64,000 nucleotides of DNA. It comes from Actinobaculum sp. oral taxon 183 str. F0552. Lineage in GTDB: Bacteria > Actinomycetota > Actinomycetes > Actinomycetales > Actinomycetaceae. The notes beneath the pieces are model-generated. The model saw only the letters and a program-made list of their open reading frames with translations, made no database searches and was not told the DNA's origin. Where the stretch lies: the NCBI RefSeq assembly GCF_000466165.1, contig NZ_KE951428.1, positions 1-64,000 of the forward strand, read 5' to 3'. This document shows, one piece after another, positions 1 through 64,000 of this stretch. Every line of letters begins with the position of its first letter. The stretch's first letter is position 1. The translations under genes and the position numbers were made by a program.

Positions 1-62
1 CGGTGGGCGGCCGTCGCGGCGTCGGGCGCGCCGGCGCTTCGGGTGGCTTCGTCGTCTGTCAT
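1..62 (-). CDS. 5' end of probable purM (phosphoribosylformylglycinamidine cyclo-ligase), cut by window edge
   Basis: Only the first 20 codons are in the window, reading MTDDEATRSAG and on, starting at the ATG whose complement is at 60-62. The ATG overlaps the purF stop as ATGA, the usual sign of translational coupling. The visible peptide is Ala-rich and carries no domain. The purM call rests only on the common purF-purM gene order in actinobacteria and is inference. Confidence 0.45.
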   Translation of the reverse strand, partial: MTDDEATRSAGAPDAATAAH

Positions 63-1579
63 GCGTCCTCCGTGAACAAGTCTGACCCCGCGGCGGCCGC
101 CGCGCCCGCGACGTCCATGGGATAGTCACCCGTGAAGCAGGCGGTGCACAGGGTCGAACGGGGCTGGGCGGTGGCGCGCACCATCCCGTCCAAGGAAATG
201 TAGCCGAGGGAGTCGGCTCCGATGGCACGGCGGATCTCCTCGACGTCCATGCCGTTGGCGACGAGCTCGCCCCGGGTCGGGAAGTCGATGCCGAAGAAAC
301 ACGGCCACGTCACAGGCGGCGAGGAGATGCGGACGTGGACTTCGGCCGCCCCCGCCTCGCGCAGCATAGCGATCAGTGCGCGCTGCGTGTTCCCCCGGAC
401 GATCGAATCGTCGACGACGACGAGCCGCTTGCCGTCGACTACCTCGCGCATCGGGTTGAGCTTGAGGCGGATCCCGCGCTGGCGCGACAGCTGGGTCGGC
501 TGGATGAAAGTGCGCCCGACGTAGGCGTTCTTGACCAGTCCCTGCCCGTAGGGTATGCCCGAGGCTTGGGCGTAGCCGATGGCCGCGGGAGTGCCCGAGT
601 CGGGGGTCGCGATGACCAGGTCGGCGTCCACCGGATGCTCCGCGGCGAGGATGCGCCCCATCTCCAGGCGGGCCGAGTTGACCGAGCGCCCGCGGATCGC
701 CGTGTCGGGCCGGGCGAGGTAGACGTACTCGAAGACGCATCCCGAGGGGCTGGGCTCGGCCCATCTCAAGGAGCGCACGCCGCCGGCGTCGACGACCAGG
801 AGCTCGCCGGGGGCGACTTCGCGCACGAAGTCCGCACCGACGATGTCCAGGGCCGCCGTCTCCGAGGCGACGGCCCATCCCCCCTCCAATCGGCCGAGGA
901 CGAGAGGGCGGAAGCCGTGGCGGTCGCGGGCGGCGTAGAGCGTCGTCTCGTCCATGAAGGCCAGAGAGAACGCCCCTTTCAAGCGCGGCAGGAACGAGAG
1001 GGCGGCGTCTTGGAGACTGGGGGCGTCCACGGCGCCCAAGAGCGCCGTCATGACGGCAGTGTCGGTCGACGAGCCGCGGCCGAGCTCCCCGCGCAGGTCG
1101 TTCCCCGAGGAGGCGAGGATCTCGGCCATGAGCTCGGTCGTGTTGGTGAGGTTTCCGTTGTGGGCGATGGCGACGGTGCCGGCGCCGTCGCGGCCCCCCA
1201 CGGCGCCGGAGGCGGGCCGGCCATCCCCCGGCGCGGGGAACCGAGTGGGGCCGAGCGTGGGCTGGGCGTTCTCCCAGGCCGACCGTCCCGTGGTCGCGTA
1301 GCGTACGTGCCCCACCCCCAGGTGGCCGTCGAGGATCGACAGGGATTTGTCGTCGAACACCTGGGAGACCAGGCCCATATCCTTGTAAACGAGGATCGCG
1401 CTCCCGTTGGAGACGGCGATTCCGGCGGACTCCTGGCCGCGATGCTGGAGCGCGTAAAGCCCGTAGTAGGCGAGCTGGGCGATCGGCTGGCCCGGCGCGA
1501 ATACGCCGAACACGCCGCATTCGTCCTGCGGCTTCTCCCCGGGGAAGAGATCGCCTGTCAGCCGCCCGCCAGCCTTCAC
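59..1579 (-). CDS. purF: Amidophosphoribosyltransferase PurF
   Basis: First committed step of purine synthesis: transfers ammonia from glutamine to PRPP to give phosphoribosylamine; cytosolic. The protein is 506 residues. The N-terminal Ntn glutaminase half begins after a 20-residue propeptide with Cys21 in DECGVFG as the expected catalytic N-terminal nucleophile after processing. The C-terminal phosphoribosyltransferase half has the PRPP loop VVVDDSIVRGNT at about 387-398. Cys in GCVFEY, Cys427, Cys478 and Cys481 sit where the Bacillus-type enzyme binds a 4Fe-4S cluster, so this is probably the Fe-S class. The start is GTG; no strong Shine-Dalgarno is visible. The stop overlaps the next start (purM-like) by four bases. 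The RNB ribonuclease gene lies 85 bp upstream on the same strand. Confidence 0.96.
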   Translation of the reverse strand: MKAGGRLTGDLFPGEKPQDECGVFGVFAPGQPIAQLAYYGLYALQHRGQESAGIAVSNGSAILVYKDMGLVSQVFDDKSLSILDGHLGVGHVRYATTGRSAWENAQPTLGPTRFPAPGDGRPASGAVGGRDGAGTVAIAHNGNLTNTTELMAEILASSGNDLRGELGRGSSTDTAVMTALLGAVDAPSLQDAALSFLPRLKGAFSLAFMDETTLYAARDRHGFRPLVLGRLEGGWAVASETAALDIVGADFVREVAPGELLVVDAGGVRSLRWAEPSPSGCVFEYVYLARPDTAIRGRSVNSARLEMGRILAAEHPVDADLVIATPDSGTPAAIGYAQASGIPYGQGLVKNAYVGRTFIQPTQLSRQRGIRLKLNPMREVVDGKRLVVVDDSIVRGNTQRALIAMLREAGAAEVHVRISSPPVTWPCFFGIDFPTRGELVANGMDVEEIRRAIGADSLGYISLDGMVRATAQPRSTLCTACFTGDYPMDVAGAAAAAGSDLFTEDA

Positions 1580-1664
1580 CCGCCAATGGTCTCACAATAC
1601 GGGCCGCGGCGCGCATTCGCCGTCCGCGATCCGGACAGCGGCTGCGCCCGGCCGGACCGGCCGC

Positions 1665-3257
1665 TCAGGCGGGCTGGTCTACGCGAACGGGCTCGAACTC
1701 GACCGTCGACGTGGAGAGGTCGACTCGCCGGAGGACGGCCGTGATCTCCCGGCCGCGCTCCAGGCCGTCTCCCACGACGGGAGCCAGGACGGCCGGCTCG
1801 CCGAGCATGACGGTGCCGGATCCGCGAAGCGGAACCACGGTCTGCTCCGACGAGCCTCCCGGGGCTTCTCCCGCCCCGCCCCTCCCGTCGCGCCGACTTT
1901 TCCGGCCTTCGCGCCGGCGCCGGTGGAACACGTCGACGACGACGCCCTCGAACTCCTCCCCCTCCCGTCCGGCCAGGACGAGGGCCTCGACGGCGTCCAG
2001 GGCTCCGTTCTCGTACTGGCAGACCACGCGCGCTCCGGCCGTCATGAGCGTGGGAAGCCGGTACAGCCCCTCGTACACCCACTGCGGGATGCCCTCGCCC
2101 GCGCAGACGCAGCGGCAGATCTCCAGCCCGTACCGATCGACGAGCCTGCGAAGCGGCGCCGTGACGTGGGCGTAGCGCGACGCCAAGGCGGCATGCTCGG
2201 GAGCAGGGACGCCGCGGTGGCGCCCTTGCTCCTGCGACCATCCGAACAGAGGGAGGGTATGGTAGCCGGCGCCGCGGAACAGACTGGCAGCCTCGGTGAG
2301 GAACGCGGCCCCGGCGGGGGTGTCCCCGCCGACGGAGCGCACGAAGTCCCTGTAGTCCACGTCGTCCGGCCAGTCGAGGCGGAGGGCGCGGGCGACGGAG
2401 CGCAGGCGGTCGACGTCGCGCGGCATGGCGGGCGGCATCGTGCGGAGGACGCCGACCGCGGCCCGGCTCATGATGTCGGCGGCGGCCATGCCGGTGACCA
2501 AGGAGATCTGGGCGTTCCACTTCTCGACGTCCGTCAGGGCCCGGAAAGCGAGTCTGTAGCCGCCATCGCCTTTTTCGACGACCTGTTCGGGAAGCGCCAG
2601 GGACACGCCTCCGCGCGCGATCTCGCGTTCGACGCGCAGTGAGCCCACGCGCCGGAGGAGCTCGGGGAAGTCCCCCGGGACGCCGGAGTCGAGGGCGGTG
2701 CGTCCATCCACAGCGTCCTGGACCTGCTCGTAGCTGAGCTTGGCGACGGAGCGGACGAGCGCCAGCTCGACCCACTTGTGGCGGAGTTCCCCGTCGGGGT
2801 TGAGGTGGAGGTACCACAGGTAAGCGGGACGGTCCTCGTTGGGGAGCAGCGAGGCCGCGCCGTGGGACAGCGCGTGCGGGTGCAGGGGAATGGAGCCGTC
2901 CGGGCCGTAGACGGTCTGGGTGCGCCGATGCGTCTCCCTCTCGAGCGCTCCCCCGGGCCGGATGAAGAGCCCGACGGCCGAGATCGCGTAGCGGACGAGG
3001 TAGCCCTCCCCCTCTCGCTCGATGTGCACGGCCTGGTCGAGGTCCATCGAATCGGGCGGGTCGATCGTCACGAAGGGGTATTCGCGGCGGTCCGCCAGCG
3101 CCATGTCGGCCAGGCCCGCCTCGGCGCTGGCCGCCGCCTCGTCGAGGACGTCGTCGGGGAAGTCCTCCGCGATCTCCAGGCGCTCGCGAAGCGCACGCAG
3201 AACCGCGCTCACCGTCTCGGAGCCGGCTGTGTTCGTCGTCATCGGGCGCTTGGGCAC
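1665..3257 (-). CDS. RNB-domain ribonuclease (RNase II/R superfamily, short actinobacterial form)
   Basis: Predicted processive 3'-5' exoribonuclease of 530 residues. The catalytic RNB motif TIDPPDSMDLDQA is at residues 64-76 and supplies Asp66, Asp72 and Asp74, matching Asp201, Asp207 and Asp209 of E. coli RNase II. The fourth Asp (210) is Gln75 here. There is no long N-terminal cold-shock region, so the protein is shorter than RNase R. A low-complexity basic/Gly/Ser stretch near residues 450-475 interrupts the C-terminal part. The start is GTG at 3257, with an ATG five codons in as alternative; neither has a good Shine-Dalgarno. It is encoded upstream of purF on the same strand with an 85-bp gap. 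Family assignment is firm, substrate unknown. Confidence 0.85.
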   Translation of the reverse strand: MPKRPMTTNTAGSETVSAVLRALRERLEIAEDFPDDVLDEAAASAEAGLADMALADRREYPFVTIDPPDSMDLDQAVHIEREGEGYLVRYAISAVGLFIRPGGALERETHRRTQTVYGPDGSIPLHPHALSHGAASLLPNEDRPAYLWYLHLNPDGELRHKWVELALVRSVAKLSYEQVQDAVDGRTALDSGVPGDFPELLRRVGSLRVEREIARGGVSLALPEQVVEKGDGGYRLAFRALTDVEKWNAQISLVTGMAAADIMSRAAVGVLRTMPPAMPRDVDRLRSVARALRLDWPDDVDYRDFVRSVGGDTPAGAAFLTEAASLFRGAGYHTLPLFGWSQEQGRHRGVPAPEHAALASRYAHVTAPLRRLVDRYGLEICRCVCAGEGIPQWVYEGLYRLPTLMTAGARVVCQYENGALDAVEALVLAGREGEEFEGVVVDVFHRRRREGRKSRRDGRGGAGEAPGGSSEQTVVPLRGSGTVMLGEPAVLAPVVGDGLERGREITAVLRRVDLSTSTVEFEPVRVDQPA

Positions 3258-3335
3258 GTCACCCAGACTATCGGCTTGATATCGCCAAACGCCACCGTAG
3301 GTGACCTCTCCCGCCGCGCCCCGGTCAGGCGCCGA

Positions 3336-3716
3336 TCATCGCCATCTCGCCAGGATCGCGTCGCCGTAGAGGGGGACCAGTCCGGAAAGGCTCGCGCGCA
3401 CGCCCGACGCGCTGACCTCCCCCGCGGCCACGGCCTCGTCCCATGTGGATCTCCCCACACACAGGTCGACGAAGACGCCGATCGCCATCTCGACGACGTT
3501 GGGGGGAGTCCCCCGGCGATGGCTCGGACCGGGAAGGATCTGCACGGCGCCGGCGAAGGGGACGCGCACTTCGACGCTGCGTCCGGGGTGGCGCTGCGCG
3601 AGCTCCCGGAGGGCGAAGCGAGCGGCGGTGCGGGCCTGGTCCGCTTCCAGGGTCTCTCCAGCCGCCGCCCTGGCCAGGAGCGGCATGGCCTGATGCGATT
3701 CGATCGTTCCCGGCAT
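3336..3716 (-). CDS. Sterol carrier family protein (actinobacterial, about 126 aa)
   Basis: The 126-residue protein carries the signature seen in small actinobacterial proteins annotated as sterol carrier family: RSVEVRVPFAGAVQ, then RGTPPNVVEM, then a W-x-x-A-V-A-A-G-x-V-x-A-S-G stretch. The true function in bacteria is unknown. The open frame continues upstream to 3920, but the ATG at 3716 is preceded by CTGGGGAGC and begins exactly where family similarity would begin, so I chose it. The next gene downstream on this strand (RNB) starts 79 bp away. Confidence 0.7.
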   Translation of the reverse strand: MPGTIESHQAMPLLARAAAGETLEADQARTAARFALRELAQRHPGRSVEVRVPFAGAVQILPGPSHRRGTPPNVVEMAIGVFVDLCVGRSTWDEAVAAGEVSASGVRASLSGLVPLYGDAILARWR

Positions 3717-4016
3717 GCTCCCCAGGCTATACCCGCGCGAGGCGGCTGGGCTGCGGGCCGCGGGATTCGACGCCCAAGAGGCGAGCGGCGTCCAAGGCGC
3801 ATGCAGGCCGGCCATGCCCGGGACTGTCCGGTCGGTTAGGCGGCGGCCACCACGGCCCCGGCCACGCCCGAGGTTCCGACCCGCGGGCCGTCGAGCCGGC
3901 CCCGGGCACTCAAGTGCCATGTATTCAAGACATCAAAGGCAACGCGAACAGGCGTAAACTGACAGGCGGACGAGCGTTCAAGTCGACATCATCGATTCGA
4001 GCGGGCATACGAGTGA

Positions 4017-4166
4017 GCGTGCCCCGGCGAGGAGGCGACGACGCACGCCAAGGGACGCCAGCAGGCCATCGTCCAAAACGTTGGCCTCGCCATCATCGGC
4101 ACCGATGGCATCGGCACGCGCTACAGCTTGCCCGCCTCACTTGCCACACATGTTCTCCGAAGTTGA
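4017..4166 (+). pseudogene. Possible 3' remnant of an unidentified gene upstream of fruK
   Basis: Frame ending at the TGA at 4164-4166 reads AKGRQQAIVQNVGLAIIG then TDGIGTRYSLPASLATHVLRS. Third codon positions are mostly C or G and the hydrophobic pattern is protein-like, but there is no start codon with a ribosome site and an in-frame stop lies at 4014. DeoR-type fruR genes often precede fruK, so a decayed regulator is one idea, but I do not recognise the peptide. It could be chance in GC-rich DNA. Confidence 0.25.
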
Positions 4167-4169
4167 ACA
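4151..4169. promoter_or_regulatory. Inverted repeat TGTTC-N9-GAACA before fruK
   Basis: Five-base perfect arms, centred about 24 bp upstream of the fruK ATG and touching its ribosome site. Position suggests an operator for the fructose genes, but no regulator gene is adjacent and arms this short can arise by chance. Confidence 0.3.
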
Positions 4170-4183
4170 AAGGTTCTGATTAT

Positions 4184-5164
4184 ATGATCGTCACCCTCAC
4201 CCCAAACCCGTCTCTCGATCGCACCGTCACGCTGCCGGGTCCGCTGCTGCGCGGGGCCGTCAACCGTCTGGACTCCGTCACGGTGGAGCCCGGCGGGAAG
4301 GGCGTCAACGTCGCCCGCGTGCTGGCGGCCTCCGGCCAGCAGGCCACCGCCCTGGTGCCCGCCGCCCCGGGCGACCCGCTTCTCAAGGCGATCGAGTCCC
4401 TCGGCCTGGCGGGCCTGACCTGTCGGGCCGTTCCCGTAGACGGGGCGGCCCGAGTCAACACCGCCGTCACCGAGCCCGACGGGACGACGACGAAGCTCAA
4501 CGAGTCCGGCGCCGGCCTGAGCGAGGCCGAGATCGCCGCCATAGAGGGCGCGCTGTCCGAGGAGCTGCGACTCGCCTCCGACGGGCGCAGCTGGGCCGTG
4601 CTCTCCGGGTCGCTGCCGCCGGGTGCCCCCGTCGACTGGTACGTCCGCCTCGTCGGCCTGCTGCGCCCGCTGGGCGTGCGCATCGCCGTCGACACCTCGG
4701 ACGCCCCGCTCGTGGCCCTCGCGGCCGGGCTTCCGGACTGTGCACCGGACCTAGTCAAGCCCAACGGGGAGGAGCTCGCCCAGCTGGCCGGCCGGGGCGC
4801 GACGGACTTGGAGGACGCCGCCGTCGCCGGCGACTTCGGCCCGGTGGCCGAGGCCGCGCAGGTCCTCGTCGGGCTCGGGATCGGCACCGTCCTGGCGACC
4901 CTGGGGCCCGCGGGGGGCGTTCTGGTCACCGGCGAGGGCGCCTGGCACGCCACGGCTCCTTCGGTTCCGGTGGTCTCCACGGTCGGCGCGGGGGATTCCT
5001 CCATCGCGGGCTACATCCTGGCCGACGTCCACGGCGGCGGGCAGGCCGAGTGCCTGCGCACCGCCATGGCGTACGGTTCGGCCGCCGCGAACCTGCCCGG
5101 CACCACTCTGCCCACGCCGCGCGATCTGCCCGCGCAGGCCGCTGCGATCACCCCGCTCGCCTGA
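4184..5164 (+). CDS. fruK: 1-phosphofructokinase (PfkB family)
   Basis: Phosphorylates fructose 1-phosphate, the product of fructose PTS uptake, to fructose 1,6-bisphosphate. The 326-residue protein has the PfkB N-terminal signature around GGKGVNVARVLAASG (about 35-50), the NEEL-type region KPNGEELAQLAG, and the C-terminal anion-hole motif VSTVGAGDSSIAG with the catalytic Asp. The frame is open further upstream, but the ATG at 4184 starts the canonical MIVTLTPNPSLDRT N-terminus; an AAGG sequence lies about 11 bases before it. It is 105 bp upstream of the PTS gene on the same strand, the usual fruK-fruA order. The dedicated PTS neighbour makes the fructose 1-phosphate role more likely than tagatose 6-phosphate. 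Confidence 0.92.
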   Translation: MIVTLTPNPSLDRTVTLPGPLLRGAVNRLDSVTVEPGGKGVNVARVLAASGQQATALVPAAPGDPLLKAIESLGLAGLTCRAVPVDGAARVNTAVTEPDGTTTKLNESGAGLSEAEIAAIEGALSEELRLASDGRSWAVLSGSLPPGAPVDWYVRLVGLLRPLGVRIAVDTSDAPLVALAAGLPDCAPDLVKPNGEELAQLAGRGATDLEDAAVAGDFGPVAEAAQVLVGLGIGTVLATLGPAGGVLVTGEGAWHATAPSVPVVSTVGAGDSSIAGYILADVHGGGQAECLRTAMAYGSAAANLPGTTLPTPRDLPAQAAAITPLA

Positions 5165-5269
5165 ACGCGCCGATCGCACATCGACGAGATCCCGCTGCGC
5201 TCCGCCTGGACACCGCCGAGCATACGCCTCAATCCGTAAGCAAGAAAAGGAAGTAGCAAAGGAAACACT

Positions 5270-7495
5270 GTGACCGAACAACCACCCAGCGAGCAGACGC
5301 CGCTCATCATTCCCGAACTCGTCGCCCTGGACGCGGCGGTGGGACCCCACAAGAGGGACGTCATCAAGTTCCTCGCGCGCAAGATCGGAGACTCCGGGCG
5401 AGCCGACGACGCCAACGGCCTGGCCGGAGACGCCCTCGCACGCGAGGCGACCGCCCCCACCGGCATTCCCGGAGGCATCGCGATCCCGCACTGCCGCAGT
5501 TCCCACGTGCTCACCGCGAGCCTCGGCTTCGCCCGACTGGCCGAGCCGGTGGACTTCGGAGCGGACGACGATCAGGCGGCCGACATAGTCTTCATGATCG
5601 CGGCCCCCGACGGCGCCGACGACGTCCATCTTCAACTCCTGGCCAAGCTGGCGCGCGGACTGATGAACGACGCGTTCACCGACGCGCTGCGCGCGGCCGC
5701 GAGCGCCGAGGAGGTCACCCGCATCGTCACCGGGCAAGTCCAGCCCGAGCTGCTCGAGGCGGCGACGGAGCAGGTCGCAGGCTCGCCAGCTGCAGGCTCA
5801 CCAGCCGAAGAGGGGAAGGCGTCGGCCTCGCAGGAGGCCTCGGCTCGGCAGGCCGCCGCGCCGGAGGCGGAGGCGCCGGCCCATACGCCCGCCGGGGAGG
5901 AGCCCGCCGGGGGCGGGGGATCCGCTCCGTCCGGCAAGAAGGTGATCGTGGGCGTCACCTCCTGCCCTACCGGTATCGCGCACACGTTCATGGCAGCCGA
6001 GGCGTTGGAGCGGGCGGGCCACGAGCGCGGCATCACCGTCGCGGTCGAAGGCCAGGGGTCGGGGAAGATCGACATTCTCGACCCCGAGCTCGTCAAACGG
6101 GCCAGCGCCGTGATCTTCGCCCATTCCCTTCCTGTCAAGGGAATCGAACGCTTCGCGGGCAAGCCCGTGGTCGACGTGGACGTCAAGGCCGCCGTCGACG
6201 ACGCCGGAACGCTGGTCGACCAGGCCCTGGCCGCCGCCGGAGACCCGCACGCCAAGCGAGTCCAGGCCGACGCGGGCGACGCGCAGGAGGCGGACGAGGA
6301 GGAGAACGTCCACTGGGCTCGCAGGCTCCAGCAGGCCGTGATGACGGGCGTGTCCTACATGATCCCCTTCGTCGCCGCGGGCGGTCTGCTCATCGCCCTG
6401 GGCTATCTCTTCGGCGGCTACGACATAAGCGGCTTCGAGCACAACGGCGCCAAGGTCGAGGTGGCCAAGAACATCGTCTCCCATTCGTCCCTGTGGAACC
6501 TGCCCGACATCGCCGAGACCGTGAACGGGAAGGCCAACACGATGTGGGCGCCCCACGCCCTGTTCGGCTCTCCCTTCTTCGCCTATCTGGGAGCGGTCTT
6601 CTACATGATCGGCACGGCCGCGATGGGCTTCCTGGTGCCCGCCCTGGCCGGCTACATCTCCTTCGGGCTGGCCGGACGCCCGGGTATCGCCCCCGGATTC
6701 GCCATGGGCGCGGTGGCCGTCGCCGTCGACTCGGGATTCATCGGCGGCCTCATCGGCGGAATACTCGCCGGGTACGTCGCCGCCTGGTTCGCCAGGCTGC
6801 ACACCGCGCGCTGGCTGCGCGGGCTCATGCCGGTGGTCGTCATTCCGCTCGTAACGACGCTGCTGGTCGGCTCGATCATGTACATGCTGCTCGGCCGGCC
6901 CCTGGAAGCGCTCATGCACAACCTCGACCACGGCTTGAAGTCGATGAGCGAGGGCGGCGGCTCCGTCTTCCTGGGGATCATCCTGGGCCTCATGATGTGC
7001 TTCGATCTGGGCGGCCCGATCAACAAGTCCGCCTATCTCTTCGCCACTGCCGGCCTGGCGGCGGAGTCCACCGCATCCTACGAGATCATGGCGGCGGTCA
7101 TGGCCGCGGGCATGGTGCCTCCGCTGGCCCTCGCCCTGGCCACGGCGGTGCGCCCGCGCCTCTTCACGAGCGGCGAGCAGGAGAACGGCAGGGCCGCCTG
7201 GCTGCTGGGGGCCTCGTTCATCTCCGAGGGGGCGATTCCCTTCGCCGCGGCCGCCCCGTTGCGGATCATCCCGGCGACCATGGTCGGCGGCGCCGTCACC
7301 GGCGCGTTGACGATGCTGCTGCACGTGGGGTCCCGCGCCCCGCACGGCGGTATCTTCGTCGCTTTCGCGATCGACGGATTCGCCAAATTCGCCCTGGCGA
7401 TCCTGGCCGGCATGGCCGTCACGGCGGCCCTCGTCATCCTCTTGAAGAGCCTGAACAGGGAAAAGAGCCCCGGCAAGGTTCAGGCAGCCGCCTGA
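5270..7495 (+). CDS. fruA: PTS fructose transporter, fused IIABC
   Basis: Imports and phosphorylates fructose to fructose 1-phosphate using phosphoryl groups from HPr. Single 741-residue chain: IIA domain (about 11-155) with the phospho-His74 in GGIAIPHCR; an Ala/Glu/Pro-rich linker; IIB domain (about 222-325) with the active Cys232 in VTSCPTGIAHT; then a membrane IIC domain (about 350-735) with around nine helices and conserved GGPINKSAY and GAIPFAAAAP segments. The start is GTG with AAAGGA seven bases upstream. No HPr gene follows in this window, although some actinobacterial fru operons carry one. A strong hairpin lies just after the stop. Confidence 0.95.
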   Translation: MTEQPPSEQTPLIIPELVALDAAVGPHKRDVIKFLARKIGDSGRADDANGLAGDALAREATAPTGIPGGIAIPHCRSSHVLTASLGFARLAEPVDFGADDDQAADIVFMIAAPDGADDVHLQLLAKLARGLMNDAFTDALRAAASAEEVTRIVTGQVQPELLEAATEQVAGSPAAGSPAEEGKASASQEASARQAAAPEAEAPAHTPAGEEPAGGGGSAPSGKKVIVGVTSCPTGIAHTFMAAEALERAGHERGITVAVEGQGSGKIDILDPELVKRASAVIFAHSLPVKGIERFAGKPVVDVDVKAAVDDAGTLVDQALAAAGDPHAKRVQADAGDAQEADEEENVHWARRLQQAVMTGVSYMIPFVAAGGLLIALGYLFGGYDISGFEHNGAKVEVAKNIVSHSSLWNLPDIAETVNGKANTMWAPHALFGSPFFAYLGAVFYMIGTAAMGFLVPALAGYISFGLAGRPGIAPGFAMGAVAVAVDSGFIGGLIGGILAGYVAAWFARLHTARWLRGLMPVVVIPLVTTLLVGSIMYMLLGRPLEALMHNLDHGLKSMSEGGGSVFLGIILGLMMCFDLGGPINKSAYLFATAGLAAESTASYEIMAAVMAAGMVPPLALALATAVRPRLFTSGEQENGRAAWLLGASFISEGAIPFAAAAPLRIIPATMVGGAVTGALTMLLHVGSRAPHGGIFVAFAIDGFAKFALAILAGMAVTAALVILLKSLNREKSPGKVQAAA

Positions 7496-7516
7496 ACCCG
7501 ACGGGCGGCTTCAACA

Positions 7517-7553
7517 GTTTGCGGGCGGCCGCTTCCCCCGGCCGCCCGCAAAC
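7517..7553 (+). terminator. Hairpin terminator of the fructose operon
   Basis: Perfect 15-bp stem, GTTTGCGGGCGGCCG pairing with its exact complement, around a 7-base loop (7532-7538), beginning 22 bases after the PTS stop. The following bases are AAATTGG, so there is no T-run; it may act as a GC-stem or factor-assisted terminator. Confidence 0.8.
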
Positions 7554-7555
7554 AA

Positions 7556-7708
7556 ATTGGGCTCTTCGACAAGGCCTTGCCGCAAGATCAGGCCGAGCCC
7601 GAGAGCTTGTTCGACACGCTCCAAACCCTTGGTCGGGTGCTGGTGATCGTTGATGGGATGCTCGCGGGAGTGGAAAGCTCAGCGGGCACGCAGCGACTGG
7701 TTGCGTGA
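7556..7708 (+). mobile_element. Relic of an IS110-family transposase (N-terminal part)
   Basis: An open stretch without a start codon reads KLGLFDKALPQDQAEP and then TLQTLGRVLVIVDGM before a TGA at 7706. This resembles the N-terminal region of IS110 transposases, where the second acidic residue sits in a VLVVVD strand after a short helix. Only about 50 codons remain; the catalytic DEDD set is incomplete and no terminal repeats are visible. It directly follows the fructose terminator and precedes the AlkZ-like gene, marking an old insertion. Identification is by recall of the family pattern. Confidence 0.5.
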
Positions 7709-7785
7709 CGTGCTGCCCGGTGTACCGAGTCAAGGCTCCGAAGAGGCTTAGAATCTGACGGCAACGACGAGAGGGGACGACGTCG

Positions 7786-8898
7786 ATGGAAGTTTCCTCC
7801 CAACAGGTGCTCGCATGGCGGCTGCACAGGCAGTGCCTGGAACCGTTGACGGACGCAGGCCCTGTTGAGATCGTCGGACGGCTCTGCGGTGTGCAGGCGC
7901 AGGTGGCTTCCGCCGCTGAGACCGCTATCGCCTTACGGCAACGCAATCCGCGACCTGAAGGCGTCAAGCGCGCGTACGCCGACCGTTCGCTTGTCAAGAC
8001 TTGGGCGATGCGCGGAACGCTGCACGCGATGCGGTCTGCGGACGCAGCGGAGTACCTGTCGCTGCTGGCCGGCGCTCGTACGTGGACCAAGCCCGCCTGG
8101 TCACGGCACTTCGGCGCTACGCCAGAGGAGGTCGATCAACTGACGGAATTTGTCGCCGACCTCCTCGACGGTCAGGCGCTGTCTCGCGATGAGCTGGTGA
8201 GCGAACTGGTTCAGGACAAACGGTTCAAGGGGATGGAAGAACAACTGCGCTCCGGGTGGGGTGCTCTGCTTAAGCCGCTCGCATGGCAGGGTGCCTTGTG
8301 CTACGGCCCGAGCCGTTCTTCGAAGGTGACATTTACCAACCCTGCCGGCTTTCTAGAGAACTGGAACGGGCTGCCTGATCCCGCGGAGGCAGCACCGGCG
8401 GTCATCAAGCGATACCTCTCCGCTTACGGCCCAGCGACCCCTGAGACCTTTGACGCATGGCTTTCGCGCAACAGCAACAAAAAGTCAACGCTCAAGGACT
8501 GGTTCGCCAGCCTTGGCGAGCAAGTCGTCGAAGTGCGGGTGGAGGGCGAGGCACGATATCTGCTCGCCGAGCATGAGGACGAGCTCGCGGCCACCCAGCC
8601 CAGCCGCGCCACCTGCCTCCTAGGAGCGTTCGACCAGTTCGTCCTTGGCCCTGGGACTAAGGACACTCACATGCTGGCGAATGAGCATCGCTCGCGGGTG
8701 AGCAAGGCTGCGGGTTGGATCGCTCCCGTCCTGACCCAGGGAGGGCGGATCACCGGCGTCTGGGAAATGGATGACGGGGATCTTGTCGTCACCCCGTTTC
8801 CAGGCGAGCAGGCGCCGTCGTCCAAAGCGCTGGAGGATGCAGCTGCGCGGCTTGCAGCGGTGCATGGTTTGGTGAAGGTGACACCGCGGGTGGGATGA
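7786..8898 (+). CDS. Winged-helix DNA glycosylase of the AlkZ/YcaQ (HTH_42) family
   Basis: Predicted DNA repair glycosylase of 370 residues made of tandem winged-helix modules. The N-terminus matches the family, and GVQAQVASAAETA places Gln37 and Gln39 in the QxQ form of the catalytic motif described for Streptomyces AlkZ, which unhooks interstrand crosslinks; E. coli YcaQ has QxD. Further conserved elements are KTWAMRGTLHAM (about 68-79) and YGPATPETFDAWLS (about 212-225). The C-terminus ends in a PFPGEQ segment. It stands alone between IS110 debris and gdhA, and its codon use is less GC-extreme than its neighbours, which fits acquisition. No toxin biosynthesis genes are nearby, so a general housekeeping repair role is also possible. 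The start ATG follows GAGAGGGGACGACGTCG. Confidence 0.82.
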   Translation: MEVSSQQVLAWRLHRQCLEPLTDAGPVEIVGRLCGVQAQVASAAETAIALRQRNPRPEGVKRAYADRSLVKTWAMRGTLHAMRSADAAEYLSLLAGARTWTKPAWSRHFGATPEEVDQLTEFVADLLDGQALSRDELVSELVQDKRFKGMEEQLRSGWGALLKPLAWQGALCYGPSRSSKVTFTNPAGFLENWNGLPDPAEAAPAVIKRYLSAYGPATPETFDAWLSRNSNKKSTLKDWFASLGEQVVEVRVEGEARYLLAEHEDELAATQPSRATCLLGAFDQFVLGPGTKDTHMLANEHRSRVSKAAGWIAPVLTQGGRITGVWEMDDGDLVVTPFPGEQAPSSKALEDAAARLAAVHGLVKVTPRVG

Positions 8899-9153
8899 GC
8901 CCCCGCAGTGTCACCGCACCATTCCGCCTAGTTGGGACAAGCGCTTCCCCGGTGATTCTGCCGCCCGGTACAAGCCCATCAAGCCGACAAAACGTGGTCA
9001 AAGCAAGCGAAGGTAACGTCAGGCACGTCAAGGCCTCCCGGATGGACAGCGTCAGAACTTCCATCCTGGGAGACCTCGACCCCTACACCGGGAACGACGC
9101 GCCAGCCTCGACTACACCCCCAATTGCGAAGAGCCGCACATTGAATCAGACAA
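8899..9153. other. Spacer between AlkZ-like gene and gdhA with a possible coding remnant
   Basis: Two convergent genes end here. On the plus strand a frame ending in TAA near 9018 reads WDKRFPGDSAARYKPIKP followed by TKRGQSKRR, a basic tail that looks like the end of a real protein, perhaps a mobile-element protein. It has no start and I do not recognise it. No clear terminator hairpin was seen. Confidence 0.3.
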
Positions 9154-10500
<1,347 letters not shown>

Positions 10501-10639
10501 TTACTGTTTCGAGAAGAGAACACAAACCGAGTATAAGTGTGGGGCATGTTTCACCCGAAGGGAAGGGACTTCCGGAATGTGACACAGGCCGAACTCCCTC
10601 TCGTTTGCGTATGATTTTCACCAAAACACTCTAAAAGGC

Positions 10640-10686
10640 GCCGGCTTTCCGTCCGGGCGTCCGCTCGGCCCGGACGGAAAGCCGGC
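10640..10686 (-). terminator. Terminator of the ABC-2 export pair
   Basis: Perfect 18-bp stem, GCCGGCTTTCCGTCCGGG with its complement, around an 11-base loop. On the minus strand it is followed by GCCTTTTAG, giving a T-run, so it terminates transcripts coming from the permease gene ending at 10741. Confidence 0.88.
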
Positions 10687-10740
10687 CCCGTTCCGGCGTC
10701 TCAGTCTACGCCCCGTCCGCGGCGACGATTCGAACCGTCC

Positions 10741-11688
10741 TCACCGGCGACGCCTCAGGGCCATCAACACGCCCGAGAGGGTGAGGGCGCACCATACGCC
10801 GAGAAGCGCCCAGGAGCGGCCCGGAACGGTGAAGTCGCCCGACTCTAGACCCGCTCGGAGCACCTGCGCCATGGGCTCGAAGGGGAGCCACTCGTGTGCG
10901 CTCTGCACCCACTGGGGCAGGCGTTCGACGGGGAAGGCGATCGGCGCGAAAAGCATGACGATGAAGACGCAGATCTGGCCGACGAGCATGGACAGCTGGG
11001 CCGCGAGCAGCACAGCCGCCGCATACCCCACCGAGGCGGCGATGAGCGAGACGAGCAGCGCGCCCGGAACCAGCCACCACGTGGGCGACAGGCCGATGTC
11101 GAACCGGAGTGCGCCCACGATCGCGCCGACGACGAGGCCCGGCAGGGCGAGCAGCGCCCACACGACGAGGTCTCCCAGGAGGAACATCAGCCGCCCGATG
11201 GGCAGGGTGAGCATCCACCCGTAGCTCCCCTCGGTGCGGGAGGCCGCAACGAACTGCGAGGTCAGCGCGAATCCGAGAACGAGAACGGAGATGGAGGGCC
11301 CGGCCGTCACCAGGTACAGGCTCTCCTGGCGGTCGACGTCGCCCATGATGTAGCTGTACCCGTACACGACGGCGACGGCCATGAGAAGCTGTAGAGCGAT
11401 GAAGACGGGCGCCGCGATGGCCTGGCGGCGGAGTTGCCACTGCACCATCAGGCCGAGCTGCCTGAGCGGCCCCACGGAGGCCTGCGCCGCGCGCGCTCCG
11501 CCCGCACCGCGGACCAGTGCCCCGGTCCCGCGCGGTTCCTCTCCGGCCTGCGGCGCACCCCCGGCCGGTGTGGCGTCTTCCGCCGGCGCCTCGTCCGCCG
11601 CGGGCGTTCCCATCGTCGCATTCATGCCAGTCCCTCTCCGCTCGTCGTTCGCGTGGCTCGTGTTCTTTCCGCCTGTCATGCCGTTCAT
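10741..11688 (-). CDS. ABC-2 type permease
   Basis: 315-residue integral membrane subunit of an exporter. A hydrophilic Ala/Gly/Glu-rich N-terminal tail of about 85 residues precedes roughly six membrane helices, starting near APVFIALQLLMAVAVVYG and ending in a short basic RRRR tail. The long open frame reaches 12237, but the ATG at 11688 overlaps the stop of the ATPase gene as ATGA, so the two are translationally coupled. The substrate is unknown. The N-terminal tail is longer than usual for ABC-2 permeases; starts at later Met codons in this tail are possible. Confidence 0.82.
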   Translation of the reverse strand: MNGMTGGKNTSHANDERRGTGMNATMGTPAADEAPAEDATPAGGAPQAGEEPRGTGALVRGAGGARAAQASVGPLRQLGLMVQWQLRRQAIAAPVFIALQLLMAVAVVYGYSYIMGDVDRQESLYLVTAGPSISVLVLGFALTSQFVAASRTEGSYGWMLTLPIGRLMFLLGDLVVWALLALPGLVVGAIVGALRFDIGLSPTWWLVPGALLVSLIAASVGYAAAVLLAAQLSMLVGQICVFIVMLFAPIAFPVERLPQWVQSAHEWLPFEPMAQVLRAGLESGDFTVPGRSWALLGVWCALTLSGVLMALRRRR

Positions 11689-12629
11689 GCCGCCCTCGTC
11701 TCGTCCGCCTCGGTGGTCAGGGCCACGTAGACCTCTTCGAGAGAGACGGGCCCGAGTTCGTAGCGCACAATCTGCCCGGCGGCGCGGGCGTGGGTGGCCC
11801 ACTCCGCCGCCTCCACACCGCCGCCCTCCGGCACGCTGACGGACCAGTGCGCGGCGTCGTGTCTGTGCACGCCCCATCCGTCGGGGAATGCGGGGACGGC
11901 CCCTCGGGCGACGTCGACGTCCAGGCGGAACCCTCCCCCGAACTCGGAGACGACGGAGGCGGTCGTGCCCTTGGTGAGGATCTTCCCGTGATCGAGGAGC
12001 ACGAGGCTGTCGACGGCCCGTTCGGCTTCGCGCACGTTGTGGGTGACCAACAGGACGGCTGCGCCGTCGTCGGCGACCCTGCGGACCTCGTCCCACAGCA
12101 GCTGTCTGCGCACGGGGTCGACGTCGTTGGTCGGCTCGTCCAGGACCACCAGGGCTCCCGGACGGGCGACCGCCATCGCGAAGGCCGACAGGCGGGCCAC
12201 CCCGCCCGACACCTTCTCGGCGGGCCTGTCGGCCCACTCCCCCATGTCGAGCGCGTCGATCAGACCCTTCGCGCGCTGGCGCATCGCCGAGCGCCTGCCG
12301 CCGCGGATTCTGCCGACGAGCTCGACGGCCTTTCGCGGGCTGATGCCCGTGATGGGCACGTTCTCCTGGGCCTGGACGCTCACGAGCCGTCTCGCGGCAG
12401 CGGGGTCGGCGACGACGTCCACGCCGTCGACCGCGATCCTGCCCGAGTACGGCCGGTACAGGCCGACGATCTGGTTGACGAGGGTGGTCTTGCCCGCCCC
12501 GTTGTGGCCGAGGAGTCCGACCACCTCCCCTGCGTTCACGGACATGGTGATCCCGTCATTGGCCCAGACGAGGCGCCGCCCCGATCCGAAGCGTTTGTGC
12601 AGGTCCTCGACGAGGAGTGTCTGTGACAT
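11685..12629 (-). CDS. ABC transporter ATP-binding protein
   Basis: 314-residue ATPase partnering the ABC-2 permease encoded directly after it. Walker A GHNGAGKTT, a deviating signature KVSGGVARLS (LSGGQ is usual), Walker B VVLDEPTNDVD and the H-loop LVTHNV are all in order. About 90 residues after the ATPase core form a C-terminal domain typical of antibiotic or lipid export ATPases. The open frame runs to 12758, but the ATG at 12629 follows AAAGGAGACGCG and begins MSQTLLVEDLHKRFG, so I chose it. A dense palindrome lies 26 bases upstream. Confidence 0.87.
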   Translation of the reverse strand: MSQTLLVEDLHKRFGSGRRLVWANDGITMSVNAGEVVGLLGHNGAGKTTLVNQIVGLYRPYSGRIAVDGVDVVADPAAARRLVSVQAQENVPITGISPRKAVELVGRIRGGRRSAMRQRAKGLIDALDMGEWADRPAEKVSGGVARLSAFAMAVARPGALVVLDEPTNDVDPVRRQLLWDEVRRVADDGAAVLLVTHNVREAERAVDSLVLLDHGKILTKGTTASVVSEFGGGFRLDVDVARGAVPAFPDGWGVHRHDAAHWSVSVPEGGGVEAAEWATHARAAGQIVRYELGPVSLEEVYVALTTEADETRAA

Positions 12630-12654
12630 CGCGTCTCCTTTCAACGTTCCGTTC

Positions 12655-12687
12655 ATACTGCATGGTACATACCATACGGTACAGTAT
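12655..12687. promoter_or_regulatory. Compound palindromic operator/promoter of the ABC-2 export pair
   Basis: Outer arms ATACTG (12655-12660) and CAGTAT (12682-12687) enclose a second palindrome ATGGTA-CA-TACCAT (12662-12675), and the GGTAC element occurs twice, 14 bp apart. The segment is AT-rich in a GC-rich background and lies 26 bp before the ATPase start, as expected for an operator over the -10 region. The regulator is not adjacent. Confidence 0.6.
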
Positions 12688-12848
12688 TCAAAATCGACGC
12701 GGCCTCCTTCCCCCGAATTCGCGTGTGATGAAGGCCCCCGTCCGGCTGCGGGGCGCACAGCTGGAGCGGCCGGACTCGCTAGAACGGCCGGGAGTCCACC
12801 CTTGCTCCGGTCGCGGCGGCCCGCAGGGGATCGCCGGTCCGGCTCGCC

Positions 12849-13607
12849 TCACACCCCCCTGCGCGACAGGAGCGCCGAGACCGCCTCCGTGCGCTCGGCG
12901 GAACGGGCCGCCTCGTAGCGCCCCAGTGTGACGTCCTCAACGACCCGACCGTCGACGAGCAGCACCACGCGATCCGCCCGGACGGCCACCGCCGGGTCGT
13001 GGGTCACGAGGACCACCGTCGTCCCCCGGGAGCGGACCCGGTCGAGGATGTCGAGTATCTGGGCCGCGGCGGCCGAGTTGAGGGCGCCCGTGGGTTCGTC
13101 GCCGATCAGGATCTCCGGTTCGTTGATGAGCGCGCGGCATATGCCGGCTCGCTGGAGCTGGCCTCCCGAGACCTGAGTGACGTCGCTCTTCGCCAGGTCC
13201 GCTATCCCCATGTCGTCCATGAGCGCCCGGCCCCGCGCGACGATCTCGGCCCGGGGTTCGTCGCCGGCGAGGAAACCGGGTAGGACGACGTTGTCGAGCA
13301 GGCTGAGGGTTCGCATGAGGTGAGGGCTCTGGAAGACGAAACCGAGCCGCCGCAGACGCAGGGCTGCGAGATCCTTCTCCGTCATCGCCGAGATGTCGTG
13401 GCCGGATACGCTCACGCTTCCGCTGGTGGGCCTGTCCATGCCGGAGAGGATGTTGAGAAGGGTGGTCTTGCCGGAGCCCGAAGGCCCCATGACCGCGACG
13501 AACTGCCCGGCCTCCACGGCCAGGTCGACGCCGCGCAACACCCGGTTCCCGACTCCGGTCCGGCCGGAGTAGTCCTTGGTCACGGCTGTGGCTTGCAGTA
13601 TTGACAT
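12849..13607 (-). CDS. ABC transporter ATPase of the MacB/LolD type
   Basis: 252-residue ATPase for the FtsX-like permease encoded just upstream. Walker A GPSGSGKTT, signature VSGGQLQRAG, Walker B ILIGDEPTGAL and H-loop LVTHDP are intact. The start ATG at 13607 follows GAGGAGACAGCA. A gap of 134 bp separates it from the permease gene stop; both belong to the minus-strand run that begins with a TetR gene at 18092. Such MacB-like pairs in actinobacteria export peptides, lipids or drugs; which one is unknown here. Confidence 0.88.
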   Translation of the reverse strand: MSILQATAVTKDYSGRTGVGNRVLRGVDLAVEAGQFVAVMGPSGSGKTTLLNILSGMDRPTSGSVSVSGHDISAMTEKDLAALRLRRLGFVFQSPHLMRTLSLLDNVVLPGFLAGDEPRAEIVARGRALMDDMGIADLAKSDVTQVSGGQLQRAGICRALINEPEILIGDEPTGALNSAAAAQILDILDRVRSRGTTVVLVTHDPAVAVRADRVVLLVDGRVVEDVTLGRYEAARSAERTEAVSALLSRRGV

Positions 13608-13741
13608 TGCTGTCTCCTCGCTGAGTTGTCGATGCTTGTCGCCGGCGTGCCGGCGTTCGGAACGGGGCGCGGAGCCGGCCGGTTCCTCTCCCGCGCCCCG
13701 ATTTCCGAGGTTGACGGGGTCTCGGCCCGGTGCGTCGGCGC

Positions 13742-16096
13742 TCATTCGCGGTCCAGAACCGTCGTCATGCGTACGCGGCGCATGGCCAGCAGCACGGCGG
13801 CGACCACGGCCAGGGCCAGAGCCCCCGGCAGGACGAGCCGGACGAGCCACGGGTTCGTCATGAAAGCTATGTCCGGCGCACCCATGTATCCGAGCACTCC
13901 GCCCACGGCGGCCTCGCCGAGGGTCTCGACGACCGTCGTGCCCAGAACCACTCCGGCCAGCAGCACGGCGCAGAAGCGGACGAGGTACTGGACGCGCAGG
14001 CGCCGGGTGCTCATGCCGATTCCCCGCTGGATGCCGATCTGCGAAGATTCCCGGGCCACGACCAGCACGGCGAAGAGCGCGGCGACGAGGAAGGCCAGGG
14101 CGATCGCCACCGCCGCGGAGAAGACCGCCACCGACCGCATCTGCGACAGCGTCGCGCCGAGCGTCTGGGAGATGTACTCGCTGACCTGGGCCACGGAGGC
14201 CCCGGGAAGCCGCTGCCTGAGGGACTGCGCAGTCGCCTTCGCGTCGGCTCCGCCGGCGACGTCGGCGTAGACGACTCGCCTGAGCGGCGTCGAGGCGTCG
14301 CCGGCGACGGCGGCCTCCGTGGTCTTGGCGGTCTTCCCTCCGTTGGTGATGTCCTGATAGAGGCCCACCACTCGCAGGCTCACGGTCCTCTCCGCCGCGG
14401 CGGGCCGCCCAGGCCCGCCGGGAGAGGCGGGCAGTCGCACGTCGACGACGTCGCCGAGTCCGACCTTCGCTTCGTCGGCCTGGTTGCTCGACAGCGCGAT
14501 CTCCTTCGCAGTCGCGGGAGCGCGGCCGCGCAGGTACCTCCCCGAAAAGGCGCTCTGATCGCCGCTCTCCACCAGGGCGGAGCCCCATGCGCCTCCCGGT
14601 TTCCTCATGTCGTAGCGATGGTCGGTCATCTGCACGGCGCGGCCGACGCCTGCCTCCGCCGCGACCTTGGAGTAGGCCGTGTCCAAGTCGGCCGAACCCG
14701 CCGGCACGTCGATGCGCAGGTCGGCCCGGCCTATGCCCATGTAGGAGGCGAATCCGGGGTCGCCCATCGTCGTGACGACGTTGGCGGGGAGGATGAGCAC
14801 GATCGTGCACACCGTCAGGACGGCCAGGAGAAGGGCGTTCGCGGGCCGAAACGCCTCTCTCAGCCCCAACCAGACGTCGACGGGAAGCCGTCTGCTCGAC
14901 GCCAGCGACAGGCGGTGGCGCCGCCGGCGGACTCTCCCGCTGACGCCGGTGCGCAAGGCCTGGACGGCCGAAAGCCTGTCGATGCGCCTGAGCAGGATCC
15001 AGCAGAAGCCGACCATCGAGGCCGCGAGCGCCACGGCGGCCGCGATGGAGCACAGAATCGGCCACGCGCCGGCGCTGGACTTGCCGAGGTAGAGGAGGAC
15101 GGCGTCGCTCAATTGCGCCGCCATGGGGATGGACAGGAGGTAGCCGACGAGGGCCCCTCCGGCCGTCAAAGCGGAGTATTTGGCGAGGTAGAGCCGTTTG
15201 ACGCCCCGGGGCGGCGCCCCTATCGCTTTGAGGACGCTGATCTGCGCCAGATCCTCCTCCATCGCCGCCAGGAAGGCGTAGCGCAGGACGAGCGCGGCGA
15301 CGACGGCCAGTAGGATCGCCACGAGCAGGGCCACAGCGGCCACGGGGACGGTCGTCAGGCCGTTCATCAGCTTGAATATCGACGTGTCGACGGTGATCCC
15401 TTGGCTCGACAGCCCGCTGGACTCGAAGGCCTTGACGAACGCCGAGGCCTCGACGCCGTCGGCGAGCCGGAATTCCACGATGTACTCGGGCTTCAGCCGC
15501 TTGTCGAATTCGGCGAAGTCGCTGGGGTGGACGACGAGGCGCTTGGATGTGACCATCGAGGGGTTCATCTGCGGGTCGCGGACGAAGTCGACCACCTTGA
15601 GCTCGCGAACCCACGAGCCGCTCCTGACCCGCACCGTGTCTCCGACGGCGGCGGCGCCCTGCGCCTTGTAGTGAACTGGGAGGGCGATCTCGCCGGGGCC
15701 GGGGTTCGCGGGCTTCCCGTCTTGGCCCAGCAGGAGGTCGAAGCGCTTGGGCGCGGTGACGAATGCGGGTTCGAGGACGGAGTCCGCCTGGCTCTTGCCG
15801 GCTATCGTCAGTTGCTGCACGGGTACCGGCAGCGTCCGCATGAGGTGGTAGTCGGCGACGTCGGACCGGCGGTCGACCCACGCCCTCAGGGCGTTCGCGT
15901 CGGGCGTCCCGGTGTGCATGTGCGCGACATCGGGGGGCACGGCGCGTTTCCACAGCGCGTTGACGGCCGAGCCGGCGCGGATGCCGAGGGTGGTGCTCAT
16001 GGCGGCCAGCGCCACCGCCAAGGCGATGAGGACCGTCAGGGCTGCGGACTGGGCGACGCCGCGGCGCAGGTCTGCGCGGAGCATGCGTATCAGCAC
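13742..16096 (-). CDS. FtsX-like ABC permease
   Basis: 784-residue permease with two FtsX-type modules: an N-terminal helix (SAALTVLIALAVALAAMSTT), a large extracellular domain, about three helices at roughly 235-370, a second extracellular domain, then three C-terminal helices. The GTG at 16096 is preceded by AAGGAGG with seven-base spacing, which decides the start over the ATG at 16084. The GTG overlaps the MFS stop by seven bases, so the genes are coupled. Its partner ATPase follows downstream. The substrate is unknown. Confidence 0.87.
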   Translation of the reverse strand: MLIRMLRADLRRGVAQSAALTVLIALAVALAAMSTTLGIRAGSAVNALWKRAVPPDVAHMHTGTPDANALRAWVDRRSDVADYHLMRTLPVPVQQLTIAGKSQADSVLEPAFVTAPKRFDLLLGQDGKPANPGPGEIALPVHYKAQGAAAVGDTVRVRSGSWVRELKVVDFVRDPQMNPSMVTSKRLVVHPSDFAEFDKRLKPEYIVEFRLADGVEASAFVKAFESSGLSSQGITVDTSIFKLMNGLTTVPVAAVALLVAILLAVVAALVLRYAFLAAMEEDLAQISVLKAIGAPPRGVKRLYLAKYSALTAGGALVGYLLSIPMAAQLSDAVLLYLGKSSAGAWPILCSIAAAVALAASMVGFCWILLRRIDRLSAVQALRTGVSGRVRRRRHRLSLASSRRLPVDVWLGLREAFRPANALLLAVLTVCTIVLILPANVVTTMGDPGFASYMGIGRADLRIDVPAGSADLDTAYSKVAAEAGVGRAVQMTDHRYDMRKPGGAWGSALVESGDQSAFSGRYLRGRAPATAKEIALSSNQADEAKVGLGDVVDVRLPASPGGPGRPAAAERTVSLRVVGLYQDITNGGKTAKTTEAAVAGDASTPLRRVVYADVAGGADAKATAQSLRQRLPGASVAQVSEYISQTLGATLSQMRSVAVFSAAVAIALAFLVAALFAVLVVARESSQIGIQRGIGMSTRRLRVQYLVRFCAVLLAGVVLGTTVVETLGEAAVGGVLGYMGAPDIAFMTNPWLVRLVLPGALALAVVAAVLLAMRRVRMTTVLDRE

Positions 16097-17475
16097 GATG
16101 CGGCCTCCTTGCCGTCCGTCGCGTCGGCCTTCTCCGGCATTCGCCTCGCTCCACTCCCCGCGGTCGAGGCTCCCGCGCCCGTGGTCGGCGCCGCCTCCGG
16201 CCGGGCCGGCGGTCTGCCCGGACGAGCGGTCGATGCGAGCGCTCTCCTGCCGGAGATCGTCACGCAGGCCAGGACGAAGGCCAGTGCGCCGACGCATGCC
16301 ACGAGCAGGGCGGTCCCCCGGCCCGGCCCGGTGCCGAGAGCTTTCCCGACGGTCGCCGCGAGTCCGCCGCCGGGCCGCAGGAGCGGCTCGAAGACGCGAT
16401 CGGCCAGGGGGCCGGCGACGATGTAGGCGGCGATGTAGCCGAACTGGGAGACCATGCCGATCGCCCCCCACGCGCGCGCCTGGCGCTCGTTCGGGATGGC
16501 CATGCGCACGATCACCTCGGCTCCTGCGTTGCACAGCGCCAGCGCGGCGAAGAAGGCGAATCCGGTGGCGGCGGCCCACCACGCCGCGGGCCGCAGGGGC
16601 AGGAGGATCATGGAGACGGCCGCGGTCAGCAGCCCGGCGCACAGCAGAGTCGTCGGACGGGCGCCGGACATGAGGCCGACGAGGCCCGCCCCCGCCAGCA
16701 TTCCGACGGCCATGACCGTCTCCACCGTCCCCATCGTCGACGTGGGCACGTGCGGGAGGAGGATCGGCTTGACGAGGGTCTGCACGAATCCGATCGCGAA
16801 GGTCAGGCAGGTCATGAGGGCCACGAGGCGGCGGACCGCGGAACGCGAGGCCACTGCGCGCCAGCCCGCGGCCAGCTGGGCGAGGAAGCCGCTCTCCTCC
16901 GCCAGGCCGCGCTGATGCCCGACGGCCTTGTGGACGGCCGCGGAGCAGGCGACCGTGACCACGCACGTGCTCGCGTCCAGGAGGAGGATGGCCCGCAGCC
17001 CGACGGCCGGCAGGAGCATCCCCGCCAGGAACGGCGAGAGCAGGTACCTCGCGGAGGAGGCGATCTGAAGCATGCTGGAGGCGCGGACGTACTCGTCGGG
17101 GCCGACGAGGTCGCTGACGCTGGCGCGCAGTGCGGGCTCGGTCAGGGCCGCGAAGCAGGAGGAGGCCGCGATCCCGCCGCAGACGAGCCCGATGCCGGGT
17201 CGCTCGGACGAAACGGCCGCCATGACGATGAGGAGCCCTCCGATCGATCCGCCGTCGCCGATCGCCATCATGACTCGCCGATCGAAGCGGTCGGCCAGGA
17301 CCCCGGCGACCGGGGCGAGCAGCACGATCGGGGCGAAGGCGGACAGCTGCACGAGCACGACGGAGGACGCGGTGCCGTATGCGTCGAACATGAAGATCGC
17401 CAAGGCGAAAGCGCTCAGCCCCGTTCCCACCGAGTTGACGAGGGCGCCGCAGAAGAGAATCGAAAACCGCTTCAT
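16090..17475 (-). CDS. MFS transporter (DHA-type efflux family)
   Basis: 461-residue major facilitator with about twelve helices. The motif-A-like loop GVLADRFDRRVMMAIGD lies between helices 2 and 3, and a long Ala/Pro/Gly-rich cytoplasmic tail of some 55 residues ends the protein. The ATG at 17475 overlaps the TetR stop as ATGA. Genes placed like this, directly after a TetR regulator, are usually drug or metabolite exporters under its control. The downstream neighbour is the FtsX-like permease, giving an unusual MFS plus ABC combination in one transcript. Confidence 0.88.
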   Translation of the reverse strand: MKRFSILFCGALVNSVGTGLSAFALAIFMFDAYGTASSVVLVQLSAFAPIVLLAPVAGVLADRFDRRVMMAIGDGGSIGGLLIVMAAVSSERPGIGLVCGGIAASSCFAALTEPALRASVSDLVGPDEYVRASSMLQIASSARYLLSPFLAGMLLPAVGLRAILLLDASTCVVTVACSAAVHKAVGHQRGLAEESGFLAQLAAGWRAVASRSAVRRLVALMTCLTFAIGFVQTLVKPILLPHVPTSTMGTVETVMAVGMLAGAGLVGLMSGARPTTLLCAGLLTAAVSMILLPLRPAAWWAAATGFAFFAALALCNAGAEVIVRMAIPNERQARAWGAIGMVSQFGYIAAYIVAGPLADRVFEPLLRPGGGLAATVGKALGTGPGRGTALLVACVGALAFVLACVTISGRRALASTARPGRPPARPEAAPTTGAGASTAGSGARRMPEKADATDGKEAASC

Positions 17476-18092
17476 GCCCACCGCCCCGCGATCGACCCCA
17501 GCGTTCCCTCGGGGCAGCCCAGGAGCCTCTCCGCCGCTCGAACTACGCCGAGCGTGCGCCGCTGCATGTCGGCTGCGTCGCCGGGGATGATGCCCTCGTC
17601 GAGCAGCAGCCCGCCGGACGTGAGGAGGATTTCGACCGTCTCGCGCGGCTGGTCGGTGGTGAAGGCCCCCTCCTCGACGCCTTCGGCGACGATCTCCGCG
17701 AGAATCGGCGTGAGGCGCCGAACCGTCTCGACGATGGACATGAGATGGAATTCCGCGTTGCCGGGGGCGTGGAACTCGCCGACCAGCTCGGCGTCCTGCC
17801 CGTCGACTCGCGTGGCGGCGAGGACCGCGAAGAACTTCTCCACTGCCGGGCCGTCGCCTTCGGCGATGGCCTTCGCCTGGTCGGCCATCCGGTTGACCGT
17901 GCGCAGGATGAGGCCCCGGAGAACTTCGTCCTTGCCCGCGAAATGGTAGTACAGGGTCCCTTTGGCGATGCCGACGGCCGCGAGGACGTCCTCCACCGTC
18001 GTCGCCTGGAATCCCTTGGTTGTGAACAGGTGCTGGGCCGCGTCGAGGATCTCGTCCTTGCGCCGCTCGGCGGGTTTGCTCGTGCGTGGCAT
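17472..18092 (-). CDS. TetR/AcrR family repressor of the export operon
   Basis: 206-residue regulator. The N-terminal helix-turn-helix is clear: RRKDEILDAAQHLFTTKGF then VEDVLAAVGIAKGTLYYHF. The C-terminal two thirds form the ligand-binding domain, class unknown. The start ATG at 18092 follows GGAAGGGAGAAGCGG; an upstream open frame to 18404 has no family similarity. It is the first gene of a run whose ends overlap (TetR-MFS-permease) followed by the ATPase. A perfect palindrome between -35-like and -10-like elements just upstream is the likely autoregulatory operator. Confidence 0.9.
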   Translation of the reverse strand: MPRTSKPAERRKDEILDAAQHLFTTKGFQATTVEDVLAAVGIAKGTLYYHFAGKDEVLRGLILRTVNRMADQAKAIAEGDGPAVEKFFAVLAATRVDGQDAELVGEFHAPGNAEFHLMSIVETVRRLTPILAEIVAEGVEEGAFTTDQPRETVEILLTSGGLLLDEGIIPGDAADMQRRTLGVVRAAERLLGCPEGTLGSIAGRWA

Positions 18093-18159
18093 CCGCTTCT
18101 CCCTTCCGGCTGGATCTGCATTCCCGGTCGTCCGGCACTCAGTCGCCCTACACTTACCG

Positions 18160-18172
18160 ACCGACCGTCGGT
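18160..18172 (-). promoter_or_regulatory. Probable TetR operator ACCGAC-C-GTCGGT in the export-operon promoter
   Basis: Six-base perfect arms around a single base, a form common among TetR-family operators. On the minus strand TTGAAC (18171-18176) overlaps its edge as a -35 and weak -10 candidates follow about 17 bases on, so a bound dimer would cover the promoter spacer. It lies 68 bp before the TetR start. Confidence 0.65.
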
Positions 18173-18291
18173 TCAATATTAGGCCGTTCCCGGTCCGCCC
18201 TGTCAACCCGCTGCGTCGATCCGCTCGCAGGCTCGCCGCCCGGCCGGCATTCTCGCCCCTCGCCGGCCGGAGGCTGCGGTACTGTGAGCAC

Positions 18292-19119
18292 ATGAGCAGC
18301 GACGGGAAGGACGCCCCCCGAGAAGCCGAGGACGGCGGGGAGAGCCTGGCATCGGCGACCCGCGCCCTCACAGAGGCGCTGGGGCAGCTCTCGCGCGCCG
18401 TCAAGCGGGAAGCGGGGAGAAGAACTCAAGAGACGGCGAAGAAGGCGCAGGAGACGGGGAAAAAGGCGCTGTCGTCCTCGCTCCGCAAGACCTCCGAGGA
18501 GCTCGCCGCAGTCGCGTCGTCGATCGCCGATGCGCCGGAAGACGCCCGCAACGGTCGGCGCCGCGGCCGCGGCAAGGCCGAACGCACCCGCCAGGACATC
18601 CTGGAGGCAGCCCATCACATCTTCGCGGCGAAGGGCTATGAGGGGGCGTCCGTCGCCGACATCGCCGCCGCAGCCGGATACACGAAGGGTGCGCTCTACG
18701 CGAACTTCCCATCCAAGGAGGCCCTGTTCCTGGAGATGGCCCGCGAACTGCACCGCAACCAGAAGGACCTGCTCGACCAACACCGGAAAGCCGGAACCGA
18801 GCCGCCGCTGCTCTGCGACTCTCCGGCGGAGTATTCGGATAAGGAACTCGAATCCATCCTGATCGGCCTGGAATGGTGGACCTACGCGGTCCGTCACGAG
18901 GAAGCCCGCGAGGAAGTGGGAACGATGTGGCGCGAAACCCTCCACCTGACGGCCGGCATCGTCGCGCAGGGCAACGGCAGGCCAGAGCCTTCGCCCGACG
19001 ACATCAGCGCCGCCTTCGGCCTGGTGGCCGTCCACACGCTGGCGAACATCGCGGCCGCCATCATCGGCCCCGAGGAAGTGCGAGCTATGGCGGAAAGCCT
19101 GATAGAGCGGAAAGCCTGA
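18292..19119 (+). CDS. TetR family regulator with long N-terminal helical extension
   Basis: 275 residues. The TetR helix-turn-helix begins only near residue 97 (RTRQDILEAAHHIFAAKGY, then VADIAAAAGYTKGALYANF). The first 90 residues are charged and Ala-rich with a heptad-like run (RRTQETAKKAQETGKKALSS), predicted to form an amphipathic or coiled-coil helix rather than a membrane segment. A C-terminal ligand domain follows. It diverges from the other TetR gene and shares a 199-bp intergenic region with it. No strong ribosome site precedes the ATG, so a later start is possible, but the extension is in good codon use. Confidence 0.8.
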   Translation: MSSDGKDAPREAEDGGESLASATRALTEALGQLSRAVKREAGRRTQETAKKAQETGKKALSSSLRKTSEELAAVASSIADAPEDARNGRRRGRGKAERTRQDILEAAHHIFAAKGYEGASVADIAAAAGYTKGALYANFPSKEALFLEMARELHRNQKDLLDQHRKAGTEPPLLCDSPAEYSDKELESILIGLEWWTYAVRHEEAREEVGTMWRETLHLTAGIVAQGNGRPEPSPDDISAAFGLVAVHTLANIAAAIIGPEEVRAMAESLIERKA

Positions 19120-19177
19120 TAGAGCGGGCCGCGGAATCCCCAGGCGCCGTGAGCTCCTCGTCTCATTCACCTTTTCG

Positions 19178-19214
19178 GGCAACGTGTGGGCCTGACGACA
19201 ACATGCACGTTGCC
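19178..19214. promoter_or_regulatory. 9-bp inverted repeat upstream of the XRE-ImmA gene pair
   Basis: Perfect arms GGCAACGTG (19178-19186) and CACGTTGCC (19206-19214) are separated by 19 bases. It sits 67 bp before the first gene of the pair and 59 bp after the TetR stop. It could be an operator bound by the XRE protein or a weak terminator of the TetR gene; there is no T-run, which favours the first. Confidence 0.45.
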
Positions 19215-19280
19215 GCGCGACTTGTTTTCCGGTTTTATGCGAGAATTTGAGGAACAAGGCATCGAACTATGGAGGCACAA

Positions 19281-19958
19281 GTGGCAGAAATCGCACCGGT
19301 CCGGAGAGAGCCCGAGATTATTCCAGCCGCCGAGGCGAAGACGTATTTGGCGTCGATGGGCATCCCGCTTGAGGCGGTCTATCATGCTCTTAAAACTGGC
19401 GAAATTGAAGCTAGTAACACTTCAAAATACGCGCCATTGACTGCCGCGGGAACAAAGAGGTGGATAGCTGTAGTTGAGGTTGCACGCCGAATGCTAGACG
19501 AAAAAGAAAATTGGGTGCGAAGTGACGCACAAAACCGACCTATTGCGGTATCTTCCTCGAAGGAATACACACTCGCTTTCGTCGGTGGAAATGCTGAGAC
19601 AGGAGACCCTCGGCCAGAAGCGAATCCCAAAGCAGCACGACGTAAAGGGCCAGCCACAGAAAGAGCCCACAAAATAGAACAATTATCAATTGTGCTACCA
19701 GAATCAATCACTGGAGAAATTGAACGTGCAGAGAATGTCGAGCACGAAAGGCCTCGCATAGGAAATTGGGTATTACTTTACTATCGCGATAAGGAAGAAA
19801 TCCGCTGCGAGATATCGTTTCCTTCTGGAGTCGAAGACGGGCAGTTCACTGGGTGGTTTGTTCGCGTTCTTCTCGAATCTTTGCCTTACAAAGATGCTTC
19901 ATTGGAAAACACCCCAGAAGACATCGGCGGAGAAGACATTGACTTCTATATCGCTTGA
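19281..19958 (+). CDS. Hypothetical protein, partner of the XRE-ImmA metallopeptidase
   Basis: 225 residues, no family recognised. A GTG at 19281 is preceded by GGAGG with five-base spacing, better than the ATG at 19269 that forms the GGAGG itself. Seen in the protein: an N-terminal part with EAKTYLASMGIPLEAV and a possible small helix-turn-helix-like region, a middle Arg/Pro/Lys-rich linker (GDPRPEANPKAARRKGP), and a C-terminal beta-rich domain (NWVLLYYRDKEEIRCEISFP) ending in acidic DIDFYIA. Base composition is clearly more AT-rich than neighbouring genes, a sign of transfer. It overlaps the next gene by 20 bases. A role as the regulated or toxic member of a two-gene unit is inference. Confidence 0.75.
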   Translation: MAEIAPVRREPEIIPAAEAKTYLASMGIPLEAVYHALKTGEIEASNTSKYAPLTAAGTKRWIAVVEVARRMLDEKENWVRSDAQNRPIAVSSSKEYTLAFVGGNAETGDPRPEANPKAARRKGPATERAHKIEQLSIVLPESITGEIERAENVEHERPRIGNWVLLYYRDKEEIRCEISFPSGVEDGQFTGWFVRVLLESLPYKDASLENTPEDIGGEDIDFYIA

Positions 19959-21099
19959 CGATCGGCTCAACCCTGGACGCATCAAGCTCGCCCGCATGCG
20001 TCGCGGCTGGAATCAGGCAAAACTCGCCAGCCGGCTGGGACTGACTGATCGGACGGTACGCGCATACGAAACGATGGGCGCTCCACCGAATGCCCTTTCC
20101 GAGCTCGCGGATGCACTCGGCTTCCCCGAGGGATACTTCACCCTGCCATCGGAGCCGACCGTCGAGACCGAAAGCATCCGATTCCGCGCAGGCAGGGCTA
20201 CTACCCGTCGTCAACGAGACGCGGCCGTCGCCGCCGGAGCTTCAGGCATCGAGGTGGATCGTTGGATCGCCGAGCGTTTCACCCTCCCGAAGGTCGACCT
20301 TCCGACGTTGGAGGGCGAAACCCCTCGGTTCGCAGCGACGATGTTGCGCAGTCTGTGGGGGCTCGGTTCCCGGCCCTTGCCGAATCTCATCCAGTTGGCG
20401 GAATTCCGAGGCATCCGCGTCAACGGGCTACCCGAAGTCGCAGCGTCAGTCGATGCGTATTCGACGTGGTATGAGGGTTTTCCCCACGTCTTCCTCGCAC
20501 GAAGCAAGACGCCGGAACGGGCGCGATTCGACCTCGCCCATGAGATCGGACACCTCGTGCTGCACCGACATCGCGGCCCCGGTTCCCGTGCCGAAGAAGA
20601 GCGGGAGGCGGACGCATTCGCTTCGGAATTCCTCATGCCTGCGGAGAGCGTCGTCGAGTATCTGCCGCCCAATCCCACGATCGATGAGATTCTGCGAGTC
20701 AAGCGCGCTTTCGCCGTATCGGCCATGGCTCTGACCTATACGGTCCACAAGCTCGGGCGCATGACCGACTGGATCTACCGGACGACGTGCACGGCCCTGT
20801 CGCAGCGAGGGTTTCGGGGCGGCGAACCGGACGGCATGGTCTCCTACGAGCGATCGCGAGTGTTTCCGCAAATCCTCGCCTCGTCGAAACTCGGCGTCGT
20901 CACGGGGAAGCGCATCGCCCTGGAGCTTCGGATCCCGGTCGAGGACGTCCGGGCGGCAATGCTCGACGCCGAACTCCATGCGGTTCCCGACGGACCCGGG
21001 CAACGCCTCGTGGATCGCGTGCGGCAGAGCGCCCCCGACCGCACCGGTCGTCGACCCGCACGGTCGGGGGCGCGCGCCGAAGGCCTGCGCCCCGTCTGA
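19939..21099 (+). CDS. XRE helix-turn-helix fused to ImmA/IrrE metallopeptidase
   Basis: 386 residues. Residues 8-55 form an XRE domain (LARMRRGWNQAKLASRLG then TDRTVRAYE). The central part carries the COG2856/ImmA-IrrE protease domain with the zinc motif in RFDLAHEIGHLVLHRHR and the downstream metal-ligand region EREADAFASEFLMP. Family members cleave repressors or other regulators (ImmA of ICEBs1, IrrE of Deinococcus). The open frame extends back to 19858, but TTG at 19939 follows GGAG with six-base spacing and gives an N-terminus just before the helix-turn-helix, so I prefer it; ATG at 19996 would cut the domain. The C-terminus is Arg-rich. Confidence 0.85.
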   Translation: MTSISLDDRLNPGRIKLARMRRGWNQAKLASRLGLTDRTVRAYETMGAPPNALSELADALGFPEGYFTLPSEPTVETESIRFRAGRATTRRQRDAAVAAGASGIEVDRWIAERFTLPKVDLPTLEGETPRFAATMLRSLWGLGSRPLPNLIQLAEFRGIRVNGLPEVAASVDAYSTWYEGFPHVFLARSKTPERARFDLAHEIGHLVLHRHRGPGSRAEEEREADAFASEFLMPAESVVEYLPPNPTIDEILRVKRAFAVSAMALTYTVHKLGRMTDWIYRTTCTALSQRGFRGGEPDGMVSYERSRVFPQILASSKLGVVTGKRIALELRIPVEDVRAAMLDAELHAVPDGPGQRLVDRVRQSAPDRTGRRPARSGARAEGLRPV

Positions 21100-21106
21100 G
21101 ACCCGC

Positions 21107-21790
21107 CTACTGTGCGCCGTCCGGCGATTGCCCTCCGCGATCGGACGCCGGCGCACCCTTCTCGCCTGAGGCCTTCGACGGGTCGGTGCCGTTCACCGGC
21201 GTCTTCGACGGCTCCGGCTTTGATGTCCGCGGCGATGAACCGACGTCCGCGAGGCCGCGGGGATCCGCCTCGGCGCTGACGAAACCCGACCTTCCGGCCC
21301 CCGCCCCCGCTCGCTTCGCAGCGGTCTGCGGCGCTGCGGACGCCACACCATCCGCGCCATCCCGCGGCTCCGCGCCCGCGCCATCCCGCGAAGATTCCGC
21401 GGGCAGCTTCGCCTTCAGCTGGGAGATGGACAGGGAGAGGAAAATCGTGGCGAACAGCACCGACGCCATGTTCAGCAAGGCCTGCCTGTCCTCGCGAACC
21501 AGCCGGCAGCCCTCCTTCCAGTCCTCGACCACCGAATCCGCTTCCTTCTTGAGGTCGTCGTCGCGATCGACGTCGGAACTGCCAGAGGAGCCGTAATACT
21601 TTCTATACCGGCGTTCGACGAGGTCGGAATCCGGCTTGTCGCCCTTGCCGTGGCCTGAATGGTCGAATGCCAAAGGGGCGCAGGAGAGTTCTTTGTCATA
21701 CCCCAACGGTTCGTATGATGGTGGAACGAAATACAGCCATCCGAGAACTATGATCGCCAACACAACGCAAATTGAACGTGATTTCACCAC
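21107..21790 (-). CDS. Hypothetical two-helix membrane protein with disordered tail
   Basis: 227 residues, no family recognised. Helix one is residues 7-23 (ICVVLAIIVLGWLYFVP), then an extracytoplasmic charged loop with His/Gly/Asp-rich FDHSGHGKGDK and two conserved-looking Cys, then helix two near 105-122 (LLNMASVLFATIFLSLSIS), and a long Ala/Ser/Pro/Gly-rich tail. Start is GTG at 21790 (a second GTG follows immediately) with AAAGGG five bases upstream. It converges on the XRE-ImmA gene with an 8-bp gap, so they probably share no transcript. Confidence 0.65.
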   Translation of the reverse strand: MVKSRSICVVLAIIVLGWLYFVPPSYEPLGYDKELSCAPLAFDHSGHGKGDKPDSDLVERRYRKYYGSSGSSDVDRDDDLKKEADSVVEDWKEGCRLVREDRQALLNMASVLFATIFLSLSISQLKAKLPAESSRDGAGAEPRDGADGVASAAPQTAAKRAGAGAGRSGFVSAEADPRGLADVGSSPRTSKPEPSKTPVNGTDPSKASGEKGAPASDRGGQSPDGAQ

Positions 21791-22000
21791 GAATACCCTT
21801 TCTCGAATTTTATTCGATTTTCTTCACGTTAAGTTAAATTATTTCAAAACGTCTTCACTTTCCTCAACGTCTTCTCCGCAAGATATCCAACCTCCGCTCT
21901 CACTTTAATCAATGACTCCGACTCCCAAAAGTCCCCCACAGGGTAGGACGCCCCGAATCGTCCATTCCCAAGCGAGATGCAAGTATCCCAGCGCCCCGTT

Positions 22001-22032
22001 CGCCGACGCTCCCCCATGCGGGAGCGTCGGCG
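22001..22032 (-). terminator. Perfect 13-bp hairpin, possible terminator after the bacteriocin-type ATPase gene
   Basis: CGCCGACGCTCCC pairs exactly with its complement around CCATGC. It is also the first and best-preserved unit of the palindrome series in this spacer, about 280 bases beyond the minus-strand ATPase stop. No T-run follows, so a role as terminator is uncertain. Confidence 0.45.
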
Positions 22033-22263
22033 CAGGCCTCGGCATCATCGGCAATCTCCTGCGGTCAGCTCCCCATGTGGAGGGAAATCGGGCGCATCCT
22101 CAACGTGACGTCGCAAGCGGCCGTCGGCTCCCCCATGGAGGGATCCGCCGAGCATGTGCGGGCCGCCGTCCACGGCGTCGGCTCCCCTATGCGGGGAGGC
22201 GTCGCACGTCGGCATGCTGAAGAGCGGGCGGTCGCGCGTTTCCCCGCACGGCTCGAAACGGCC
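22004..22263. repeat. Series of degenerate CTCCCC-ATG-GGGGAG palindromes at ~60-bp period
   Basis: Units with the CT of the core at 22009, 22069, 22128 and 22182, plus a weaker fifth unit (TTTCCCC) near 22240. Intervals are 60, 59, 54 and about 58 bp. The consensus is close to GTCGGCTCCCCYATGCGGGG, continuing AGG-GTCG. Taken as 28-bp repeats, the intervening sequences are about 26-32 bp and unlike each other. This resembles the geometry of a type I-E CRISPR array, but the units are too divergent for an active array and no cas gene is in the window. Confidence 0.5.
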
Positions 22264-22314
22264 TGCAGCCGGACTCGGCGCACGGCGGGCGGTGTTCGTC
22301 GACGATCCGGTCTT

Positions 22315-22953
22315 TCACGCCCGCGCGGACGCCAGGGAGTGGACGACGTCTGCGCGGGAGGCGAGGGCGTCGTCGTGCGTGGCGATGACGACGCACGCCC
22401 CGGCTTTCGCCGCGCGTTCCAGCAGGCCGGTGACGATGCGCCGGTTGTCCGGGTCGAGGGAGGCCGTGGGCTCGTCGGCGAAGACATAGGAGGCTTCCTT
22501 GTACAGAGCGCGGGCCACTCCCGCCCGCTGTTTCTCGCCGCCCGACAAGACGGACGCCGTCTCGGCCTGTCGCCCGGCGAGGCCCACAGTCTCCAGGATC
22601 CCGTCCAGGCGGGCGTCGGGGCGCGGGCGGCGCAGGAGCCCAGGAGCTCTGAGCGTGACGTTGTAGGCCAGGGTCTCCTCCTCGATCAGCCCGTAGTCCT
22701 GATAGATGAAAGCCGCTTCCCTGCGCCAGAAGCGCCGGCGCGCCCGATCCGAGGCCGCGTCGTGCCCGTCCACCAAAACAGTGCCGGCGCTGAGGCGTTG
22801 AAGCAGACCCAGGCAGTTGAGCAGAGTGGTCTTGCCGCAGCCCGACGGGCCGACGAGAGCGATCACCTGGCCGGGTCGACACGTCAGGGTGACGCCGTCC
22901 AGGATCCTGCGGCCGGCGATCGTCACGCCGAGATCGGATGCTTCGATGCTCAT
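22315..22953 (-). CDS. ABC ATPase of the lactococcin-972 bacteriocin export/immunity type
   Basis: 212-residue ATPase. Walker A GPSGCGKTT, signature LSGGEKQRAGVAR, Walker B YVFADEPTASLD and H-loop IATHDD are intact. The short length, FIYQDYGLIEEETLAYNV and the neighbour on the upstream side, a DUF1430-like bacteriocin-associated membrane protein, point to the lactococcin-972 group. The ATG at 22953 follows ACAAAGGAG with a nine-base spacing; that ribosome site lies inside a 28-bp repeat. Because the partner membrane gene is truncated, the transporter may no longer work. Confidence 0.75.
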   Translation of the reverse strand: MSIEASDLGVTIAGRRILDGVTLTCRPGQVIALVGPSGCGKTTLLNCLGLLQRLSAGTVLVDGHDAASDRARRRFWRREAAFIYQDYGLIEEETLAYNVTLRAPGLLRRPRPDARLDGILETVGLAGRQAETASVLSGGEKQRAGVARALYKEASYVFADEPTASLDPDNRRIVTGLLERAAKAGACVVIATHDDALASRADVVHSLASARA

Positions 22954-22963
22954 GTCAGTTGCT

Positions 22964-23114
22964 CCTTTGTCGGAACGTACGGAGAAGTCAGCGGCGTTCG
23001 CCGCCGGCGCCGGCGTGGCGGGCGGCCTTTGTCGGGGCGTACGGGGAAGTGAGGCGCGGGCTTGGCCATAGGGCAGGTCCTGCCCGCCTTCGTCGGGGCG
23101 TATGGGGAAGTGAG
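22964..23114. repeat. Three 28-bp direct repeats at 61-62-bp period
   Basis: Units start at 22964, 23026 and 23087. The middle unit begins CCTTTGTCGGGGCGTACGGG and ends GAAGTGAG; the first differs from it at four positions and the third at two. Intervening stretches of 33-34 bp differ from each other, and both contain their own short palindromes. The unit nearest the ATPase contains its ribosome binding site on the minus strand. The span is otherwise non-coding. Confidence 0.75.
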
Positions 23115-23126
23115 GGACGCATTGGT

Positions 23127-24029
23127 CTACGCCTTTCTGCGCAGCGCGCGGCAGAAGGCCCGCCTGGCCGCCGAGCGGTAGGCCAGAACCGCGCCCGCAG
23201 CGTAGACGGGGGCGACCGCGCAGCTCACGGCAAGGGCCCAGCCGAACGGCAGTTTGAACCTGGCGACGGCGAAGGCCGCCGCCAGCGTTCCCGCGACGGC
23301 GATGAAGGCCGCCTCCCCCAGGAGCGGGCCGGCCGCGACCCTCCGATACGAGTGCCCGGCGCTGCGACGGGCGAAAATGCGCCGCTGGTTGCGGCCCGCC
23401 CAGGTGTGGGCGGCTTGGACCGCGGCCACTGCGACGGACAATCCCGCGAGGATCGTCGCCAATGCGGCCATCCAGGCCTGCTGGGCGTATGTCTGCGCGG
23501 AGTCCAGCAGAGTTCCCACCGCGCTGTCGACCGAGGTGACCGCCGAGTCCAGCCCATACGCGTGGACGAGCCGGCGCAAGCGCTCGGCGTCGGTGAAGAT
23601 CAGGTGCCCGTTGGTGATGAACGTGTCGACGGCGCTCGGATTGAAGGAGCTCAGGGGCCGGTCCACCAAGACTATGAGCGGATGGCTGACCTTCGCCGGG
23701 TCGGCGTCGGACAGCGTGGTGCCGATCGTCGGCAGGCGCTCGCCTCCCGTGTACGTGTAGTAGGCGACTTTCTGGGGGCGGTTCGAATTGGGCCACATTC
23801 GGAAGCTGTCGTGATCCCCGAACAGGTAGTTCCGAGCCGCCGCCGGAATGGCCGCGGCCGGCACGGGCGTGAGCGCTCCGTGCGGTCCGGGCCTGTTCAC
23901 GCCTATGCCCATGATCGACAGGAACTTCTCGTCGGTCATGACGATGCGGTCGAAGGGGGCGATTCGCTCGGGTGGAACCTCGACCGCGCTCACCGTGGTC
24001 GACAGCGCCGCGAGCCCCTCGCCCTGCAC
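23127..24029 (-). pseudogene. 5'-truncated bacteriocin-associated integral membrane protein (DUF1430-like)
   Basis: About 300 codons remain, homologous in layout to the C-terminal half of the roughly 650-residue seven-helix membrane proteins that accompany lactococcin-972 ATPases. An extracellular region (VPPERIAPFDRIVMTDEKFL) is followed by three helices (about 191-216, 235-258, 262-285) and a basic RRAFCRALRRKA end. Protein-like sequence continues in frame upstream of the GTG at 24029 (EYLRRLGQFADAV) to about 24114, where the SDR gene ends. The N-terminal half, signal and first helices are missing, so I read it as a deletion remnant abutting the SDR gene. Family name is from memory of the typical gene pair; a short functional version cannot be excluded. 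Confidence 0.6.
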
Positions 24030-24115
24030 CGCGTCGGCGAACTGCCCCAGCCGCCTCAGGTATTCCTGCCGGTAGGCGGGCTCGCAGGTCGCTTCTAGCT
24101 GCGCACTTCCCCGCT

Positions 24116-25003
24116 TCAGCTCGCCTTCTCGCTGCGGCGCGTCTCCTCGCCGCCGGCCGTCCTTCCGCCGCGCCGGCGGCCGGTGAACCCGTCCATCGTC
24201 GAGGAGACGCCGAAGGCTTCGGTGACGGCGTCGAGCAGGGGGACCGGGAGCGCTTTGAGGGTGAGGACGGCGTTGGCGAAGCGCGGCAGCACCCGCCGTT
24301 GATCGCCGCGTTCGACGGAGTCGAGCACCGCGTCGGCGACCTTCGCGGGTTTGAGGATCGGCAGGAGCAGCGGCACCCTGGTCCGCACGCCGTCGAACAT
24401 GCCGGTGTCGATGTAGTAGGGCGCCACCACCAGCGTATGGACGTGCGAGCCGGAATGCCGCAGCTCGCTGCGCAGCGACTCGGTGAAGCCGACGGCCGCG
24501 AACTTCGAGGCGGAGTAGTCCGCCTGGCGCGCCACTCCCACGAGCCCGGCGGCCGAGGCGATCGTGACGATCGAGCCCCGGTCCCTCTCAACCATTCCGG
24601 GCAGGAAGCGGCGCACGGTGCGGTAGAGCGAGAAGACGTTCACCTGGAAGGTGCGTTCGACGTCGTCCTCGGTCATCTCCGCGAAGCGCTTCCCGGTGAC
24701 GATCCCCGCGTTGTTGACGAGGATGTCGACTCGCCCGAAGGCCGCGAGGACCGAGGCAGCGGCGGCGTCCACGCAGTGCCCGTCGGCCACGTCCACCCGC
24801 CAGGCCCGGGCGGCGCCGCCGCGTCTTTCGATCTCGTGGGCTACGCGCGAGGCGGCGGCTGCGTCGACGTCCCACACGCACACGGCCTTCGCCCCCCGTT
24901 GGGCAGCGCCGACGGCCATGAGCTCGCCGATTCCCGAGCCGGCGCCCGTCACGAGGACGACGGCGCCGCGGACCGGTGCCTTCGCCGGACGGAAGAGGGC
25001 CAT
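24116..25003 (-). CDS. Short-chain dehydrogenase/reductase
   Basis: 295-residue classical SDR. Cofactor motif TGAGSGIGE (about 19-27), NNAG (about 96), and catalytic Ser plus YSASK (about 164-168) are present. The C-terminal 50 residues, with hydrophobic ALPVPLLDAVTEAF, resemble membrane-associating retinol-dehydrogenase-like SDRs. The ALDH gene ends 9 bp upstream, so they form one transcript, suggesting a paired alcohol/aldehyde oxidation. Substrate unknown. The downstream neighbour is the truncated membrane gene. Confidence 0.85.
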   Translation of the reverse strand: MALFRPAKAPVRGAVVLVTGAGSGIGELMAVGAAQRGAKAVCVWDVDAAAASRVAHEIERRGGAARAWRVDVADGHCVDAAAASVLAAFGRVDILVNNAGIVTGKRFAEMTEDDVERTFQVNVFSLYRTVRRFLPGMVERDRGSIVTIASAAGLVGVARQADYSASKFAAVGFTESLRSELRHSGSHVHTLVVAPYYIDTGMFDGVRTRVPLLLPILKPAKVADAVLDSVERGDQRRVLPRFANAVLTLKALPVPLLDAVTEAFGVSSTMDGFTGRRRGGRTAGGEETRRSEKAS

Positions 25004-25012
25004 GTCCGCCGC

Positions 25013-26608
25013 TTACCGGTCGAATCCCGGGAGGCGCCTGAGGACCTCGAGGTAGGAGACGAGGGCCCGCGCCCACGTCTCCTGCCCCATCCCGCGCGGG
25101 GCCTGGAGGTTGACCAGACGCTGCACGGCGATCGTCTGGGCCTCCGTGTACTTCAGGATGCCCTCCGCCCCGTGCCGGCGTCCGAGCCCGGAGGCCTTCA
25201 TCCCGCCCATGGGCGCGTCCAACGACGCCCATGCGGCGGCGTATCCTTCGTTGACGTTGACGGTCCCCGCGTGGATCCTCTTGGCGATTCGCACGCCTCG
25301 CCGCGCGTCGCGGGTCCAGACGGACGCGTTGAGCCCGTAGGCGGTGGCGTTCGCCAGGCGCACGGCCTCGTCCTCGCCGGAGACCGGATAGACGGCGACG
25401 ACGGGGCCGAACGTCTCCTCGGCGAACACGTCCATGTCCTCGGTGACCCCGGCCAGGATCGTGGGGGCGTAGCCCGCCGGGCAGGCTTGGGCGACCGCGT
25501 GGCCGCCCGCGAGGAGGCGGGCGCCCTTGCCGAGGGCGTCGCAGACGTGGGCGTCGACCTTGGCCAGGTGCCCGGGGTCGATGAGCGGCCCCATGTCCGC
25601 CTCCCAGTCCATCGTGCGGGCCACGCGCAGTTTTCCGGCCGCCCGCGCGAAGGCGGGGACGAAGCGGTCCCACACCCTTTCGTGGACGTAGACGCGTTCG
25701 ACGGACACGCACAGCTGGCCCGAATTCGAGAAGCACGCCTTGAGCGCGCCCGGCACCGCCCGGCCGAGGTCGGCGTCCTGGCAGACGATGAGAGGATTCT
25801 TTCCGCCGAGTTCGGCGGAGGCGGCCACGAGCCGGGCGCCGGCCTGGCTCGCCACCTGGGCTCCGGTGGCCGATGATCCAGTGAACATCAGGCAGTCGCA
25901 GGCTTCGACGAGGGGCGGTCCGAGCTCGGCTCCCTTGCCCGTGACCACTTGGAAGAGCCGGTGGTCCAGGCCTGCGCGGACCAGCAGGCTGCGCACGGCG
26001 AGGGCGGTGTGGGGCGTCTGGCTGTCCGGTTTGAGGATGACGGCGTTGCCCGCGGCGAGCGCCGCCAGTGCGTCCGAGGCTGCCAGGGTGAGGGGATAGT
26101 TCCAGGGCGCGATGACGCCCACGACGCCTTTGGGCTGGCGGTGTTCGACCGTGCGGGTCAGGGCGGGGACCAGGCCGCGGCGGCGGCGGTCGGCCAGGTG
26201 GCGCGCGGCCGTGTTCGCGTAGTAGCGGGCCGTCATGGCGACGTCGGCCACTTCCTCGAAGGCGTCGGCGCGCGCCTTGCCGCTCTCCCACTGCACGAGG
26301 TCGAGGAGCGCCCTGCGCTCGGCCAGGACGAGGTCGTGGAATGCCTTGAGGATGCGCGAACGGCGGGGCATCGGGGTGGCAGCCCATTCCCGCTGGGCCG
26401 TTCGCGCCCGGGCGGCGGCCGCGGCGACGTCCGCGGCCGTCTGGCGCGGGAGGGAGCCGATGAGGCTTCCCGTCAGACTGGAGCGGACGTCGAAGGCGGT
26501 CGGCGCTTCGGGCGACGGACCGGAGACGGCGAGGCTCTCCAGGGCCCGCCGTCCGCGCTCGTCAAGTGCGGCGAGGCCGGGGGCGTCGGCGTCGGAACGG
26601 TCGTCCAT
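25013..26608 (-). CDS. Aldehyde dehydrogenase, succinate-semialdehyde dehydrogenase type
   Basis: 531-residue NAD(P)-dependent ALDH. Oxyanion Asn in PWNYPLTL (about 171), glutamate of ELGGKNP (about 270) and catalytic Cys in NSGQLCVSVER (about 304) are all present, so the enzyme should be active. The sequence is nearest to the actinobacterial GabD2-type enzymes, but no GABA transaminase is nearby and substrate is inference. It is encoded 12 bp downstream of purL on the same strand and 9 bp upstream of the SDR gene. An N-terminal extension of about 40 residues precedes the family core. Confidence 0.85.
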   Translation of the reverse strand: MDDRSDADAPGLAALDERGRRALESLAVSGPSPEAPTAFDVRSSLTGSLIGSLPRQTAADVAAAAARARTAQREWAATPMPRRSRILKAFHDLVLAERRALLDLVQWESGKARADAFEEVADVAMTARYYANTAARHLADRRRRGLVPALTRTVEHRQPKGVVGVIAPWNYPLTLAASDALAALAAGNAVILKPDSQTPHTALAVRSLLVRAGLDHRLFQVVTGKGAELGPPLVEACDCLMFTGSSATGAQVASQAGARLVAASAELGGKNPLIVCQDADLGRAVPGALKACFSNSGQLCVSVERVYVHERVWDRFVPAFARAAGKLRVARTMDWEADMGPLIDPGHLAKVDAHVCDALGKGARLLAGGHAVAQACPAGYAPTILAGVTEDMDVFAEETFGPVVAVYPVSGEDEAVRLANATAYGLNASVWTRDARRGVRIAKRIHAGTVNVNEGYAAAWASLDAPMGGMKASGLGRRHGAEGILKYTEAQTIAVQRLVNLQAPRGMGQETWARALVSYLEVLRRLPGFDR

Positions 26609-26620
26609 GGCCGGAGTCTA

Positions 26621-28996
26621 TCAATCGAACAGGCCGCGCAACACGCCGTCAGAAACGGCGGCGAGTTCGGCGACGTCGAAGGCGAGCACCTCGTCGGAGC
26701 TTCCCGTCGGGCCTCCAGGATCCGACCCGGCGGCAAGTTGGATCGTGAGCAGCTCCCCGCCCGTCGTGCCGATTCGCACGGCCGGGACGCCCTCGGCCTC
26801 GGCCGCGCGCAGCACCAGGTCGAGATAGCCTTCGGACACGGCGAGCACCGCGCGGGCCTGCGACTCCGAGAAAAGCGCGGTGAAATCGTCGATCCCCGCC
26901 TCGTCGCACAGGGCCGTCAGATCGATCGATGCGCCGACCCCCGCCCGCACGGCCATGTCCGCGAGCGCCTGGACGAGGCCCCCGTTGGAGACGTCGTGCG
27001 CCGCGGCCAGGACGGGCCCGAGATCGCCGGTGTCGGCGTCGTGCAATGCCAAAAGCACGCGCCCCAACGCCATTTCCGCCTGAAGGTCCGCCTTCGGCGG
27101 CCTCCCGCCGAGATGCCCGTGGATCGCGCGCGCCCAGGCGGAGCCGTCGAGCTCGTCGCGGGTGCGGCCGAGCAGCACGACGGCGAGGCCGTCCTCCCTC
27201 CAGCCGGACGGCACAGCGGTGCGCACGTCGTCCATGACTCCGAGGACGCCGACGACGGGCGTCGGGTTGATCGACGAATCGACGCGGCCTTTCTCCTTGC
27301 CGTGCGAGTTGTAGAGCGAGACGTTTCCGCCGGTCACGGGCACGCCCATCTCCTTGCAGGCGTCCGCGAGCCCGGTTATCGCCTGGACGAGCTGCCACAT
27401 GGCGTCCGGGTCCTCCGGCGATCCGAAGTTCAGGCAGTCGGTGACGGCCAGGGGCTTCGCGCCCACGGTGCAGACGTTGCGGTACGCCTCGGCCAGCGCC
27501 TGGCGGGCGCCCTCGTACGGGTCGAGCTTCGTGTAGCGCCCGTTGGCGTCGGCGGACATCGCGATGCCCCGCCCGGTCTCCTCGTCGACGCGGATCACCC
27601 CGGCGTCGTCGGGCTGGGAAAGGGCCGTGTTCCCGCGGACGAACCTGTCATACTGGTCGGTCACCCAGCCCGCGCCCGCCTGATTCGGATCGGTGAGCAC
27701 GCGCAGGGCATGCTCGCGCAGCTCGGCCGGCGAACCGGGGCGGGAGAGCCGGTTCGCGCCGTCGGCGTTGAGCGCGTCCTGCCACTGCGGGCGGGCGTAC
27801 GGCCGCTCGTACGCGGGGCCTTCGTGGGCGACGGACCTCGGGTCGACGTCGACGATCCTGTGCCCGTGGTGGTCGATCGTCAGCCGCCCCGAGGAGTTGA
27901 CGGTCCCGATGACGGCGGCCTCGACCTCCCACTTGCCGACGACGTCCATGAACGCGTCGAGCCTGTCAGGGGCGACGACGGCCATCATCCGCTCCTGCGA
28001 TTCGCTCATGAGGATTTCCCCGGCGGTGAGCGTGGGGTCGCGCAGAAGAACGTTCTCCAGGTCCACGTGCATGCCGCCGTCGCCGTTGGAGGCGAGCTCG
28101 CTCGTGGCGCAGGAGATCCCGGCCGCCCCGAGGTCTTGGATTCCCAGAACGAGGCCCCCGGCGAAGAGCTCGAGGCAGCATTCGATGAGGACCTTCTCCA
28201 TGAACGGGTCGCCCACCTGCACGGAGGGCCGTTTGGCGGGCATGCCGTCCTCGAAGGCCTCGGAGGCGAGGATCGACGCCCCGCCGATGCCGTCGCCGCC
28301 GGTGCGCGCCCCGAAGAGCACCACCTTGTTGCCCTCGCCGGAGGCGTTGGCGAGGTGGACATCGCCGTGGCGCAGCACGCCTGCGCACAGGGCGTTGACG
28401 AGCGGATTCTCCTGGTAGGACGCGTCGAATTCGGTTTCCCCGCCGATGTTCGGCAGCCCGAGGCAGTTGCCGTATCCTCCGACGCCGGCGACGACGCCGT
28501 GCACAACGCGCGCCGTGTCCGCGTGGCCGACGTCGCCGAAGCGCAGCTGGTCCATGACCGCCACGGGGCGGGCCCCCATGGAGACGATGTCGCGCACGAT
28601 GCCGCCCACGCCGGTGGCCGCTCCCTGATACGGCTCGACGTAGCTCGGGTGGTTGTGCGACTCCACCTTGAAGGTGACGGCCCAGCCGTCGCCGATGTCC
28701 ACGACGCCGGCGTTCTCGCCCATGCCCACGAGCAGGCGCTCGCGCATCGCCTCCGTGGTCTTCTCGCCGAACTGGCGCAGGTGGACCTTCGAGGACTTGT
28801 ACGAGCAGTGCTCGGACCACATCACCGAGTACATGGCGAGCTCGGCGGCCGTTGGGCGCCTGCCGAGGATGCCTTTGATGCTCGCGTATTCGTCCTCTTT
28901 GAGCCCGAGCTCGGCCCAGGGCATGGGCTGGTCGGGGCTCGCCGCGGCTTCCTCGACGGTGTCGTAGCTTTCGTTGCGGTGCTCGGCCGAAGCCAT
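26621..28996 (-). CDS. purL: Phosphoribosylformylglycinamidine synthase subunit PurL
   Basis: Large subunit of the PurLQS complex; ATP-dependent amination of FGAR to FGAM using ammonia from PurQ. The length of 791 residues is that of the small PurL class, which needs separate PurQ and PurS, both encoded just upstream. Landmarks: [12 protein letters not shown] (about 58-69), [19 protein letters not shown] (about 112-130) and the second half repeat with [10 protein letters not shown]. The ATG at 28996 follows CAGGAGAATCC; the longer open frame upstream is not coding. A 182-bp gap to purQ holds a 14-bp tandem repeat. Confidence 0.96.
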
Positions 28997-29059
28997 GGAT
29001 TCTCCTGTTCCGAGGGAGCGTCCGGCCCTAGGCGGGGCGGCGTCCCGAAGTGTGGGCGC

Positions 29060-29088
29060 TGGATTCTGTGAAACTGGATTCTGTGAAA
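29060..29088. repeat. Tandem 14-bp direct repeat between purQ and purL
   Basis: TGGATTCTGTGAAA occurs at 29060-29073 and again at 29075-29088, one base apart. The pair lies 64 bp before the purL start, in a spacer where purQ and purL are often closely linked. It could be a regulator site or replication slippage. Confidence 0.7.
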
Positions 29089-29178
29089 TGACGGCTGCGG
29101 GCGACGGCGTTCTCGATCGTGGGCGGCTGAGCCTCGGTTGAGTCTCGTGCACCGCGCGATCGAGATCCTCGTGCGCCG

Positions 29179-29871
29179 CTAGGCGAGAACCGATTCGAGG
29201 ACGGACGTGAAGAAGGTCAGCCCGTCGGTTCCCGAACGGAGCCCGCCGGCCCCGACCGGCCCGAAACCCGGTTCGACGGCGTGCTCGGGGTGCGGCATGA
29301 GCCCGACGACGTTCCCAGAATCGGAGGCGACCCCGGCGATGTCGTTGATCGAGCCGTTGGGGTTGACTCCGACGTATCGGAAGGCCACGCGCCCCTCGCC
29401 CTCCAGGCGGGCAACGGTTTCGGCGTCGGCCTGGAAGCACCCTTCGCCGTTCTTCAACGGAATCGTGATGACCTGCCCGCGCGTGAAACCGGAGGTCCAC
29501 GGCGTGTCCGCGTTCTCGACCGCAAGCTTTTGCTCGCGGCAGACGAAGCGCTGCCCCTCGTTGCGGACCAGCGCCCCGGGCAGCAGGTGCGCCTCGCACA
29601 GGATCTGGAATCCGTTGCAGATCCCCAGCACGGGCACGCCCTTGTCCGCCGCCTCGACGACGGCGGACATGACGGGGGCCAGCGCGGCTATGGCCCCGCA
29701 TCTGAGGTAGTCGCCGTAGGAAAAGCCGCCGGGCAGCACGACCGCGTCGACTCCCCCGACGTCGTCCGAGGCGTGCCACAGTGCGACGGGCGTGCCTCCG
29801 GCCAAGCGGACGGCGCGCGCGGCGTCGCCGTCGTCCAACGTTCCGGGAAACGTCACCACGCCGATCCTCAC
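29179..29871 (-). CDS. purQ: FGAM synthase glutaminase subunit PurQ
   Basis: Class I glutamine amidotransferase that supplies ammonia to PurL. The 230-residue protein has the nucleophile elbow GICNGFQ (about 88-94) with its Cys and the catalytic His/Glu pair in MPHPEH (about 195-200). [10 protein letters not shown] completes the active-site loop. The GTG start at 29871 overlaps the purS stop as GTGA, coupling translation. Confidence 0.95.
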
Positions 29872-30125
29872 CGCTCGCCCTCCGCAGCATAGACGGCGAC
29901 GACGTCCTCGATGATCGGATTAGAAAGGCTCGTCGCGGCGAGTTCGCGGGCAGACTCCAGATGCGCCTCGGTCACCGGCCCCTCCACGGAAAGCTGGAAA
30001 CGCTTGCCCTGCCGCACGTCCGTGAAGACGTCCACTCCGTGCCGAAGGAAGGCACCGCGCACGGCCTTGCCCTGCGGGTCGAGGATTTCAGGCTTCGGCA
30101 TGACTTCGACGATGATCAGCCCCAA
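29868..30125 (-). CDS. purS: FGAM synthase subunit PurS
   Basis: Small dimeric bridging subunit of PurLQS, 85 residues, the usual size. [12 protein letters not shown] (about 11-22) and the C-terminal [11 protein letters not shown] are typical. The start is TTG at 30125, preceded by AGGAGG with six-base spacing, which decides it. It leads the purS-purQ-purL string. Confidence 0.93.
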
Positions 30126-30232
30126 GGGCTTCCTCCTGTCTCATAATTCAGGCATCACGTGATGCCTCGTGTCCATGATACGAGCGCAGGGTGGGAGCCG
30201 TCCGGCGGTCTTAGACTCCCCCGCCCCGGTTT

Positions 30233-31141
30233 TCACTGCCAGGCGCGGCCGGTGAGCCGCTCGTACACCTCGCAGTACCGTTCCCGCGTCTTCTCGACGA
30301 CGTCGTCGGGCAACTCCGGCGGACGGGCGCCCGAATTCGGGTCCCAGCCGGAACTCGGCGAGAGCAGCCAATCGCGCACGAACTGTTTGTCGAGTGACGG
30401 CTGAGGCTTGCCCGGTGCGTAGGAGCCGGCGATCCAGAACCGGGAGGAGTCGGGAGTGAGCGCTTCGTCGCCGAGGATGATCGCGCTCTCCCCCGAGTCG
30501 GTCGACACGCCGAATTCGAATTTCGTGTCGGCGATGATGATGCCTTTCTCAGCGGCGATTTCCCGGGCACGGGCGTAGGTCGCCACCGACTTCGCCCGCA
30601 GCTCGCGGGCGACTCCTTCTCCGACGCATTCGGTCACTTCGGCGAAAGTCATATTTTCGTCGTGCTGTCCGATCTGCGCTTTCGACGTCGGCGTGAAAAT
30701 GGGATACTCGAGGCGGGCGCATTCGAGGATCCCCGGCCGGAGTGCCAGCCCGCACACCGTCCCGGTTTTGCGGTATTCCTCCATTCCCGAGCCGGCGAGG
30801 TATCCGCGCACGATGCATTCGATGGGAAGCATGACCAGGCGTCGGGCGATCATGGCCCGTCCGACCACTTCCGGCGGGACGTCGGTCGACAGGACGTGAT
30901 TGGGGGTGATGTCGGCCAACTGTTCAAACCACCACAGGGACAATTGGGTGAGTATCTTGCCTTTGTCCGGGATCTCGGTCGGCAGCACGAAATCGTATGC
31001 GCTGATGCGGTCGGAAGCGACGATGAGGTAGGTGTCGGCTCCGCTATGAGCGCTCACCCCCGAAGGAACGTATACGTCGCGTACTTTTCCTGAATATACG
31101 TGGGTCCAGCCGCTCAGTTTCGCGATGCCGAGTCCGCTCAT
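30233..31141 (-). CDS. purC: SAICAR synthase (phosphoribosylaminoimidazole-succinocarboxamide synthase)
   Basis: Joins CAIR and aspartate with ATP to give SAICAR. 302 residues, the longer single-domain form common in actinobacteria and yeast-like enzymes. Visible landmarks: YSGKVRDVY (about 16-24) ATP-site start, VASDRISAYDFVLP, ECIVRGYLAGSGMEEY, and IADTKFEFGV near 170. The ATG at 31141 follows a GGAAGTGAG region at a rather long distance. It is separated from purS by 107 bp and from purD by about 110 bp, all same strand. Confidence 0.96.
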   Translation of the reverse strand: MSGLGIAKLSGWTHVYSGKVRDVYVPSGVSAHSGADTYLIVASDRISAYDFVLPTEIPDKGKILTQLSLWWFEQLADITPNHVLSTDVPPEVVGRAMIARRLVMLPIECIVRGYLAGSGMEEYRKTGTVCGLALRPGILECARLEYPIFTPTSKAQIGQHDENMTFAEVTECVGEGVARELRAKSVATYARAREIAAEKGIIIADTKFEFGVSTDSGESAIILGDEALTPDSSRFWIAGSYAPGKPQPSLDKQFVRDWLLSPSSGWDPNSGARPPELPDDVVEKTRERYCEVYERLTGRAWQ

Positions 31142-31251
31142 ACTTCACACTCACTTCCTAGTGGGTCCCCAGCACAGCATAATCGCTGCGCACGCGAATA
31201 GCACGAGTCGCCGATTTCCGTCCGCCAGGTGGACTCGCCCCGAGATGCCTC

Positions 31252-32514
31252 TCAACACGAGGAGTGGACGTCGGCGGCGATGTCGCCGCGGAAATGAGCT
31301 CCTTCGAGGTTGATTTTGCGCAGCGCTGCGTATGCTGCGTCGCGCGCCTCGGGGACGGACGGCCCGATTCCGACGGTGGCCAGCACGCGTCCGCCGGCGC
31401 TGACGATGCTCCCGTCCGGGCGCTCCTCGGTTCCTGCGTGGACGACGTAGGCGCCGTCCGTGGCCTCCGCCTCGCGCAGTCCCCGGACCGGATCTCCCGT
31501 CCGAGGAGCGCCGGGGTATCCCGCCGCGGCGAGCACCACCGTCACGGCGGAGGACTCCGACCAAGCGAGCACGGCCCCGCCGAGATCGCCGCAGGCCGCG
31601 TCGCGGAGAAGCCCCGCCAGCGGCGTGACGAGCCGGGCCAGGACGCACTGCGTCTCCGGATCGCCGAACCGGACGTTGAACTCCACGACCCTCAGTCCGC
31701 GCGAGGTGAGCGCGAGCCCGCAGTAGAGCAGTCCGACGAACGGAGTGCCGCGTCGGGCCATCTCGTCCACGACGGGCTGGGCCACCCTGGCGAGGACGTC
31801 CTCGGCCAAGTCGTCCGGAGCCCACGGCAGCGGCGAATACGCACCCATGCCGCCGGTGTTCGGCCCCTGGCCGCCGTCGTAGGCGCGCTTGAAATCCTGA
31901 GCGGGCTGCAGGGGAACCGCCACATGCCCGTCGCACAGGCAGAACAGGGACACCTCCGGCCCGTCGAGGAACTCCTCGATCACGACCGCCCCTCCCGGTT
32001 TGCCCAGACAGGCCCGTGCATGGGCGAGAGCCTCCTCCCGGGAGTCGGTGACCACGACTCCCTTCCCCGCGGCGAGGCCGTCGTCCTTGACGACGTGCGG
32101 CGGACCGAACTCAGCCAGCGCCGCCTCCGCCTCGGCCTCGGTGGAGCACACGCGCGCCGCTGCGGTGGGCACATGCGCGGCAGCCATGACGTCTTTGGCG
32201 AACGCCTTCGACCCCTCCAGTCTGGCCGCCGCGGCGGAAGGTCCGAAGACGGCGATCCCCCTGCTGCGCACGGCGTCGGCGACTCCGGCGACGAGAGGCG
32301 CCTCGGGCCCCACGACGACGAGGTCGATTCCCCGAGACGCAGCCAGATCGGCGACGGCTCGCCCGTCGAGGACGTCGACGGCGACGAGGTCGCCGAGCGC
32401 CGCCATACCGGGATTGCCGGGAGCGATGACGAGTGTGGAGACGGAGGGATCGCCGCTGAGCGCGCGGGCGATCGCGTGCTCACGTCCCCCGGACCCGAGG
32501 AGAAGGATGTTCAC
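31252..32514 (-). CDS. purD: Phosphoribosylamine-glycine ligase (GAR synthetase)
   Basis: Second step of purine synthesis: couples phosphoribosylamine to glycine with ATP. ATP-grasp protein of 420 residues with the N-terminal LLLGSGGREHAIA and KDDGLAAGKGVVV (ATP-grasp), and NVRFGDPETQ metal-binding region. The frame is open to a GTG at 32541, but GTG at 32514 gives VNILLLGSGG, matching the usual family N-terminus; neither has an ideal ribosome site, with AAAGG only one base before 32514. It is the first gene of the minus-strand purD-C-S-Q-L run. Confidence 0.94.
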   Translation of the reverse strand: MNILLLGSGGREHAIARALSGDPSVSTLVIAPGNPGMAALGDLVAVDVLDGRAVADLAASRGIDLVVVGPEAPLVAGVADAVRSRGIAVFGPSAAAARLEGSKAFAKDVMAAAHVPTAAARVCSTEAEAEAALAEFGPPHVVKDDGLAAGKGVVVTDSREEALAHARACLGKPGGAVVIEEFLDGPEVSLFCLCDGHVAVPLQPAQDFKRAYDGGQGPNTGGMGAYSPLPWAPDDLAEDVLARVAQPVVDEMARRGTPFVGLLYCGLALTSRGLRVVEFNVRFGDPETQCVLARLVTPLAGLLRDAACGDLGGAVLAWSESSAVTVVLAAAGYPGAPRTGDPVRGLREAEATDGAYVVHAGTEERPDGSIVSAGGRVLATVGIGPSVPEARDAAYAALRKINLEGAHFRGDIAADVHSSC

Positions 32515-32587
32515 GCCTTTAGGATACGTGAGACGGCGCACGCCCAGCCCGGCGCGTCCAGAAATAATCCAGAAAGGCGGAAAAGGC

Positions 32588-32623
32588 CGGTGTCCCCGCT
32601 TCCGTACGGAAGCGGGGACACCG
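32588..32623 (-). terminator. Terminator after PEP carboxykinase
   Basis: A 36-bp perfect palindrome: 18 bases CGGTGTCCCCGCTTCCGT followed by their exact complement. On the minus strand it continues into GCCTTTTCC, a T-run, so it ends the pckG transcript about 95 bases after the stop. Confidence 0.88.
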
Positions 32624-32717
32624 CATTGCCTCCACTCGCGAGGGCCCGGGCCGACGCGTAACCGGTTAGGGCGGGCCGGCCTCAGTCAGCCAAGGACCTG
32701 CGCTGCGAAGGCCCAGC

Positions 32718-34586
<1,869 letters not shown>

Positions 34587-34864
34587 CGCTGTTCCTTCCT
34601 TAGTGCGATGTGTTGCCTCGGCTGTGAGGCCTCGGCGCGATCAGCACATATTCTTCCAAAGGAGCCGATTCTTTCCCGTGCTTTTCGTCCCGGACGTGCG
34701 GCGTTTCACGTCGCGCGAAATGAGCGGAACGGCACCGATCCGAGGCCGTCGCTCCGAGGAGCCGCACACCCTCGGTCCGCCCGGGAAGGCCGCTGTGTCC
34801 TTCCCCATGGCCTCCCCGAGGAGCAGGCTGTCTAGTCCCTTCTTCGGCTTGGTAGTCTCAGGCC

Positions 34865-35887
34865 ATGAAAACGAAAGTACCGCGGGCACGCATGCTCGCG
34901 CTTTTCCTCCCCTTCCTCGTCGTCCTCGGCGGGTGCAGGTCGGAGGCCACTCTGGACGTGACCGATGGCGACCAGCAGACTTTGACCTTCGACATCGACT
35001 CGGAGATCGGATCCAACGACGGGACGATGTGCGAGAAGGCCAAGATGCAGCTCGAGGCGCAGAAAAGCGTGCTGGGAGAATCGACAACCGCTCCCGTTCC
35101 GGGCGCCAAGGGAGCCAGTTGCCGCATCACGTTGAAGCTCTCCAGCTCCTTGAAGCAACTGCTCTATTCGAAGAGCGGGGACAAAGTGACCGCAGAGATC
35201 CCCGGCCAGTTCTGGAGCAGCTTCAACTCGGCCTTCGCCGGAAAATCCGGCATAAGCCAGAGCGACCTGGAGTCCGCGAATTTCTCGATAACGTTCAAAC
35301 TGCCCGGCAAGGTGACCAAGGCCTCCGACGGCGGGAGAATCGACGGGAACAAGGTAACCTGGACCGATTACAAGATCGTCAGCAGAGGCATCAAGGCCGA
35401 GTCCGACTCCTCCGCGTCCGACGATTCCGCGACGGGTGACGACGACTCCACGTCGAGCGACCCCGGCGACGACGACTCTACGGCCCCCTCGAAGTCGAGC
35501 AAGACCGATTCGCCTGCTGCCGACGCGAAGGACGAATCCGACGACGGCGGCTTCCCCATGTGGGGGTGGATCGCGATCGGCGCCGGTGCGATCGTGGTGG
35601 TCGGTCTCATCGCATTCCTTCTGACGCGCAGGAAGGGCGACGACACCGGGTTCCCCGGTCCGGGATATCCGGGGGGAGTGCCTCCGGTGGGTCCGCAGTA
35701 CGGGCAGCCCGACGGATCCTTCGGCCAGCCCGCGCCTTACGACCAGCAAGCTCAGGGCTTCCAGGGATACGGGCAGCCCCCAGCCGGATACGGCCAGCAG
35801 AACGCAATGCCCGGCCAGCAGTTCCAAAACCCCGGCCAGCAATTCCAAAACCCCGGGAACAATCCTCAGAACCCCATGTACCCGTAG
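34865..35887 (+). CDS. LppM-like lipoprotein with C-terminal membrane helix (first of a tandem pair)
   Basis: 340 residues. A lipobox LGGC at about 21-24 after a hydrophobic signal predicts lipidation at Cys24. The surface domain (25-180) is beta-rich, like LppM/DUF3153-type proteins. A Ser/Asp-rich linker leads to a helix GGFPMWGWIAIGAG (about 231-252), then a basic stop and a Gly/Pro/Gln-rich cytoplasmic tail with GQ-repeats (QQFQNPGQQFQNPG). Having both a lipid anchor and a membrane helix is unusual. The second paralog starts 242 bp downstream with its own spacer and a terminator between them. Confidence 0.8.
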   Translation: MKTKVPRARMLALFLPFLVVLGGCRSEATLDVTDGDQQTLTFDIDSEIGSNDGTMCEKAKMQLEAQKSVLGESTTAPVPGAKGASCRITLKLSSSLKQLLYSKSGDKVTAEIPGQFWSSFNSAFAGKSGISQSDLESANFSITFKLPGKVTKASDGGRIDGNKVTWTDYKIVSRGIKAESDSSASDDSATGDDDSTSSDPGDDDSTAPSKSSKTDSPAADAKDESDDGGFPMWGWIAIGAGAIVVVGLIAFLLTRRKGDDTGFPGPGYPGGVPPVGPQYGQPDGSFGQPAPYDQQAQGFQGYGQPPAGYGQQNAMPGQQFQNPGQQFQNPGNNPQNPMYP

Positions 35888-35935
35888 AATCGACCTTTCC
35901 CGGCCTCAGCGAGGAAAGATCGAGGCCGCGTTACG

Positions 35936-35979
35936 AGCCGTAGGCGCATCCAAGCGCATTCGCCGCTGCGCCTACGGCT
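35936..35979 (+). terminator. Terminator after the first LppM-like gene
   Basis: Perfect 13-bp stem AGCCGTAGGCGCA with its complement around an 18-base loop, followed by TTCGTT, 49 bases after the stop. It separates the two paralogs transcriptionally. Confidence 0.8.
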
Positions 35980-36129
35980 TTCGTTGACTTCACTCCGTTT
36001 TCACTCGGCTTCGATTCGATTTCTCCATGGCCTTTCGGCGCCCTCATGCGTCAATGCACCGACAGGCGGCAGATGAGCCAGACTGCTGCAGACGGTGCGA
36101 ACCTCCATCCACCTTGCTAGGCTCAAAGC

Positions 36130-37128
36130 ATGAATTCGACAGCCCCCCGAAATACAACAGACACTAGACGGCGAGCACTGCCGCTGATCCTCCTATTTCC
36201 CGTTGCGATCGCTCTGAGCGCGTGCCGATCGACGTTCGCCTTCAACGCTTCCGACCCGAACAACGCCACCCTCGTCATCGAATTCGATACGGAGATCCGT
36301 GGCTCGACGGCCAAATGCAGCAGCTTGCAGCCTATACTGGACAGGCAGCGGAATTACATAGGCGAAGGAACCGTCGAGGAAGTCCCCGGATCGGTCGGAG
36401 CGGGCTGTCGCGTGACCTACAGCAAGTTCACAGCATTCGGCAGGGTCATGTTCATGAGGCAACGCGGCGACGAGATCACCGTGGAAATACCCAAGCCGTT
36501 CTGGGATGCCATCGTGACCCAGCTGAAGCAGGCCAACGTGCCGGAAAGCAGGTTCGCCTCCTTCAATTTCAACGTCACCTTCGAGCTTCCCTCGGACGTC
36601 CTCTCGGCTTCCGCCGGCGGGCAGATCAATGGGAAGAAGGTTTCGTGGAGCGGTTTCACCACCGTGCTCAACGGTATCCGGGCGGTTTCCAAGAATCCCT
36701 ACAGCACCGCCTATCCGTCGACTTCGCCTCACAGGACTCCCAGTCGCACACCTTCGAGGGCCCCTTCCAGCGTTTCCGCGGATTCATCCAAGGAAGAGGA
36801 CGGCGAGTCCGGTGGCTTCCCTGTGTGGGGATGGGTCGCCATCGGCGTCGGCGCTGGAGCAGCGCTCGTGGTGGTCATCGCCCTCATAGCGCGCAGGAGG
36901 AAAAACGGGAACGGCGGTCACCCGGGCTCCCACGGCGGGTTCCCCGGAGGCCTCCCACCGGCGGGGTCGCCTTTCGGACAATCCTACGGCCCCCAGCAGG
37001 CGCCGCCCGGCCCCGGCCAAGAGGCCCCGAATCCGTTCGGCTCCCCTTACGGCCAGACCGGACCGGGGGATACTTCGGCCTACGGGCACGGGCAGCAGCC
37101 CGGCCAATGGGGACCGGGCCAGCCCTGA
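36130..37128 (+). CDS. LppM-like lipoprotein with C-terminal membrane helix (second of a tandem pair)
   Basis: 332 residues, same plan as the upstream paralog: signal with lipobox LSAC (about 30-33), beta-rich domain with matching Cys near C-x-x-L and GAGCRVTYSKF, a Ser/Thr/Pro linker, helix GGFPVWGWVAIGVG (about 233-255), a basic RRRK stop and a Gly/Pro/Gln tail. Identity to the first copy is low in the outer domain but the WGW-AIG helix motif is shared. Function unknown; tails of this type occur in actinobacterial envelope proteins. It converges on purA. Confidence 0.8.
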   Translation: MNSTAPRNTTDTRRRALPLILLFPVAIALSACRSTFAFNASDPNNATLVIEFDTEIRGSTAKCSSLQPILDRQRNYIGEGTVEEVPGSVGAGCRVTYSKFTAFGRVMFMRQRGDEITVEIPKPFWDAIVTQLKQANVPESRFASFNFNVTFELPSDVLSASAGGQINGKKVSWSGFTTVLNGIRAVSKNPYSTAYPSTSPHRTPSRTPSRAPSSVSADSSKEEDGESGGFPVWGWVAIGVGAGAALVVVIALIARRRKNGNGGHPGSHGGFPGGLPPAGSPFGQSYGPQQAPPGPGQEAPNPFGSPYGQTGPGDTSAYGHGQQPGQWGPGQP

Positions 37129-37288
37129 CGGGGATCGGCCGCGTCGCGCATTCGAGAATGCACGGATCGACCGGGCGGGCCAGCCAGCGGAGGAACCTCC
37201 ATCCGCGCGCCGGCATCGAGAATTCGGCCCAGCCGGTAGTCGGTCAGGGCGATGGGCCGGCGGGAAGAATGCGCTTTGCCTCAGTTCC

Positions 37289-39060
<1,772 letters not shown>

Positions 39061-41427
39061 ATGTCGACCGACCTGACGCAGCCTCTGGGAGCATTCGTGC
39101 GCTCGGTATCGGGGAAAACCACCCGGAACGCCACGCCGATGGAGTTCTGGCAGGGCCTGTCCAGCCTCGTCGTCGAGCGTATCGCCGACGCATGGCACGC
39201 CACCGAGCGGACCTATGAACTGGGGCGCCGCGCCGCCTACTTCTCGGCGGAATTCCTCATGGGTCGCGCCCTGCTCAACAACTTGACCAACCTCGGCCTA
39301 CTCGACGACGCCCGCGAAGCCCTGACCTCCTACGGCCAGAACCTCACCGACGTCTTGGAACAGGAACCCGACGCCGCCCTGGGCAACGGCGGCCTCGGCC
39401 GCTTGGCGGCCTGCTTCCTCGACTCCTGCGCTACCCTCGAACTCCCGGTCACCGGCTACGGCATCCTCTATCGCTACGGCCTGTTCAAGCAGACGGTCGA
39501 CGACGGCTTCCAGAACGAGCACCCCGACCCGTGGATGGAGGAGGGATACCCCTTCGCCATCCGTCACGAGGAGGAAGCGAAATACGTTCATTTCGCCGAC
39601 ATGGACGTCCGCGCGGTCCCCTACGACATGCCGATCACCGGCTACGGGACACGCAACGTCAACAACCTGCGGCTGTGGAAGTCGGAACCCATCGAGGAGT
39701 TCGACTACGCGGCCTTCAACTCCCAGCTCTTCACGGAGGCCATCGTCGAACGCGAGCGCGTGGCCGATCTGTGCCGGGTCCTCTACCCCAACGACACCAC
39801 CTACGAGGGCAAAGTCCTGCGGGTGCGCCAGCAGTACTTCTTCGTGGCCGCCTCGCTCCAGTCGATGATCGAGACGTACGTGAGGGTCCACGGCGACGAC
39901 CTGCGCGATTTCGGCAAGTACAACGTCATCCAGCTCAACGACACCCACCCGGTCCTCGCCATTCCCGAACTCATGCGCCTGCTCCTGGACGAATACGGCC
40001 TGGGCTGGGAGGACGCCTGGAAGGTCGTCCAGGAAACCTTCGCGTACACGAACCACACGGTCCTCGCCGAGGCCTTGGAGACGTGGGAGACGTCCATCTT
40101 CCAGCAGATCTTCCCCCGCATCTTCGAGATCGTCGCAGAGATCGACCGTCGTTTCCGCGCGGAGCTGGCGGCTCTGGGCTACGACGACGGGAAGATCGAC
40201 TACATGGCTCCGCTCTCCGGCGGACGCATCCACATGGCGTGGATCGCCTCCTACGCGGCGTTCTCGATCAACGGCGTCGCCGCCATCCACACGGAGATCC
40301 TCAAACGCGACACCCTCCACGATTGGCACGACGTCTGGCCGGGGAAGTTCAACAACAAGACCAATGGCGTGACCCAGCGTCGCTGGCTGAACTCCTGCAA
40401 TCCGCGCCTGGCCTCGCTTCTGACCCGTCTGCTCGGCTCAGACGCCTGGGTGCGCGACCTCTCCCTGCTCACGTCCCTCGAGCCTCTGGGCACGCCGCAG
40501 GTGCTCGACGAACTGGCAGAGATCAAGCACGGGAACAAGGAGAGATTCGCCCAGTGGCTCATTCGCCACCAGGGCGCTGCGATTCCGACCGACGCGATCT
40601 ACGACGTTCAGATCAAGCGCCTGCACGAATACAAGCGCCAGCTGATGAACGCCCTGTACATCCTCGACCTGTACTACCGGGTCAAGGACGATCCCTCGCT
40701 CGACGTCACTCCGCGGGTCTTCATCTTCGGGGCGAAGGCAGCCCCCGGATACAAACGCGCGAAGGCGATCATCAAGCTCATCAACGAAATCGGCCGGGTG
40801 GTCAATTCGGATCCCGAGGTCGACGGCCTCCTGACGGTGGTGTTCGTCGAGAACTACAATGTGACCCCGGCGGAGTACATCATCCCGGCGGCCGACGTCT
40901 CCGAACAGATCTCCACCGCCGGCAAGGAGGCATCGGGGACCTCGAACATGAAGTTCATGATGAACGGAGCGCTGACGCTGGGCACGCTGGACGGGGCCAA
41001 CGTCGAGATCGCGGACGCGGTCGGCGAGGGGAACGCCTACATTTTCGGCGCGAAGGAAGAGGAGCTCCCCGAGCTCCGCCAGACGTACGACCCCCGCGAG
41101 GCCTACGAGACCGTGCCCGGGCTCAAGCGCGTCCTCGACGCCTTCGTCGACGGAACCCTGGACGACGGCGGCACCGGCGACTTCCACGATCTGCGCAAAT
41201 CCCTGCTGGAGGGCATGGCCTGGGAGTCCCCCGACCTCTATTACGTCCTGGGGGATTTCGACTCCTATCGTCGGACCCGCGACCGCATGTCGGTCGACTA
41301 CCGTGACCGGCGGTCCTGGTCGCGCAAGTGCTGGGTGAACGTCTGCCGCTCGGGCATCTTCAGCTCGGACCGCACGATCAGCGACTACGCCGAGGACGTG
41401 TGGAGGATCGAACCGACGTCCATCTAA
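39061..41427 (+). CDS. glgP: Glycogen/maltodextrin phosphorylase
   Basis: Releases glucose 1-phosphate from alpha-1,4-glucans; PLP enzyme. 788 residues, GT35 type of the classical E. coli/muscle form. Landmarks: YFSAEFLMGRALLNNL (about 60-75), NGGLGRLAACFLDS, the catalytic-site region KFNNKTNGVTQRRWL, and the PLP-lysine signature EASGTSNMKFMMNGAL (about 623-638). AAGGAG precedes the ATG by six bases. The downstream sugar ABC genes make a maltodextrin or glycogen-derived sugar context likely, although a terminator and 259 bp separate them. Confidence 0.95.
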   Translation: MSTDLTQPLGAFVRSVSGKTTRNATPMEFWQGLSSLVVERIADAWHATERTYELGRRAAYFSAEFLMGRALLNNLTNLGLLDDAREALTSYGQNLTDVLEQEPDAALGNGGLGRLAACFLDSCATLELPVTGYGILYRYGLFKQTVDDGFQNEHPDPWMEEGYPFAIRHEEEAKYVHFADMDVRAVPYDMPITGYGTRNVNNLRLWKSEPIEEFDYAAFNSQLFTEAIVERERVADLCRVLYPNDTTYEGKVLRVRQQYFFVAASLQSMIETYVRVHGDDLRDFGKYNVIQLNDTHPVLAIPELMRLLLDEYGLGWEDAWKVVQETFAYTNHTVLAEALETWETSIFQQIFPRIFEIVAEIDRRFRAELAALGYDDGKIDYMAPLSGGRIHMAWIASYAAFSINGVAAIHTEILKRDTLHDWHDVWPGKFNNKTNGVTQRRWLNSCNPRLASLLTRLLGSDAWVRDLSLLTSLEPLGTPQVLDELAEIKHGNKERFAQWLIRHQGAAIPTDAIYDVQIKRLHEYKRQLMNALYILDLYYRVKDDPSLDVTPRVFIFGAKAAPGYKRAKAIIKLINEIGRVVNSDPEVDGLLTVVFVENYNVTPAEYIIPAADVSEQISTAGKEASGTSNMKFMMNGALTLGTLDGANVEIADAVGEGNAYIFGAKEEELPELRQTYDPREAYETVPGLKRVLDAFVDGTLDDGGTGDFHDLRKSLLEGMAWESPDLYYVLGDFDSYRRTRDRMSVDYRDRRSWSRKCWVNVCRSGIFSSDRTISDYAEDVWRIEPTSI

Positions 41428-41455
41428 CCGCTGCAATCCGCCGGAAGAGTATGCC

Positions 41456-41490
41456 AGGGGCAGGCTGCAGACGCCTGCCCCTCGCTCTTT
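41456..41490 (+). terminator. Terminator after glgP
   Basis: Perfect 10-bp stem AGGGGCAGGC with complement GCCTGCCCCT around TGCAGAC, followed by CGCTCTTT. Confidence 0.8.
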
Positions 41491-41686
41491 GGCGCGCAAA
41501 CACATGCCTTTACCCGACCTACCCGTCCGTTGGTGACTTTTGCCATCATGTTGCCGTTGCGCAAAGGATTTCATTCAGGCGGAGAACTGTGGTAGGAATG
41601 ACAGTGCACAGAGTCCCCGACGGGGGTCACGTACATATCCTGGGGTGGCCGAAACCATCCCAGTTTGTCCAAAGGAGGGCACTTTC

Positions 41687-43018
41687 ATGCGGCGCATGAC
41701 AAAGTTTGCGGCGGTGGCAGCGGCGGCCGCACTATCGATAGGCGGGTTCACAGCCTGCTCGAATTCAGACGAGGGCGGTGGCAAGGGAACCGTCTACTAT
41801 CTCAACTTCAAACCCGAATCCGAGGCGGCGTGGAAGGAGATAGCCAGCACTTACCAGAAGAAGACCGGCGTCAAGGTCAAGATCGTCACCGCCGCTTCGG
41901 GAAAGTACGAGGAGACTCTCAAGTCCGAGCTCGGGAAATCCGGCGGGCCGACTCTCTTCAACCTCAACGGCCCGGTCGGGTTGAAGATCTGGCAGAAGTA
42001 CGCCGCGAACCTCACCGATACAGACTTCGCTAAGAAGCTCACCGACAAATCGCTCGCGCTGAAGGGCGACGACGGGAAGACATACGGCGTGCCCTTCGCC
42101 TTGGAAGGCTACGGCATCATCTACAACAAGGCCATCATGGACAAGTACTTCGCACTGCCCGACGCGAAGGTCAAGTCCATCGACGAGATCAAGAGCTTCG
42201 ACAAGCTCAAGGAAGCGGCCGAGGACATCCAGGCCCACAAGTCCGATCTGGGCATCGACGGCGCCTTCGCGTCGACTTCGTTCTCGCCCGGTGAGGACTG
42301 GCGGTGGAACACCCACCTGGCCAACTACCCGGTCCACTACGAGCTCAAGGACAGGAAGGTCTCCGACGCCAAAGAGCTCAAGGGAACCTACTTCGAGAAC
42401 TTCAAGAACATCTTCGACCTCTACCTGAAGAATTCGACGGTGAAGCCGTCGGAGACCTCCGCGAAGAACGTGACCGACTCGATGTCCGAATTCGCCCTCG
42501 GCAAGGCCGCCATGGTCCAGAACGGCAACTGGGCCTACAGCCAGATCTCCAAGGTCAACGGCAACACGGTCAAGCCCGACGACGTGCACTTCCTGCCGAT
42601 CTACGTCGGCGCCAAGGGCGAGGACAAGGCCGGCATCGCCATCGGCACCGAGAACTTCCTGGCGGTCAACGCCAAGGCCTCCAAAGCGAGCCAGAAGGCG
42701 TCCATCGACTTCGCCAACTGGCTCTTCACGAGCTCCGAAGGCGCGAAGCTCGTCTCCGAGAAGCTCGCCTTCATCGCCCCCTTCGAGGCGTTCAAGTCGC
42801 TGGCACCCGCCGATCCGCTCGGCAAGGAGGTCGCCGAGACCATGAACAAGAAGGACGTCGACCCCGTGAAGTGGGACTTCACGGTCTTCCCGAGCAAGGA
42901 GTTCAAGGACGGACTCGGCCAGCACCTCGCCCAGTACGCCGCGGGCAAGGAGAAGTGGTCCGACGTGACCGACTACTTCAAGAACGAATGGAAGACCCAG
43001 AAGGAATCCTCTAAGTAG
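41687..43018 (+). CDS. ABC sugar transporter, solute-binding lipoprotein
   Basis: 443 residues, bacterial solute-binding family 1 (MalE-like). The ATG at 41687 follows AAAGGAGG at proper spacing, not the upstream frame start. A signal peptide ends in the lipobox-like GFTACS, so Cys24 or so would be lipidated. Features of the fold: LPDAKVKSIDEI hinge region, GAFASTSFSPGEDWRW and a Lys-rich C-terminal half. Two permease genes follow. Substrate unknown; neighbours glgP and YesL suggest an oligosaccharide. Confidence 0.9.
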   Translation: MRRMTKFAAVAAAAALSIGGFTACSNSDEGGGKGTVYYLNFKPESEAAWKEIASTYQKKTGVKVKIVTAASGKYEETLKSELGKSGGPTLFNLNGPVGLKIWQKYAANLTDTDFAKKLTDKSLALKGDDGKTYGVPFALEGYGIIYNKAIMDKYFALPDAKVKSIDEIKSFDKLKEAAEDIQAHKSDLGIDGAFASTSFSPGEDWRWNTHLANYPVHYELKDRKVSDAKELKGTYFENFKNIFDLYLKNSTVKPSETSAKNVTDSMSEFALGKAAMVQNGNWAYSQISKVNGNTVKPDDVHFLPIYVGAKGEDKAGIAIGTENFLAVNAKASKASQKASIDFANWLFTSSEGAKLVSEKLAFIAPFEAFKSLAPADPLGKEVAETMNKKDVDPVKWDFTVFPSKEFKDGLGQHLAQYAAGKEKWSDVTDYFKNEWKTQKESSK

Positions 43019-43024
43019 GTTTGC

Positions 43025-43056
43025 GTGTGGGCCGGGGCCTGCGCCCCGGCCCACAC
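43025..43056 (+). terminator. Intercistronic hairpin between binding protein and permease genes
   Basis: Perfect 14-bp stem GTGTGGGCCGGGGC with its complement around CTGC, seven bases after the binding-protein stop and 40 before the permease start. No T-run follows. In other sugar ABC operons such hairpins stabilise or partly terminate the transcript so that binding protein exceeds permease. Confidence 0.8.
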
Positions 43057-43095
43057 CGACCCACCGGACGCCCGGTCACTCTTGGAGACGAAACA

Positions 43096-43941
43096 ATGGT
43101 CAGATCCCTCAAGCCCTATTTCGTGGTTTTCGCGGGCCCGACATTCGCCGCATTCGCAATCGCCTTCCTCGTGCCCTTCGGCATGGGCCTCTACCTCTCG
43201 TTCACCGAATTCACCACCCTCAACGACGCCGAATGGGTGGGCTTCGACAACTACGTCGCGGCCTTCTCCAGCCGGCAGCACTTCATCCAGGCTCTCCTGT
43301 TCACCGGACTCGTGGCGATCGTCTCGATCGTCACGGTCAACCTCGGCGCGTTCACACTCGCCTACTTCCTGACCCGCAAGCTTCGGGGCACGAACTTCTT
43401 CCGCACGGTCTTCTTCATGCCGAACCTCATCGGCGGACTGGTCCTGGGGTACACCTGGCAGGAAATCCTCAACGCGATCCTCAAGAACTGGGGCCAGACG
43501 GTCATCAGCGACTGGCGGTTCGGCTTCGCCGGGCTGGTCATGCTGATCAACTGGCAGCTGGCCGGCTACATGATGATCATCTACATCGCCGGCCTGCAGA
43601 ACGTTCCGCCGGAGCTCAACGAGGCGGCCGAGATCGACGGCGCGGGCAGGTGGCGCAGGCTCCGTTCGGTCACGATCCCGATGATCATGCCCTCGATCAC
43701 GATCTGCCTCTTCCTCACATTGGCCAACACATTCAAGATGTACGACCAGAACCTCGCCCTGACGAGCGGCAGACCGGGAAAGGAGACTGAGATGGCTGCT
43801 CTCGACATCGTCTCTACCATGTACAACAAAGTGGGCCAGGAAGGCATCGCGCAGGCCATGGCCGTCGTCTTCTTCCTCATCGTCTCGCTCATCGCCCTGG
43901 TGCAGCTGCGGGCGACCCGCTCGAAGGAGGTCGACCAGTGA
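43096..43941 (+). CDS. ABC sugar transporter permease (MalF-type)
   Basis: 281 residues with six predicted helices. The EAA loop that docks the ATPase is at NEAAEIDGAGRWRRLRSVTIP (about 175-195). The ATG at 43096 follows TTGGAGACG; the open frame upstream covers the hairpin and is not coding. Its stop overlaps the next start (GTGA). Confidence 0.92.
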   Translation: MVRSLKPYFVVFAGPTFAAFAIAFLVPFGMGLYLSFTEFTTLNDAEWVGFDNYVAAFSSRQHFIQALLFTGLVAIVSIVTVNLGAFTLAYFLTRKLRGTNFFRTVFFMPNLIGGLVLGYTWQEILNAILKNWGQTVISDWRFGFAGLVMLINWQLAGYMMIIYIAGLQNVPPELNEAAEIDGAGRWRRLRSVTIPMIMPSITICLFLTLANTFKMYDQNLALTSGRPGKETEMAALDIVSTMYNKVGQEGIAQAMAVVFFLIVSLIALVQLRATRSKEVDQ

Positions 43942-44852
43942 GCGCCACCCCGAGCACCCTCCTCGGCGAGGCTCCGGGCCGGGCGAAGCCCGCCATGCCG
44001 CTCCTCGCGAAGAGGAAGCCGTCGCGTCCGGGCCACGTCGCGATCGTCAGCGTCCTCGGCGTCCTGACATTCGTCTTCCTCATCCCTTTGATCTTCATCC
44101 TCGTCAACTCTTTCAAAGGCAAGTTCTATATTTCCAACAGCCCCTTCTCCCTGCCCGGCGGCAAGACCTTCGCCGGCCTGGACAACTATGCGACGGGGCT
44201 GAGCCTCTCCGGCTTCGCGCGGGCGATCGGCTGGTCGTTCTTCATCACGGCGGCTTCGGTGGTCGTCATCGTGTTCTTCTGCGCGATGACCGCCTACTAC
44301 ATCACTCGCGTGAAGAACAAGTTCACGTCGATCCTGTACTACATGTTCGCCTTCTCGATGGTCGCCCCCTTCCAGATGGTCATGTTCCCAACCGTCAAGG
44401 TCGCCGACCTTCTGGGTCTGGCGACGCCGTGGGGCATGGTCGTCCTGTACTTGGGCTTCGGCGCAGGGCTGTCGGTGTTCCTCTTCTCCGGCTTCGTCAA
44501 GTCCATCCCCCTCGAGATCGAGGAAGCCGCCTACATCGACGGATGCTCGCCGCTGCAGAACTACTTCACGATCGTGATGCCTCTGCTCAAGCCCACGGCC
44601 ATCACCGTGGCGATCCTCAACACGATGTGGGTGTGGAACGACTTCCTGCTGCCCAACCTGGTCATCGGTCAAAATGAGAAGTATCGGACGATCCCGATCG
44701 TCATCCAATCGCTGGTCGGCACGAACGGCAACCGGGACATGGGAGCCGAGATGGCGGTTCTGGTCATGGCGATCGTCCCGATCATCGTCTTCTACCTGAC
44801 ATGCCAGAAGTACATCATCGAAGGCGTCGCCGCGGGCGCCGTCAAGGGATGA
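43938..44852 (+). CDS. ABC sugar transporter permease (MalG-type)
   Basis: 304 residues: a hydrophilic N-terminal segment of about 33 residues, then six helices. EAA loop EIEEAAYIDGCSPLQNYFTIV (about 194-214). The GTG start overlaps the preceding stop by four bases. No ATPase gene follows, so the transporter presumably shares an ATPase such as MsiK encoded elsewhere, as known in actinobacteria. Confidence 0.92.
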   Translation: MSATPSTLLGEAPGRAKPAMPLLAKRKPSRPGHVAIVSVLGVLTFVFLIPLIFILVNSFKGKFYISNSPFSLPGGKTFAGLDNYATGLSLSGFARAIGWSFFITAASVVVIVFFCAMTAYYITRVKNKFTSILYYMFAFSMVAPFQMVMFPTVKVADLLGLATPWGMVVLYLGFGAGLSVFLFSGFVKSIPLEIEEAAYIDGCSPLQNYFTIVMPLLKPTAITVAILNTMWVWNDFLLPNLVIGQNEKYRTIPIVIQSLVGTNGNRDMGAEMAVLVMAIVPIIVFYLTCQKYIIEGVAAGAVKG

Positions 44853-44970
44853 CCGCACGCGCGTGCGGCGGTCGGCGCTCCCGCCTTCCGCCGCACGCGT
44901 CGGCGTTCCCGGCGGCGCCGGAGCTTCGCGCACCCGCGATCCCGCCTGAGGGACGGGGAAGGGAGAGGCC

Positions 44971-45618
44971 ATGGCCGGACTGCTCTCGCCGGACTCCTCG
45001 TTCTACCGAGCGCTGAATTCGGCGACGGATCTCGTGATCCTCAACGCGCTGACGATCCTCGGCTGCGTCCCCGTCGTGACGGCGGGAGCCTCCCTCACCG
45101 CATGCGCACGCGTGACCGCGGACATGGTGCGCGAAGAAGACGAGTACATCGTCCGCTCGTGGTGGGCTTCCTTCAAAGGGAATCTCCGCCAATCCTTCGG
45201 GTGGTGGCTGCCGGTGCTCGCCCTCCTCGTACTCGCGGTGGCGGAGAACTGGCTCATCGGCGGCATCAGGGGCGCCACGCTGGCCGGAGCGCTCACCGGG
45301 CTGATCGCCCTCGGCACGGCGATCGTCGTCGGAATCCTGTCGTGGCTGTGCCCGCTCGTCGCCCAGTTCGACAACACCGTGGCCGGGCACGTCTCCAGCG
45401 CCTGCATCCTGGCGGGAGCGCACCCCGTGCGCACCGCGGCGAACCTGGCGGTGGGAGTCGCCCCCCTCGCGTTCTTCCTCCTCGTTCCGGACGCACGAGG
45501 GGCGGTCGCCTGGTTCGCGGTGTTGATCGGCTTGAGCTTCACGGGCTACGTGCACGCGCTCATCGAGAAAGGGCCCTTCGACCGGCTGCGCTCCGCGCAG
45601 GATCCATCCGGCGCGTGA
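44971..45618 (+). CDS. YesL-type (DUF624) membrane protein
   Basis: 215 residues, about five helices, with the YesL/DUF624 pattern FYRALNSATDLVILNALTIL and CVPVVTAGASLTA at the N-terminus. YesL proteins accompany carbohydrate ABC transporters in many Gram-positive bacteria; their role is unknown. It is encoded 118 bp after the second permease; GGGAAGGGAGAGGCC gives the ribosome site. Its presence strengthens the sugar assignment of the transporter. Confidence 0.85.
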   Translation: MAGLLSPDSSFYRALNSATDLVILNALTILGCVPVVTAGASLTACARVTADMVREEDEYIVRSWWASFKGNLRQSFGWWLPVLALLVLAVAENWLIGGIRGATLAGALTGLIALGTAIVVGILSWLCPLVAQFDNTVAGHVSSACILAGAHPVRTAANLAVGVAPLAFFLLVPDARGAVAWFAVLIGLSFTGYVHALIEKGPFDRLRSAQDPSGA

Positions 45619-45777
45619 GGCGCGCATGCCCCGCGCAGTCGATGCGGATGGCGTTGGCGTGGGTTGGCCTGCCTCGCGCGGCCTGCTGGAAGCCCACACA
45701 CCGCAAGAAGCACGCGAGCCGTCCTGAAGCGCATTCGCCTGCCGGACGCGCGGGTGCCCCGTCGCCCTCGGAGTTTT

Positions 45778-45789
45778 AGAATAGATTCT
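45778..45789. promoter_or_regulatory. AGAAT-AG-ATTCT palindrome upstream of the SRPBCC gene
   Basis: Short palindrome in an AT-rich 30-bp patch that is the likely promoter of the following gene, 29 bp before its ATG. Could be an operator; evidence is only symmetry and place. Confidence 0.3.
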
Positions 45790-45817
45790 CTATAACTCTT
45801 GAGGAAGCGAGGAAGCA

Positions 45818-46324
45818 ATGATTCGCAACGTCCATGAACGCGTCGTCGATGCGCCGATCGAGCGGCTGGGCGCTTTGCTCGACGGGCTGGGCCGGAAGGG
45901 CGACCGCCTGTGGCCTTCGCGAAACTGGCCGCCCATGGTGCTGGACCGGCCGGTCTCCGCGGGCGGCGAGGGAGGCCACGGGGCCATCCGCTATCACGTG
46001 ACCGAGTATGAGCCCGGCGCGAGGGTCCGTTTCGCCTTCGACCCTGCCACGGGGATCGAGGGCGCCCACGAGCTGAACCTCGACGCGCTCTCAAACGGTC
46101 GCTGCCGCATGAGGCACGTGCTCGTCGGGCGCGCCCGCGGCCGCATGCGGCTGCTCTTCCCCCTGGCGATCGAGCCTCTTCACGACGCCGTCGTCGAGGA
46201 CATGTTCGACAACGCCGAACGAGAGACGACGGGAACGCTCGCCCACCCCGCACAGTGGACTCTGCGGGTGCGCTTGCTCCGGTGGCTCTTCCGCGAAGGG
46301 AAGACGGCGACGGGAAGTGAATAG
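45818..46324 (+). CDS. SRPBCC family protein
   Basis: 168 residues with the START/Bet v 1-like pattern: N-terminal VHERVVDAPIERL, a middle GHGAIRYHVTEYEPGARVRFAF, and HELNLDAL strands. The fold binds hydrophobic ligands, function here unknown. GAGGAAGCGAGGAAGCA precedes the ATG. The C-terminus is basic and helical, as expected for the long helix of the fold. Confidence 0.75.
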   Translation: MIRNVHERVVDAPIERLGALLDGLGRKGDRLWPSRNWPPMVLDRPVSAGGEGGHGAIRYHVTEYEPGARVRFAFDPATGIEGAHELNLDALSNGRCRMRHVLVGRARGRMRLLFPLAIEPLHDAVVEDMFDNAERETTGTLAHPAQWTLRVRLLRWLFREGKTATGSE

Positions 46325-46486
46325 GCCTGGGGAATCCCGCCGCGGCTGGTGATGCGGCGGTAGATGGTCTCATCGGTGAGCAGCCCGTGATCTGCAGCTC
46401 CAGGCGCCTTTCCTTGGAGAACCCCGGCTCGCGGAAACCGTCGGCCTTGTCGGTCTCGAAGCGCGGAGTGGCGGGAAGTCGACGCT
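46325..46486 (-). pseudogene. Possible degenerate coding remnant
   Basis: On the minus strand one frame reads RRLPATPRFETDKADGFREP then GFSKERRLELQI, and a frame shifted by one base continues GLLTDETIYRRITSRGG then IPQAYS. The two join smoothly at about 46385, which suggests the broken tail of a gene. I do not recognise the protein. Confidence 0.3.
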
Positions 46487-47274
46487 TCAGGGCCAGCGCC
46501 GGAATCCGCCCTCGGAGTCGATGACTTGGCCGACCACCCACCGCCCGGCGTCCGAGGCGAGCCATTCGATCAGCCGCGCCGGATCGTCGGGCTCGCCCCA
46601 CCGCCCCTGGGGGAAGGCTCGCGGCAATGCAGCCGTGACTTCTCCGGGATCGCAGTAGCCGGTGTCCACGGGGCCCGGGTTGACCGCGTTGAGGATGATC
46701 CCCCGGTCGATGAGCTCGTCTGCGGCGGTGGCCACGAGCCCGGCCAAAGCGGCCTTGGACGCGGCGTAGGCGATTTCACCGGGCACGGGCCCTTTCCCTG
46801 CCCGGACGACATCCAGATCACGCAGCCTCCCTCGCGTCCGTCGTGCTGGGCGGCGAAGGCCTGTGTGGCGAGGATGCTCGCACGGGCGTCGACTCGCCAG
46901 TGTAGATCGAGGACCTCGGCGGTCACCTCGGCGAGCGCGCCGTCGGGACTGGACTGGGCCTGGTTGCACACGAGGACGTCGAGATGGCCGAGTGCCCCGG
47001 CCCGGTCGATGAGCGTCGCGGGGCCGGTGGACGTGGACAGGTCGATCGACGCATGGCCCATGCGCGCTCCGGGCGTCAAATGCCGGCGGACGCCGGCTAC
47101 GACCTCGTCGACGTCGTCGGCGCCCCAGGGCTGGGCGGCGTCGTGGGGCGAATAGTGCTGAAGGAACACGCTCGCACCAGCGCAGGCCAGCCTGCACGCG
47201 ATCGCGTAGCCTATCCCCCGCCTGCGGCTGACTCCGGTGACGACGGCGACGCGGCCGTCCAGCCCTCCGCTCAT
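46487..47274 (-). pseudogene. Frameshifted short-chain dehydrogenase/reductase
   Basis: The N-terminal part starts at ATG 47274 after GGAGGGAGATGGCGC: TGVSRRRGIGYAIA cofactor site, LVCNQAQ, and catalytic-Ser region WMSSGQGKGP. There the frame ends in nonsense, and the C-terminal half continues one base out of frame as VPGEIAYAASKAALAG with the YxxxK motif, finishing GFRRWP. One base appears missing near 46788-46793, within GGGCCC. Restored length is about 262 residues, a normal SDR. It may be a real mutation or a sequencing error. Confidence 0.8.
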
Positions 47275-47406
47275 GCGCCATCTCCCTCCATCGGACCGGC
47301 TGGCATCCCAGCCTATCGGAGAGGCATCGCAAGCGCGGGCGTGTCAAGCGCCTGTCTCCATGCCCATGCCGTAGAGCCGCAGGGGCCTGCGAAGTCTCGG
47401 CGAAAC

Positions 47407-47436
47407 GAGGAGGGGAGGCATTCGCCTCCCCTCCTC
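47407..47436 (-). terminator. Terminator after the LPxTG surface protein gene
   Basis: Perfect 13-bp stem GAGGAGGGGAGGC with its complement around a 4-base loop, followed on the minus strand by GTTTCG. It lies 32 bases after the stop and ahead of the frameshifted SDR gene. Confidence 0.75.
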
Positions 47437-47467
47437 TGGCTGCTCACCTCAATTCAGCCTCATGTGG

Positions 47468-50400
47468 TTACGACCGGCGACGCCGTGCCGTGAGCGCGGC
47501 ACCCGCGGCGAGCGCGCCCAGACCGAGGGCCGCCAAACCGATGATGCTCGCACCCGTTCGGGGCAGCGAACCGCCCTTCTCGGCTGTGGCCGACGGGGAG
47601 GACGCGCCCGGCTGCGACGGCTGAGTCGACGCCTTCGGAGTGGGCTCCCCAGCCTTGGGGGTAGGCTTGGCCACCAGCGTGTAGTCGTTGACGAAATCAG
47701 CTTCGACGATCTGGCCCTTCTCGCCGACGGTCACCTTCTGAGCCGCGGGGGCCTTGAGGGTGTAGCCGGCGAGTTCAGCGGATCCAGACCTCTCCATGAC
47801 CGTGCACTGGGTGCCGACCGGAAGCCTATGGCCGGATTTGACGGCGACGCCGTCGCCTTTGGCGATCAGGCTCCCCTTGACACCGTTGGTGCACGCGTAG
47901 TCGAAGGCGAAGTCCCTGCCTTCCTGGCCTGACGCGCCCGAGACCTTCTTGGCGACGGCGAAGTCGCCGACGTGGCGCGTGTAGGCGTTCGTGAAGCTCA
48001 GGGCGACCACGGAATCCTTGGCTCCGATGGTCACGGTCTGAGTTTGCGGAGCGGCGAGGTCATAGCCCGCGACCTGGGCGGCAGCGGCGTTCTCCCTGAC
48101 GGTGCACTTCGCTCCGGACGGCAGCCGATGTCCGGCCTTGACCGGGGAGCCGTCGGCGCGAGCCGTGAGGGATCCGGAGACCTTGCCTTCGTGCGATTCG
48201 CACACGTAGTCGAACGTGAAGGCCTTCGCCTTCAGGGTCGAATCCTCCAGGCCCTCGGCCTTCTTCACCACGGAGAAGGCGCCGCGGTCGAGCGTGTAGG
48301 TGTTGGTCGCGTTGACGGCGATCGCCGCCCCATCGGTCACGTTGAAGGTGACGGAACCGTCCTTGCCCGCCTTCCCGTTGGCGGAGATCGCCGTGGAGTG
48401 CTTGGCGTTCTTGGCGGCGGCGTTCTTCTCGGTCACCGTGCAGGAGCCGGTCGGAACGTCGGCGACGGACTGCGACTTGCCGGCCGCCACCGTCACGGTT
48501 CCCTCGATCGTCTTGGCGCCCGAGGAGTCGACGCAGGCGTAGGCGAAGTCGAACGCCTTGGGCGCCAGGCCGGCGCCGTCGCCGTCAACGGTCTTTCCGA
48601 TCGTGAAGCCGCCGACCAAGCGGGTGTAGGTGTTCGTCACCGTCACCGGAGTCTTCGCCCCCTTGGCGATCGTCACCTTGGGGGTGTCGACGGCGGTGGC
48701 CAGCGAATAGCCGTCACGCTGAGCGGAGGCCTGCCTTTCGGAGATGTCGCATGACGTTCCCACGGGCACGGCCGGGCCCTGGACCAGGGTGCCGTTCCCG
48801 GGAACCTTGAGGCTGCCCTTCGTACCGTCCGTGCACGCGTAGTCGACGTCGAAGACGCCCTTGGCGAAGTCGGCGCCGTTGGAGACGACGGCTTTCCTCA
48901 CGGTGAAGCTGCCCATGTCGCGAGCGTAGGTGTTCTTCGCGGTGACCGTGACGGTCGAGCCTTTGGCGATCGTCACCTTGCTCTGGGAAAGCTCGGCTTT
49001 CAGGGAATGGTCGGCGATCTGGGCGGAGGACTCCTCCTCGGCGATCGCGCACGTGGCGCCGGCGCGCAGCGAGGGGCTCCTGACGGCTTTTCCATCGCCG
49101 GGGACGCTCAGCCTGCCCTTGCCGTCCGGGCCGCAGTCATACGTGAAGGCGTAGGAGCGGGCCTTGCCGGCGTCGTTGCCCGCCACGGACTTGGCGATGG
49201 AGAAGTCGCCGACCTGCGGGGTGTAGGCGTTGACGAACGCCAGGGGAACGACGCCTCCGGCCTTGGAGATCGTGACCGTCTTGGCGGCTTCGGCCTTCAG
49301 ATCGTAGCCGGGGACGCCGGCCGACGCCTGGTCCTCGGTCACCTTGCACGTCGTTCCGAGTTTGGCCTGGACTCCGGACTGGACGGCCCGGCCGTCGCCC
49401 TTGACCTTGATCTTGCCGGACTGCCCGTCGGAGCACTGGTAGGCGAAGGCGAACTCTTTGGAGGTCACGTTCGCGCCGGTGCCGGACTTGACCACGGAGA
49501 AGGTACCGAGCTGCTGGCTCACGGCGTTGGTCAGCTCGACGGCGGTCGACTTCCGGTCCTCGACGGCGAAGGAGTTCTTGACCTGGCCACCCACCTTGAA
49601 CTCAGGAGTGCCCCATGCGATCCCGGGCACGGCCGGAGACGCCGAGGCCGGGTCCTCGCTCAGCTCGATCGTGGTTCCCTTGGGGAAGGTCGCGGCCGTG
49701 AAATTCGCTTTCTGCCCTGCAACCACGGTGAAGTCGACCGTGCCGCCCGTCCTGGAGGCGTTCACAGCCCCCGGAGCCTTCCATCCCTTGTAGGATTCCA
49801 CGGTCGCTCCGCCGGGAAGCGTGTACTTGACCTTGACGGTGAACTTCGTTCCCTTGGCGACCTTGCCGGAGCCCTCGCCCTCCAGGAGCTTGGTCACGTT
49901 GAAGGTTCCGAAACCGGCTTCCATCTTGACGTCGACGGTGAAGGAGTCCGAGTAGTAGCGCTCGAACCTGGCTGCGCGTTCGGTTCCCGCGAGGGTCGCC
50001 TGATTGACGTACTTGAAGCCGGGCTGGATGAGGCCGTTGTGCGTCGTGGGCCTGGTCAGGTAGGAAATCCTGTAGTTCGTATTCGGCGCCCACGGTCCGG
50101 TGGCCGTAATCGTCGCGGTGTTCCCCCGCTTGGTCACGGTCAGGTCGAAGTCGCCGTACTTGGTGGTCCAGTCCTTGCCCGTGGCCGCGGTCAGGACGAT
50201 GTCCCTGTCCTTGGGCTCGGAGGCGCTGGAGCGTATCGACAGCTGGTAGTGCTGGAGATCGTCGATGAAGGCCTGGCCCGGTCCGAGGACGTCCGTGAAC
50301 GTGATGCTCGAGCGCGTCTTGCCGTCGAACTTCGTCGGCTTGCCCGCCTGGCTCAGCGCCTGGGCGGCGTAGTCCGAGCCGAAGTTGATCCCCCAGTAGA

Positions 50401-51022
50401 TGAGGTTCGACTTCGAGTTGATGTCTCCACCCACCTTGTCGAGAGTGCCGGGCGTGTACGCGGATTTCGGCCTCTGCTTTATCCCGCCGCCCGGAATGTC
50501 GACGCTGACGGTGCTGCCGTCGACGGTGACGGCGGCCTTGCCGGAGCTCATCGCCTCGGTGACGCTCAGCAGAGCGGTGGCGCTGCCGTGGAATCCGGTG
50601 AAGCCCTGCCTGCGGAGCTCGTCGACTTTGCCGTTGAACGAGCAGACGATGTCCTTCTTGGTCAGGTCGCATTTGCCGACCACAACCTGCGTGCCGTTGT
50701 GGTCGACCTTGAGCTCCCTCGTGTGGGGGTGTTCGAGGTTCTCGAAGACCTTGGGGAGCTTGACTGTGAAGGAATCGCCCGAGGTGAGGGTGGTGTTGCG
50801 GGCATCCCAGTCGAATGTGAGCTTGGCGATGTCGCGAGTGTACAACGGGGGTTTCAGTTCGTTGCCGTTGGCGTCGGATTTGGTGAGCTTGAGATTGGCG
50901 ATGGTCACCTTGCCGGCCGCGTGTGCGGGAGCGACGAAGCCGATCAGCGGAAAGAGCGTGGCGAGCAGGACGGCCATGACGGCCGGCGCTCGGCGACGCC
51001 CGGAAATGACGCTGGAGGTCAC
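47468..51022 (-). CDS. LPxTG-anchored surface protein with seven DUF5979-type repeats
   Basis: 1184 residues. Signal peptide 1-36 (cleavage near AHAAG). Residues 37-370 form an adhesin-like head with Ig-like beta sandwich features (DSFTVKLPKVFENL, YWGINFG, NYRISYLTRP). From about 370, seven repeats each begin G-x-F-x-(V/I)-x-K (near 370, 505, 602, 702, 800, 914, 1017) and end with a V-x-(F/V)-x-N-x-Y-T strand, the pattern of DUF5979 stalk domains. A Pro/Ser linker precedes LPRTG at 1153-1157, a hydrophobic helix and RRRRS, so sortase links it to the wall. Start is GTG at 51022 with AAAGGA five bases ahead. No sortase gene is adjacent, so a housekeeping sortase is assumed. Likely adhesin. Confidence 0.92.
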   Translation of the reverse strand: MTSSVISGRRRAPAVMAVLLATLFPLIGFVAPAHAAGKVTIANLKLTKSDANGNELKPPLYTRDIAKLTFDWDARNTTLTSGDSFTVKLPKVFENLEHPHTRELKVDHNGTQVVVGKCDLTKKDIVCSFNGKVDELRRQGFTGFHGSATALLSVTEAMSSGKAAVTVDGSTVSVDIPGGGIKQRPKSAYTPGTLDKVGGDINSKSNLIYWGINFGSDYAAQALSQAGKPTKFDGKTRSSITFTDVLGPGQAFIDDLQHYQLSIRSSASEPKDRDIVLTAATGKDWTTKYGDFDLTVTKRGNTATITATGPWAPNTNYRISYLTRPTTHNGLIQPGFKYVNQATLAGTERAARFERYYSDSFTVDVKMEAGFGTFNVTKLLEGEGSGKVAKGTKFTVKVKYTLPGGATVESYKGWKAPGAVNASRTGGTVDFTVVAGQKANFTAATFPKGTTIELSEDPASASPAVPGIAWGTPEFKVGGQVKNSFAVEDRKSTAVELTNAVSQQLGTFSVVKSGTGANVTSKEFAFAYQCSDGQSGKIKVKGDGRAVQSGVQAKLGTTCKVTEDQASAGVPGYDLKAEAAKTVTISKAGGVVPLAFVNAYTPQVGDFSIAKSVAGNDAGKARSYAFTYDCGPDGKGRLSVPGDGKAVRSPSLRAGATCAIAEEESSAQIADHSLKAELSQSKVTIAKGSTVTVTAKNTYARDMGSFTVRKAVVSNGADFAKGVFDVDYACTDGTKGSLKVPGNGTLVQGPAVPVGTSCDISERQASAQRDGYSLATAVDTPKVTIAKGAKTPVTVTNTYTRLVGGFTIGKTVDGDGAGLAPKAFDFAYACVDSSGAKTIEGTVTVAAGKSQSVADVPTGSCTVTEKNAAAKNAKHSTAISANGKAGKDGSVTFNVTDGAAIAVNATNTYTLDRGAFSVVKKAEGLEDSTLKAKAFTFDYVCESHEGKVSGSLTARADGSPVKAGHRLPSGAKCTVRENAAAAQVAGYDLAAPQTQTVTIGAKDSVVALSFTNAYTRHVGDFAVAKKVSGASGQEGRDFAFDYACTNGVKGSLIAKGDGVAVKSGHRLPVGTQCTVMERSGSAELAGYTLKAPAAQKVTVGEKGQIVEADFVNDYTLVAKPTPKAGEPTPKASTQPSQPGASSPSATAEKGGSLPRTGASIIGLAALGLGALAAGAALTARRRRS

Positions 51023-51445
51023 AGTATTCCTTTCATACGCGTGAAATATGGCGCAGGTACGCCATGAAGAAAGGTGCCGCCCCGCTGCGTGACGGCGAGG
51101 CGACGTTTTAGCGTGATGAGATTACCATCGGGATGTCGACGTGGCAAAACGCTGCGGCGCGACAACGCCGCGGGAGGATGCGCGTACCGCCTTCCATGAC
51201 ATGCCGTGCACTGCGCCGAGGCGGCGATCGCGAATGCCCGCGGCAATCTTCAGTTCCGGGTGGATGCGCCTGCGCGGGCTGCGCCCGCCTGCCTCCGGCA
51301 CCGGACGATTCCGTCGCGGCCGGGCCGGTCTGCCGCTGCGGCAGATTCGTTGAGGCCGCCGGCTGCCCGCTCGCACATGCGTCCGCAGGCATGGCGATGG
51401 GGTGGCGATTCGCACGAATCGCCACCCCATTCGGCCGATGCAGGA
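51023..51445. other. Intergenic region upstream of the surface protein gene
   Basis: 423 bp between fba and the surface protein, both minus. The part next to the GTG is AT-richer and should hold the promoter. The rest is GC-rich and I see no gene, tRNA or repeat in it apart from the fba hairpin at 51397-51430. Confidence 0.6.
51397..51430 (-). terminator. Hairpin after fba
   Basis: Perfect 16-base arms ATGGGGTGGCGATTCG and complement with two central bases, 16 bases after the fba stop. No T-run on the minus strand, but the stem is strong. Confidence 0.7.
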
Positions 51446-52474
51446 TTACTTCATCTTCGTGCCCACGGAACCGAGGCGCTGACAGGCCTCGAGGACGCGG
51501 GCGGCCATGCCCGCCTCGGCCTCCTTGCCCCACGAGCGCGGGTCGTACTTCTTCTTGTTGCCGACCTCGCCGTCGACCTTGAGCACGCCGTCGTAGTTGC
51601 GGAACATGTGATCGGCGACGGGCCGGGTGAACGCGTACTGGGTGTCGGTGTCGACGTTCATCTTGATGACGCCGTTGGCCACGGCGAGCGCGATCTCGTC
51701 CGCCGTGGAACCGGAGCCGCCGTGCATGACGAGGTCGAAGGGGCGGTTGTTCTTCCAGCCGACCTTCACGGCGACCTCTTCCTGGATGGTGCCGAGGATC
51801 TCCGGGCGGAGCTTGACGTGGCCGGGCTTGTAGACGCCGTGGACGTTGCCGAAGGTCAAGGCCGTCAGATAGCGGCCCTTCTCGCCCAGTCCGAGGGCCT
51901 CGACGGTCTTGAGGGCGTCTTCGGTGGTGGTGTAGAGCTTCTCGTTGATCTCGCCGACCACACCGTCCTCTTCGCCGCCGACGACGCCGATCTCGATCTC
52001 CAGGATCGTGTTCGCCTTCTGGGACAGGGCGAGCAGCTCCTGGGCGATCTCGAGGTTTTCGGCGAGGGGGACGGCCGAGCCGTCCCACATGTGGGACTGG
52101 AAGAAGGGAAGGCGGCCCGCCTTGTGCTCTTCGGCTTCGAGCTCCAGGAGCGGGCGGACCCATGAGTCGATGTTCTGCTTGGCGCAGTGGTCCGTGTGGA
52201 GAGCCACCGTCACGGGGTAGTTCTTGGCCACTTCGCGGGCGTACGCGGCTATGGCGAGGGAGCCGGCGACACGGTCCTTGACGGTGGGGCCGGAAGCGTA
52301 TTCGGCACCGCCGACGGAAATCTGGATGATGCCGTCGGACTCGGCTTCGGTGAAGCCCCGAAGGGCGGCGTTCAGAGTCTGGGAGGATGTCACGTTGATG
52401 GCCGGGTAGGCGAACTTGCCTTCTTTGGCGCGGTTGAGCATCTCTGCGTATACTTCGGGAGTTGCGATACCCAC
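51446..52474 (-). CDS. fba: Class II fructose-bisphosphate aldolase
   Basis: Zinc enzyme cleaving fructose 1,6-bisphosphate to triose phosphates. 342 residues, class IIA length. Zinc and active-site motifs VALHTDHCAK (about 92-101), ILEIEIGVVGGEEDGV (about 168-183) and LVMHGGSGST (about 250-259) are intact. The start is GTG at 52474, preceded by AAGGAG at eight-base spacing. It is monocistronic. Together with FruK it completes fructose entry into glycolysis. Confidence 0.96.
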   Translation of the reverse strand: MGIATPEVYAEMLNRAKEGKFAYPAINVTSSQTLNAALRGFTEAESDGIIQISVGGAEYASGPTVKDRVAGSLAIAAYAREVAKNYPVTVALHTDHCAKQNIDSWVRPLLELEAEEHKAGRLPFFQSHMWDGSAVPLAENLEIAQELLALSQKANTILEIEIGVVGGEEDGVVGEINEKLYTTTEDALKTVEALGLGEKGRYLTALTFGNVHGVYKPGHVKLRPEILGTIQEEVAVKVGWKNNRPFDLVMHGGSGSTADEIALAVANGVIKMNVDTDTQYAFTRPVADHMFRNYDGVLKVDGEVGNKKKYDPRSWGKEAEAGMAARVLEACQRLGSVGTKMK

Positions 52475-52689
52475 GAAAAATCTCCTTAGCGATAGGTGCC
52501 TGGACCCTCTTATTCTCTCATTTCACCGGATAAATACAATAGCCTTAGGACCCGGCGCAATTGGCAGCCCATGAGGTTTGGATCACAAGGGCGTTCGAAG
52601 GGCGGGCCGGTTGCGGATCCAGGCCGGTGCGGGAGAGAGTCCGCCTCGCACACCGGCCCGAAAGAGCTGCGCACACCAGTCGGTCCCGG

Positions 52690-52902
52690 CTAGGTCGATT
52701 CCCCTTTCCGGCGGCGGACCGCAAAATACTTGATTCCGACGTCCGCGAGCTTCATGGTCAATCCCATGAAGAAAACGGCGATGTAGACGGAATCCACCTT
52801 GACGCTCTCTATCTCTTGCAGCGCAAGAACCCCGTACACTGCGAAGAACGCGATGAGACCCGAGATCGAGGTGAAGATGAGAATTTTCCCCTTGTCCTTC
52901 AT
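52690..52902 (-). CDS. Small two-helix membrane protein (70 aa)
   Basis: 70 residues with two hydrophobic segments (ILIFTSISGLIAFFAVYGVL and VYIAVFFMGLTMKLADVG) and a basic RRRKGE end. No family recognised. The ATG at 52902 has AAGGAGGTGAT eight bases upstream, an eleven-base match to the 16S anti-Shine-Dalgarno, which picks this start over upstream in-frame codons and predicts strong translation. It follows trmH on the same strand by 78 bp. Confidence 0.7.
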   Translation of the reverse strand: MKDKGKILIFTSISGLIAFFAVYGVLALQEIESVKVDSVYIAVFFMGLTMKLADVGIKYFAVRRRKGEST

Positions 52903-52980
52903 CGGCATCACCTCCTTCGAAAGCCAATGCCTACTGCATTGTACCAATCGGAATGGCCCGATGGTTGCAACTCGTCGCAG

Positions 52981-53700
52981 TCATCGCACCGGAGGCCGTC
53001 GGTGCTGGACGATCCACCAGTGCATGGCGATGGCCGCGGCTGCGGCGACGTTCATGGAGCGGGTCGAACCGTACTGTTCGATGCGCACCGCCCTCTGGCA
53101 GGCCGCGAGAAGACCGGCGGATATGCCCGCCGATTCCTGGCCGAAGACGAGCACGCACCGTTCGGGCAGCCGCGTGGACTCCAGCGGCGCCGAGTCGGGC
53201 GGGTTGTCGACCGCGACCATCATGTAGCCGTGGCCCCGCGCCCACTCGGCGAGGTCGGAGACGCCGGGCCGGTGGTGGACGTCGATGTATCTGTCGGTGA
53301 CGAGCGCTCCGCGCCGATTCCAGCGCCGTCGGCCGACGATGTGCACTCCTCCGACGTTGAAGGCGTTGGCGGTGCGCACGATCGAGCCGATGTTCAGGTC
53401 GTGCTCGAGGTTCTCGATGGCCACGTGAAGGGCCGAGCGGGTCGGGGCGAGGTCGTCGCGTATGGCCTCGACGCTCCAGTAGCGGTAGCGGTCGACGACG
53501 TTGCGCCGGTCGCCTTCGCGCAGGAGTTCGGGGTCCAGGCGCGGGTCGTCGGGCCAGGGCTGCGGGGCCGGGCCCACGCCGACGCCCATCCGAGCGGTCC
53601 CGAGCGAGGGGTCGCCGGGCGGGCCGGAACGCAGGCCGCCTTTCTCCGAGGGGACGGCCCGCCGCGGGGAGCCCCCTTCACCCGGGTCGTCGGCCGTCAC
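52981..53700 (-). CDS. SpoU/TrmH-family RNA methyltransferase
   Basis: 239-residue SPOUT methyltransferase for 2'-O-methylation of tRNA or rRNA. Motif 1 NLEHDLNIGSIVRTANAF (about 110-127), motif 2 VLVFGQESAGIS (about 191-202) and motif 3 STRSMNVAAAAAIAMHW (about 218-234) are complete. The GTG at 53700 overlaps the lemA stop as GTGA; the longer open frame upstream runs antisense-like through lemA and is not coding. The target nucleoside is unknown. Confidence 0.88.
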   Translation of the reverse strand: MTADDPGEGGSPRRAVPSEKGGLRSGPPGDPSLGTARMGVGVGPAPQPWPDDPRLDPELLREGDRRNVVDRYRYWSVEAIRDDLAPTRSALHVAIENLEHDLNIGSIVRTANAFNVGGVHIVGRRRWNRRGALVTDRYIDVHHRPGVSDLAEWARGHGYMMVAVDNPPDSAPLESTRLPERCVLVFGQESAGISAGLLAACQRAVRIEQYGSTRSMNVAAAAAIAMHWWIVQHRRPPVR

Positions 53701-54464
53701 CGGCCGGGAGCCTGCGGAGACGGGCCGGGCTGGCCGTACGGGGCCGGGCCGGGTTGCTGGCCGGGAGCCTGCGGGCTCTGCGGCGCCTGACCGTACTGGA
53801 CGCCCGGAGCTGCCCCGTACGCGGCGGCCGGCTGGCCGGCCTGGCCGGGGGTCGGCCCACCGTACGGAGATCCCTGGCCCGGCTGGGGCTGCCCGCCGAA
53901 GCTCACCTGGGGGACGGCGCGGGAGGCTTCGTCGTGGACCTCGAAGTATTCGGCGTGCCGGAAGTGGAAGATCGAAGCGATGATCAAGGAGGGGAACTTC
54001 TCGCATTTCGTGTTCAGATCGCGCACATTCGAGTTGTAGAATCGGCGGCCGGCGGCGATGCGGTCCTCGGTGTTGGTCAGCTCCTGTTGGAGCTGGAGGA
54101 ACGAGGAGTCGGCGCGGAGCGTCGGATAGTTCTCGGACAGGGCGATCAGACGGGAGAGGGCCCCGGAGAGCGCGTCTTCGTTCCGGGCGCGCTGGGCGAG
54201 GTTGGCGGCGGGCGCCTCTGCGAGCCTGCGGGCTTCGACGACGGCCTGCAGCGTGGACTGCTCATAGGACATGTATCCGCGGACCGTCTCCAAGAGATTG
54301 GGGATGAGGTCGTGACGGCGGTTGAGTTCGACGTCGATCTGGCGCCAGGCCTCCTGGACGAGGTTGCGCAGACGCACGAAGCCGTTGTGGGAGACGATCA
54401 CCCAGAGGATGATGACGAGGAGGAGCAGGCCGGTGCAGAGCAAGGCGATGGTCAGGGGGGACAT
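53697..54464 (-). CDS. lemA: LemA family protein
   Basis: 255 residues: one N-terminal helix (ALLCTGLLLLVIILWVIVSH), then the LemA helical core with RNLVQEAWRQIDVELNRRHD and LIPNLLETVRGYMSYE, and YNSNVRDLN near 150-158. A C-terminal Gly/Pro/Gln-rich tail of about 65 residues is added, similar in style to the tails of the LppM-like proteins in this window. Function of LemA is unknown. pyrE lies 70 bp upstream. Confidence 0.9.
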   Translation of the reverse strand: MSPLTIALLCTGLLLLVIILWVIVSHNGFVRLRNLVQEAWRQIDVELNRRHDLIPNLLETVRGYMSYEQSTLQAVVEARRLAEAPAANLAQRARNEDALSGALSRLIALSENYPTLRADSSFLQLQQELTNTEDRIAAGRRFYNSNVRDLNTKCEKFPSLIIASIFHFRHAEYFEVHDEASRAVPQVSFGGQPQPGQGSPYGGPTPGQAGQPAAAYGAAPGVQYGQAPQSPQAPGQQPGPAPYGQPGPSPQAPGR

Positions 54465-54534
54465 TCTTCTCGCTTCCCTTCACTTCTTCAGGTTCACTTC
54501 TTCAGGGCGTTTTCGCGTGAACATCCTGCGGCCC

Positions 54535-55116
54535 TCAGGGCGAACCGGCCGCGGAGGCCAGGCCCAGGTCCGTCAGGTCGAGTGCGGCGTGATAGGGGAC
54601 GCCTTCCGCTTCGATGCGCTCCCGAGCGCCGGTGGCTCTGTCCACGACGACGGCGACCGCCAGCACGCGCGCCCCCGCCTCGCGTGCGGCGTGGAGAGCC
54701 CGGATCGGCGAACCGCCGGTGGTGGACGTGTCCTCGAGGACGACGACGCTGCGACCCTCGACGTCCGGACCCTCGATTCGACGCTTCATGCCGTGGTCCT
54801 TCGCCTCCTTGCGGACGACGAAGGCGTCGATGTCCAGGCCACGGGAGGCCGCGGCGTGCATGATCGCGGCGGCGACGGGATCCGCGCCCATCGTCAACCC
54901 GCCGACGGCGTCGACGACGCCCGCTCCGAGCCCGGCCTCTTCGAGCATGTCGAGCATGACGTGCCCGATGAGCGGACCCGCCTCGTGGTGGAGCGTGGCC
55001 CGGCGCATGTCGATGTAGTAATCCGATGTCCGGCCGGAGGCCAGCGTGAAAGCGCCCCGCTGGACGGCCAGGGTGTCGACGAGCTCGACGAGCCGCCTTC
55101 GCAGTGAATCGTTCAC
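54535..55116 (-). CDS. pyrE: Orotate phosphoribosyltransferase
   Basis: Pyrimidine synthesis: orotate plus PRPP to OMP. 193 residues. FTLASGRTSDYYIDMR (about 23-38) and the PRPP loop SVVVLEDTSTTGGSPIRA (about 121-138) are present; the flexible-loop lysines lie in RKEAKDHGMKRR. The start GTG at 55116 directly touches a GGGAGG sequence with no spacing, so translation may be weak or the true start may differ; no better codon is visible before the conserved region. Confidence 0.93.
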   Translation of the reverse strand: MNDSLRRRLVELVDTLAVQRGAFTLASGRTSDYYIDMRRATLHHEAGPLIGHVMLDMLEEAGLGAGVVDAVGGLTMGADPVAAAIMHAAASRGLDIDAFVVRKEAKDHGMKRRIEGPDVEGRSVVVLEDTSTTGGSPIRALHAAREAGARVLAVAVVVDRATGARERIEAEGVPYHAALDLTDLGLASAAGSP

Positions 55117-55307
55117 CCTCCCAGCCTAGCGGCACCGATGGGCGAGCTCGCCAGACGCGATGGGGAGAGTTGGCCTTTCCCTCCGCCGCGCCGATCCCTC
55201 CGCCGCGGCCAGCGCAGGCTCAAACCCTCCGCTGAAGCCCTGCGGATCCGATGGCGGATCCTGTTGAGGACCCTGCATCCGGTGCGGAGAGGCACCGCTA
55301 GGCGTGC

Positions 55308-56075
55308 TCATCCCCGCCCCGATATCCCCGGTCCGGCGATCCTTCGGATGAGCGAGCGCGGGGAGAGGCGAAGGACGCCCGCCAGCGCGCGGTAGCGTAA
55401 GCCGGGCGTGACGATCACCCGGCCGCGGCGCACGCCTTCGACGGCCTCTTCGGCGACGACGTTCGGGGGGATGAAGGCGGCCGCGGGCCACTGTCCGGCG
55501 TCGACGTCAACCCTTTCGTGGAATCGCGTGTGGACCAGCCCCGGGCACACGGCGGTGACGTTGACTCCCGTACCCCTGAGCTCGGCGGCCAGGCCCTCGG
55601 AGAAAGTGCGGACCCAGGCCTTGTGGGCGGAGTAGGTGCCCTGCGCGGTGAGCGCCGACATCGAGGCGACGTTGAGGATCCCCCCTCCCCCGCGCATGAC
55701 CATGCCGGGGGCGGCCGCATGGCACGTCATGAGGACGGCCCTGACCATGACGTCGAGCGCCTCGAGTTCGCGTTCGACCGAGCCTCCCACGAAGTCCTGG
55801 CCCAGGCCGAAGCCCGCGTTGTTGACCAGCAGTCCGATGGGGCGCGTCTGGCTGCGAAGGCGCGTGCAGACGGCCTCGACGCCCTCCGTCGTGGACAGGT
55901 CGGCGGCCAGTGCCTCGGTCCGTACTCCGGCGACCTGCCGCATCCTTTCAGCTGTCTCCTCGAGCCGTGCGGCGTCGCGTGCGACGAGGACGAGGTCGTT
56001 GCGTTCGGCCGCCAGGTGCCAGGCGATCTCCAGGCCGATGCCCGAGCTCGCCCCCGTGATGAGTGCGCTTCCCAT
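55308..56075 (-). CDS. Short-chain dehydrogenase/reductase (YqjQ/DltE-like)
   Basis: 255-residue SDR. TGASSGIGLEIA (about 7-18), NNAGFG (about 86), Ser in NVASMSAL and the YSAHK catalytic motif (about 149-153) are intact. C-terminal region with VTPGLRYRALAGVLRLSPR is typical of the DltE-like group. Substrate unknown; monocistronic, divergent from exonuclease III. Confidence 0.88.
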   Translation of the reverse strand: MGSALITGASSGIGLEIAWHLAAERNDLVLVARDAARLEETAERMRQVAGVRTEALAADLSTTEGVEAVCTRLRSQTRPIGLLVNNAGFGLGQDFVGGSVERELEALDVMVRAVLMTCHAAAPGMVMRGGGGILNVASMSALTAQGTYSAHKAWVRTFSEGLAAELRGTGVNVTAVCPGLVHTRFHERVDVDAGQWPAAAFIPPNVVAEEAVEGVRRGRVIVTPGLRYRALAGVLRLSPRSLIRRIAGPGISGRG

Positions 56076-56269
56076 GCTTCAAGCCTAACCGCAGCCGCGT
56101 CTGCTGCCGGTTTCCGACCGGGTGTCGGACAGGCCGCGCATGCGGGGCCGACGGGACCGGAGGGCGCCGGGGCGATGGCAGTGAGTCACCGCAACCACTC
56201 CTGGGGCCGTGAGCGCTCCGGCTGCCGGCGGGCCCCTGCGGCGCGGGTAGGCCGCGGTAGGCTGGAATC

Positions 56270-57082
56270 ATGCGTATCGCGACGTGGAACATCAATTCCG
56301 TCAGGGCGCGCACCGAGCGGGCCGTCGGCGTGCTGGGCCGCTGGAACCTGGACGTGCTGCTCCTCCAGGAGACGAAATGCAGGCCCGAGCAATTCCCCGT
56401 CGAAAGCTTCCGGGACGCCGGATACGAGGTCGCCGCGCACGGACTGGATCAGTGGAACGGCGTGGCGATCGTCTCCCGGGTGGGGATCGAGGACCTGGCC
56501 GTCGGATTCGACGGCCAGCCCGCCTTCGCCAAGGAGCACGACGACGGCGCCCTCCTGGCCGCTCCCCGGCTGGAGGCCCGGGCCATCGCGGCCACGTGCG
56601 CGGGCGTGCGAGTGTGGAGCCTGTACGTTCCCAACGGCCGGTCCGTGGACGACCCCCACTACCGGTACAAGCTCGACTTCCTGGCGCGCCTGAGGGAGGA
56701 AGCCGCCTCGGCGCTCGCCGCAGACCCGGGCACCCAACTGCTCCTAGCCGGAGACTGGAACGTGATCCCCGAGGACGGCGACGTATGGGACCCCGAGCTC
56801 TTCAGGGACGGGCTGTACGCGAGCGGCCCGGAGCGCCGAGCCTTCCAGGCCTTCGGCGAGGCGGGGTTCGTCGAGGTCACGCGTCAAGCGGAAGAGGCGC
56901 CCTACACGTTCTGGGACTACCAGCGGCTCCGCTTCCCGAAGAACCACGGCATGCGCATCGACTTCGCCTGGGCGGCTCCGAAGCTCGCCTCGCGGGTCAC
57001 CGGCGCCCACATCGACCGCAACGAGCGCAAAGGAAAGGGCGCCTCGGACCACGTCCCCGTGATCATCGACATGGAGGATTGA
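56270..57082 (+). CDS. xthA: Exodeoxyribonuclease III / AP endonuclease
   Basis: Mg-dependent 3'-5' exonuclease and AP endonuclease in base excision repair. 270 residues. Motifs IATWNINSVRAR (about 3-14), LLLQETKC (Glu about 36), YVPNGR, LLAGDWNVIPEDGDVWD (about 159-175) and the end GASDHVPVIIDME with catalytic Asp-His are complete. Monocistronic, with the MFS gene 149 bp downstream. Confidence 0.95.
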   Translation: MRIATWNINSVRARTERAVGVLGRWNLDVLLLQETKCRPEQFPVESFRDAGYEVAAHGLDQWNGVAIVSRVGIEDLAVGFDGQPAFAKEHDDGALLAAPRLEARAIAATCAGVRVWSLYVPNGRSVDDPHYRYKLDFLARLREEAASALAADPGTQLLLAGDWNVIPEDGDVWDPELFRDGLYASGPERRAFQAFGEAGFVEVTRQAEEAPYTFWDYQRLRFPKNHGMRIDFAWAAPKLASRVTGAHIDRNERKGKGASDHVPVIIDMED

Positions 57083-57231
57083 TCGAAAGCCGCAGCTTAG
57101 AGCCGTCCGCGCCTGTCGAGTGAGAATTCCAGCGATTCCTTGCCCTCAGTCACCAGAGGAAGTAGGCTCATCGCGTCATCCGATTTCTCGCATGCCACCA
57201 GACGGAATCCATAGAAGAGCGGCGGTGAAGA

Positions 57232-58518
57232 ATGGGCTTGCTGCGATCGAATCCCACTTTCCGCACGCTTATGCTCGCCTTCACCATAAGCTCCGCCAGT
57301 GTCGGCTGCGCCAGTTTCTCACTTCCCGTGGCGTACATATACGCCACCCACAACTTGGTGCAGACGGCCTTCCTGACCACGACGAACACCATAGGGAACT
57401 TGTGCGGGACTCTAGTGGGCGGCGTCCTCGCCGACGCCTATTCGCGCCGCCTCATCCTTCTGATCTCCGGGGCCGCGTCGGGGGTGAGTTGGGCGGGAGT
57501 CTCGTTGACCGCGGCCAACGGCGTCTCCACCGTGTGGCTGTGGGCCGGGTCGGTGCTGATCGCCGGATTCGCCGGTTCCGCCGCGTCCGCGGTCGAAGGC
57601 GCCTCGATTCGCGCCATCGTGGACACGGACGACTTGGCGCAGGCGGGGCAGGACCGGCAAGCCCGCGCCTATTTGGTGACGATCCTGGGGCCGGCCATGG
57701 GCGGTGGTCTGCTCGGGGTGCACACCACGGCCCCCTTCGTCGCCGCCGCAGCGGGGGAATGCGCCTGCATCCTCCTGCTCGTCCGGCTGTGGCGCGACCC
57801 CCAGATGGGCCCCCGCGAACACGGGCACGTGAGCGCCCCGAGTTTCGCCTTCGGCGGGATCCTAGCGATATGCCGGGACCGAGTGCTTCTCGCTTATGCG
57901 GCCATCATGCTGTCCGTAGGCTTGGGCCCGGCCTTTCTGCTGGAGGCCGTGGTCTACTCCATGGCGCACGACGGCTCGCCCGCGTGGATCATCTCCGCGT
58001 TTCCCACCGCCTTCGGGATCGGCGGAATCCTCGGCTCCGTTCTGCTTCTGCCGGTGTTCCTCAAACGCGTCCACGCTCCAGTGGGTCGAATGACCATGGG
58101 GATACTGTGCGTCGAAACGGTAATCGTCGCAGGAATCGGACTGATGTCCGGATGGCAGCCGCGCACCGTTCTGGCCGTGGCCTTCACAGCCATCGCTCCG
58201 CTCATCAATCCCTTCGTCTCCTTCTTGATCGCCTACGTTCCCGACGACCTCCAGGGGCGCGTGCTGTCAACCATGACGGCCCTCAACACCACCCCGAACG
58301 TGCTGGCACCGGGCCTGGCCGCCGTCGCGGTGGGAGCCTGGGCAGGCAGGGGGAGCATGCTGGCCGCCTTGATGATGGCGATTCCCGCCCTGTTCATTCT
58401 GCTCATTCCGATCCTGCGGGACATCCCCGACAGCGCCCAATGGTCCGCTTACATGGACTCCATATCGCAGAAGCACGGAGCCGCGAGACGGGGACCCCGC
58501 ACATCCGCCGGCGCATGA
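57232..58518 (+). CDS. MFS transporter
   Basis: 428 residues, about twelve helices, with a motif-A-like loop GGVLADAYSRRLILL between helices 2 and 3. The overall pattern (loop with VEGASIRAIVDTDDLAQAGQ after helix 4) is that of enterobactin- or macrolide-exporter-like MFS proteins. Substrate unknown. It converges on a TetR gene. Ribosome site is weak (GGTGAAGA). Confidence 0.85.
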   Translation: MGLLRSNPTFRTLMLAFTISSASVGCASFSLPVAYIYATHNLVQTAFLTTTNTIGNLCGTLVGGVLADAYSRRLILLISGAASGVSWAGVSLTAANGVSTVWLWAGSVLIAGFAGSAASAVEGASIRAIVDTDDLAQAGQDRQARAYLVTILGPAMGGGLLGVHTTAPFVAAAAGECACILLLVRLWRDPQMGPREHGHVSAPSFAFGGILAICRDRVLLAYAAIMLSVGLGPAFLLEAVVYSMAHDGSPAWIISAFPTAFGIGGILGSVLLLPVFLKRVHAPVGRMTMGILCVETVIVAGIGLMSGWQPRTVLAVAFTAIAPLINPFVSFLIAYVPDDLQGRVLSTMTALNTTPNVLAPGLAAVAVGAWAGRGSMLAALMMAIPALFILLIPILRDIPDSAQWSAYMDSISQKHGAARRGPRTSAGA

Positions 58519-58597
58519 CGCTCGGCATTCGACCGTCAGCCGGCACCCGGCCCCATTCGGCATCAGCCTCTCCCCGATGCTCGGCACCGGCGCCCCG

Positions 58598-59380
58598 TCA
58601 GCCCTCCCGGAAGTCGTCGACGAGGGCGAGGATCGCCTTCGAGCGCTCGGAGCCGTAGTCGCGCACCGCCTCGACGGCCTTGGGAGTCAGCCACGGCCCG
58701 AGGGTGCCGGCCACGAATTCCTTGGAGTAGGCGCCCAGACGCGCCACCGCTCTCTCCCGCAACTCGGGCGGCGTAGCGAGCACGTGCACCGTCATCCCGC
58801 CCTCCAAGGCGTCGCAGAGCTGGACGAGGTTCGTCTGGGGGCGGAGGTCGCCGTCGTCGATGCCCATCCGGATGAGTTTGCGGGTGCGGAGAACCGCCCG
58901 TCCCGCCGATTTGGCCCACACGTCGCCGACGGCTTCGGGGACCGTCTGGTTCTCGAGGTTGAGGCGGATGACGGCCAGCCCCACGGGCGTGAAATACGTG
59001 CTCATCCGCGATTCGACGATGTGGGATATGCGTTCGACGTAGGGGACGTCGCCGAGTTCGAGCTCCCGGCGCTGGAAGAAGGCGTCAGTGGCGTTGAAGG
59101 CGTCCAGGAGCATGGCTTCCTTCGTCGGCCATCGCAGATAGAGAGACGACTTGCCCATATGGGCCCAGCTCGCGACCTTGCCGATGGAGAAGCCCGCCCA
59201 CCCGAGCCGAGAGTAAACCTCCAGCGCGGTTCGCAAGGCGCGCTCCTCGATCCCCGGATCGCGGGGACGGCCGACCGACGCATCGGCGCGCACCGGCGCT
59301 CTCTGGGCGGCCGGATCGACCAGGCCCGCGAACACCTCCGCTGCGAGCGAATTCTCCCCGCTTGCCTTCCCACTGGTCAC
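58598..59380 (-). CDS. TetR family regulator
   Basis: 260 residues. Helix-turn-helix at about 50-95 (IEERALRTALEVYSRLGW, FSIGKVASWAHMGKSSLYLRW), followed by a ligand domain with SRMSTYFTPVGLAVIRL. The GTG at 59380 follows AGGAGTCGAAA, so I chose it over the upstream frame to 59467. About 45 residues precede the helix-turn-helix, longer than usual. It is divergent from the aldo/keto reductase and convergent with the MFS gene; either may be its target. Confidence 0.85.
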   Translation of the reverse strand: MTSGKASGENSLAAEVFAGLVDPAAQRAPVRADASVGRPRDPGIEERALRTALEVYSRLGWAGFSIGKVASWAHMGKSSLYLRWPTKEAMLLDAFNATDAFFQRRELELGDVPYVERISHIVESRMSTYFTPVGLAVIRLNLENQTVPEAVGDVWAKSAGRAVLRTRKLIRMGIDDGDLRPQTNLVQLCDALEGGMTVHVLATPPELRERAVARLGAYSKEFVAGTLGPWLTPKAVEAVRDYGSERSKAILALVDDFREG

Positions 59381-59477
59381 TTTCGACTCCTGTACTCCTT
59401 GAAGCGCGATTCCGATTCTCCCACACCGCCTAACCCCCTCCCCGGACACCGGCGCCGTGTTCCGCACCCAGCCGACT

Positions 59478-59507
59478 CATCGGGGATTCCCGTGGACATC
59501 CCCGATG
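59478..59507. promoter_or_regulatory. 10-bp inverted repeat in the TetR/aldo-keto reductase spacer
   Basis: CATCGGGGAT and ATCCCCGATG with ten bases between, midway between the divergent starts (98 bp from the TetR GTG, 77 bp from the reductase ATG). Placement suits a TetR operator acting on both genes. Confidence 0.5.
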
Positions 59508-59583
59508 CGCTCGGTATCCTCGAGGAAAACGGCATGAGGACCGTCAGGACGACATCCTGGCATTCGTATAAGGAGCGTAATCA

Positions 59584-60555
59584 ATGGACAACGGCAAGAT
59601 CGCGCTGGGCGCGACCGGCGTGGAGATCGCGCGCCTGACGCTCGGCGGCAACACCTTCGGCTGGACGTCGGGCCCCGAGGAGTCCTTCGAAGTGCTCGAC
59701 GCCTACGTCGCGGCCGGCGGGAACTCGGTGGACACCGCCGACGTGTACTCCGCATGGGCGCCGGGGAACTCCGGCGGGGAGTCGGAGAAGATCCTCGGGC
59801 GATGGCTCGCCGCGCGAGCCCGGACGTCCGGGCCGGGCCGCGACGAGGTCGTGATCGCCACCAAAGTCGGCGTGCACCCCGAATTCCGAGGGCTCTCCCC
59901 CGAGAACGTCGCCGCAGCCTGCGACGCCTCGCTGAAGCGCCTGGGCCTCGACCACGTGGACCTCTACTTCGCGCACTTCGACGACGACTCCCAACCGGTC
60001 TCCGCCATGGCCGAGGCCTTCTCCGCCCTCGTGGACGCGGGAAAGGCGCGGGCGGTCGGGCTGTCGAACCTGACGGCCGAGCGCATGCGCGAGTGGGCGG
60101 ACTACGCCCGCGAGCATTCGCTGGCCGCGCCGGCGATCCTCCAGCAGCACTACAACCTGGTCGAGCGCAAGGCCTTCGAGGGCGAGTACATGCCGCTGGC
60201 GGCCCGGTTCGGCATGGTCACCGAGAGCTACTACGCCCTGGCGTCCGGCTTCCTGACCGGCAAGTACAGGTCGGCCGGGGACATCGCGGCCAATGCGGCG
60301 CGCGGCGAGGCTGCGCAGCGATATCTGACGCCTGAGGGCCTGGCCGTGGTCGACGCCCTCGCCGACGTGGCCGGCGCTGCCGGGGCGAGCCCGGCCAGCG
60401 TGGCGATCGCCTGGCAGCTGGCCAAGGGCGTGGGATCGCCCGTGGCCTCCGCGAGGGTGCCGTCCCAGCTGGTCGCCCTGTTCGCCGCGCTCGACCTGGA
60501 GCTCGGCGCCGAACAGGTGGCGGCCCTGGACGCGGCGTCCGCGCCGTTCGCATAG
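59584..60555 (+). CDS. Aldo/keto reductase
   Basis: 323-residue NADPH-dependent reductase with the AKR (beta/alpha)8 fold. Catalytic Asp and Tyr in NSVDTADVYSAW (about 47-58), Lys in VIATKVG (about 98), His in YFAHFDDDS (about 131), and NADPH-binding SARVPSQL near 296. AAGGAG lies nine bases ahead of the ATG. The bidirectional hairpin at 60575 ends the transcript. Confidence 0.92.
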   Translation: MDNGKIALGATGVEIARLTLGGNTFGWTSGPEESFEVLDAYVAAGGNSVDTADVYSAWAPGNSGGESEKILGRWLAARARTSGPGRDEVVIATKVGVHPEFRGLSPENVAAACDASLKRLGLDHVDLYFAHFDDDSQPVSAMAEAFSALVDAGKARAVGLSNLTAERMREWADYAREHSLAAPAILQQHYNLVERKAFEGEYMPLAARFGMVTESYYALASGFLTGKYRSAGDIAANAARGEAAQRYLTPEGLAVVDALADVAGAAGASPASVAIAWQLAKGVGSPVASARVPSQLVALFAALDLELGAEQVAALDAASAPFA

Positions 60556-60574
60556 GCGCCGCCGGCCGCGGTGC

Positions 60575-60618
60575 TTGTAGAAGGTGGAAAAACTATGTGA
60601 TCTTTCCACCTTCTACAA
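60575..60618. terminator. Bidirectional hairpin at the edge of the AT-rich island
   Basis: Perfect 16-bp stem TTGTAGAAGGTGGAAA with its complement around 12 bases, followed by AAGTTT. It lies 19 bases after the reductase stop and 20 bases after the stop of the secreted-protein gene on the other strand, so it can serve both. Confidence 0.85.
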
Positions 60619-60638
60619 AAGTTTACATTTGACGCTAT

Positions 60639-60983
60639 TTAAGAGCACGCGGGCAAATGCACCAGAAGAATCGCAGAAGGAATAGAGAAATACTTCATCC
60701 CTGATGTAGTCATGACTGCAAGCAAAGTTTTTCCAGCACGACACATGAGTACAGAAGGGAGTTTCGCTCTTGGAGTCCTGCTTTTACAACCCGGCTTTCT
60801 ATGAAAAGGCGGTCTACAATGTCTGCCTTCGTTAATATTTTGATTATTCAAACTATTTTGAATAATTTTTAAAGGTCTTTCTTCATTCATCGATACATTA
60901 TTTGATGCAAATACAGTATTAGGAAATATTAAAGAAAATATTGACAACACAATCGTAAATGAAAGTACACGTACTTTACGCAT
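60639..60983 (-). CDS. Secreted Cys-containing protein in an AT-rich island
   Basis: 114 residues, no family recognised. A clear Sec signal (MRKVRVLSFTIVLSIFSLIF, cleavage after about VFA at 26) precedes a mature part of about 88 residues with an Asn-rich start, a basic middle (HCRPPFHRKPGCKSRTPRAK) and four Cys (RHC, PGC, VLMC, PAC). AAAGG sits seven bases before the ATG. The coding and flanking DNA is strikingly AT-rich against the host, so it was probably transferred. A secreted peptide effector or bacteriocin-like product is only a guess. Confidence 0.6.
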   Translation of the reverse strand: MRKVRVLSFTIVLSIFSLIFPNTVFASNNVSMNEERPLKIIQNSLNNQNINEGRHCRPPFHRKPGCKSRTPRAKLPSVLMCRAGKTLLAVMTTSGMKYFSIPSAILLVHLPACS

Positions 60984-61341
60984 TTATATGCCTTTCTTTG
61001 AATTTATTTTAATTAAGTTATTCACATACCGCCATTGCTATGTATATAAATATCTATTCATTCATTATAAGACATATACATCAACACAATGACATAAGAA
61101 AACATGTAACAATAATACATTATCGTTATTCTTCTTATCTTACTCGCGAAAACAAGAAGAATAGTTCTCATTGTATTCCAAAATTGGGATCAAAATGAGG
61201 GTTCTCATGTTCGTATGTCGTGTCCCGGACCTTATACCGGATCCAATGCCCCATTTTCCTCCATCGTGCTTGCGCGGAAGCGAGAGGAGGCGCCTGGTCC
61301 CCCGCTTTCCCCTTGCGGGGAACCAGGCGCCTGCCTCCACT
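60984..61341. other. AT-rich intergenic remainder and terminator of the glycoside hydrolase gene
   Basis: 358 bp. From 60984 to about 61240 the DNA is very AT-rich with scattered TATA-like elements and presumably contains the promoter of the secreted-protein gene; no second gene with a ribosome site was found. Beyond 61260 composition returns to host-like and a hairpin follows. Confidence 0.6.
61289..61331 (-). terminator. Terminator after the glycoside hydrolase gene
   Basis: Stem GGCGCCTGGT with ACCAGGCGCC, continued inward by CCCCGC/GCGGGG with one mismatch, 11 bases after the hydrolase stop at 61342. Confidence 0.8.
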
Positions 61342-63576
61342 CTACGACCTGCGGCCGCCCCCGTGTGCGGCCGCCCGCTTCCATGTGACGATTGCGGCTC
61401 CGCCTCGGGGGAGGTGGACGTCGTCGCCGGCGGTTGCGGCGGCCTGCGGGGCCGCCGCGCCGGGCCGCTCTTCGGCCGCGGAGTCCACGATCCTCACCCG
61501 GAGGCCGTTGACCTCGGCGTCGGCGCGCAGCGGCAGGGTGAGATCCCCCGCGCTGTGGTTCGTGGCCACGAGGATCCCGCCCGCCTCGCCGGTGAGGATC
61601 CCCCGGGTCAGGAGCGAGGAATCCAGGTCGACGGCGGGGCGGACGCCCGCCGTGTCGCGGACCAGGCGGTAGATCGCCCACACGGGGTCGTCGTCGCCCA
61701 GACCGTCGGGGACTTCGGCGGCCAACAGCTCGATCGGATAGGCGCACACGATCACGGCGCCCTTCCCCCGGCGTGCCAGAGTCAGGGCGGGCGCACCCCG
61801 GGAGGTGACGGCGAGCACCTGCGCGTCCGTGGCGCGCAACTGGACGCCTCTCAGGTGCAGGTCCGCGGCGGCTCCCGCCCGAGCTGCCGCTTCCGCTCCC
61901 GCGACGGTCAGGGTCTGCCCCGGGTCCATCCCCCCGACCGCGCCCGTGAGCATGAGGCGCACATCCCCCTCGACCGGTGCCCGGTCCACGATCTCGACCC
62001 CCGCGAAGGAGGCGAGTTCGGGGATGGCGGTCTCCGCCGAGCACGAGAGGTAGATCACTCCGCCTCGCTCGGCGTAGTCGAGGGCGCCCTGCCAGAAGGA
62101 CGTCCGCATGTGCAGCAGGGAGGACGTCGTGGAGGTCAGCGGCGCGGGCAGGAGGGCGACGGGCGTCGCCGGCCAGGCGTCGTCCAGGCCTTCGCGCGGG
62201 AACTGGGCGGGAAGCCCGGCCCGCGAGGCCAGGACGTAGGAGTTCAGCCAGCCCCGGACGAGCGGTTTGACGTCGCGTTCGGGCTCCCAGGCCGCCTCCG
62301 AGGGGACGTAGGGGCCCGCCGGTGCGTCGTCCAGGCCGTAGGAGGCCCGATCGTAGGGTCGCGAGTACTCGTAGGGAACGGGGATGGACGCGGGGCACCA
62401 CGGCCCGTCGCCGGCCAACCCGTCCAGGTCCAGGTCCTGCATGGCGTGGGCGAGCCCGGTGAGGACGGCGGCTCGCGGGCGAGGCCGGCTGTCGGCGTCC
62501 ACGAGCCCGAACTGGGTTTCGTGGGGCATCCGCACGTAGGGCGCCCGGCGGTAGGCGCCGGGTTCGGCGTCGATCCAGCACCAGGCGTAGAAGCCGACGG
62601 CTCCGGCCCCGAAGCTCGACCAGCACATGAGCCGGTCGTAGTCGGCGACCGCCTCGGGGGCGAATTGGGCGCTGGACGCCCCGAACTCGTGGACCATGAC
62701 GGGCCGGCCCGTCCCCCTGGCCAGAGCCGTCTCGAAGGCCGCCGAGTGCGTCATCCTGCGCGAGAGGAGGCGGTCCGGGTACAGCTCGGGAGAGTAGATC
62801 GGGTAGGGGTGGACGCAGGCGAAGTCGAGCCTGTCGGCCACGACGTCGGCCCTGAAGGGACCGCCGTCCACCTCCTGCGAGGCCGTCCCGATGGTGACGA
62901 GGTGGCCCGGGTCGTTCTCGCGCAGTGCCGTCGTGACGGCGTCGGTCCATCGCCGAGCGTCGGCGTCGGTCGTGGTCGCGCAGTGGATCCAGAAGGGAGG
63001 CTCGTCGGTGAGGTCCCACGCGATGAGCTCCTCCCTGCCGCGCCATCGCCGGGCGAGGGCGGCCGCGTGGCGGGCCTGGGCTTCGATGAGGCCTGGGTCG
63101 GCGTGCGGGTTGACCCCGCTCGCCCACGGCAGATCCCAGTAGGCGTCGCCCACCTCGCCTCCGACGAAGAGCGTGGGGTGCAGGGAGACGCCGTGGGAGC
63201 GCGCCGCGTCGAATATCCGGTCGACGACGGCCAGATGGTCCTCGTCCATTCCGCCGCGTTCGGGTTCGACGGCCGCCCACAGCAGGTCGATGCGCGCCGA
63301 GGTCAGGCCGCTGGCGGCCATGCGGGCAAAGGCCGCGTCGAATTCGGCTTCGTCCACCCGCCACGGCCAGTCCGGGCCGGAGCGCGGAACGTAGTGCACT
63401 CCGACGGGCACGTACACGGCGCCCTTCCGGCGCATGAAGTGCCGCCCCATCGTGTAGGGCCCCTCGGCCGGGTTTGATTCGCCGGCGTCCGGGGCGGCGA
63501 TCCGGCCGGATTCGGCGGGCGCGTGATATCCGCCGAGCTCCGGCCGGCCGCCTTTCTGCCGGGAGTTCATTCGCAT
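61342..63576 (-). CDS. Putative glycoside hydrolase (GH5/GH42-like TIM barrel)
   Basis: 744 residues, no signal peptide seen, so probably cytosolic. The barrel (about 45-430) has IAWDLTDEPPFW with the likely acid/base Glu and VMVHEFGASSAQF with the likely nucleophile Glu, plus SHGVSLHPTLFVGGEVGD. A middle/C-terminal part (about 480-640) with FWQGALDYAERGGVIYLS looks like the GATase-like trimerisation domain of GH42-type enzymes, then a small beta domain. Substrate unknown (beta-mannoside or beta-galactoside are possible). ATG 63576 has AAGGTG five bases before it and overlaps the SIS gene stop by ten bases; ATG 63570 is an alternative. Confidence 0.75.
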   Translation of the reverse strand: MRMNSRQKGGRPELGGYHAPAESGRIAAPDAGESNPAEGPYTMGRHFMRRKGAVYVPVGVHYVPRSGPDWPWRVDEAEFDAAFARMAASGLTSARIDLLWAAVEPERGGMDEDHLAVVDRIFDAARSHGVSLHPTLFVGGEVGDAYWDLPWASGVNPHADPGLIEAQARHAAALARRWRGREELIAWDLTDEPPFWIHCATTTDADARRWTDAVTTALRENDPGHLVTIGTASQEVDGGPFRADVVADRLDFACVHPYPIYSPELYPDRLLSRRMTHSAAFETALARGTGRPVMVHEFGASSAQFAPEAVADYDRLMCWSSFGAGAVGFYAWCWIDAEPGAYRRAPYVRMPHETQFGLVDADSRPRPRAAVLTGLAHAMQDLDLDGLAGDGPWCPASIPVPYEYSRPYDRASYGLDDAPAGPYVPSEAAWEPERDVKPLVRGWLNSYVLASRAGLPAQFPREGLDDAWPATPVALLPAPLTSTTSSLLHMRTSFWQGALDYAERGGVIYLSCSAETAIPELASFAGVEIVDRAPVEGDVRLMLTGAVGGMDPGQTLTVAGAEAAARAGAAADLHLRGVQLRATDAQVLAVTSRGAPALTLARRGKGAVIVCAYPIELLAAEVPDGLGDDDPVWAIYRLVRDTAGVRPAVDLDSSLLTRGILTGEAGGILVATNHSAGDLTLPLRADAEVNGLRVRIVDSAAEERPGAAAPQAAATAGDDVHLPRGGAAIVTWKRAAAHGGGRRS

Positions 63577-64000
63577 GTCGTCACCTTGGCGCCGACATGG
63601 AAGACTCCCGGAGTCTCGCTGCGCCGGGAGGCCTCCGCCCACGCGGCCAGAAGCAGCGGCAGGGCCGCGCATCCGGCGTCGATGAGGGGCGCCGTCCCCG
63701 GCAGGGAGTAGTCGAGGGGAAGGCCGGGCGTCTCGGCGGCCTCGACGCCGATGGCCTTGACCGAAGCTCCCCGCGCGATGAGATCCTGGCGCAGGCGCGC
63801 GTCGAGGGAAGCTTGAACCGGCTCCAGGCACATGAGCACGGCGTTCAGACCCGGGCCCGCGAGTTCGAGCGGACCGTGCCGGAACTCGGCCGAGTCCATG
63901 CTCTGGGCGGGCACGTGCGCGGACTCCTTGAGGACCAGGCCGTTGAGCTCTGCGGGGGCGACGCTCACTCCGCGGCCCAGGACCATGAGGGCGTCGGCCG
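63567..64000 (-). CDS. SIS-domain sugar isomerase/deglycase, C-terminal part (cut by window edge)
   Basis: At least 143 codons, open past the window end. The sequence ALMVLGRGVSVAPAEL, then LVLKESAHVPAQSMDSAEFR and HGPLELAG, is the hallmark C-terminal SIS half of GlmS/AgaS/FrlB-like proteins that act on phosphorylated amino sugars or fructosamines. It is upstream of and overlaps the glycoside hydrolase gene, so both likely serve one glycan or amino-sugar pathway. Confidence 0.85.
   Translation of the reverse strand, partial: ADALMVLGRGVSVAPAELNGLVLKESAHVPAQSMDSAEFRHGPLELAGPGLNAVLMCLEPVQASLDARLRQDLIARGASVKAIGVEAAETPGLPLDYSLPGTAPLIDAGCAALPLLLAAWAEASRRSETPGVFHVGAKVTTCE

Follow-up and report, generated by a model that had tools for sequence, protein, structure and literature searches.

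Described RosmerTA systems and the locus

RosmerTA systems are directed against phages; their toxins are diverse and are paired with an antitoxin of the ImmA type (PMC10440598). The system of Gordonia phage Kita is toxic as well as antiphage, and its toxin, which has a predicted membrane-located C-terminus, depolarises membranes (PMC10440598). RipAB (Spr1630-Spr1629) of S. pneumoniae is a toxin-antitoxin pair of the Rosmer family in which RipB antagonises RipA, which acts on DnaN (PMC12795458), and RosmerTA homologues of S. thermophilus give protection against few phages (PMC12322248). Loci in which a COG2856 Zn-peptidase is fused to an Xre HTH, with a toxin in the same operon, were described by Makarova et al. 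2009 (PMC2701414). In PD-lambda-2 it is the Xre-peptidase protein itself that is toxic (PMC9519451), so that roles can differ between systems.

In the window, by which we mean the whole stretch of 64,000 nucleotides that was analysed, an earlier note had pointed out two overlapping ORFs, the downstream one encoding a protein with an XRE helix-turn-helix and a HEIGH motif. Both observations hold. The upstream gene, rmrT (19281..19958, + strand), encodes a predicted RosmerTA toxin of 225 aa from a GTG start with GGAGG 5 nt upstream; an alternative form of 229 aa would begin at ATG 19269. The downstream gene, rmrA (19939..21099, + strand, TTG start), encodes a predicted RosmerTA antitoxin of 386 aa, and the two reading frames share 20 nt. 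RmrA carries an N-terminal HTH_3 domain (E 1.7e-6) and an ImmA/IrrE-type Peptidase_M78 domain (E 8e-20), with the zinc-binding HEIGH at residue 201 (20539..20553, + strand). The HExxH motif is present in 29 of 30 aligned RmrA relatives and a downstream Glu (E221) in all 30. The host genome comprises 2.37 Mb in 73 contigs. Two further RmrA/ImmA-like matches were seen in it (G000:C72:2504-2830 and G000:C35:58951-59724), the second with internal stops in the searched frame.

The earlier note recognised no family for the 225-aa protein. This view had to be given up, as profile search against PADLOC-DB 2.0 places the protein, over nearly its whole length, in the defence model RmrT (PDLC03935, E 4.8e-44), a model matched by 34/34 aligned RmrT homologues. 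The 386-aa protein matches the RmrA model (PDLC03949, E 2e-125), likewise near full length. Judged by these matches, the pair is a predicted RosmerTA toxin-antitoxin and phage-defence module, an already described system, in an Actinomycetaceae genome. The function guessed at in the earlier note, toxin-antitoxin or phage defence, was thus right in kind, with both models matched and the genes co-occurring widely, and the upstream protein, being RmrT, is no member of a known housekeeping family.

Like other RosmerTA pairs in PADLOC, the window pair shows near-full-length matches, toxin-first order, overlapping genes and an XRE-M78 antitoxin; it differs in host lineage, in an unusually AT-rich rmrT and in being known here from sequence alone. 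With the Kita system (PMC10440598) it shares an ImmA-type antitoxin next to a toxin that falls into no other known family. The RipAB antitoxin (PMC12795458; NF052239) is, like RmrA, an XRE and ImmA-like protein, but RmrA scored 95 bits against the NF052239 (spr1629/RipB antitoxin) model, whose curated cut-off is 335. The fused Zn-peptidase and HTH with a toxin in the operon also recall the COG2856-Xre loci (PMC2701414), where the partners are mostly RelE or PIN toxins, whereas the window RmrT matches no Pfam family; searches of NCBIfam, PHROGs and PDB with its sequence likewise gave nothing usable. In the RosmerTA literature we found no experimentally tested member of this RmrT sequence family. 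The module as such will not surprise a specialist, the system itself being known; what is added here is the family name, an operator candidate, a structural hint and orphan toxins. RosmerTA is widespread, and an operator candidate, a confident RmrT model with invariant residues and natural orphans now make toxin activity and the role of the peptidase directly testable.

Pairing, orphan copies and the upstream DNA

RmrT homologues were collected by protein, profile and family searches. A same-strand RmrA ORF lay immediately 3' of RmrT in 32 of 35 loci, with gaps of -38 to +66 nt, and in a second set RmrA was adjacent in 20 of 26. After the two sets had been merged by hand count and four loci present twice removed, RmrA directly followed RmrT in 49 of 57 non-redundant loci from Actinobacteria and Proteobacteria. 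The earlier note had tied its reading to the two genes occurring together elsewhere, and they do. Hosts include Rhodococcus, Nocardia, Mycobacterium, Tsukamurella, Kocuria, Rothia and Arcanobacterium and, for plasmid-borne copies, also Streptomyces, Pelobacter and alpha-, beta- and gammaproteobacteria. RmrT and RmrA protein distances were strongly correlated (Mantel r 0.885, 0/2000 permutations), a correlation that is partly shared descent and so shows the proteins travelling together rather than contact between them. No RmrT was found in phage records. A first scan of genome contigs with RmrT alone returned no relatives, nor did a scan of viral contigs with RmrA.

More distant RmrA proteins stand behind other partner genes in related genomes and in Gordonia phage Howe (L009, L010, L011, L012, L020, L021, L098:1860-3526); the upstream partners in phage Howe (gp35), L009 and L020 gave no match to the PADLOC RmrT model. 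At one locus (L007) a lone RmrA of 46% identity, with no RmrT upstream, follows a GntR-like regulator gene and reads RELGH, the first H of HExxH being replaced by R.

The remaining eight of the 57 loci hold an RmrT without adjacent RmrA, and five Tsukamurella species are among them (L054, L078, L080, L081, L082, L083, near position 3001-3690). An acyl-CoA-ligase-like gene, recognised by eye, adjoins the orphan in at least four of the five species, and their genomes encode other, more distant RmrA-like proteins elsewhere. Such orphans are odd for a potent toxin and are what fits a toxin role least well; the copies are either harmless or restrained by something else.

The DNA upstream of rmrT contains a conserved 26-bp element, TTCCGGTTTTATGCGAGAATTTGAGG (19227..19252, + strand), which ends 28 bp before the gene and has the consensus TTCCGGTTTTGTGCAAAAATTTGAGG. 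In the 21 paired loci of the close clade a copy was found 20-64 bp upstream of RmrT without exception. Since the element had first been spotted by eye in these same sequences, leave-one-out scoring serves as the fair test; it gave scores of 26-42 as against at most 8.2 in shuffles. Over 20 loci, pairwise identity was 0.77 in the element and 0.31 and 0.28 in its flanks, and the value for the element was about unchanged in a genus-thinned set (n=11). The window holds a single copy, and with up to 3 mismatches allowed the 22-bp core has no second match in the genome. None of the six orphan RmrT loci from the genome contigs set has the element, and the Tsukamurella orphans lack it. It is also missing from the more distant RmrT loci and from the lone-RmrA locus L007, and it therefore belongs to the close clade; in viral contigs it was not found.

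In four Nocardia loci with a variant element (GACCGGTTTT...), the RmrA recognition helix starts with I or M rather than with the T usually found there, a T that is retained in a fifth Nocardia, whose element is of the standard form. The four variant loci probably represent one event. Because the element occurs once in the genome, is absent from the orphans tested and covaries with the RmrA recognition helix, we regard it as a candidate for, and probably, the RmrA operator; it perhaps overlaps the promoter, as we infer. The element has only weak dyad symmetry, which counts against this reading: of 1000 column shuffles, 62 were as good. A decayed locus was seen in Nocardia puris (L087:2932-4266), where RmrT is truncated, no HE[LI][GA]H was found in RmrA and the 26-bp element is kept.

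A different operator had been proposed in the earlier note, namely a 9-bp inverted repeat (19178..19214, no strand assigned) with arms at 19178-19186 and 19206-19214. The repeat is indeed present, but its autoregulatory role is unsupported because none of the relatives has it; moreover, when the 161-nt intergenic stretch was shuffled 300 times, an arm of such length arose in 5 cases. The repeat was rejected as operator, for which 19227-19252 fits much better.

Predicted structure of RmrT and possible modes of action

AlphaFold2 predicted a compact alpha/beta protein for the window RmrT (pLDDT 85.5, pTM 0.81) and again an alpha/beta fold for a divergent member (pLDDT 89.7, pTM 0.84). Searched with VIA-align 2, both models ranked NaeI first (window RmrT: Z 7.2, 3.6 Å over 137 residues; divergent member: Z 7.8, 3.7 Å over 138 residues), followed by ThaI (3ndh), EcoRV and SfiI and then by Hjc and SPARDA nucleases; DpnI, SwaI and BglII were added in the list of the divergent model. 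In an alignment of 52 RmrT sequences the invariant or nearly invariant positions include R69, W78, T107, G108, K/R122, G123, W163, E177, S179, W192 and R195.

The pair is very probably a chromosomal RosmerTA toxin-antitoxin module that works as follows. The two overlapping genes would form one operon for the toxin RmrT and for RmrA, which would be antitoxin, autorepressor and metallopeptidase in one. Most likely the XRE HTH of RmrA binds 19227-19252 and represses the operon, and RmrA would also bind and neutralise RmrT. A cue from phage infection would disable RmrA, possibly by a cut that the M78 domain makes in the HTH linker of RmrA itself or in RmrT, and RmrT, freed and overproduced, would then stop growth and abort the infection. 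The module itself is grounded in family identity, gene overlap, co-occurrence, co-divergence, an operator-like element and the zinc motif. RmrT toxicity, neutralisation by RmrA and phage defence would follow the example of other RosmerTA members, and operator binding, trigger and peptidase substrate are what we infer beyond this.

How RmrT might act was considered within the RosmerTA frame. An atypical nuclease toxin of PD-(D/E)XK fold, which would damage DNA or RNA once released, is suggested by the common NaeI ranking of two divergent models, by the further nucleases behind it and by Foldseek, where EcoRV was the top match of the divergent model (probability 0.85). That match has an E of 0.01, however, and no Foldseek match below E 0.001 was obtained with either model; with Z below 8 as well, the nuclease likeness may be a common arrangement only. 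Human Rep15, which is no nuclease, scores nearly as high as the nucleases. Among the 52 sequences, E177 is the sole invariantly acidic column and the sole acidic column conserved above 80%, residue 179 is S, and the D...(D/E)xK catalytic signature is absent. RmrT was not filed as a PD-(D/E)XK nuclease because of the low Z, the nearly equal score of Rep15 and the absent signature, and a toxin of this kind appears rather unlikely. It is also unlikely, and slightly more so, that RmrT has a restriction-endonuclease-like fold with a new active site around the invariant E177, together with R69, T107, K/R122, S179 and R195, silenced by a metallopeptidase that, as autorepressor, acts on a 26-bp operator of its own. 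The name RosmerTA and the kind of antitoxin, common to both systems, would speak for a toxin that, like RmrT-D5 of Gordonia phage Kita, depolarises membranes. Yet the highest 19-residue Kyte-Doolittle mean of the window RmrT is 0.68, and no hydrophobic segment, and hence nothing like the membrane-located C-terminal region of the Kita toxin, was found in this compact alpha/beta model; we consider such a toxin very improbable.

The pair might instead be no toxin-antitoxin system at all, but a stress or mobile-element switch of the ImmR/ImmA or IrrE kind, with the XRE-M78 protein as regulator and the 225-aa protein as its target or co-regulator. The M78 and HTH architecture would suit such a switch. 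So would the literature, in which inactivation of the repressor ImmR by proteolysis depends on ImmA, and recA induction is under the control of IrrE. RmrT also persists without RmrA in Tsukamurella. Against this, both proteins match RosmerTA models, the 26-bp element is single and lies at its own operon, so that no regulon is visible, and the eight neighbour genes that were checked include no integrase or recombination gene. A switch without a toxin is accordingly judged quite improbable, and the RosmerTA module is kept as the best explanation.

Base composition and genomic surroundings

The unlike base composition of the 225-aa gene, already remarked upon in the earlier note, is real: rmrT has a GC content of 0.49 and a GC3 of 0.43, rmrA of 0.65 and 0.73, and the whole window a GC of 0.67. 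Among 48 paired loci, it is here that rmrT and rmrA differ most in GC3, and the homologues show no general composition bias between the two genes; the gap is therefore a peculiarity of this genome. Partner swapping was dropped as its source, the window RmrT and RmrA having the same nearest relative.

In the window the pair is surrounded by TetR, MFS, ABC ATPase, SDR and aldehyde dehydrogenase genes and does not lie inside a defence island, a point against the RosmerTA reading. When 20 kb around the pair of a same-genus genome were compared with the window by blastn, only rmrA DNA was common to both, so that, within the sensitivity of blastn, the module occupies different places. Twelve of the homologues examined are plasmid-borne, and several adjoin restriction-modification, NACHT, VapC or RES genes. 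Neighbours of the plasmid homologues were an N-6 DNA methylase, a restriction endonuclease and a RES pair, NACHT, VapC, and Vsr with a cytosine methyltransferase.

Two minor features flank the pair in the window. Converging on rmrA, a 227-aa protein with no Pfam match is encoded at 21107-21790 on the - strand. At the 3' end of the TetR gene upstream of rmrT, a perfect 17-bp tandem duplication, GCGGAAAGCCTGATAGA, occupies 19090-19123.
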